A stretch of 30,986 nucleotides of DNA from a virus. The stretch is from positions 1 to 30,986 of IMG/VR virus record IMGVR_UViG_3300025282_000150; one strand, written 5' to 3'. The position numbers and the translations under genes were made by a program. Below the pieces are notes generated by a model. That model saw only the letters and a list, made by a program, of their open reading frames with translations. It did no database searches and was not told where the DNA came from. Positions 1-30,986 of this stretch are shown piece after piece (position 1 is the stretch's first letter; every line of letters starts with the position of its first letter).

Positions 1-3
1 CCA

Positions 4-513
4 ATGAGCAGGGAGAAGGTAAACGCCACCAAGTTGGCCTACCTGTTGGGGGTCTCCCGGCAGACAGTGTACAATTGGCGCAAAGACCCGGAAAGTCCAC
101 AGTCAGACGGGGACGGAAATTACCCCCTGGAGTTGTGGTTGGAGTTTGTCAAAAACAAGGGGCGAGACAACGGGAGTAACCTTACCGAGACGCAACTAAA
201 GAACCGGAGGTTACTCGCTCAATGCAAAAAGTTAGAGGCAGAGTTGTTAATCCTTCAGGGCAAGTGGATACCCCGGAACGTGGTGGGGAGATACATGGAG
301 GACGTGTTTGTTTCCTGCCGTTCCAGGGTAATGGCAAGCACCATGGATGACATTAGCAAGGATGAGATATTAGATGAACTTACCAGACTCAAAAGTGCTG
401 AGCGAGTGGTTGCCCGTTCTAGAGAGATTGGACGAGACGTTTCAAGCCTGGAGGCCCCCCCCGAGGATGACGGTGGCGGAATGGGCGGAGAAGCACCGGA
501 GACTTTCGAGTGA
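4..513 (+). CDS. terminase small subunit (DNA recognition), possibly 5'-truncated
   Basis: This 169-aa protein fits a small terminase subunit, which binds the packaging site on phage DNA and recruits the large subunit. Residues about 5-26 form a helix-turn-helix (LGVSRQTVYNW), as expected for the DNA-binding domain. A charged helical stretch follows (about 58-90, rich in K, E and L) and could be the oligomerisation region. The protein ends in an acidic, glycine-rich tail. Its 3' end overlaps the large terminase gene by 140 bp in another frame, an unusually long overlap. The ATG lies only three bases into the window, so an upstream start cannot be excluded. The call rests on the HTH plus position; sequence similarity to a named family is not obvious by eye. 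Confidence 0.8.
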   Translation: MSREKVNATKLAYLLGVSRQTVYNWRKDPESPQSDGDGNYPLELWLEFVKNKGRDNGSNLTETQLKNRRLLAQCKKLEAELLILQGKWIPRNVVGRYMEDVFVSCRSRVMASTMDDISKDEILDELTRLKSAERVVARSREIGRDVSSLEAPPEDDGGGMGGEAPETFE

Positions 514-2251
514 GTCCAGTGCAAGGCCGGGAGCCTACCGTCTAAAGTCCGCCCCTTACCAGGCCGGCCCCATGGATGCAATCATGGACCCGTCTGTCCA
601 AAGTGTCTGCCTCATGTGGGCTGCCCAGACAGGCAAGACCGAGGTTATCAACAACGTGGTGGGTTACTTTATCCATCAAGACCCCTCCCCAATTTTGTGC
701 CTGCAACCCACCTTGGAAATGGCGGCCACCTGGAGTGGTGACAGGTTGGCACCCATGGTGAGGGACACCCCGGTCCTCAAGCGTCTGGTGTCGGACCCCA
801 AGGCCAGGGACTCGGGCAACACCAGACTCCACAAAAGGTTTCTAGGGGGACACATCACCATGGCCGGCGCCAACTCTCCTGCCTCGTTGGCTGCCCGTCC
901 TATCCGGGTGTTGTTGGCCGATGAGATTGACCGTTACCCGTCCAGTGCCGGCACCGAGGGGGACCCCATCTCCCTGGCAGAACGGAGGACGGACACTTTC
1001 CACAACGCTATAATTATAAAGACGAGCACTCCAACCGTCAAGGGAATAAGCAAGGTGGAAGTGGAGTATTCCATGACGGACCAATGCGAGTGGTTCTGTC
1101 CGTGCCCAAAGTGTGGGGAGTTCCAGACGCTAAAATGGCGGCAAGTGTTTTGGGAGGAGAGACAGATGGAGACGGCACATTACAAGTGCGAATCCTGCGA
1201 GGAGACGTTGAGCGAGCGGGAGCGGTTACAGATGATTGGCAGCGGGGAGTGGAGAGCAACGGAGGAGTTCAACGGCAAGCGTGGTTATTACATTAACGGG
1301 TTGTGTTCCATGTTCCCGGCCAAGAAGGGTTTCAGGAACAGGTTACACCAGGCAGTTGCGGGTTTCCTGGATGCAAAGAAGCGGGGCACGGAAGGGATTA
1401 AGACCTGGACAAACACATTCATGGCGGAGGCATGGGAGGACGTACATGAGGAAATCCAACCCCACTACCTCATGGCAAGACGGGAGACATACACGGCGGA
1501 AGTGCCCGAGGGTGTGGTTATCATCGTTGCCGGTGTGGATGTGCAAGCGGACCGTTTGGAGGCAGAGGCTGTAGGGTTCGGTCCGGGTGAGGAGTCTTGG
1601 TGCATTGAGTACCGGCAGTTTCTAGGGGAACCCTCCCACCCGGGAGTCTGGAAGAACCTGGACGAGTGGTTGCAATCCAGGTTTGAGACGGAGGAGGGCA
1701 GGAGTCTCCCCATCGCAGGGTGCTGCGTGGACTCCGGTTTCCAGGCCCACCTGGTTTACGAGTTTGTTAAGCCGAGGCAACCCCGGAATGTCTTTGCCAT
1801 TAAAGGCATGGGAGGGTTTGGCAAACCCATTGTTAGCCGGCCAAGCAAGTCCAGTGTTAAGCGTGTCCACCTCTACACCATCGGGACCGACACGGCGAAG
1901 GAGTTGATTTATGGAAGGTTACGAATCGAGGACCCGGGTTATGGTTTCTGCCACTTCCAGATTGGCCAGGGATACGACGAGGAATGGTTTAACCAGTTGA
2001 CAAGCGAGAAGGCCGTTACCTCCGTCAAGCGCGGAGTCAAGGCCCGGGCCTGGGTCAAGAAAAGCGGCGGAGCAAGGAACGAGGCGTTAGACATCAGGAT
2101 TTATGCCTACGCGGCCCTGATAATTCTAAACCCCAACCTGGACAAGTTGGCCCGGGCAAAGGATGCGCCACCCAAGACCGACGAGGAGAGGAAACCCAAA
2201 AGGCAGAGACCCCCGAAAGGGGGCGGTTTTGTTGGGAATTTCAGGCATTAA
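374..2251 (+). CDS. terminase large subunit, lambda gpA family
   Basis: This is the packaging motor ATPase and nuclease that cuts concatemeric DNA and pumps it into the prohead. The Walker A-like motif AAQTGKTE is at residues 83-90 and the Walker B motif VLLADEID at 179-186. A zinc-ribbon pair, CPKC (244-247) and CESC (272-275), follows. The nuclease domain begins near GVDVQADRLE (387-396), with acidic residues D389 and D393. The length of 625 aa is normal for the GpA family, whose members usually make cohesive ends, so cos packaging is likely. The start at 374 lies inside the small-subunit gene with AAGGA upstream; an internal ATG at 467 is a weaker alternative, because family members normally keep residues before the TVAEWA motif. 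Confidence 0.96.
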   Translation: MNLPDSKVLSEWLPVLERLDETFQAWRPPPRMTVAEWAEKHRRLSSESSARPGAYRLKSAPYQAGPMDAIMDPSVQSVCLMWAAQTGKTEVINNVVGYFIHQDPSPILCLQPTLEMAATWSGDRLAPMVRDTPVLKRLVSDPKARDSGNTRLHKRFLGGHITMAGANSPASLAARPIRVLLADEIDRYPSSAGTEGDPISLAERRTDTFHNAIIIKTSTPTVKGISKVEVEYSMTDQCEWFCPCPKCGEFQTLKWRQVFWEERQMETAHYKCESCEETLSERERLQMIGSGEWRATEEFNGKRGYYINGLCSMFPAKKGFRNRLHQAVAGFLDAKKRGTEGIKTWTNTFMAEAWEDVHEEIQPHYLMARRETYTAEVPEGVVIIVAGVDVQADRLEAEAVGFGPGEESWCIEYRQFLGEPSHPGVWKNLDEWLQSRFETEEGRSLPIAGCCVDSGFQAHLVYEFVKPRQPRNVFAIKGMGGFGKPIVSRPSKSSVKRVHLYTIGTDTAKELIYGRLRIEDPGYGFCHFQIGQGYDEEWFNQLTSEKAVTSVKRGVKARAWVKKSGGARNEALDIRIYAYAALIILNPNLDKLARAKDAPPKTDEERKPKRQRPPKGGGFVGNFRH

Positions 2252-2356
2252 AAAAAATATAAAAAAAACACCAAAAGGGGTTGACAGCCTAAAAGCTATC
2301 TGTTAGGTAACTTGGACCGGCAGGGAATAAGCCCGAGCCACAAATAAAAAACGAAA
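2252..2356 (+). promoter_or_regulatory. A-rich intergenic leader with possible promoter
   Basis: This gap starts with an A-rich run and then has TTGACA at 2281-2286, a perfect -35 box. No convincing -10 follows at 16-18 bp (TTAGGT or TAGGTA are the best). The leader ends with a 17-base sequence at 2335-2351 that is repeated exactly at 3205-3221, again just before a start codon. Nothing else is seen here. Confidence 0.3.
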
Positions 2357-2563
2357 ATGATTACTGAAATAAATTGGAAATTGGATGCAGTAACAACCGA
2401 CGAGCAAACCATCAATTGCAACGGATGTGATGCAAATTGGTTTGAGACTGCATTGAGATTTGACAATCGGTTTTCAAAGAGAACCGGCAACTCTGTTGAT
2501 AGGTGTCCGAGGTGCAACCAGCGCAAGGATTTCTATTTGTTCCCGCATGGCGGAGTTAAATAA
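2357..2563 (+). CDS. small zinc-ribbon protein, function unknown
   Basis: This 68-aa protein carries two Cys pairs, CNGC (about residues 21-24) and CPRC (about 50-53), separated by some 25 residues. That spacing fits a single zinc ribbon. Such mini-proteins in phages often bind nucleic acid or modulate host proteins, but nothing here says which. It is the first of six small genes sitting between the large terminase and the gpW-like gene. No clear Shine-Dalgarno precedes the ATG; instead an A-rich 17-base repeat lies five bases upstream. The next gene overlaps its end by 17 bp. Confidence 0.7.
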   Translation: MITEINWKLDAVTTDEQTINCNGCDANWFETALRFDNRFSKRTGNSVDRCPRCNQRKDFYLFPHGGVK

Positions 2564-2879
2564 CTCGAAATGCGCCGGGTTATTCAACCGGCGAAGCAAG
2601 TTGAAAACTCCTTGCCACAGTTGTGGGCATTCGTTCGACCAGGATTGGCTTGGCCGCTACGGATGCCCCAACTGCCACGGCGAGGGACTAGAAACCAAAC
2701 CAGAACCAGACAGGAACAAAATGAAAGTTGAAATTAGAAAACAAAAAAGCAACGGCAAGATTGTTGTTTATTTGGTGCAAGGTGACTTGCGGGTAAATAA
2801 GGGATTATTCACAAGCAAGGCAAAAGCAACCAAGGAGGCCAAAAGGATTGCGGACCTCTACGGTTGCCCGGTTGCATAA
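2547..2879 (+). CDS. small zinc-ribbon protein with basic C-terminal domain
   Basis: This is a 110-aa product if read from the ATG at 2547. A zinc ribbon is visible as CHSC and CPNC, about 15 residues apart. The C-terminal half (KVEIRKQKSNGKIVVYL onward) is a small basic alpha/beta stretch ending CPVA. The reading frame is open further upstream, but that part only shadows the previous gene. An internal ATG at 2721 has AGGAA in good position and could give a separate 52-aa product of the C-terminal half, so this locus may be two genes or one with two starts. The function is unknown. Confidence 0.6.
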   Translation: MAELNNSKCAGLFNRRSKLKTPCHSCGHSFDQDWLGRYGCPNCHGEGLETKPEPDRNKMKVEIRKQKSNGKIVVYLVQGDLRVNKGLFTSKAKATKEAKRIADLYGCPVA

Positions 2880-2902
2880 CTAACCAGAAAGGAACTAAAC
2901 AA

Positions 2903-3217
2903 ATGACACGGAGAACAATGTTAAAGGTGTTGGGACTAACCACACTCTCCCCGCTCTGCCTGGAGGCAGGCCCGGGCAAGGATTACCAAGTTAAGTGTGG
3001 ACAAGAGGTTGCCGAGCAGTTAAAGGAGTGGGACGGGTACACAGTCAACGGGTGGGGTCTGGAGTTGGACGTTGATGAGTTGGATAACCTTTACCATTTG
3101 GCAGAGGCTAGGGGGTGGTGGAACAGTTACGAGCAACGCCCCCATGGCGGACATTGGCAAGCAGCAAACCAAACCCCGGAGACCCGGGAACAGTACAAGG
3201 CATTGAGCCACAAATAA
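2903..3217 (+). CDS. small exported protein with twin-arginine-like signal peptide
   Basis: This 104-aa protein begins TRRTMLKVLGL, which matches the Tat consensus (S/T)RRxFLK except for Met in place of Phe. A hydrophobic stretch and a plausible cleavage site near CLEAG follow. The mature part is about 80 aa, acidic and Trp/Tyr-rich, with no family I recognise. The start was chosen because AGGAA lies just upstream and because this ATG puts the double Arg at the N-terminus; an ORF extension to 2864 lacks such signals. Export of a small phage protein suggests an action on the host envelope, for example exclusion, but that is inference. Confidence 0.65.
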   Translation: MTRRTMLKVLGLTTLSPLCLEAGPGKDYQVKCGQEVAEQLKEWDGYTVNGWGLELDVDELDNLYHLAEARGWWNSYEQRPHGGHWQAANQTPETREQYKALSHK

Positions 3218-3223
3218 AAAAAC

Positions 3224-3505
3224 ATGAAAACTGAAATGACAAAACACACAAACGGCCCGTGGTTAATAACAACAATCGACGGGGAGGATTGCCTCATGGT
3301 AGGCGGCGGCGACGGCAGCGACGTTGTTGCGGACATTCGGACAGACCGGCCAGAGGGTGAAGAGGAGGCCAACGCGCATTTGATAGCGAGTGCGCCTGAA
3401 ATGTTGGAGGCGTTGAAGATACTGGCCTTGCCTGCTTTTTTAGCAAAGCACGAGCAGGACGTCGTTGATAAAGCGATTGCCCATGCGGAAGGGAGGGAAG
3501 TATGA
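3224..3505 (+). CDS. small conserved phage protein of the ANAxLIAxAPExLEAL type
   Basis: This 93-aa protein has the recognisable pattern of a small protein found in very many phages and prophages: NGPW near the N-terminus, an acidic middle, then ANAHLIASAPEMLEALK (about residues 49-65). No function is established for this family. Its start codon follows the second copy of the 17-base A-rich repeat by two bases. The gene overlaps the following one by four bases (ATGA), so the two are translationally coupled. Confidence 0.85.
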   Translation: MKTEMTKHTNGPWLITTIDGEDCLMVGGGDGSDVVADIRTDRPEGEEEANAHLIASAPEMLEALKILALPAFLAKHEQDVVDKAIAHAEGREV

Positions 3506-3789
3506 CAACAAAAGACAAACCGTGCGCAACGTGCTTTAACTTGGCCGGCTTTTTCCATGAGGGAATGCCGGCGGCAATTAACGAGTTCCTCGGTGGGGAG
3601 GCAATCGGGAGGGAGTTGATTGTTACCATCCAAAACAAAGAGGGGACCCGGGTGGCGGAGTTGGTGTTTACCAACGTGGAGGCCAAAAGACCGGACCCCG
3701 ACCCCATTATAATAGACGGGGGCATGGTGGAGTGGGGTGTGTCAGGCGCGGCAAAGGGCAACCTCAAGGATGGACTGACAATCAATTAA
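3502..3789 (+). CDS. hypothetical protein
   Basis: This 95-aa protein is not recognised. It has one CATC pair near its N-terminus, an alternating hydrophobic pattern predicting beta strands in the middle (ELIVTIQNKEGTRVAELVF), and a proline/aspartate-rich linker. It starts with the ATGA overlap at the end of the previous gene, so it belongs to the same small operon. Codon use resembles the flanking structural genes. Confidence 0.65.
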   Translation: MTTKDKPCATCFNLAGFFHEGMPAAINEFLGGEAIGRELIVTIQNKEGTRVAELVFTNVEAKRPDPDPIIIDGGMVEWGVSGAAKGNLKDGLTIN

Positions 3790-3790
3790 C

Positions 3791-3961
3791 GTGGCTAAAA
3801 AACCAATCAGGTGTCCCAAGTGTGGTGCCAAGTTGAACCTTGGCAGTCTCATGGGGAGCAGGACAAGCGAGGCCAAAAAGGCATCCTCCCAGGCAAACGC
3901 AAGCAAGCCACCCAAACCGGGGGCACGTCCGAGGGGCAGACCCTGCAAGGGTGTTATTTGA
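3791..3961 (+). CDS. mini zinc-finger protein with AT-hook-like tail
   Basis: Reading from the GTG at 3791 gives 56 aa: an N-terminal IRCPKCGAKL zinc knuckle and a very basic Ala/Pro/Lys-rich C-terminal half ending RPRGRPCKG, which resembles an AT-hook (core RGRP). It is therefore probably a DNA-binding protein. The start looks like the phage Com type of small zinc-finger regulators, but it has only one Cys pair plus a lone Cys near the end. The stop codon TGA lies inside the -35 box of the promoter for the next gene. Confidence 0.5.
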   Translation: MAKKPIRCPKCGAKLNLGSLMGSRTSEAKKASSQANASKPPKPGARPRGRPCKGVI

Positions 3962-3985
3962 AACACAGCATTGCGCCCCTACAAT
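3958..3985 (+). promoter_or_regulatory. promoter of the TTGAAA-N16-xACxxT family, before the gpW-like gene
   Basis: The -35 TTGAAA is at 3958-3963 (within ATTTGAAAC) and the -10 TACAAT at 3980-3985, with a 16-bp spacer. The start codon of the next gene lies nine bases after the -10, leaving almost no leader. No Shine-Dalgarno is present. The -35 overlaps the preceding TGA stop. Confidence 0.7.
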
Positions 3986-3994
3986 CGCCATTAA

Positions 3995-4567
3995 ATGGCG
4001 GCGACTGTACCGACAATCGAACCTTACGAGTTAATTGCCGGGGACACACTCAAGTTTAACAAGACGGTGGTGGACTACACCCCGGCAGATGGGTGGTCCC
4101 TGGATTATTCCTTTAGAAGCGACACCGGCACCGGGTTTAACATTGCCGCCACCGGCAACTCCTCCGCCGGTTATTTTGAGGTCAACGTAACGGCTGCGAC
4201 CACCACCAATTACACTGCCGGCACCTATGCGTGGCAAGCCTACTCCTCCAAGTCCGCCGAGCGATTCCTGATTGACTCGGGCAAGTTGGTTATCAAGGCC
4301 AACCTCAATGCCCTGGCCACCTCCGCCACCACCGACCAACGGACCCACGCACGGGTTATGGTCTCGACCATAAGGAGCATTCTGGAGGGACGGGCCTCCT
4401 CGGACATGGAGAGTTACAACATTGGAGGACGGTCCATTAACAAGATACCGATTCAGGAATTGGCGGACCTCCTGCAACGCTACGAGGACAAGTTAAAACT
4501 GGAGGAGGCCAAGCGGCAGACCGACAACAAGCACGGCACCGGGAGACTCGTAAAGGCGAGATTTTAA
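3995..4567 (+). CDS. head-tail joining protein: beta domain fused to a gpW-like domain
   Basis: This 190-aa protein lies between terminase and portal, the position of W in lambda. The C-terminal 80 residues look like gpW: a helix (THARVMVSTIRSILEG), a short strand pair with a glycine turn (YNIGGRSINKI), a second helix (QELADLLQRYEDKLKLEEA), then a basic tail. gpW of lambda is only 68 aa. The extra N-terminal 105 residues are strand-rich (AGDTLKFNKTV and onward) and look like a small beta-sandwich. gpW fills the connector below the portal after packaging; the added domain might stabilise the head neck. The gene appears to have its own promoter and no ribosome binding site. Confidence 0.72.
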   Translation: MAATVPTIEPYELIAGDTLKFNKTVVDYTPADGWSLDYSFRSDTGTGFNIAATGNSSAGYFEVNVTAATTTNYTAGTYAWQAYSSKSAERFLIDSGKLVIKANLNALATSATTDQRTHARVMVSTIRSILEGRASSDMESYNIGGRSINKIPIQELADLLQRYEDKLKLEEAKRQTDNKHGTGRLVKARF

Positions 4568-4569
4568 AC

Positions 4570-6024
4570 ATGGGTTTAGTTGATAAATTAGCCAAGCGGT
4601 TTGGGTTCGTTCGGCATAAAAAAAGGAGTTACAACGGGGCAAACGTTTCCCGGCTAACCAGTGATTGGTTAAGCCCAACGACCACGGCGGACGAGGAGAT
4701 TAGGGGAAACCTAAAGAGGCTCCGGGGACGGTGCCGGGAACTGGAACGCAACAACGATTATGTCCGCCGCTACCTGGACGGCATGGAGAACAACGTGCTT
4801 GGTGCCCATGGCATCGGGTTGCAGATGAAGATTATGGACCAACCCGGCAAACCGGACCGGGCTGCCAACTCTGCAATTGAGCAGGCTTGGAGCACCTGGG
4901 GCAAGGCTGCCAACTGCACACCCACCGGCAAGATGACGTGGCGGGACTTGCAACGGTTGACCCTTCGCAGTTGTGCCCGTGATGGGGACGTGTTGGTCCG
5001 TATGGTTCGCGGTTACAACAACCCGTTTGGTTTTGCCTTGCAGATTATTGAGGCGGACCGTTTGGACTCGGAACATAACCAGACCCTACCCGGCGGTAAC
5101 GAGGTGAGGATGGGTGTGGAGTCGGACCGGTACGGCAAACCGGTTGCCTACCACATCCTGGAAACCCACCCGGGGGACACCTACTCCCCAAGCTACGGCA
5201 AAAAGCAACGCATACCGGCCAACGAGATTTTGCACATATTCAACCAGGAACGAATTAGCCAAACCCGTGGAGTCCCCTGGATGGTCTCGGCAATGACACG
5301 GTTACAGCAATTATCTGGCTACGAGGAGGCAGAGGTCGTGGCGGCCAGAGTTTCAAGTTGTAAGATGGGTTGGTTGCTAAAGGAAAACTCCGAGGGATAC
5401 ACCGGGGAGGAGGACCCGGCGGACCTCAACGTTTTAATGGAGGCCGAACCTGGCACCATCGAAGAACTGCCCAGCGGCATGACGTTCCAGGAATGGAACC
5501 CGTCCCACCCAACGACAGCTTACAAGGACTTTGTTAAGACCTGTCTGCGTGGCATCTCCGCCGGCCTGGGTGTGTCTTACAATATGTTGGCCAATGACCT
5601 GGAGGGGGTCAACTATTCAAGCATCCGGGCAGGGGTGTTGGAGGAGAGGGAACACTTCAAGAAGGTGCAACAATGGTTCACGGACACACTGGTTGGCCCG
5701 GTGTTTGAGTCCTGGCTGGAGTCAAGCATATTGGCAAACCATTTCCCATTTAACATAAACCGGTTTGACAAGATGAATGCCCCGCAATGGAAGCCGAGAC
5801 GGTGGGGATGGGTTGACCCGTTAAAGGATATCCAGGCCAACATAACCGCAGTGGAGCACGGACTTAAATCCCGGCGAGCAATAGTTGCCGAGAGTGGCGG
5901 GGACGTGGAGGACGTGTTTGACCAGATTGCAATGGACCAACAATTGGCCGAGGAGAAGGGTTTGATATTTGGCGACGATTTGAAACAGCAACCCGAAACC
6001 GTACCCTTACAGACAGATGAGTGA
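4570..6024 (+). CDS. portal protein, lambda gpB family
   Basis: This 484-aa protein matches the lambda-type portal family, which forms the dodecameric ring at one head vertex and is the channel for DNA. Recognisable stretches include RRYLDGMENNVLG (about residues 65-77), the Arg-rich N-terminus with repeated RGRCRELERNNDYVRRY, and the conserved GLGVSYNMLANDLEGVNYSSIRAGVLEER block (starting near 335) that is typical of the family. The length is close to normal. It starts three bases after the previous stop and overlaps the protease-capsid gene by eight bases. Confidence 0.96.
   Translation: MGLVDKLAKRFGFVRHKKRSYNGANVSRLTSDWLSPTTTADEEIRGNLKRLRGRCRELERNNDYVRRYLDGMENNVLGAHGIGLQMKIMDQPGKPDRAANSAIEQAWSTWGKAANCTPTGKMTWRDLQRLTLRSCARDGDVLVRMVRGYNNPFGFALQIIEADRLDSEHNQTLPGGNEVRMGVESDRYGKPVAYHILETHPGDTYSPSYGKKQRIPANEILHIFNQERISQTRGVPWMVSAMTRLQQLSGYEEAEVVAARVSSCKMGWLLKENSEGYTGEEDPADLNVLMEAEPGTIEELPSGMTFQEWNPSHPTTAYKDFVKTCLRGISAGLGVSYNMLANDLEGVNYSSIRAGVLEEREHFKKVQQWFTDTLVGPVFESWLESSILANHFPFNINRFDKMNAPQWKPRRWGWVDPLKDIQANITAVEHGLKSRRAIVAESGGDVEDVFDQIAMDQQLAEEKGLIFGDDLKQQPETVPLQTDE
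5980..6007 (+). promoter_or_regulatory. promoter-family member before the protease-capsid gene
   Basis: ATTTGAAAC occurs at 5978-5986 inside the 3' end of the portal gene. With a 16-bp spacer the -10 is TACCCT (6002-6007), a weaker version of the family box. The capsid gene ATG at 6017 follows by nine bases, the same distance as at 3995. The strength is uncertain. Confidence 0.5.
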
Positions 6025-7954
6025 CTTAAAAGAGGAGAGGCACATTGTGGATGTTCAGGAGGACGATACGACCCTGACCATTACCATGGCGAAGAACCCC
6101 CCGGAACCCGAGGAGGAGGAATACGTCCCCGAGGAGGAGGCCGAGGAAGCCGAGGAGGAGGAGGAGGAGGAGCCGGCCCGGGGCGATGTCAAGGTTTTGC
6201 TACATCGTTCCGTCCAGGCGGAGGCCCGTGCCTTGGAACAGGACAACCTGGTGGAGTTGGCCTTTAGCTCCGAGCTGCCCGTTGAGCGGGATGGTTACAT
6301 GGAAGTCCTCGACCATTCCGAGGGCAGTGCAGATTTGACCCGTCTAAACAACGGGGCACCCCTTTTATTAAACCACAAAACCGACGACCAGATTGGTGTG
6401 GTGGAGTCAGCCCGAATAGACAAGGACAAGGTGGGACGTGCCGTTGTGCGCTTCTCCAAGTCCGAGAGGGCACAGGAAATTTACCGGGACGTGAAGGACG
6501 GCATTCGTCGGTTAACGAGTATTGGCTATCATGTCCTCAAGACGGTAAGGGAACGGGCGGAGGAGGGTTTGGACACTCTCCGCGTCACTCGGTTCCTGCC
6601 TCTAGAGCTATCCGTTGTGCCGGTGCCAGCGGACCCCTCGGTTGGAGTTGGCCGTGGTGTAGACGTAGAACAACCACAACAAAAGGAAAAAATTATTATG
6701 TCTGAAGTAGTCCAAGAGAGAGAGACTCCTAACGTTGAGGTTATCGCGGAGAACACCCGCAATGCCGAGTTAAAACGTTCCAAGGAGTTAACGGGCCTGG
6801 GTGCCCGTTACAACTGCATGGATGATGCGTATAACGCAATCCAGGACGGCAAGACTGCCGGGGAGTTTTCCCGGTGGATACTTGATAACCATTTGAAGAA
6901 CGAACCCACCAAGCAGGACACGGGTGAAATCGGCTTGACCGATAAGGAGGCCAAAGACTTCTCCCTGTTGCGTGCTGTCAGGTCCTATTGTGAAAAGGGC
7001 CGGGTGAGTGGTTTCGAGGGTGAAGTTAGCGAAGCGGCAGCCAAACGTTATGGGCGGCCAAATCCTGGCCTTATCATCCCAACCGATGTGTTGGCAAACT
7101 CAAACTTTGCCAAGCGCGATGTCTCCACCGCTGTTGGTGGGGGGGGCACGGTTGCAACGGACCTACTCGGCACCAACTTCATTGATGCCCTGCGGAATAA
7201 ATCCGTTGTCCAGCAAACCGGTGCCACCGTGCTTAACGGCTTGGTTGGTGACGTGGCGATTCCAAGACTTGCCACAAACGCAACCGGTTACTGGTTAACG
7301 GACGAGACCACTGCCATTACCGAGAGTCAGGCGACATTTGACCAGGTGACACTCTCACCCAAGTCGCTCGGCACTTACAGTGAGGTTAGCAAGCAGTTGT
7401 TGGCTCAGGGTTCACTGGACGTGGAGGGTTTAATCCGTGATGACATGGTTAAAGTCCTGGCAATTGCCGAGGACCTGGCAGCCATTTCAGGCACAGGAAC
7501 AGAACAACCCACGGGTATTACCGGCCAGACCAACGTTGCCGATGTTGCAGCAACGTCCTCTCCCTATACGGATGTTGTGAACATGGAGAAGGAGGTTGCG
7601 GTTGATAATGCGTTGAGCGGGTCCCTCTCCTATGTTGCAGGGGCGGGAGTCATTGCGAAGATGAAGGTAACCGAGATTGCCGCCAATACGGCACGGTTCA
7701 TCTACGAAAACGGAATGGTCAACGGTTATCCCATGCATTTGAGCAACCAGGTCCCGGCCCCATCAACTGCCACGGTTATCTTTGGCAATTGGTCGGACCT
7801 CCTGATTGGTCACTGGCAGGGTGTGGATATCACCATAGACCCCTATTCAAAGGCGGAATATCGACTGGTTAAACTGGTCGTTGCAATCTGGGCGGACATA
7901 GCCGTTAGACACGGTCAGTCGTTCTCCAAATGTGACGATTATGTGATAGCGTAG
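6017..7954 (+). CDS. prohead protease-major capsid protein fusion (HK97 type)
   Basis: A single 645-aa frame carries both functions. Residues 1-57 are extremely acidic (a run of Glu from 31 to 52). Residues 58-210 are a caudovirus prohead protease: FSSELPVER (83-91), EVLDHS (96-101), LLLNHKTDDQIG with H120, and TSIGYHV with S168 as likely catalytic residues, then LELSVVPVPAD. From about 240 the protein is an HK97-fold major capsid (ARYNCMDDAYNAI, delta-like helix, LIIPTDVL, then the P and E regions). An internal ATG at 6698 (residue 228) has AAAGGA upstream and would give a 418-aa capsid alone. The protease presumably cuts itself from the capsid during maturation. Confidence 0.95.
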   Translation: MSDLKEERHIVDVQEDDTTLTITMAKNPPEPEEEEYVPEEEAEEAEEEEEEEPARGDVKVLLHRSVQAEARALEQDNLVELAFSSELPVERDGYMEVLDHSEGSADLTRLNNGAPLLLNHKTDDQIGVVESARIDKDKVGRAVVRFSKSERAQEIYRDVKDGIRRLTSIGYHVLKTVRERAEEGLDTLRVTRFLPLELSVVPVPADPSVGVGRGVDVEQPQQKEKIIMSEVVQERETPNVEVIAENTRNAELKRSKELTGLGARYNCMDDAYNAIQDGKTAGEFSRWILDNHLKNEPTKQDTGEIGLTDKEAKDFSLLRAVRSYCEKGRVSGFEGEVSEAAAKRYGRPNPGLIIPTDVLANSNFAKRDVSTAVGGGGTVATDLLGTNFIDALRNKSVVQQTGATVLNGLVGDVAIPRLATNATGYWLTDETTAITESQATFDQVTLSPKSLGTYSEVSKQLLAQGSLDVEGLIRDDMVKVLAIAEDLAAISGTGTEQPTGITGQTNVADVAATSSPYTDVVNMEKEVAVDNALSGSLSYVAGAGVIAKMKVTEIAANTARFIYENGMVNGYPMHLSNQVPAPSTATVIFGNWSDLLIGHWQGVDITIDPYSKAEYRLVKLVVAIWADIAVRHGQSFSKCDDYVIA

Positions 7955-7976
7955 GAGTTAATTAGTTAGTGCATGG

Positions 7977-8007
7977 GGGGAGGGGGTTAGCCTCCTCTCC
8001 CCTTTTT
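7977..8007 (+). terminator. intrinsic terminator after the capsid gene
   Basis: A G-rich arm at 7977-7986 pairs with a C-rich arm at 7993-8002 to form a stem of about 10 bp including wobble pairs, with a loop of six bases, directly followed by five T (8003-8007). This is the classic rho-independent arrangement and sits 22 bases after the capsid stop. It would limit transcription into the tail genes. Confidence 0.75.
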
Positions 8008-8022
8008 ACTTTAAAACGGTGG

Positions 8023-8667
8023 ATGGTTTTAACACGGGTCCATGACGGATACATTACAAATGTGTTGGCAGATTCCAACACCCAACTCGGTGCGTTTACC
8101 GATGTCAAAACTAACTCCCTGCTGGTTGTCGGTAAGACTGCTGCCGGGGATAATGCTGATGAGGTTTATTTAAGGAGAGTTGGGGGGGTTGTAAAAATTC
8201 CGGTGCAACCCGGCGAGGTGTTAAACCTGGACCGGCCAACCGATTTAGGACAGTTTTATTTAGGGCAATGGGAGATAACAAACAAGACGGCAAACGATGG
8301 TTGCGGTTATTTAGCCATTGCGGTTGTCACAATAGACACGGCACTGGGATTAATCATGTTAGCTGATTTTGCAGCTATTTTGGCGGAGTGGCCAACCACA
8401 TTTACCTTTGGGGGTTCCACGTTTTCCGGGTACTTGGGCGAGGTCTCGGAGGAGTCCACCCTGGAGGTGGGGGGCATTGTCCCGGACTACGATGCGGAGT
8501 TGTTTTGTAAATCGGCGGACTTCTCCACCCCGCTGGATGTGGGGGACACCATAACCGTTGCCACCTCTTATGATTCCCTCCTGGTGGGCAATTCTTACCG
8601 GATACACACCCGGGGTTTGAGTGATGGAAAAATAGCCAACTACGGCCTAAAGAGTTTAAATGAGTAG
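8023..8667 (+). CDS. two-domain connector/decoration-like protein
   Basis: The start at 8023 was preferred because an upstream in-frame ATG (7969) would put coding sequence across the terminator. The N-terminal 105 residues are clearly homologous to the whole protein at 17313-17627: shared DGYIT, ADSNT, LGA, VYLR-VGG-VKIP, PG-VL, QWEI, DGCG. The C-terminal 105 residues, from the ATG at 8356 (MLADFAAIL onward), look like a separate beta-rich head-tail connector of the FII type, ending DGKIANYGLKSLNE. The position right after the capsid fits a head decoration or neck role. Whether the two halves are made as one chain or the second restarts at 8356 is not clear. Confidence 0.6.
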   Translation: MVLTRVHDGYITNVLADSNTQLGAFTDVKTNSLLVVGKTAAGDNADEVYLRRVGGVVKIPVQPGEVLNLDRPTDLGQFYLGQWEITNKTANDGCGYLAIAVVTIDTALGLIMLADFAAILAEWPTTFTFGGSTFSGYLGEVSEESTLEVGGIVPDYDAELFCKSADFSTPLDVGDTITVATSYDSLLVGNSYRIHTRGLSDGKIANYGLKSLNE

Positions 8668-9100
8668 CCCCTACAACAACGTTGATGCCAAGATGGAGTT
8701 GGCAGTCAAGGAGGTAATAGAGGAGTCCGGCTTTTGGGCCACCTACTCCACCGACTACGATTCCCTGACCGGCATAAACGATGGGGCTTATGAGAAAAAC
8801 GGTATTGTCTGTTATGCCGAGAGTTCCGAGGAGAGGTTGGTGGGGACCGGGTTGTGGTCTGTTCGCATGGTGGTGGAGATAAGGAGCAACGTGGACGCTA
8901 CCGGTTCCGCCGCTACACACCGGACACTCCTGGCCAACATCCGGGACCTGTTCATGGATGACGGTATAACCACCACCCTGGATGCAACGGACCAGACGAT
9001 TAGGACAAGCGGGGTGTTCGGGTACCGATTCACCCAGGGAGTGGAGGACCGGTTTCTGGTTGGCTCGGTGAGTTTCGACGTTGTAGCGAGTGCCTTCTAA
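8660..9100 (+). CDS. probable neck or tail terminator protein
   Basis: This 146-aa protein overlaps its upstream neighbour by eight bases and the downstream one by eleven. It has an N-terminal helix (KMELAVKEVIEESG) followed by alternating strands and helices, and ends with VGSVSFDVVASAF, a strand pattern common at the C-terminus of tail terminator/completion proteins (gpU-like). Such proteins cap the tail tube at the head end. The call rests on size, fold impression and gene order between connector and tail tube. Confidence 0.5.
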   Translation: MSSPYNNVDAKMELAVKEVIEESGFWATYSTDYDSLTGINDGAYEKNGIVCYAESSEERLVGTGLWSVRMVVEIRSNVDATGSAATHRTLLANIRDLFMDDGITTTLDATDQTIRTSGVFGYRFTQGVEDRFLVGSVSFDVVASAF

Positions 9101-9878
9101 ATTCTACATTGATGATGGGGCATTTTATATGTCCGTGGACAAACTGGTTGATGAAACCGGTTTGGCAACCAAGGAGATTTTAAGGCTAACCGGGCGGCAC
9201 TTGGTGGAGACAGCCCTAAAGGTTACGCCCCCACACTCGGGCAACATGACCATGGCCCACTCCGAGAAGGGCAACCAACAAAAGGCCAAGGGACTCCAGA
9301 ACATACGGACCGACATACAAAGGGTGGTGGGGGTTCTCAAGGAGTTAAAACTTTACCAGGACCCCAAGATAAGAAAACTGGTCAGCAAGGGGGAGCTGGG
9401 GGTGTTGTCCCGCATTATCGGGGTGACGGTTGCCAAGACCATTCCGGGCGATTTCCACGAGAGATTCAGAAACAAGCGAGGCCGCATCAACAAGACCACC
9501 GGCAAGCAGTTGTTTGTCATCAACAAGACCGAGCGCAACAAATATGTAAGTCGAGTGGCTACCCGGTTGGGCCGGTACAAGGCAGGGTGGAACAAGGCAG
9601 CCAGACGCTTAAAGGCCAGGGGTAACAAGGGTTGGCCGGCCTGGGTTAAACGGCACTCCGGGCAGGGTTACATCCGGGACAAGTCCAGCGGGTTTAACTT
9701 CCCCAGGCAGGAGATAACCATAGCCAACCTTATGGATTATGCCAGTGGCAGGGGGGCAACCACCAGGTGGATGAAATATGCCGTGGACCAATCCGTGGAC
9801 CTAATGAACCGTTACTTTAAGAAACGGCTAAAGTACCGCATGGAGAAGGCGTTTAACAAATCCGGGCGCAAAATTTGA
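9090..9878 (+). CDS. basic neck/minor tail protein, HK97 gp10-like by position
   Basis: This 262-aa, strongly basic protein (clusters of R and K throughout, e.g. RFRNKRGRINKTTGKQ) uses a GTG start at 9090 inside the end of its neighbour. The N-terminal region has the helix LATKEILRLTGRHLVETALKVTPPHSG, where the TPxxSG pattern is typical of HK97 gp10/tail completion proteins that link head and tail. It is about 100 residues longer than most of that family because of a basic insert. Its TGA stop lies inside the -35 box of the next promoter. Confidence 0.58.
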   Translation: MPSKFYIDDGAFYMSVDKLVDETGLATKEILRLTGRHLVETALKVTPPHSGNMTMAHSEKGNQQKAKGLQNIRTDIQRVVGVLKELKLYQDPKIRKLVSKGELGVLSRIIGVTVAKTIPGDFHERFRNKRGRINKTTGKQLFVINKTERNKYVSRVATRLGRYKAGWNKAARRLKARGNKGWPAWVKRHSGQGYIRDKSSGFNFPRQEITIANLMDYASGRGATTRWMKYAVDQSVDLMNRYFKKRLKYRMEKAFNKSGRKI

Positions 9879-9902
9879 AACGCCCCCGATAAGTCTTACA
9901 CT
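9875..9902 (+). promoter_or_regulatory. promoter of the TTGAAA-N16-xACxxT family, before the tail tube gene
   Basis: TTGAAA is at 9875-9880 and TACACT at 9897-9902, with a 16-bp spacer. Six bases separate the -10 from the ATG at 9909, so transcription should begin at the start codon itself. No Shine-Dalgarno is present. Confidence 0.68.
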
Positions 9903-9908
9903 ATCTGA

Positions 9909-10388
9909 ATGGCGACCTTTAATGGTAAATATGTAGTGTGGGGAGTCAACGGCATAACTGCCACGGGCTTTATGACAACCGGCGATGAACCGGTTATGGA
10001 TTACCAAAGCGTTTCGGTATCCAACACCTCCGATGTGGCAGAGGTTAAGAACGGGGACGGGGACGTTTCTTTGATGGTTTTCTCCAACCACAACCGGGAG
10101 GCATCCATTGAGGTTGTCCCTAGCGGCACATCGTTAGACGTGGTACAGGGGGACATAGATGAGTTGATGCCGATACCCGGCACCATCATTACCCTGGGGG
10201 AGTCAGACGCACACCTTACCACCCTGGACGGGGAAACCGGCACAGTTAAGGAAGCTGGTGGGGCAGGCATGTGGTCCTACATGAGCGGGGAGCTAACCCG
10301 TTCCAATGATGCCGAGGCCCGGATTAGCATGGTGCTTAAGCAGTATGCGGGATGCGACCTTGATGCCACCCTGACAGTTGGGAGTTAG
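9909..10388 (+). CDS. major tail tube protein (probable)
   Basis: This 159-aa strand-rich protein has no signal peptide. Position (between neck genes and a tail chaperone/tape measure pair) and size fit a tail tube subunit, the ring that stacks to form the tail. Features in line with this are FNGKYVVWGVNGITATGF at the start, a long central loop region with acidic residues, and a C-terminal strand pair (DLDATLTVGS). It is expected to be one of the most abundant virion proteins, which agrees with its own dedicated promoter. The mRNA appears leaderless. Confidence 0.62.
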   Translation: MATFNGKYVVWGVNGITATGFMTTGDEPVMDYQSVSVSNTSDVAEVKNGDGDVSLMVFSNHNREASIEVVPSGTSLDVVQGDIDELMPIPGTIITLGESDAHLTTLDGETGTVKEAGGAGMWSYMSGELTRSNDAEARISMVLKQYAGCDLDATLTVGS

Positions 10389-10393
10389 TCAAT

Positions 10394-10990
10394 GTGCGGT
10401 CTTTCCATGATACGATTGTCCCGGACACTTATGAGGTACTCGGCATAAGGCTCCGCCCCTTTAGTTTGGGGCATTACATTCTGCTGGAGAAGAACGCTTG
10501 CGCGTTGCTCCTGGGTGGGCCTGCCACCGTCCTAGACTTTGCCGTTTCCGTTGTCGTTTGCTCCTCCGCCTTTGAGGAGTTCCTGGAAGCCCAGGCATCC
10601 GGTCAGGTCGAGAAGCACACCAAAAAACTAGCCAAGGTTTGCCGGGAGATTGACCTGGAAAAGGAATCCCAGTTCATGCGGGATTATCTGGAGGACGGGT
10701 TGCAGGGTCCAAGCTATTGGTTTAAGGACAAGGGCAAAAAACTTGAGACTCCACTGGTCCAGGTTATCCGGATGCAACTGCACAGCAAGACCAACCTAAC
10801 CGAGTCCGAGATTATGAACCGGCCCTTTGCAATGAACCTTTGGGACATTGTAACCCTGGGAGAGATTGAGGGCACCCTCAACCTCAAGACCGAGGCGGAC
10901 GATGAGGCAAAGAAAAAGGCGGACGAGTTCGGAGAACGGTTTGCCAAAAGGCAAGCGGACCAGGTTGCCGACAAAATAAGGAACAACTGA
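10394..10990 (+). CDS. tail assembly chaperone (probable)
   Basis: This 198-aa protein is read from GTG at 10394, five bases after the tube gene. The start (VLGIRLRPFSLGHYILLEK) resembles proteins found before the tape measure gene in phages that lack a lambda G/GT pair. The C-terminal 40 residues are highly charged (EADDEAKKKADEFGERFAKR) and probably helical. Tail chaperones coat the tape measure before tube polymerisation. The stop codon overlaps the next ATG by one base (TGATG). I see no convincing slippery sequence for a programmed frameshift. Confidence 0.58.
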   Translation: MRSFHDTIVPDTYEVLGIRLRPFSLGHYILLEKNACALLLGGPATVLDFAVSVVVCSSAFEEFLEAQASGQVEKHTKKLAKVCREIDLEKESQFMRDYLEDGLQGPSYWFKDKGKKLETPLVQVIRMQLHSKTNLTESEIMNRPFAMNLWDIVTLGEIEGTLNLKTEADDEAKKKADEFGERFAKRQADQVADKIRNN

Positions 10991-12348
10991 TGTTAGCCCA
11001 ACTCATTGCCAAGCTCGGACTAGATGCACGCCCCTTCAATCAGGGGATGAACAAGGTGTCCGGGTCCATGAAAAAGTCCGGGAAAAAGATGGCCTCCAGT
11101 CTTAAGGGCCAACTTGCCGGGGTCTTTGCCCTGGGCTTTTTAATCAAGGCAAGTTCCGAGGCCCTGCAATTTGCCAAGGACGTTAAAACATTCTCCCACC
11201 AAATCGGGTTGACCACGGAGGAGTTCCAAAAAATGGACTACCTCTTTAAGACGGTGGGGGCGGACACCAATGATGTGGTGGATGCCTTTGGGACCCTGGT
11301 GGACAAGATGCACGATGCCATTAGTGGCTCCGAGGGTGTCCGGGAGGATTTTAGATTGATTGGTTTTGAGTCCGATAAGATGAAGAACCTTACGGCAATG
11401 GAGGCCCTTTACGCCTACGCCGATGCGTGTGCCAGAACAACCGATAAAAGCCAGGTTTTAACTACAACCCTTCGGACCTTTGGCGACGACCTGGGGCGGA
11501 GGGTGTTGCCGTTAGTCCGAGACGGAGCAGAAGCGTTGAGGGAAATGGCGGCAGCCGGCGCGGACTTTGCAATTAGTGAGGACGCACTTAATACCCTGGA
11601 TAATGCCACTAAAAGACTGGAAGCCTTTAAAGCGGCAAACCGGAGTTGGTTCGGGGAGTTCCTGGGTGGGTTGGTAGGTTTAGCGGACGGGATTGTGATG
11701 GTTGTTAAGGGGGCAATTGTTGCGCCCATCTACGGACTGATAGCCGGCATAGGGCAGCTGATGAAAAACGTTCGGGATTGGAAAACCCGGTGGGGTTTCG
11801 AGGGTGTGTCGGGCGCGGCGGGAGCAGGAATGAAAAAGGTTTGGGCTGACATGGAAAAGGGGCGGAAAGCCAAGGAGGCCATCTTAAAAAACAAACTAGA
11901 CCCGGAGGGCAAGTTTATTGGCCAGGGGTTGGACTTCAAAATGGAGGCAGAGATTAAAGCCCTGGAGAAACAAGTACAGAAACGCAAGGAGGCCCTGGAC
12001 TTTGCCAAGCTAACCACTGCCGAGCAACAGGCCCAACTCAAACTCCAAAAGGAACAGGCCGAGGCCGAAATAAAAGGACTCCGGGAAACCGGCAAACCGG
12101 AGGACAAAAAGAAGGCATTGGAATTGGAGATGAAGGCCATGGATGCAGCCAGCAAGTTGGCAAAGGGCGCGGGTGGCGCGGCGGCATCCCGTTCCCTGAC
12201 AAGTGCCCAGCAAATCGGGGCCATGGTTCGCTCGCCCCAAGGGCTTATAAACCTGGCACGGCAACAATTGGTCCAGCAAAAGGAGATTGCTGCCAACACA
12301 AAGAAAACGGCACAAGGCAGTGCCGGGGATTCAATTTACCCTAATTAA
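10990..12348 (+). CDS. tape measure protein, short
   Basis: This 452-aa protein starts with AKLGLDARPFNQGMNKVSGSMKKSG, a pattern common at the N-terminus of tape measure proteins. It has a hydrophobic segment (about 220-258, LGGLVGLADGIVMVVKGAIV onward) and a long charged coiled-coil region (about 320-395, rich in K, E, A, L). Such proteins set tail length and may pass into the host envelope at infection. At about 1.5 angstrom per residue the tail would be near 65-70 nm, which is short for a siphovirus; this is an estimate from a general rule. It is the longest of the neck/tail genes before the tip. Confidence 0.82.
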   Translation: MLAQLIAKLGLDARPFNQGMNKVSGSMKKSGKKMASSLKGQLAGVFALGFLIKASSEALQFAKDVKTFSHQIGLTTEEFQKMDYLFKTVGADTNDVVDAFGTLVDKMHDAISGSEGVREDFRLIGFESDKMKNLTAMEALYAYADACARTTDKSQVLTTTLRTFGDDLGRRVLPLVRDGAEALREMAAAGADFAISEDALNTLDNATKRLEAFKAANRSWFGEFLGGLVGLADGIVMVVKGAIVAPIYGLIAGIGQLMKNVRDWKTRWGFEGVSGAAGAGMKKVWADMEKGRKAKEAILKNKLDPEGKFIGQGLDFKMEAEIKALEKQVQKRKEALDFAKLTTAEQQAQLKLQKEQAEAEIKGLRETGKPEDKKKALELEMKAMDAASKLAKGAGGAAASRSLTSAQQIGAMVRSPQGLINLARQQLVQQKEIAANTKKTAQGSAGDSIYPN

Positions 12349-12349
12349 C

Positions 12350-13186
12350 ATGGCAAAAGTAGTTGGCAAGGGAACATACAGAAGGACAGGCAGACGCTAC
12401 ACCTGGAGCAAGCAGAGTGGCTGGCAATCGGAGGTGCGCTATGAGGGGGAGGCCCGTGCCGTCCGCCGGTTGATTTCCCGCTATGCGCCCCGGGTTGACG
12501 AGGTGACTTATGACACCAACGGAGCCACGGCAACCCTGGTGGCTCGTATCAACCGGGACACCTCCGGGGGAGGTGGGGGGGTTAGCGATGCGGAGGTTAC
12601 AACTGCCTGGGAGTTGGTTGGCCAGGACTCCCAAAAGGACATCCGGGAACATTGGAGGCTGCACACCCTCAACCCCAACACCATGAAGGACATCGAGAAA
12701 AAGGCCGAGGAGTGGGGGGATGATGTCACCAAGGATTATGACACAAACGCCTTTGATGTTGCCATTCACACCGGCAGCGGCACCACCACCAACACCTCCG
12801 CCTGGACCAATAATGCAAAGTTTTTCTTTTTCCTGCTAACCAAGGGGCAGGAGTCTTACATTGAGACGGAGTACGTTCTACGCAAGACAGAGTTGGTGGC
12901 GAGCGACTACGAACGTGCCATGGCAACCACCGGGGTTAACTACCTTTGGACCACTGCATTACTAACCGCCGCCGAGGGCATCCCGCCCATGATTCAGGCC
13001 ACCCTGTCCGAGATTCCCACCCCAACATTTACGGTGGACGGTGACATAAGCGGCACCGGGTATACTTACAAGTGGTTGTGGTTGAAGAAGTCCCCGCAAA
13101 TCACCCAGGTTGCCGGCGGCAAGTTTGAGCGAAACCAGGAATGGCAGTTGAACATCTGGCCCAACTTCCTTTACCCGGAGGCCTGA
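12350..13186 (+). CDS. tail protein, possibly distal tail/tip
   Basis: This 278-aa protein begins MAKVVGKGTYRRTGRRYTW and has no family I can name. Alternating hydrophobic patterns suggest a mostly beta fold, with a glycine/serine hinge at about 73-78 (TSGGGGGVSD). The position directly after the tape measure is that of distal tail proteins in many siphoviruses. The ATG at 12350 was preferred to an upstream in-frame start at 12287, because that would overlap the tape measure end and adds an unlikely basic extension. No good Shine-Dalgarno is seen. Confidence 0.5.
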   Translation: MAKVVGKGTYRRTGRRYTWSKQSGWQSEVRYEGEARAVRRLISRYAPRVDEVTYDTNGATATLVARINRDTSGGGGGVSDAEVTTAWELVGQDSQKDIREHWRLHTLNPNTMKDIEKKAEEWGDDVTKDYDTNAFDVAIHTGSGTTTNTSAWTNNAKFFFFLLTKGQESYIETEYVLRKTELVASDYERAMATTGVNYLWTTALLTAAEGIPPMIQATLSEIPTPTFTVDGDISGTGYTYKWLWLKKSPQITQVAGGKFERNQEWQLNIWPNFLYPEA

Positions 13187-13189
13187 TAC

Positions 13190-13384
13190 ATGGTCCGAGT
13201 CCCTGCAAAACTAAAAGGCAACTCTCCCGAGGCAGCTTGGCACAACCAATTGCGCGAGGTGATTTTGTCACTCCTGCCGGTTGGGTCCTCTAACACCAAC
13301 TATAAGCGCACAACCCGGGGCACCATCCGGGAGGGTAAAGGCGGCGGCAGTGCGACAGGGAGCGGCAAAGCGGTGTGGCTTTAA
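13190..13384 (+). CDS. small basic protein, function unknown
   Basis: This 64-aa basic protein contains a helix (EAAWHNQLREVILSLLP) followed by a Gly/Ser/Lys-rich tail (REGKGGGSATGSGK). GGAGG lies just before the ATG at a workable distance, so it is probably expressed. It overlaps the start of the next gene by ten bases. The flexible tail could be a virion linker, but this is a guess. Confidence 0.55.
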   Translation: MVRVPAKLKGNSPEAAWHNQLREVILSLLPVGSSNTNYKRTTRGTIREGKGGGSATGSGKAVWL

Positions 13385-16161
13385 ACTTTTTAACCGGCAG
13401 CGAAACCCCAACGGCAGACCGCATGAATCTGCTTTGGGCCGAGGCAGACACAATCATAGACAAAGCAATGGACGGCAAGTCCACCTTCCTCCTGTTTCAT
13501 GGGGCAGTGGACTCGGATTGGGTGGACTACCTCCACACCGGCAAGGAGTTTTGGTTTTACACGTCAATCCAGCACCAGAGCGATGACCTCTCCGTCCTCT
13601 ACCCAATTTATTCCACCCTGCCGGCAACCCATGACCAGGCAACAATTGACTCGGCAGTCAGCGGGGCAACCTACACCTATGACTCCGGGGGGTGGGCATT
13701 GTCTGCCACGGACATTGCCATTGACCAGACACTAAAAGCCCACACCGTTACAGACAGTGGCAACACTTATTATGTGTGGGACAAAGGGCAGCCGGCACCG
13801 GAGAAACGTTGGAAGTATGCCGTTGCGGAGATTTTGATTGGCAACGCAACCGGCAACGTCTTTGAGTTCCCGGACACATACGATAAGTACAACGCCTTTA
13901 AACTCCACAACCTGACCGGCAGCCAAATCACGTTTTATTTTGGCACCTCCTCAAGTTACAATTATAGCCTTACCATTCCCGCTTATTCCCAGAAGTGTGT
14001 CCGCCGGGACTCGGTTGCCTCCGGTTACAACTCCGAGTACAAATACTTTTTCAAGTGCGAAAAGAACGACCCCAGATTTTTGTCGTTTGACTCCCATGCC
14101 GGCAGCGTGGCGCAAACCATGCGAGCCAACAACATTACCAATGCCTCCTATCTCTACAACATTCTGGAGTTTGTGGGCCAACACGATTTGGTCCAGGAGT
14201 CGGTCAGGCAAACCCACCGCATCACATTTGACCCCACCCAATGCGTGGACATTGGCGGCGAGTATGCAACTGCCGGCTATATTCCAACCGTCAACGACTC
14301 TGCCAAGGTGGCCGAGTTGGTTTATCACAAGGGGGACTTGAGTTATTACCGGGCAACCGATGCCGTTAGCACCCCGGAGATTGGCACCATAGAGTTTGAC
14401 GGTTACACCAACCTGGCAACTGCATTGACCTCCGCCGGCCTGGGGTCCTCCACGGTGCTTAATGAGTTTACAATTACCAAGTCTGCCTCCAAGTTATATT
14501 ATTACGTTTGGCAAAAAACCACCAACCTCCTCACCTACCAGGACCAGTTTAGAATGTTGGACCTGGGGAGCGGGTCAAGTAATGTTGCCTTGGCAACCAA
14601 GTTTTATATGCCGCCGGTTTTTACGCATCCCCAATACCTTCACAACTACCAATACCGGGGGAACAGCACCACCAATTATTCCGCCCATACCAAGACGGTT
14701 GGCACGCTTAAAACCGACCTAGGCACACACCTGGACAGCACCCCCACCCTGAGCGGCGAGGAGGTTAAGCTAACCACGGAGGGACCCGTGCTTTACTGGC
14801 ATGAGGCTTGGCCCATTAGTAATTGGTTTACCGGGTTTATGCGGTCCCATTATTTGGAGATTAATTTAAGTGGCGGGGTTGCCTACATTGAACTGGACCA
14901 GGATTGGCCCCTGGCAACCGTCAAGACATGGTCAAGCGCACAAACAACCGAGTATCGCGCCGGTTGGCCAAGTATGTGGAAGGACTCTGTTTTTTCGGCA
15001 ACCCTCTCGGGCCGGCGACACGCTAACGATGCCCACGGTTTTCACCGGATGTTTGAGGGGCCGCGCAAACCCCGCTTATATGAAACCACCACCGGAAATT
15101 ACCCACACAACGAATTGAACTATGACCCGGCAGGACCCACCGGGGGCGACTACACGCAGAACAACACCGGCCCGTTAACCTCCACCGGCATTGCCCACCA
15201 GACCTGTGACATTAACCTGGTGGTTGAGCCGTTTTATGCCGGGGACACCGATGTCCCCAACTATCCACGGGTGGTGATTGATGACGGGGCGAAGAACCTG
15301 GAGGACACAAACTCCACCACGGCAACTGCCTCCGAGATAGCCACGGCAATTAACGGCAACGCAAACGAATACTCCCGGCTTAATCTGCTCAAGGAACATT
15401 ACAACGACCTGGTTAACATCTGCAAAAAGGCAACCAAGATTCGCCCCCTCTGCATTGATGAGGTTTACTTTGGCAACAAACGCCCCATGGCACAGGGGAC
15501 CTATCTGTTTACCAACTACCTTGCGCCCCGGGAGTGTTATGCCGGCTTTGCAGACGGGTCCAGCGAGGAGGACCTTTATGATAATTTGGGGGTAACCATC
15601 CGGGACGAGACGGATGCCCCCATGGTGGATGTTTACGCCGATGCGTTGACCGGTGACGATACCGCGATTGAGGCTTGGCATTGGGTTAAGATTGCGGACG
15701 TTCAAACCCGGGCAACTGCCCTGGGGTTCAAGTTCCGCCTGGAGGAGCAAGTTGTGCCGCTCAAGTATTCCACAACCGTTACCCGGCACTTTGCCACCAC
15801 GGCAGTTGATGCCTCGGCGGATTTTAAGTTTAGGGTTACGACCCCGGTGATTAGCGGCAGCACCTACATTGCCACCCTCTCCACCACTAATTACTCGATT
15901 GGAACCCATTACACCGGCAACACCACCCTCTCCGATGCCAACCGGTCAATCCTCTTTCACCTTTACGATGACGCCAGGACGGCAAGCGGCAACCGGGCGG
16001 ACTTTGCCGAAAGCGAGGCAGCCAACTCGGACGGGGCGACCTTTGGGGATGATGCAATCCGGGACCTGACGGCAGACGTTAATTTTGTAACCCCCACCGC
16101 GATTACCAAACATTACCTCTATTTTTGCCAGGTTACCCCTCCCGTAACCCATTCTGCCTAG
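13375..16161 (+). CDS. large tail-tip / receptor-binding candidate
   Basis: This 928-aa protein uses a GTG start. It begins MALNFLTGSETPTADRMNLLWAEAD and is rich in Thr, Tyr, Asn and short strands throughout, as in extended beta-structured virion proteins. No enzymatic motif, coiled coil or membrane segment is visible. It lies between the distal tail candidate and further tail genes, so a central tip, baseplate or host-binding role is likely. Base use is the same as in the head genes (many GGC, ACC, GTT, TTG), unlike the later fibre gene. The alternative is a head- or neck-attached fibre. Confidence 0.5.
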   Translation: MALNFLTGSETPTADRMNLLWAEADTIIDKAMDGKSTFLLFHGAVDSDWVDYLHTGKEFWFYTSIQHQSDDLSVLYPIYSTLPATHDQATIDSAVSGATYTYDSGGWALSATDIAIDQTLKAHTVTDSGNTYYVWDKGQPAPEKRWKYAVAEILIGNATGNVFEFPDTYDKYNAFKLHNLTGSQITFYFGTSSSYNYSLTIPAYSQKCVRRDSVASGYNSEYKYFFKCEKNDPRFLSFDSHAGSVAQTMRANNITNASYLYNILEFVGQHDLVQESVRQTHRITFDPTQCVDIGGEYATAGYIPTVNDSAKVAELVYHKGDLSYYRATDAVSTPEIGTIEFDGYTNLATALTSAGLGSSTVLNEFTITKSASKLYYYVWQKTTNLLTYQDQFRMLDLGSGSSNVALATKFYMPPVFTHPQYLHNYQYRGNSTTNYSAHTKTVGTLKTDLGTHLDSTPTLSGEEVKLTTEGPVLYWHEAWPISNWFTGFMRSHYLEINLSGGVAYIELDQDWPLATVKTWSSAQTTEYRAGWPSMWKDSVFSATLSGRRHANDAHGFHRMFEGPRKPRLYETTTGNYPHNELNYDPAGPTGGDYTQNNTGPLTSTGIAHQTCDINLVVEPFYAGDTDVPNYPRVVIDDGAKNLEDTNSTTATASEIATAINGNANEYSRLNLLKEHYNDLVNICKKATKIRPLCIDEVYFGNKRPMAQGTYLFTNYLAPRECYAGFADGSSEEDLYDNLGVTIRDETDAPMVDVYADALTGDDTAIEAWHWVKIADVQTRATALGFKFRLEEQVVPLKYSTTVTRHFATTAVDASADFKFRVTTPVISGSTYIATLSTTNYSIGTHYTGNTTLSDANRSILFHLYDDARTASGNRADFAESEAANSDGATFGDDAIRDLTADVNFVTPTAITKHYLYFCQVTPPVTHSA

Positions 16162-16163
16162 AT

Positions 16164-16191
16164 TTGAAACCCCGAAAATCTTTGGCACAAT
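16164..16191 (+). promoter_or_regulatory. promoter of the TTGAAA-N16-xACxxT family, before the tail gene at 16198
   Basis: TTGAAA is at 16164-16169 (in ATTTGAAAC) and CACAAT at 16186-16191, with a 16-bp spacer. The GTG start lies six bases after the -10, so the mRNA should be leaderless, beginning with GTG. No Shine-Dalgarno is present. Confidence 0.66.
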
Positions 16192-16197
16192 CCACCC

Positions 16198-17277
16198 GTG
16201 GCGAACCTGTTAAAGCTCTTTGTTGACCTTCAAAACGATGAACTGGTTACATCGGCAGTTGACTCTACCCCGTTAACCCTCCCGGATTTTATCCAGGGAG
16301 ACCAGATACCGGTGGAGGTTTACTTGTTGGTCCCGGATGAGTCCGGTGGGTTTTCCTCACAGTTTACCACTCTCTCCGATAATCTAACGGTTAAGATTGG
16401 CCTGGTATCACCCTCCTCGGCAACCACGGCAACTGCCTATTCCAGTGCCACCCTCTCCCGAAAATACCGGGTGGGGGCAGCCAAACCCGTGGCAGGAGGC
16501 ACCGGTTACACGCTCAACGACGAGTTAAAACCCCCCACCGGGTCCGCAACCGAGGACCCCGTTTTGGTGGTTAAAGGTGTGGCAAGTGGTGCCATTACCG
16601 CATTGGCCGTTAAGGATAGAGGGATTTATGCCACCAAGTCGGACTCGGCCTTAAGCCTAACGGATTTTGTGGTGGCCAGCACAACCTCGGGAGGGACTTG
16701 CCGGGTGGATTGGGAGACATTCCACCAAGGCACGTTGGACCTCAACACGGCAGGGGTAAACAACACCCTCCTCCTGGGAGACTCCAGCCCGGTGGCAAGT
16801 GCCACGGCAACTTTGGAGATTGAGATAACCGGCACCTCCATTGCCCGGACACCCATTCAAAAGACGGTGACGGTAAAGGCAGACGGCATTAAGAGCGGCA
16901 CCGGGAACAGCACAAGTGCCGCCGGCTACATTCAAATTGACAAAACAACCGTTACCGGGTCCGCCACCATGGATTCCCTGGCCCTGGGCAACTCCAGTTT
17001 CATCCGTTTAGACAACTCCGGCTTTACTGGTAACGCAACCATAAGCGGCATTGCGGGGGGGGTGGACGGGTACTTTTTAAACATTTACGTCAACGCCTAT
17101 TCCTCAAGCCAAACCCTGACCTTCAACGACGATGCCTCCGCCACCAGTGGTGATGACATTAAGATTAATGACTCCGCACTGGTGATAACCGGGGACGGAA
17201 TGGTCCAGTTGATTTATGACGGAGACGACAATGTGTGGTCCGTGATGAGTGCCCGGGACACAAGTGGGGCCGAATAA
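16198..17277 (+). CDS. tail / fibre-network structural protein
   Basis: This 359-aa Ser/Thr/Gly-rich protein starts with GTG. The first third contains a baseplate-like beta region (LTLPDFIQGDQIPVEVYLL). The C-terminal 90 residues (GVDGYFLNIYV, QTLTFNDDAS, INDSALVITGDGMVQLIYDGDDNVWSV) match a repeat-like domain often seen at the end of phage fibres and appendages. It lies just before the fibre module and is probably an adaptor or side fibre of the tail tip. It appears to be made from a leaderless transcript. Confidence 0.55.
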   Translation: MANLLKLFVDLQNDELVTSAVDSTPLTLPDFIQGDQIPVEVYLLVPDESGGFSSQFTTLSDNLTVKIGLVSPSSATTATAYSSATLSRKYRVGAAKPVAGGTGYTLNDELKPPTGSATEDPVLVVKGVASGAITALAVKDRGIYATKSDSALSLTDFVVASTTSGGTCRVDWETFHQGTLDLNTAGVNNTLLLGDSSPVASATATLEIEITGTSIARTPIQKTVTVKADGIKSGTGNSTSAAGYIQIDKTTVTGSATMDSLALGNSSFIRLDNSGFTGNATISGIAGGVDGYFLNIYVNAYSSSQTLTFNDDASATSGDDIKINDSALVITGDGMVQLIYDGDDNVWSVMSARDTSGAE

Positions 17278-17285
17278 TTTGAAAC
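17277..17285 (+). promoter_or_regulatory. ATTTGAAAC motif before 17313, partial promoter
   Basis: The conserved -35 nonamer recurs here just after the previous stop. At 16 bp the -10 position reads GAAGAT, a poor box; GATAAA at 18 bp is an alternative. Unlike the other sites, this leader contains a normal Shine-Dalgarno (AAGGAG at 17296-17301) before the ATG. Confidence 0.4.
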
Positions 17286-17312
17286 AGACAATTTTAAGGA
17301 GAAGATAAAGAC

Positions 17313-17627
17313 ATGGCGGAGATTAGCATAACGGATGGTTACATAACGGCAGCTGGGGCTGATTCTAACACGGCACTCGGGGCAAGCACTGTTCAGGCGG
17401 ATACACTCATTGTGGTGGCCCACAAGGCAAGCGAAACGGAAAACGCCGGGACGGTGTACCTACGGAAGGTGGGGGGAACGGTCAAGATACCCCTGGAACC
17501 CGGGGACGTGTTGAGCATCACCGGACCCAACGGGGAGGAGTTCACTTTGGCACAATGGGAAATTTGCAACGTCACTGCCGGGGATGGGTGTGGCTTTGTT
17601 GCAATTGACTATTCACCTTATGGCTAA
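17313..17627 (+). CDS. small virion protein, paralogue of the N-terminal half of 8023-8667
   Basis: This 104-aa protein reads as DGYITAAGADSNTALGAS, VYLRKVGGTVKIPLEPGDVL, AQWEICN and GDGCGFVAID, closely matching the first half of the protein encoded at 8023. It has AAGGAG upstream, so the start is secure. Both copies have native codon use, which suggests an internal duplication and not a recent import. It sits immediately before the fibre gene and could be an attachment or decoration domain. The family is not one I can name. Confidence 0.65.
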   Translation: MAEISITDGYITAAGADSNTALGASTVQADTLIVVAHKASETENAGTVYLRKVGGTVKIPLEPGDVLSITGPNGEEFTLAQWEICNVTAGDGCGFVAIDYSPYG

Positions 17628-17632
17628 AACTA

Positions 17633-20600
17633 ATGTCTAATTTTCAACTCTACAAAAAAACAATTAGTGCCACCGGCACGACCACGGAAAACGAGCCAAT
17701 CATCAAATCCGATGGTGCGAGTTCGGATGTGATGGAGTGGCAAGCGTCTACCGGCACAAGTAAGGTCGAGATACGCGAGGACGCAAGCAACAACCTGAAG
17801 CTGGAGGTTGACGGCATACCCGTTGCAAGCGGATTGGCTGGCATAGATGGCACGGGCCTCCACTTCGACGGTGCGGCTGGCAACATCGACATTGCATCGC
17901 CGCCCGACTTGGGAACGAAGTTCAGTTTCGAGTTAATCATACAAGCGGATTCGATACCGGCATCGGACTATGCCTACATCGTCGATTTCGGAAATGGCGG
18001 TAGGTTCGCCTTGACATCAATTGATGGTGTGCTGGCGATTTACGACACCGACGAGCGCAAGTTCACAGGTGCGACTTTTCTTGATGATTTAAAAGTTCAC
18101 CATCTTGTTGTAACGGTGGACGGCACTTCTGCAATTGCTTACGACAATGGAAATCAAGTCGGTACTGCGACATTAGGTGCAATATCGGACATTGACGATT
18201 GTGCAGATGCTAGAATCGGCACACGCTACGATGCGTCTGGCTATTTCTTCGACGGCACTCTGTATCGCACAAGATTCTGGAACAAGACGCTGACCGCAGC
18301 GGAGGTCACGGCGAGCTACGAGAACGCTACCGTGCCGTTTGCCGACCAGTATGGGAGTCAGACGAACAAGATTGCTGCTTCCGTTGACCAAGATTGGGGA
18401 ACGGATGTTGCTAATCTAGCCGCTTTCAATTCCGCTTATGCGTGGACGGGCCATTCAGCCACATCGTTGACTGTTTCTAGCAAAGTATTGCAGTTTAGCA
18501 CCTCCGGGGCGAACACAGGTATGTATTACAATGCCGGACTTACGGCTGGGAATAGATACCGAGTTGTGATGCGAACCGGCACTATTTCGGGAACCACATT
18601 CAAAGCATACACCTATGCTTCTGGCTATACGGAAGTCGGAACGCTTGTTGCATCAACGACCAATGTTTTTGATTTCGTCGCTGAATCTTCGCTAAACGGA
18701 TATTTGTATATTTATGCGTCCACAGGAGATGCGGCAACAATTCAATTTGACGCATCAAGCGTAGACAATGAAATCGTCGAAATCGGAGTGGTCAGCGACT
18801 ACGACCTAGCGTTCGCAAACCCGACCCAATCTGACCAAGTGCAAGACCGCGCTGGTGCGGCAGACGGCACTTCGTCTGCAACGGGTGTGGTGCAAGTCAC
18901 GCCGATTGAGCAAGTCAACACGAACAAGCTGGCAGTCGGCGGCACGACTCCGTTGGTTGGTATTGGTTTGGCGGCGGGAGTTACGCCAACCACATTGCTG
19001 GACATAAATGAGTCAACATCTGGTGACGTTTACCCGTTGGTCATTCGGAACAACAATGCCGGTGGTTCAGAAGGTGTTGGGATAAAGTTCCACATTGCCA
19101 ACACGCTGAACGCTGGCGCGATTCTGATGGATGCAGATGCGCCTTATGGTTCGGCTGCACAAGCAGACGCAACGATGCAATTTTTTACGTCTCTGGATAA
19201 CACGCTGGTGCAACGGATGGAGATTGATTCAGTTGGCAAAGTGGGAGTGAATACGGCTCCCGCAGGAACATTTCACACGGTAGGACTAGCGGGCACAACG
19301 GCTTTGATGGTTGTTGGGGCGAGTGGCAACAACATTGCCAACTTTTACGATTCATCGTCTGCCGCCAAAGTCACCATCGACTCGGCTGGCAACGTGGGGA
19401 TTGGCGTGACGCCAAGTGAGGCGTTGCATATTTATCGTTCTGGTGCAGTAAACGCAGAGATTGAATCTAACACAGACAACGCAGCTTTAATTATTAACAG
19501 CAATACCGACAATGTTGGTCGGGAACGCTCTGAAGTTATTTTTCAAGATAATAGCGTCACCAAATGGACGGTAGGAGTACAAGAAAACTCTTATTTCCAC
19601 ATTGTTGATGCCGCACGGGGTGGGAGTTCTTTCACAATACGAGACGCCGCCGATATGTTGTTGATGGAGAGCGGCGGCAACTTGGGGGTTGGCACGGCAT
19701 CAGTCAACCGCACAGCAAGTTCAATTGCGCTGACCATTGGAGATGGGACTGCTGACAATTATCGAAGTGCGCTTGAGTTGGTTGGTTCAGAAGTTACCGC
19801 CGACGATGCAGTCGGGAGAATTGCTTTTTGGAATGTTGGTGGGTCGGGTGGACAGATAGCCACAATATTGGGCAATAGGCAAGGGGCCGACAACAGTGGT
19901 GCGCTATTGTTTCAGACGAAAAATGCTGGAACCAACGGAACTCGCTTCACAATAACTCCGAGTGGCGGCGTTTACGAAACCAACGGCGTCCTCAAAGAAA
20001 ACTTGCTGACCAACTCCGGCTTCGACGTTTGGAGTAACTCGACGCTGGAGGATGTTGCGACTGTTGATGCAGATACAATGGCATCCGACGATACGGGCGA
20101 CTGGACAGGTTCCGCCAGCGCGACTTTGGCATTTGACACCGACCACTATGAGTTAGCTACTAGCGCAACAAATCAAAGCATCGAAACCACGTTCTCCGCG
20201 CTGACCACTGGTAAACTTTACGAATTTTCACTTGATGTGAAAGACGGCACAGCATCGAGTCAACCTCTCTATTTCCATTGGTATTACAGCGGTTCAGCCA
20301 ACGGTAGCAGTCCCACATTTACGACCACGAGCAGTTTCGTCACGCATACTTGGGTTTTTGAAGCGACCGGCGCAGCGGCAGCGGCATATATTAAAGTCAG
20401 CAACAATATGAGCGGCAGCAATGTTGAGTTGAAAAACTTCACACTCAAAGAAGTCACGCCGGGGATTGTGTCGGGAACTGCTGGGCCAGATGGGTGGGCG
20501 CGGCGCGGGAGCTGCGATTTATACAGACAGCACAACGATGCGACTCTCACCAAAGACGGTTCATTTTATTCGCTAAAAGGCGTCGGTAGCGAAACACTTT

Positions 20601-21259
20601 GGCAGACTCATTGGCCGACCGTTTCCGCTGACCCACTACATATCGCGCGTTTCGCTGGCAAAACAGTAACATTTGGCGCGTGGGTGTATTCAACTCTCGC
20701 CACACCGGAAGTCTTATTGCGGATTGATGACGGTGGAACATCTGACTCGACCCAAACGGTTGCACAAAACACTTGGACTTGGCTTGAGTGTACCAAGACC
20801 ATATCAACATCCGCAGGTGCAACTTTTCAAATCGCAAAATCGGGCGCAACGGCTGAAACATTTTACGTCTCCCAAGTGTGCCTCGTATTCGGCAGCGCAA
20901 TCGGCGCGGGGAATTATTCGCGACCGATGGGGGAGATTGTTTGGTTGGATACAAAAGTCACTTCGCAAATCGCCGCTACTATTTCGTCGGCGGAAGATTT
21001 GAACGTGGAGGTTGATACAAATGGCAAACTTCCCAAAGGTGCAAAAGCGGTCGATATAATTTACGCCGGTAGCAATGCGGTGGTGGAGCAGTACCTACTT
21101 GTGGAGGACTCAGCACTGAAGAGTCTTTCGCAAGTTGCCAATGTGCAGAATGCAAATGCGGGTTGGGTTCCGTTGGAATCGGATACACATTTATCATTCA
21201 CACCGCAAGGCACTTGGAACGAACTTTCGATGCAATACCACGGCGTTCAACTTCAATAA
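17633..21259 (+). CDS. tail fibre with LamG-like and carbohydrate-binding-like domains
   Basis: This 1208-aa protein is a probable host-recognition fibre. A concanavalin/LamG-like fold is seen at about residues 75-235 (GTGLHFDGAAGNIDI, FSFELIIQADS, LYRTRFWNKTLTAAEV). Beta-rich carbohydrate-binding-like stretches lie at about 260-390 and 790-910 (ENLLTNSGFDVW onward). The middle has fibre repeats of the form GKVGVNTAP, GNVGIGVTPSEALHIY and GNLGVGTA. Only the first 15 or so residues look native; beyond that codon use shifts to more TCG, GCG, CGC and CGA, unlike the upstream genes. This suggests a swapped fibre joined to a native anchor. Confidence 0.82.
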   Translation: MSNFQLYKKTISATGTTTENEPIIKSDGASSDVMEWQASTGTSKVEIREDASNNLKLEVDGIPVASGLAGIDGTGLHFDGAAGNIDIASPPDLGTKFSFELIIQADSIPASDYAYIVDFGNGGRFALTSIDGVLAIYDTDERKFTGATFLDDLKVHHLVVTVDGTSAIAYDNGNQVGTATLGAISDIDDCADARIGTRYDASGYFFDGTLYRTRFWNKTLTAAEVTASYENATVPFADQYGSQTNKIAASVDQDWGTDVANLAAFNSAYAWTGHSATSLTVSSKVLQFSTSGANTGMYYNAGLTAGNRYRVVMRTGTISGTTFKAYTYASGYTEVGTLVASTTNVFDFVAESSLNGYLYIYASTGDAATIQFDASSVDNEIVEIGVVSDYDLAFANPTQSDQVQDRAGAADGTSSATGVVQVTPIEQVNTNKLAVGGTTPLVGIGLAAGVTPTTLLDINESTSGDVYPLVIRNNNAGGSEGVGIKFHIANTLNAGAILMDADAPYGSAAQADATMQFFTSLDNTLVQRMEIDSVGKVGVNTAPAGTFHTVGLAGTTALMVVGASGNNIANFYDSSSAAKVTIDSAGNVGIGVTPSEALHIYRSGAVNAEIESNTDNAALIINSNTDNVGRERSEVIFQDNSVTKWTVGVQENSYFHIVDAARGGSSFTIRDAADMLLMESGGNLGVGTASVNRTASSIALTIGDGTADNYRSALELVGSEVTADDAVGRIAFWNVGGSGGQIATILGNRQGADNSGALLFQTKNAGTNGTRFTITPSGGVYETNGVLKENLLTNSGFDVWSNSTLEDVATVDADTMASDDTGDWTGSASATLAFDTDHYELATSATNQSIETTFSALTTGKLYEFSLDVKDGTASSQPLYFHWYYSGSANGSSPTFTTTSSFVTHTWVFEATGAAAAAYIKVSNNMSGSNVELKNFTLKEVTPGIVSGTAGPDGWARRGSCDLYRQHNDATLTKDGSFYSLKGVGSETLWQTHWPTVSADPLHIARFAGKTVTFGAWVYSTLATPEVLLRIDDGGTSDSTQTVAQNTWTWLECTKTISTSAGATFQIAKSGATAETFYVSQVCLVFGSAIGAGNYSRPMGEIVWLDTKVTSQIAATISSAEDLNVEVDTNGKLPKGAKAVDIIYAGSNAVVEQYLLVEDSALKSLSQVANVQNANAGWVPLESDTHLSFTPQGTWNELSMQYHGVQLQ

Positions 21260-21263
21260 GACA

Positions 21264-21899
21264 ATGGCAATCACAATTAGCAAAACAGAAAAGCCGAGCG
21301 GCAAGTCATTCCAAAACATATGGATTGTCGTTGAGGCAGACGGTGACAAGTGCAACTTCGTTCACACCGCACCGGCAGACTTGGAAGGCGATGACTTGCA
21401 AGCGTATGTCGATGGCCGCGAGGATTTCTACAAGCGCGAAGTGCTTCGCAATATGTATCCAACCGCCGACTGCTACAATGCCGACCTAGAGACTTTCGAG
21501 AAGTGGATTGCCGCCGGTTGCAAGCTGGAGGAAATCAGCGAGGAACGAATCACTCAAGCCGCCGTTCCCGCCGCTGATGCGGTTATGGGCGAGCGTCAAG
21601 TGGTTGTTGAAAGCGAAGAAGAAAGCGAAGTCTCCACGACTGAAATCGTCGAGGTGGACGGCAAGTTCGTCGAGAAGACCACAACCGAGACAGTCACGAA
21701 CACGGTCAGCACTCCGCAAGTCACGAAGCACAAACTTTACAACGATGCCGGTGAGGAGATTGGCGAACACGAAGTGCCGGTGATGGAATCTTACGAGGTC
21801 AGCCCAGCCGTTGAAGCGGTTGAAGAAAAGAGCGAGACGGTAATCACGCGAGCCGAATCCGTTGTGGAGAAGGTCGCTTGGAAGGATACAGCAGAATAA
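21264..21899 (+). CDS. acidic protein of the fibre module, function unknown
   Basis: This 211-aa acidic protein is read from the ATG at 21264. The first 90 residues form a compact mixed domain (FQNIWIVVEADGDKCNFVH, FYKREVLRNMYPTADCYN). The rest is a Glu/Val/Thr-rich, low-complexity extension (KTTTETVTNTVSTPQVTKHK). Codon use is that of the fibre gene. A position right after a fibre suggests a fibre chaperone or attachment protein, but I see no known assembly-chaperone motif. Confidence 0.5.
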   Translation: MAITISKTEKPSGKSFQNIWIVVEADGDKCNFVHTAPADLEGDDLQAYVDGREDFYKREVLRNMYPTADCYNADLETFEKWIAAGCKLEEISEERITQAAVPAADAVMGERQVVVESEEESEVSTTEIVEVDGKFVEKTTTETVTNTVSTPQVTKHKLYNDAGEEIGEHEVPVMESYEVSPAVEAVEEKSETVITRAESVVEKVAWKDTAE

Positions 21900-21905
21900 T
21901 TTGAT

Positions 21906-22232
21906 ATGATAGAAGTACCAACAAAACCGAAGGCGGGGCTGAATGTCTCGAAGGTAGCCATCAGCTTGAACAGCGCGGCTGAGTTCTCGATGCAATTCAG
22001 CATTGTGGGCTGGGGCAAATATACGGACGGCGAAGGCAACGATGTGTGGGGCAACAATCCCATCGTCTCGACGTTGTTATTGGTATCCGGTGCGGCTTGG
22101 TCTGGCTGGGTTCCCGGCGCAGCACCGAGCGATGCTGATTACATCGCCAATCTAGCACTGGCCCAGCTTGGGCTTGAGCGGGATGAGACGGTTGTTGCAG
22201 CGGAACCAGAAGCACCGTCCCCGGGAGACTGA
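21906..22232 (+). CDS. small fibre-module protein, acquired paralogue of 22242-22541
   Basis: This 108-aa protein aligns along its length with the next gene product: LNVSKVAISLNSAAEFSMQF against LPVNVVQVQLVGSHEFGMTF, then GEG, IVSTLLLVSGAAW against PILSQRINLVGETW, and LALAQLGLE against LCLNEMGLK. Identity is low but the pattern and length agree. Its codon use is of the fibre type, whereas the neighbour is native. The function is unknown; a small beta-rich virion or assembly protein is likely. Confidence 0.6.
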   Translation: MIEVPTKPKAGLNVSKVAISLNSAAEFSMQFSIVGWGKYTDGEGNDVWGNNPIVSTLLLVSGAAWSGWVPGAAPSDADYIANLALAQLGLERDETVVAAEPEAPSPGD

Positions 22233-22241
22233 TGCCGTTTA

Positions 22242-22541
22242 ATGTTTGAGATTAAAACCAAGGCAACCAGGGACTTGCCCGTTAACGTGGTTCAGGTGCA
22301 ACTGGTGGGGTCCCACGAATTTGGCATGACGTTTGAGGCAACGGGTTTTTCGGTTAAAACCTGGACGGTGGGAGAGGGTGAAGGGGCGCAAACATTAACC
22401 AAGCGCAACTCAGTTCCCATATTAAGCCAGAGGATAAATTTGGTGGGAGAAACCTGGGACAAGTGGAAGAAGTCCACCAAGTCGGACAAGGATTTTATTG
22501 GAGGGTTATGCCTTAATGAGATGGGACTTAAGAAGGGATGA
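22242..22541 (+). CDS. native paralogue of 21906-22232, function unknown
   Basis: This 99-aa protein has a strand-rich first half (VNVVQVQLVGSHEFGMTFEATGF) and a C-terminal helical part (KDFIGGLCLNEMGLKKG). It has native codon use and follows the acquired copy by nine bases. Its TGA overlaps the ATG of the first holin-like gene (ATGA), so it is coupled to lysis expression. It probably belonged to the fibre or tail region of the original phage before the module exchange. Confidence 0.55.
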   Translation: MFEIKTKATRDLPVNVVQVQLVGSHEFGMTFEATGFSVKTWTVGEGEGAQTLTKRNSVPILSQRINLVGETWDKWKKSTKSDKDFIGGLCLNEMGLKKG

Positions 22542-22723
22542 ACTGGGGGGACGTAAAAGTGGGTGGGGCTACAATGCTGGGGTGGGTTAGTAACCTCTCC
22601 AGTTTTAATGAAATTTTGACTGCAATATTAACACTCTTAAGCATTGGGTATGTTGCGGTCCGTTTAGTCAAGGAAATCAAAAAGAAACATGGCGGGAGAA
22701 AAAACAACAAAGCCGGGTTATAA
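22538..22723 (+). CDS. small membrane protein, holin-like
   Basis: This 61-aa protein has one clear transmembrane segment (about residues 24-43, EILTAILTLLSIGYVAVRLV) and a very basic C-terminus (KEIKKKHGGRKNNK). One-helix proteins with a positive tail are common as holins or antiholins in lysis cassettes. It overlaps the next holin-like gene by 35 bp in another frame and is coupled to the upstream gene by ATGA. Function is assigned from topology and context. Confidence 0.6.
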   Translation: MNWGDVKVGGATMLGWVSNLSSFNEILTAILTLLSIGYVAVRLVKEIKKKHGGRKNNKAGL

Positions 22724-22895
22724 ATCCACGGAGTTCTGGTTGGCAGCCGTTGCCGCCCTTTGTGGCATCCTGTTTGCCTCCGGGTTCATTGCACCGGACT
22801 CGTCCGGGGACAAGGTGCTTGGGTTAATTGCCGGGGTCCTGGCAAGTCTTGGTTATAGTGTCTCAAGGGGCATGGCCAAGGCCAAAAAGGAGTAA
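22689..22895 (+). CDS. holin-like protein with two membrane segments
   Basis: This 68-aa protein has hydrophobic segments at about 17-34 (FWLAAVAALCGILFASGF) and 43-57 (VLGLIAGVLASLGYS), separated by a short polar turn (APDSSGDK), with a basic C-terminus (RGMAKAKKE). That is a class II holin layout. Holins permeabilise the inner membrane at a set time. The pair with 22538 may be holin and antiholin, but which is which cannot be told. Confidence 0.7.
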   Translation: MAGEKTTKPGYKSTEFWLAAVAALCGILFASGFIAPDSSGDKVLGLIAGVLASLGYSVSRGMAKAKKE

Positions 22896-22914
22896 CCCCG
22901 CCCCGGGGGGCACC

Positions 22915-23175
22915 ATGGCGGAGGCACTCATTGCGGTAGTGGCTGCCCTTGTAACGTATTGGCTGAAGCGTAAACTAAACAAGGAGCAGGACAGGGGGGC
23001 ATTGTTGGAGGACGCACTGCATGACATCGACAAGGCTATTTCAGACGGGGACATGGATTTTGTTAACTCTCACCTTGAGCGCACTTTGCGCCGGTTGTCA
23101 CACCGTAACCGTCATAGACGGGGACAAAGTGGTGGAGAGAATGGAGAAGGGGAAACCCTTCACTCCAGGGATTAA
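22915..23175 (+). CDS. inner-membrane spanin (Rz-like)
   Basis: This 86-aa protein is read from the ATG at 22915. An N-terminal transmembrane segment (ALIAVVAALVTYWL) is followed by a charged soluble part (KRKLNKEQDRGALLEDALHDIDKAI) suited to a coiled coil. It is shorter than lambda Rz (153 aa). The decisive point is that a lipoprotein gene starts within it in another frame, the hallmark of Rz/Rz1 pairs. Together these fuse inner and outer membranes at the end of lysis, which implies a Gram-negative host. Confidence 0.7.
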   Translation: MAEALIAVVAALVTYWLKRKLNKEQDRGALLEDALHDIDKAISDGDMDFVNSHLERTLRRLSHRNRHRRGQSGGENGEGETLHSRD

Positions 23176-23248
23176 CGGTTACTTTGTTCCAGATGCCCGG
23201 ATGCGTGAAATCCTCCAGCAATTGGAGGCCAAGACCCGGGAGGAATGA
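23021..23248 (+). CDS. outer-membrane spanin lipoprotein (Rz1-like), nested start
   Basis: This 75-aa protein begins with a signal sequence (WILLTLTLSALCAGC) carrying a lipobox, L-C-A-G-C, so Cys26 should be acylated. The mature part is about 50 aa and ends in a charged helix (MREILQQLEAKTREE). The first 155 bp overlap the inner spanin gene in a different frame. It overlaps the next gene by four bases. The partner topology and overlap make the spanin call firmer than sequence alone. Confidence 0.72.
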   Translation: MTSTRLFQTGTWILLTLTLSALCAGCHTVTVIDGDKVVERMEKGKPFTPGINGYFVPDARMREILQQLEAKTREE

Positions 23249-23562
23249 ACCCACCAAGACCCAAACGGCTCCGGGTTTTAAACCTCTCCTGGAAAGTTAG
23301 GTTTTGCAACAAAACAATCCCGGACACCCGGGATGCCTGGGGATGGTGTGTGCCGGCGGACCAGACCATTTACATTTGTGAGGACCAGCAGTCCGATTCC
23401 ATGGCGGACACGTTCCTACACGAGGTTTTACACTCTATCATTTTCGCCCTGGGGGTGGACCCCAAGGAGGAGGAGAACATTGTTCACCGATTAGCCACCG
23501 GTCTTTGCATGGTTTGGAAGCAAAACCCCTCTGCCTTTAGGTGGTGGCAATCGTTGTTATGA
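23245..23562 (+). CDS. HExxH zinc metallopeptidase-like protein
   Basis: This 105-aa protein carries HEVLH at residues 59-63, the classic zinc-binding HExxH motif, in the context TFLHEVLHSIIFALG, with acidic residues at 75-77 that could supply the third ligand. Two or three Cys residues lie before it (C21, C35, C45). It sits in the lysis cassette between spanins and a phosphoesterase. Since no standard endolysin is visible, a role in lysis is possible, but SprT-like or ImmA-like regulatory peptidases have the same motif. It overlaps the next gene by four bases (ATGA). Confidence 0.6.
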   Translation: MNPPRPKRLRVLNLSWKVRFCNKTIPDTRDAWGWCVPADQTIYICEDQQSDSMADTFLHEVLHSIIFALGVDPKEEENIVHRLATGLCMVWKQNPSAFRWWQSLL

Positions 23563-24302
23563 AACGTTTTCTAGCGTTCGGGGATACCCACGGGGACATG
23601 GTGGATAAGAACGCCCTGGAGGCCCTTTTACGCTTCAAGAAACGGTACAAGCCACACCTAACCGTCCACCTTGGGGACCTGTTTGATTTCCGGGCTTTAA
23701 GGCAGGGGATAAGGCAAACGGAATCGGAGGCCCACGAGGACTTGAGAGGGGACACGCTCAAGGGGTTTGAAGTGTTGGAGAGGACCCGGCCAAACGTCCT
23801 GCTTTTGGGCAACCACGACCACCGCATTTACCGGGTTGCCAAGGAGCATTCCAGCGGACTCGTCCGGGAGGCTGCCGAGAACGGCATTGCCCGGTTGGAG
23901 AAGCATTGCAAAAAACTCCGCTGCCAGGTTATCCCCTACCATTACCATCAAGGTGTCTATTCTGCCGGCTCCCTCCTGTTTTTGCATGGCTATACGGCCA
24001 ACCTCCGGGCAGTTGCGGAACACGCCCAGCACTACGGGACCGGCCCGGACTCCTCGGTGGTGATGGGGCACCTCCACCGGGTGGAACAATCCACCGGCAA
24101 ACGCCACGGGAGGGCACATGGCTTCTCGGCAGGATGCTTGGCCAGGTTTGAGTGCATGACCTATGCCGCCCATCGTCTCGCTACCAGTATGTGGGAGTTG
24201 GGTTGGTCGTTTGGGGTGTACGATGAGAAGCACCACCAAGTTTGGTTGGCTACCAGGACAGGAGACAAGTGGGTTTTGCCTACGGGGGTGGAATCGTTTT
24301 GA
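23559..24302 (+). CDS. calcineurin-like metallophosphoesterase
   Basis: This 247-aa protein has all the metal-binding blocks of the family: GDTHGD (8-13), GDLFD (39-43), GNHDH (84-88), HGY (143-145) and GHLH (170-173). Members hydrolyse phosphomonoesters, phosphodiesters or nucleotides with two metal ions. The ATG at 23559 was chosen over the GTG at 23541 because the protein then starts directly with the MKRFLAFGDTHGD strand and overlaps the previous stop as ATGA. The target is unknown; phage homologues act on nucleic acids or signalling nucleotides. Confidence 0.9.
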   Translation: MKRFLAFGDTHGDMVDKNALEALLRFKKRYKPHLTVHLGDLFDFRALRQGIRQTESEAHEDLRGDTLKGFEVLERTRPNVLLLGNHDHRIYRVAKEHSSGLVREAAENGIARLEKHCKKLRCQVIPYHYHQGVYSAGSLLFLHGYTANLRAVAEHAQHYGTGPDSSVVMGHLHRVEQSTGKRHGRAHGFSAGCLARFECMTYAAHRLATSMWELGWSFGVYDEKHHQVWLATRTGDKWVLPTGVESF

Positions 24303-24517
24303 GCGAGTGGCAAAAAGTATTGGCCAAAGGGTTTGCCTTAAAGGGGAGACCGGAGGGATACGAGACCACCCGGGAGATTGCGGAACAAATGGGAATCTCC
24401 AAGCAATTGGCCTGGACTCGGTTGTCCAAGCTATTTGAGGACGGCAAGGTGGACCGTTTAAAAGTGATAATAGGCGGGAAACATTGTTGTGCCTGGAAGA
24501 TTAAAAAAAAGGGCTAG
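24299..24517 (+). CDS. winged-helix DNA-binding protein
   Basis: A TTG start at 24299 overlaps the previous stop (TTGA) and yields 72 aa. The core TTREIAEQMGISKQLAWTRLSKLFEDGKVDRLKV is a clear helix-turn-helix followed by a wing (IIGGKHCCAWKIKKK). It is probably a small transcription factor. An upstream TTG at 24242 would add a stretch that shadows the phosphoesterase. Its targets are unknown. Confidence 0.65.
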   Translation: MSEWQKVLAKGFALKGRPEGYETTREIAEQMGISKQLAWTRLSKLFEDGKVDRLKVIIGGKHCCAWKIKKKG

Positions 24518-24725
24518 GGTCCACATTTGTTTGGGGGTGATTACCCCGGTTAAGCAGGGGCGAAAGTGGGTTCTTAAAAGCCTCTGCGCCGGCATGGTCA
24601 ACCCAATAGGTCCTCGCCTGCACCGGTCAACCCCCTGGCCTTTGGACACGGACACATTTAGCACCCAAGGGGAGGCTCAACGGGCGGCGGACCAGGCCAA
24701 CAATTACCTCGGGGCTAGGACTTGA
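24489..24725 (+). CDS. small basic protein, function unknown
   Basis: Starting at GTG 24489, this 78-aa product has a basic N-terminus (GRLKKRARVHIC) and a C-terminal helix (STQGEAQRAADQANNYLG). It overlaps the previous gene by 29 bp in another frame. Its stop TGA is part of the -35 box of the prepilin-like gene promoter. Codon use looks native, but no motif supports a function. Confidence 0.45.
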   Translation: MPGRLKKRARVHICLGVITPVKQGRKWVLKSLCAGMVNPIGPRLHRSTPWPLDTDTFSTQGEAQRAADQANNYLGART

Positions 24726-24749
24726 AACAGGGGCGGGACATGAAACAAT
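24722..24749 (+). promoter_or_regulatory. promoter of the TTGAAA-N16-xACxxT family, before the prepilin-like gene
   Basis: TTGAAA is at 24722-24727 and AACAAT at 24744-24749, with a 16-bp spacer. The ATG at 24756 follows by six bases, matching the sites at 9909 and 16198 exactly. The transcript should be leaderless. Confidence 0.66.
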
Positions 24750-24755
24750 TAAATC

Positions 24756-25706
24756 ATGTCAAGGGGGATGGGCTTTACCTTGGTGGAGTTGTTGGTGGTT
24801 ATCGCAATAATTGCCCTCCTGGTGGCGTTGTTACTGCCCTCCCTGGCCTCGGCAAAAAGAACAGGGTGGCAGGCTGCGTGCCTAAACAATCACCGGCAAC
24901 TGAACCTTGCACTCCATGAGTTTGCCGGCGACCACCAAGACCGGTTCCCCTATGCGTCCGCCTGGGAGCGCGAACCCTCGGCACGCTGGGCTTGGGTTAG
25001 CGGGAGCATGAGTGGCGGGGGGGCCTGGGCACAAACGGACCGACCACTCTATTGGGGTCCCTTGAAGCCTTATGCCGGGATGAACGTTTTCAAGTGCCCG
25101 GGCGACAAGTCCACCGTTACCCGGAGAACAAGGGGAGAGGGAGAAACAAATTGGGTTGACCATACAGAGCAACGTCCCCGGTCTTATTCCATGAATATAT
25201 TTGTGGGAGGCTGGAGTGGTTGGCCTTTCATGTATGACAACCAGATAAAAACCCACCACACTTACGAGGAGGTTAAGAACCCGTCCCAACTGTTCACCCT
25301 AATAGAGATGCCGGCGGAGAGCATTAACTCTGGCAACTTCCGGGTGGTGCCACCCCAGGACGGCAAAAGTGCCTTCTCCATGGATTGGCCCGGGGTGTAT
25401 CACAACAACGGCAGTGTGGTCTCATTTGTGGACAGTCACACGGAGTTTAAGAGGTGGTTGGAGGAATCGACAAAAGTGATTCCTGGCAGCGCAGGCAACC
25501 CCACCACCACGGGCACCCTGATTGTGTCGGAGGACAACCGGGACTTGGCTTGGCTACAAGCCCGGGCAATTGTCCCGGACCCCAACGACCACAAATGGTA
25601 CTCCTGGGTCTCCGGGATTGGGCGTTACAACCGGGCATGGAATGCGCGGGAGGTGGACGGCAAATTGTATGACTCCTGGGGATGGTTCTGGAACGATTCT
25701 TGGTGA
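24756..25706 (+). CDS. type IV prepilin/pseudopilin-like protein (class common in Verrucomicrobia)
   Basis: This 316-aa protein begins MSRGMG then FTLVELLVVIAIIALLVALL, a textbook class III prepilin signal: cleavage after Gly6, Phe as first mature residue, Glu at +5, then a long hydrophobic helix. It continues with CLNNHRQLNLALHEFAGDHQDRFP and ends with a C-terminal block around NNGSVVSFVDSHTEFKRW, similar to the H-x-DG region of the prepilin-like families abundant in Planctomycetes, Verrucomicrobia and Lentisphaerae. In cells such proteins are processed by prepilin peptidase and enter type IV pilus or type II secretion-like fibres. Here the gene is in a phage, with native codon use and a phage-type promoter. 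The role is unknown: receptor masking, pilus interference or a virion part. Confidence 0.88.
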   Translation: MSRGMGFTLVELLVVIAIIALLVALLLPSLASAKRTGWQAACLNNHRQLNLALHEFAGDHQDRFPYASAWEREPSARWAWVSGSMSGGGAWAQTDRPLYWGPLKPYAGMNVFKCPGDKSTVTRRTRGEGETNWVDHTEQRPRSYSMNIFVGGWSGWPFMYDNQIKTHHTYEEVKNPSQLFTLIEMPAESINSGNFRVVPPQDGKSAFSMDWPGVYHNNGSVVSFVDSHTEFKRWLEESTKVIPGSAGNPTTTGTLIVSEDNRDLAWLQARAIVPDPNDHKWYSWVSGIGRYNRAWNAREVDGKLYDSWGWFWNDSW

Positions 25707-25753
25707 TTTAATTATCAGTTTGGAACCGTTAAACGTGTCTGGGGGTTTTTAAA

Positions 25754-26071
25754 ATGCTTGCATGGGGAGGGAGAACCGAGACAATGCTTGCCGGCATGAG
25801 CACAAATGCAAGGTTGGACTCCTCAAACGCAGACCCAGATTCCTGGTTTAAGTGGGCAATTTCGCAAAACGAGGACCTCTCTGTGGATGTTAGCCTATGG
25901 CCCATCAAGGCAGACCCCACGGCAAAATCAATCTTTCCAAACAAAACCATCGGGGAGGCAGCCGACCTAATAAAAGAGTGGTACACGACTTTGAAACTAA
26001 CCCCCTCCGAACACTCTCGGGTAACCCTTAACAGGATAACTCGGGATAACTTCTCCAAAAAACACCTATAA
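25754..26071 (+). CDS. hypothetical protein next to the putative att site
   Basis: This 105-aa protein is not recognised. It has a helix near the C-terminus (TIGEAADLIKEWYTTLKLTPSEHSRVTLNRITRDNF) and several Trp residues. The 3' end of the gene contains one 18-bp direct repeat (26034-26051) that recurs on the other side of the tRNA-like core. Position beside the att-like region would suit an integration-related protein, but no tyrosine or serine recombinase motifs are seen. Confidence 0.5.
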   Translation: MLAWGGRTETMLAGMSTNARLDSSNADPDSWFKWAISQNEDLSVDVSLWPIKADPTAKSIFPNKTIGEAADLIKEWYTTLKLTPSEHSRVTLNRITRDNFSKKHL

Positions 26072-26083
26072 TAACCATTAAAG

Positions 26084-26130
26084 TGGTGGAAGCGGGGGGA
26101 GTCGAACCCCCTGCAGGAGTGTCTGTTTCC
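26084..26130 (-). other. 3' end of a tRNA/tmRNA-like sequence, probable attP core
   Basis: On the minus strand this reads a T-arm (GGGGG stem, TTCGACT loop, CCCCC), then CGCTTCC, A and CCA, i.e. the acceptor 3' half with encoded CCA. No matching 5' acceptor half (GGAAGCG) or D-arm occurs at the right distance, so it is only the 3' end. Integrating phages often carry exactly this part so that the host gene is rebuilt on insertion. The host target could be a tRNA (Ser-like acceptor) or tmRNA; I cannot decide which. Confidence 0.7.
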
Positions 26131-26139
26131 CTTTAGTTG

Positions 26140-26204
26140 TTCCCATATTCCCATATTCATTAACAATTAAGTGTCCCATTGTTTCCCATTGTGTAATTAA
26201 GTGT
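26140..26204 (+). repeat. nested short tandem repeats in the att-like region
   Basis: TTCCCATA is repeated in tandem at 26140-26147 and 26148-26155. TCCCATTGT occurs at 26174-26182 and 26184-26192. These latter copies are bracketed by AATTAAGTGT at 26165-26174 and 26195-26204. Ten- and thirty-base spacing puts copies on one face of the helix, as for multiple protein binding sites. Confidence 0.7.
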
Positions 26205-26267
26205 TGCCTTATGGGGATAACTCGGGATAACTCCCGCCCGGGTTGTTTAACAGTTTCCAACTGATAA

Positions 26268-26402
26268 TTCTGCCGTCACAGCGTAACAATTCAATGTTTG
26301 CGGGGGTATGCTCAAACTTCTGCCGTCACAACCTACCCCGCCCATGTTACGGATGGAATTTAATTTCAGCCAATGTTTGTAAGGCTTGTGACGTTGTGAC
26401 GG
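26268..26402 (+). repeat. CGTCACA repeat cluster in the control region
   Basis: TTCTGCCGTCACA occurs at 26268-26280 and 26318-26330 (50 bp apart). The inverse form TGTGACG occurs at 26387-26393 and 26395-26401. CAATGTTTG is found at 26292-26300 and 26371-26379 between them. The stretch 26072-26595 has no gene I can support; apart from these repeats it holds a run of ten G at 26409-26418 and an AT-rich part near 26480-26515. Confidence 0.65.
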
Positions 26403-26525
26403 ATTCTCGGGGGGGGGGTGCCGGTGAAACGGGCCAGGGCCAAGGGGAGTTACAAACCCAGGGTGGCAAAAAGGTTCTGGCAAATAAGAACAAATAAAAA
26501 CTTTTAAAAAATGTTCAGAAAAAGG

Positions 26526-26554
26526 TTGACGGTGGAATCCGCCGGGTTTATTGC
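26526..26554 (+). promoter_or_regulatory. possible promoter with overlapping palindromic operator
   Basis: TTGACG (26526-26531) could be a -35, with TATTGC at 26549-26554 as a weak -10, spacer 17. GGTGGAATCCGCC at 26531-26543 lies in the spacer; it is a near-perfect palindrome that recurs twice at 27118-27165. A repressor bound there would block this promoter, which would drive 26596 and following genes. Confidence 0.45.
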
Positions 26555-26595
26555 TCTCTCCGGTTATGGAACTCATACAATCAGGAGGGTGTTAT

Positions 26596-26730
26596 ATGGA
26601 TGTCCTCAAGCGTGTGGCGGAGGACAATGGGCTAACCCGGACAGAACTGGTGGAGTTTTTGATTGGTGAGTTGAGAAAAATGGAACCCGAGGAGGTGCAA
26701 AAGTGGAAGAAAAAAAACAGGAAGAATTAA
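26596..26730 (+). CDS. small regulator-like protein (ribbon-helix-helix remnant-like)
   Basis: This 44-aa product is preceded by a strong Shine-Dalgarno (GGAGGG at 26584-26589, six bases from the ATG). The sequence LKRVAEDNGLTRTELVEFLIGEL resembles the two helices of ribbon-helix-helix proteins, but the N-terminal strand is missing, so DNA binding is uncertain. The C-terminus is very basic (KWKKKNRKN). It is the first gene of the run that leads into replication, and the following gene starts inside it. Confidence 0.6.
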   Translation: MDVLKRVAEDNGLTRTELVEFLIGELRKMEPEEVQKWKKKNRKN

Positions 26731-26984
26731 CGGAGGCGCAATTATCCGCCCATTACATTGTCACCGACTGTGTTGCCATGCGGTTAAACAAGACGGTGAC
26801 ACTCAAGCAGGCAGTGGGACTTGCCATTGTCTCCGTGGTTGTTGCCCCGGTGGTCTTTTCTCTGTTTAATCTGTCCGGGTTGGAGGAGGAGAATTTGACC
26901 TTGAAGGAGGAGGTCCAAGTCCAGATGGAAATGAACATTGCACTAACGGAGGTCCTCTTGAGGGCAGGAATGGTGGGCCAATAA
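26703..26984 (+). CDS. small membrane protein with coiled coil
   Basis: This 93-aa protein, with GTG start at 26703, has a membrane segment at about residues 37-60 (AVGLAIVSVVVAPVVFSLF) followed by an acidic coiled coil (LEEENLTLKEEVQVQMEMN). A cytosolic N-terminus of some 35 residues is likely. Early-region membrane proteins of temperate phages often act in superinfection exclusion, but there is no direct sign of that here. It overlaps the preceding small gene by 28 bp. Confidence 0.55.
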   Translation: MEEKKQEELTEAQLSAHYIVTDCVAMRLNKTVTLKQAVGLAIVSVVVAPVVFSLFNLSGLEEENLTLKEEVQVQMEMNIALTEVLLRAGMVGQ

Positions 26985-26988
26985 TCAA

Positions 26989-27180
26989 ATGAAAATCGGC
27001 TTGAAAATAAACAAGAAGTTAAAGGAGCAGTTGCAGGCAATTGCAGAGGAGGAGGACCGTTCCATGAGTTCGGTGGCACGGATTGCAATAATGAAGGGTC
27101 TCCCTTTTTTTGGCAAGGGTGGAATCCACCAGCCCCCAAAAAAAACAACCAGGGTGGAATCCACCTTGACTGAGCGATGA
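26989..27180 (+). CDS. ribbon-helix-helix transcriptional regulator (CopG/Arc type)
   Basis: This 63-aa protein starts MKIGLKINKKLKEQLQAIAEEEDRSMSSVARIAIMKGL, a typical RHH: a short strand (KIGLKI), helix A (KKLKEQLQAIAEEE), turn, and helix B (SMSSVARIAIMKGL). Such dimers bind palindromic operators. Two copies of the palindrome GGTGGAATCCACC lie within its own 3' coding part and a near copy overlaps an upstream promoter, so autoregulation is a reasonable inference. Its end overlaps the next start (ATGA). Confidence 0.8.
   Translation: MKIGLKINKKLKEQLQAIAEEEDRSMSSVARIAIMKGLPFFGKGGIHQPPKKTTRVESTLTER
27118..27165 (+). promoter_or_regulatory. two palindromic operators GGTGGAATCCACC
   Basis: Perfect 13-bp palindromes lie at 27118-27130 and 27153-27165, 35 bp apart between starts. 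They precede the excisionase-like gene at 27177. TTGACT (27166-27171) follows the second copy directly, in mirror image of the arrangement at 26526-26543. Confidence 0.6.
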
Positions 27181-27350
27181 CCTACAAGGAGGCAGCACGT
27201 TACATGGGCGTGAAGGTTAGCCGGCTACGGAGTTGGGTCCGGGCCAGACGCATCCCGTTTATTCGTTACGGTTATAGGACTCACCGATTCAGGAGGACAG
27301 ATTTGGACAAATTTATGGACGAGAACACTGTTAAGGCCAAACCATTATGA
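27177..27350 (+). CDS. excisionase/MerR-type helix-turn-helix protein
   Basis: This 57-aa protein reads MTYKEAARYMGVKVSRLRSWVRARRIPFIRYGYRTHRFRRTDLDKFM, a standard HTH_17/excisionase pattern: EAARYMGV then SRLRSWVRARRIPF, followed by a wing with a basic strand and a final helix. Excisionases bend DNA and bind arm regions of att sites; the att-like region lies about 1 kb upstream. A role as a plain transcription factor is equally possible. It overlaps both neighbours by four bases (ATGA). Confidence 0.75.
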   Translation: MTYKEAARYMGVKVSRLRSWVRARRIPFIRYGYRTHRFRRTDLDKFMDENTVKAKPL

Positions 27351-27547
27351 GACAAGCAACAATAACAAGGGTGGCGTTAGTTGCCGCCCAAAGACCAAGC
27401 AAGGTTTCCAACGTTTTCCAATTGGAAAACAACCGGAAAAGAGTGGAACGTATGGGCGATTCCCTGGTGTGCAAGGTGTGGTTTGTCATGTTCGCCATGT
27501 TCGCCATGGGCACCATCGTTGGCCTCCTCCTGTTTGGTTGGCGATGA
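27347..27547 (+). CDS. small membrane protein, function unknown
   Basis: This 66-aa protein has a basic, helical N-terminal half (LENNRKRVERMGDS) and a C-terminal membrane segment (VWFVMFAMFAMGTIVGLLLFGW) ending at the stop: a tail-anchored layout. It is translationally coupled to the HTH gene by ATGA. It is not recognised as a family. Confidence 0.55.
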   Translation: MRQATITRVALVAAQRPSKVSNVFQLENNRKRVERMGDSLVCKVWFVMFAMFAMGTIVGLLLFGWR

Positions 27548-27785
27548 GTTTACCGGTGCCACAACACCGGCCTCCCCCCCCATCACAACCCCCTGGGTTT
27601 TTCATAGTTGCCCGGGGAAAGGGGTGGGGAGGTTCAATTTGGGACTGTCGTTGGTTGGAAATGAGTTCCTGCATTTATAGCCCAACGTCCCCGGTGTGTT
27701 GCCGGGTTGGTCCCGGCGGCGAATGGGTGGTTGCGGTCAACTGCCTTTGCGCCGCCAAATTTATTCCGAAAGGAGACAGAACAAA
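27548..27785 (+). promoter_or_regulatory. structured leader before the recombination/replication genes
   Basis: This 238-base stretch has no supported gene. It holds a hairpin around CCGGTG/CACCGG near 27553-27570, a weak terminator-like AACCC-CCT-GGGTT followed by T (27587-27602), a strong hairpin GCCGGG/CCCGGC (27701-27706 with 27712-27717), and a longer GGCGGCG/CGCCGCC pair (27715-27721 with 27750-27756). These lie just ahead of the Shine-Dalgarno (AAAGGAG) of 27786. A possible promoter is TTGGTT (27651-27656) with TTATAG (27675-27680). Confidence 0.35.
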
Positions 27786-28670
27786 ATGGAAAATAATGCA
27801 CTAACAGTAAGAGAGAACCCTGCCGAATTGATGCGGCAGAGTAGTGACGTTGCCGGCGTTTGCCGGGAAATAGTCACCAAGACGGCACACCCCATAAACG
27901 GAGAGAACTACGTTTGTGTTGAGGGTTGGCAAAGCATTGCAACCGCCCACGGGTGTGTTGCAGGAGCAGAGGAACCCAAGGTGGTGGACGGAGGCGTCCA
28001 GGCCATGGGTTATGTAAAGCGAATGAGTGACGGCATGGTGTTATCCACCGGTTACGGGTTCGTTGGTGACGACGAGAGAACATGGGCAAAGCGGCATGAG
28101 TACGCAAGGCGAGCGATGGCACAAACCCGGGGCATATCCCGGGCCTGCCGTTCTGCATTTAGCCACGTTGTGGTTATGATGGACACCGGATTAATGACCA
28201 CCCCGGCGGAGGAGATGCCCGGGAATGTGGGCGAGGGGAAAAGCCAAGCGGCAACCACCAAGACAACCAGCAAACAACCACCCAAAAAGGAGGCTCCCAA
28301 GACGGTGGACGTGGCGGAAGTTAAGGAGGTGAGCAAAGGAGAACCAACAAACAACCAGCAAACAGTCACCCCCATTGGGGACTTGCCGGTTAACGGGGAG
28401 TGGTCTGTTTATGTGTTGGGATTTGGGAAGCACAAGGGCAAGACCCTCGGGGACCTGGCAACCGAGGACCCCCAATACCTGGAGTGGCTGCCCAAGCGGA
28501 CTATAAAGCCCAGGAAGGACGGCACACCCTGGGACTCGGACATTGAGTTAAACCGGATGCTGGAGGGTTACCAGACCGAGAGAAACACCGAGATGGCCCA
28601 ACTGGTCAAGGACGTGGCGGAGGGAGTTAAAACAGAGGCACCCCAGGGGGACGATGATGTCCCGTTTTAA
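27786..28670 (+). CDS. single-strand annealing/recombination protein candidate with SSB-like tip
   Basis: This 294-aa protein is read from the ATG with AAAGGAG upstream. The N-terminal domain (GENYVCVEGWQSIATAHG near 39-56, YARRAMAQTRGISRACRSAF near 106-125) resembles phage proteins in recombination operons that are predicted annealing or ssDNA-binding proteins. A linker rich in Lys, Thr and Pro follows. Residues about 200-231 (GFGKHKGKTLGDLATEDPQYLEWL) match the small FGKHKGK domain also found at the C-terminus of some exonucleases. The last residues DDDVPF mimic the acidic tip of bacterial SSB, which recruits repair proteins. It heads the operon with an exonuclease, nuclease and resolvase, which supports a recombination role. 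Confidence 0.62.
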   Translation: MENNALTVRENPAELMRQSSDVAGVCREIVTKTAHPINGENYVCVEGWQSIATAHGCVAGAEEPKVVDGGVQAMGYVKRMSDGMVLSTGYGFVGDDERTWAKRHEYARRAMAQTRGISRACRSAFSHVVVMMDTGLMTTPAEEMPGNVGEGKSQAATTKTTSKQPPKKEAPKTVDVAEVKEVSKGEPTNNQQTVTPIGDLPVNGEWSVYVLGFGKHKGKTLGDLATEDPQYLEWLPKRTIKPRKDGTPWDSDIELNRMLEGYQTERNTEMAQLVKDVAEGVKTEAPQGDDDVPF

Positions 28671-28681
28671 GGAGGTTCGTT

Positions 28682-29320
28682 ATGATATTCTTTGACATTG
28701 AAACTGGACCCCTGCCGCCCCAGGAGTTGGAGGCGAGAAAACCACCCTTTGAAGCGAGGAAGGGGTTAAAAGACCCGGCCAAAATTGAGGCAGACCTAAC
28801 CGCAAAGGAGGCAACGTGGAGGGATAAGACCACCCTAAATGCGTTCACCTCACAAGTCTGGTCCATTGCCTACAAAAAGGGCGCGGACGGGGAGGTTATA
28901 GTGGACCATTTTGGCCCGGACCCAACCCCGGAAAACGAGGCCGGCATGATAGAGGGTTTCTTTGGCTACATGGACTCCCACTCTATTTTGTGTGGGTTCA
29001 ATATAATTGCTTTTGATGTCCCTTTTATTATCCGCCGAGCCTATGCCCTGGGGGTGTATGTCCCCAGTAGCTTGAGGCAACGCAAGTATTGGTATGACAA
29101 GTTTGTTGACCTCATGGAGTTGTGGACTCTTGGCACCTACCGGGTGGAGACCCAGAACCGCATTAGCCTAAACAACCTGGCCAAGCATTTGGGCTTGGAA
29201 GGTAAGACCGGGACGGGCGACAAGTTTTGGTCCCTGTTCCGTTCGGACCAAAAGGCCGCGCTGGACTATGCCAAGCGAGACGTGGAGTTGTTGGCTGAAA
29301 TCTATGACAAGATTGGGTGA
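28682..29320 (+). CDS. 3'-5' exonuclease, DnaQ-like (DEDDy)
   Basis: This 212-aa protein has the three exonuclease blocks: FFDIETGP at residues 3-10 (Exo I, D5 and E7), CGFNIIAFDVPFIIRR near 103-118 (Exo II), and YAKRDVELLAEIYDKI near 196-211 (Exo III, Tyr-x3-Asp). It is a predicted polymerase-B-like 3'-5' exonuclease without a polymerase. A strong Shine-Dalgarno (AAGGAGG, 28669-28675) is placed six bases upstream. It may supply single-stranded ends for the annealing protein or proofread host replication. Confidence 0.9.
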   Translation: MIFFDIETGPLPPQELEARKPPFEARKGLKDPAKIEADLTAKEATWRDKTTLNAFTSQVWSIAYKKGADGEVIVDHFGPDPTPENEAGMIEGFFGYMDSHSILCGFNIIAFDVPFIIRRAYALGVYVPSSLRQRKYWYDKFVDLMELWTLGTYRVETQNRISLNNLAKHLGLEGKTGTGDKFWSLFRSDQKAALDYAKRDVELLAEIYDKIG

Positions 29321-29736
29321 TGTCCGGCCAACCCGCATTTGATTTGGACCTGGCCTTTGGGCAAGCCGGGGAGGAGTGGCTGCGTCACCTCCTCGACACT
29401 CAACCGTTTTGTAAGGGTTGCGGTGAGAGCAACGGGTTGCTGGTGGAGGTTAAGACCGAGCGAGACCTCTGGCACTCCACCGGCAACCTTTTCTTTGAGT
29501 TTGAATTTAACGGCAATCCTTCCGGGTTCATGGGCACCCAGGCGGATTGGTGGATACATTTGTTGACCCTGGACGGCACCCGGCACGGGGCACTCCTTAT
29601 AACCGTGGGGAAGTTGCGGGAGAGGTTAAGGGAGTTGGTAAAGGAGGGGGTGGCCCGGGTGACCGTGGGGGGAGACCACAACGCAAGCCGGGGGGTGTTA
29701 CTGCCCTTGGGCCAGGTGGGGAGGTTGTTTGTATGA
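29320..29736 (+). CDS. PD-(D/E)XK-type nuclease (probable)
   Basis: This 138-aa protein has AFDLDLAFGQAGEEWLRHLL at the start, then GLLVEVKTERDLWHSTGNLFFEFEFNGNPSGFMGTQADWW. The E-x-K of LVEVKTER, an upstream acidic residue and the later FEFE and TQAD blocks fit a known small phage nuclease family. A CKGC pair (about 32-35) sits just before, as if replacing the usual strand, and the usual catalytic Asp before EVK is not obvious. It begins within the exonuclease stop codon (TGATG). Confidence 0.68.
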   Translation: MSGQPAFDLDLAFGQAGEEWLRHLLDTQPFCKGCGESNGLLVEVKTERDLWHSTGNLFFEFEFNGNPSGFMGTQADWWIHLLTLDGTRHGALLITVGKLRERLRELVKEGVARVTVGGDHNASRGVLLPLGQVGRLFV

Positions 29737-30239
29737 TTAAGTCTTTAGACCAGTTGCCACCCCTGGAGAAGTACATACCCGGCAGGGTTATTATTGGTAT
29801 TGACCCGGGAGTCTCGGGTGGGGTTGCGGTTCGTTATGTTGGCCGGGAGGTCCTGACCTTCCCGATGCCTCCCGAGGTCGATGCTGTTAGGGATTTGTTT
29901 CAGAAGATAACCCACCCGGACTGCCTTAATGTTGCCTACCTGGAGGACGTGCCGCCCTTTGCCGGCAAACTCTTTCCCGGGTCCCGTATGTTTCGCCTGG
30001 GAGAGTCTTGTGGGGTTATCCGGGGTGTCTTGTCCTCTCTGTATATTAACACCGTCCTGATGCGCCCCCAGGCTTGGCAATGGGCATTAGGGTTAAAGAG
30101 GGAGAAGGGGTTGGAGCAGGCGGCATGGAAAAGGGTGCTCAAGGAGGCAGCCCAGGTGCTTTACCCGGACATTAAAATAACACTTAAGACGGCAGATGCC
30201 GTGCTGTTAATGCACTATGGAATTACCCAGCAACTATGA
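29733..30239 (+). CDS. RuvC-like Holliday junction resolvase
   Basis: This 168-aa RNase H-fold protein has IIGIDPGVSGGVAV (residues 20-33; D24 catalytic), AYLEDVPPF (E71), and LKTADAVLLMHYG (D155) as the C-terminal acid. These match the RuvC layout. It would resolve branched recombination or replication intermediates before packaging. The ATG at 29733 overlaps the previous stop (ATGA) and was preferred to the long upstream extension, which only shadows the nuclease gene. Confidence 0.88.
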   Translation: MIKSLDQLPPLEKYIPGRVIIGIDPGVSGGVAVRYVGREVLTFPMPPEVDAVRDLFQKITHPDCLNVAYLEDVPPFAGKLFPGSRMFRLGESCGVIRGVLSSLYINTVLMRPQAWQWALGLKREKGLEQAAWKRVLKEAAQVLYPDIKITLKTADAVLLMHYGITQQL

Positions 30240-30565
30240 AAGTGGGAATGGTCAACTTGGGTGCTAATAACCACAAGGCAAGGCTCAAGCGAATTGCTAC
30301 CATCCTTAAAGCAATTTCACGCCATTATGGCTATGAGGTGGAGGATATTATAGGGACGCGCCGATGGGCGGACCTGGTTTGGCCTCGTCATGCTGCCATG
30401 AGTTTGGCGCGTGAGGAGGGGTGCCTGTTGCGGGAGATTGCAGAGGTGTTTAACCGCAACCACCAGACGGTTATTAATGCGTGCAGGAGTGTCCGTAACT
30501 TGACGGAAACGGAGCCACAATTGGCCAGGGAATATGAGAGGTTAAAGGAGCAGTTTAAGGGATGA
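30236..30565 (+). CDS. free-standing DnaA domain IV-like DNA-binding protein
   Basis: This 109-aa protein is nearly all DnaA C-terminal domain: AISRHYGYEVEDIIGTRRWADLVWPRHAAMSLAREEG (about 26-62), then LREIAEVFNRNHQTVINACRSVRNL (about 65-89), equivalent to the DnaA signature around DHTTVLHA. The ATPase and N-terminal domains are absent. It could bind DnaA boxes in the host or phage origin, redirecting or blocking host initiation. It is coupled to the resolvase and to the initiator gene on both sides by ATGA overlaps. Confidence 0.88.
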   Translation: MKVGMVNLGANNHKARLKRIATILKAISRHYGYEVEDIIGTRRWADLVWPRHAAMSLAREEGCLLREIAEVFNRNHQTVINACRSVRNLTETEPQLAREYERLKEQFKG

Positions 30566-30986
30566 CCTATGTTGACATTGTGAATGCCTTTTGGCGTTAC
30601 CACAAGCGCAAGCCGGTGAGTGGGGGGGCAATGCAACTGTTTTTCTATCTTTGTAACGTTAACAACTATTACCGGTGGAGTGATTGGTTCCATTTGTCCC
30701 GGGATACCATGTCCTCGGGGTTAGGGCTGTCCCCTTCCACCATTAAGCGTTGCACAAGAGAGTTGCAGTCAAGCGGACTACTAAACGTGCAAAAACAGAG
30801 GGGCAGATTACCCAACAAATACAGTATCAAAAGTGCTTTGCGGTTCCCTGGTGACCACCCAGGTGACCACCCAAGGAGTTTGCGGTTCCCTCCTGACCCC
30901 CCAAGCCGTTTGCGGTTCCCTGGTGACCCCCTATTAAAGATAAGTAGTAGAACAGATAAAAGAGGAGAAGGTGATACCCCTCCCCT
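30562..30986 (+). CDS. O-like replication initiator with internal iterons (3' end outside window)
   Basis: The frame is open to the end of the window (at least 141 codons). The N-terminal region (AMQLFFYLCNVNNYYRWSDWFHLSRDTMSSGLGLSPSTIKRCTRELQ at about 24-70) is a winged helix typical of phage replication initiators of the O or DnaD type. Three direct repeats in the DNA follow and are read as LRFPGD, LRFPPD and LRFPGD. An AT-rich stretch comes next. In lambda the origin lies inside gene O with the same order: DNA-binding domain, iterons, AT-rich region. The remainder of the gene is not visible. Confidence 0.72.
   Translation, partial: MTYVDIVNAFWRYHKRKPVSGGAMQLFFYLCNVNNYYRWSDWFHLSRDTMSSGLGLSPSTIKRCTRELQSSGLLNVQKQRGRLPNKYSIKSALRFPGDHPGDHPRSLRFPPDPPSRLRFPGDPLLKISSRTDKRGEGDTPP
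30837..30932 (+). repeat. iteron cluster, probable replication origin
   Basis: TTTGCGGTTCCCT starts at 30837, 30879 and 30909, each followed by a variable pair and TGACC(A/C)CCC. Start-to-start distances are 42 and 30 bp, about four and three helical turns. Between the first two, GGTGACCACCCA is repeated in tandem (30850-30861 and 30862-30873). The AT-rich stretch 30931-30965 follows and could be the unwinding element. Confidence 0.68.

Follow-up and report, generated by a model that had tools for sequence, protein, structure and literature searches.

The window, by which we mean the whole stretch of DNA analyzed here, is the IMG/VR virus contig IMGVR_UViG_3300025282_000150 (30,986 bp). Its first part encodes terminase, portal, head and tape-measure proteins, followed by a metallophosphatase and a pilin-like gene. 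Next come an att region and then the early genes, with products resembling an exonuclease, a RuvC resolvase, the DnaA C-terminal part (DnaA-C-like) and replication-initiation proteins. All of the named genes, from terminase through replication initiation, are transcribed rightwards. The att region and its immediate surroundings contain the following features.

25754..26071, plus strand: small open reading frame with no assigned function, overlapping the left arm pair; a related frame is found in the relative L012 (6511-6768)
26034..26051, plus strand: left outer arm pair, an exact 18-bp repeat holding two GGATAACT sites 10 bp apart
26084..26111, minus strand: attP core, the last 28 nt of a tmRNA gene (T-stem, T-loop, acceptor 3' strand, discriminator A and CCA)
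26140..26204, plus strand: inner repeats of 8-11 bp, namely TTCCCATATTC at 26140 and 26148, TCCCATTGT at 26174 and 26184, and AATTAAGTGT at 26165 and 26195
26215..26232, plus strand: right outer arm pair, the second copy of the exact 18-bp repeat, again two GGATAACT sites 10 bp apart
26270..26402, both strands: operator-like CCGTCACA sites at 26273 (plus), 26323 (plus) and 26395 (minus), between attP and the integrase start
26418..26507, plus strand: integrase stub, consisting of the first 12 codons (26418-26453) and the last 17 codons and stop (26454-26507)
27177..27350, plus strand: excisionase-like protein of the HTH_17/MerR type, 57 aa, matching HTH_17, Tn916-Xis and phrog_66

Two related contigs served for comparison: 3300025066_000112 (G002; 29,517 bp; loci L003, L012, L015, L030, L034 and L165) and 3300037584_003644 (G005; 31,357 bp, with a 373-bp terminal overlap containing 2 mismatches), with the locus L019.

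Read on the minus strand from 26111 to 26084, the core consists of GGGGG, TTCGACT, CCCCC, CGCTTCC, A and CCA, and forms a perfect T-arm. The preliminary description had assigned a T-arm, acceptor strand and CCA lacking a 5' half to 26084-26130. This assignment stands for 26084-26111 (28 nt), while the remaining 26112-26130 bear no likeness to tmRNA. The window therefore holds the 3' end of a tRNA or tmRNA gene without the remaining gene. The 27-nt counterparts of the core in L012 and G005 match at least 120 bacterial genome stretches exactly. Among the 120 matches listed, ARAGORN placed 99 in tmRNA genes (97 plain, 2 of the starred type) and none in a tRNA gene, and left 21 uncalled. The motif GGACG, which is the Rfam tmRNA consensus at the position just upstream of this 27-nt end, immediately precedes it in 116 of the 120 matches listed. 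It is absent upstream of the core in the window, L012 and G005, so that homology to tmRNA ends at the T-stem, as expected of an attP fragment. Judged from these sequences, the integration target is of the tmRNA type and not a tRNA, which narrows the earlier "tRNA/tmRNA 3' end". We did not count the Rfam tmRNA score of the window (18.6 bits) as proof, since places of tRNA size reach comparable values.

All three phages carry U70, which we take to be part of the G3-U70 alanine identity pair of tmRNA. The window alone of the three has T at position 69, a base carried by none of the 120 matches listed. The preliminary description had proposed a search for a host gene with this 3' end. The L012 and G005 versions of the core match bacterial tDNA 3' ends exactly, whereas the T69 version of the window was found in no genome searched. 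A one-base mismatch between phage core and Mycobacterium tuberculosis tmRNA is reported not to have prevented lysogeny (PMC3203893), and by analogy T69 need not be fatal.

Paired arm-type repeats lie on either side of the core. The two exact 18-bp repeats noted earlier hold up well against chance: when the 251-bp region was simulated 1,000 times under an order-1 Markov model, the longest exact direct repeat was 14 bp, and none of the simulations reached 18. The site GGATAACT occurs four times in the 30,986 bp, always at att (26034, 26044, 26215 and 26225). The left arm pair falls inside the 3' end of the small open reading frame at 25754-26071 and has counterparts in L012 and G005. The short tandem repeats described near the core are likewise present, each occurring twice, and we regard those of 26140-26204 as further candidate sites for integrase, excisionase or a host factor. 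One inner element, CCATTGTTT(C/A)CCATTGTG, is common to the window and G005. The CCGTCACA sites, two direct and one inverted, recur in L012 but not in L019 of G005; they probably serve in the putative control of int.

G005 shows the same gene order (metallophosphatase, two small genes, att, integrase), and its tmRNA end lies between exact 20-bp repeats of TGTTCACTTATGTTCACTAA, 172 bp apart, which again form two pairs with 10-bp spacing. The arm positions are those of L012 and the window but the letters are different. Its integrase (415 aa) is 58% identical to that of L012, and this identity is unevenly spread, falling to 31% in residues 1-55 and rising to 62% beyond them. The split parallels the divergence of the arm sites, as one would expect were residues 1-55 the part that reads them. 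A structure model of the integrase, poor overall (mean pLDDT 55.6), places three strands and a helix over residues 12-60, a topology known from arm-binding domains.

In L012 the same attP is followed by an intact tyrosine integrase gene (7116-8369, 417 aa), whose product matches the phrog_1 integrase family (E=3e-22) and, weakly and under the curated cut-off, Pfam Phage_integrase (E=3e-5). At the corresponding place the window has a 29-codon open reading frame reading VPVKRARAKGSY + KPRVAKRFWQIRTNKNF, the L012 counterparts being VPVKRVRTKGNY and KPKVAKRFWNIQPNKKF. In the blastn alignment of the window with L012 the flanks end at L012 position 7152 and pick up again at 8311. Missing relative to L012 are bases 7152-8315, that is 1,164 bp or 388 codons, and the two remnants are joined in frame. 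Identities to the right of 26454 were taken from blastn, as the MAFFT alignment opened no deletion gap there and its values were discarded. The preliminary description, which saw no integrase in the window, was right as far as an intact gene is concerned but overlooked this in-frame stub. It had also proposed looking for the integrase in the rest of the genome, an idea that the relatives speak against. G002 and G005 each have a single integrase, placed directly beside attP, where the window has its stub, and the G002 segment matching the roughly 0.9 kb missing from the right end of the window encodes none. Overall, a phrog_1 search found an integrase in 3 of 8 records (G002, G005 and G006) and none in the window and four other records searched, several of which are fragments. 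An intact tyrosine integrase gene, as part of a self-sufficient attP and int module, is thus present in L012 and G005 and not in the window. By sequence comparison, the integrase gene beside attP appears to have been lost by in-frame deletion and not to lie in the unseen part of the genome.

The excisionase-like gene announced downstream of attP was confirmed at 27177-27350 by matches to HTH_17 (E=4e-12), Tn916-Xis (E=3e-5) and phrog_66 (E=6e-10), and a similar open reading frame is found in L012 (9475-9645). The window phage thus seems to have kept a putative excisionase-like gene though its integrase was lost.

We are highly confident that this is an attP with a tmRNA core, that it belongs to a tailed phage of the temperate type, probably with cohesive ends, and that the adjacent integrase gene has been deleted, so that integration and excision would take place only with an integrase supplied in trans. 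The tmRNA-type core, the arm repeats, the layout common to the three phages, the homology of the integrase and the deletion in this assembly can be read from the sequences; binding at arms and core, strand exchange and the loss of lysogeny are inferred, as follows. The N-terminal domain of the integrase would occupy the pairs of approximately 10-bp arm sites on both sides and its catalytic domain the core, with strand exchange within the T-arm segment while the protein bridges arms and core. Where the integrase is intact, as in the relatives, recombination at the core would place the phage within the tmRNA gene of its host, the 3' end of which would be restored by the phage copy. In the window phage, an illegitimate deletion would have taken out 388 integrase codons and spared the region upstream with the start codon, as well as 12 codons at the beginning of the gene and 17 at its end. 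With its integrase cut to a 29-codon stub, the phage is probably unable to integrate by itself and, failing an integrase in trans, would neither integrate nor excise. The site is a real attP, ordinary in kind; what makes it informative is the integrase deletion.

One alternative accepts the att site as real and attributes the deletion to an assembly error or to a minority variant in a population that is mostly intact. The junction is covered by one assembly only, and a contig 100% identical to the window (L002, stretch L024) ends before it; in addition, the stub is still in frame, so the deletion may be very recent. Nonetheless, the junction overlap is about 1 nt, beside an imperfect GAGTTA repeat, which is far too little for a repeat-driven collapse by the assembler, and we consider this explanation unlikely.

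We give about the same small chance to the view that the attP is still in use, with integrase provided by a co-resident relative. Core, arms and excisionase-like gene have all been retained despite the loss of the integrase, and the att region (26060-26410) is identical to L012 at 332 of 351 nt (94.6%), a conservation comparison resting on the single pair of window and L012. Such similarity may merely reflect recency, however, and neither a lysogen nor a helper was found: integrase alignment revealed no integrated copy of the family in 387 genomes (E<=1e-30) and TerL none in 288 (E<=1e-100), both weak negatives, as neither search included a known positive genome. It is unlikely that the window represents a natural integrase-less lineage that keeps attP and the excisionase-like gene and, as a cheater, uses the integrase of related phages at the host tmRNA.

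Much less probable is that a functional RNA derived from tRNA or tmRNA, such as a permuted tmRNA, is made from the locus. The window does give a weak match to a permuted tmRNA model (21.1 bits against a cut-off of 47), but ARAGORN found no complete tRNA or tmRNA in the window, an Rfam scan returned nothing at gathering score, and the same fragment lies beside the integrase in two relatives (L012 and G005). A full tRNA or tmRNA at the locus would have spoken against the attP reading of the preliminary description, and none of the 7-mers on the minus strand of 25400-26900 could pair with the acceptor strand. We also rejected a permuted two-piece tmRNA gene, which would need a 5' acceptor strand and a coding piece downstream of the CCA, as no pairing strand was found in 25400-26900 and the model score was 21.1 bits against 47.

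Least plausible of all is a prophage end (attL or attR), in which one flank of the contig would be host DNA. The pilin-like gene (24756-25706), absent from L012 at that place, could pass for such DNA, but phage sequence homologous to L012 flanks the site left and right (aligned blocks from 22240 to 30847), and the core has an arm pair on either side. The attP of a free phage genome, as originally favored, is also what the relative with the same site indicates. The G002 genome is apparently complete, with the same 11 nt, AGGGACGGGTC, at both contig ends (L003 1-11 and L012 14643-14653). These probably represent filled-in cohesive ends and hence the cos site of the phage family, and several other related contigs have their first base close to this position. 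Base 1 of the window aligns to base 52 of L003, so the window starts 51 bp inside the G002 end; on the right, about 0.9 kb separates it from the other G002 end.

With the locus read as an attP that lost its integrase, the closest systems in the reports cited here are the cluster K1 mycobacteriophages and TM4. In K1 phages (CrimD, Adephagia, Angelica and Anaya), the attP core is described as a 24-bp tmRNA 3' end, located 5' of a tyrosine integrase gene and accompanied by two pairs of approximately 11-bp arm sites and, to the right, a MerR-like Xis gene; the arm consensus varies between phages with the same core (PMC3203893). The window family resembles them in its tmRNA 3' core, attP 5' of int, paired arms, MerR-type Xis-like gene and variable arm spelling. 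It differs in belonging to another phage lineage, probably with another host, and in the deletion of the integrase in the window. Moreover, one arm-site pair is inverted in CrimD whereas both are direct in the window (PMC3203893). TM4 is described as a deletion derivative of a temperate parent with an inferred loss of about 3.5 kb, including int and attP, and a predicted Xis that was kept (PMC3203893). Like TM4, the window phage is without integrase and retains an Xis-like gene, but its attP is intact and the deletion does not reach beyond the integrase open reading frame, which makes the loss less severe than the one inferred for TM4. In a Burkholderia phage, a laboratory deletion of int is reported to have blocked spontaneous release until the gene was resupplied, which fits the expectation for the window phage (PMC13026187). 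The Islander work reports that enrichment as a target is higher for tmRNA than for every single tRNA isoacceptor type (PMC4383910). As in the tDNA-targeting elements described there, the attP bears a target-restoring tDNA fragment and the integrases of the family are tyrosine integrases (PMC4383910), but unlike for those elements, our searches for the window phage found neither an integrated copy nor a host gene. A literature search for natural phages with attP and without int recognized none at the level of titles and abstracts, and we do not claim that none is in print.

The window offers a nucleotide-level view of an uncultured temperate-type phage that lost integration, probably no longer achieved unaided, by one in-frame deletion while keeping attP. 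The three related attP sites, two of them with intact integrase, share the tmRNA target and the core layout with two arm-site spellings and constitute natural material on the co-evolution of integrase and arm sites. For annotators, an attP with no visible integrase is a reason to look for a stub.

For the terminase (374-2251), the best of the 795 TerL matches in cultured-phage records come from Roseobacter phages of the CRP series, which have small genomes (29-33 kb), at 47-50% identity. No match in cultured-phage records was obtained for the L012 integrase or for one early protein of the window. A scan of genome contigs for the exact 28-nt core pattern gave 0 matches, but zeros from such scans are not firm, as one viral-contig scan gave 0 though L012 holds the pattern exactly. 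In the phylum of Verrucomicrobia bacterium OFTM167 (G010), the window core with T69 was found in 0 of 387 genomes; as a control, a looser core pattern was found in 8 of 194 genomes of this phylum, always with C69. In OFTM167 itself, the tmRNA and a second copy of its 3' end (L174, G010:C579:13467-13490) are on separate contigs. The second copy is probably a fragment that an integrated element displaced; the OFTM167 loci examined showed no integrase resembling that of the phage family.

The pilin-like gene lies between the late genes and attP, and its product has an N-terminal methylation motif and a weak DUF1559 match, which we take as a hint of Planctomycetota or Verrucomicrobiota relatives. 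The pilin protein was found (E<=1e-20) in 0 of 194 genomes of the G010 phylum and in 1 of 199 of the G015 phylum. The gene is probably a recent acquisition because it is missing from the corresponding place in both L012 and G005. Finally, a 25-nt inverted repeat (88% complementary) has its left arm at 25710-25734, the downstream end of the pilin insert, and its right arm at 26245-26269. The right arm is conserved in L012 immediately outside attP, and the repeat may be a trace of how the pilin gene was gained.
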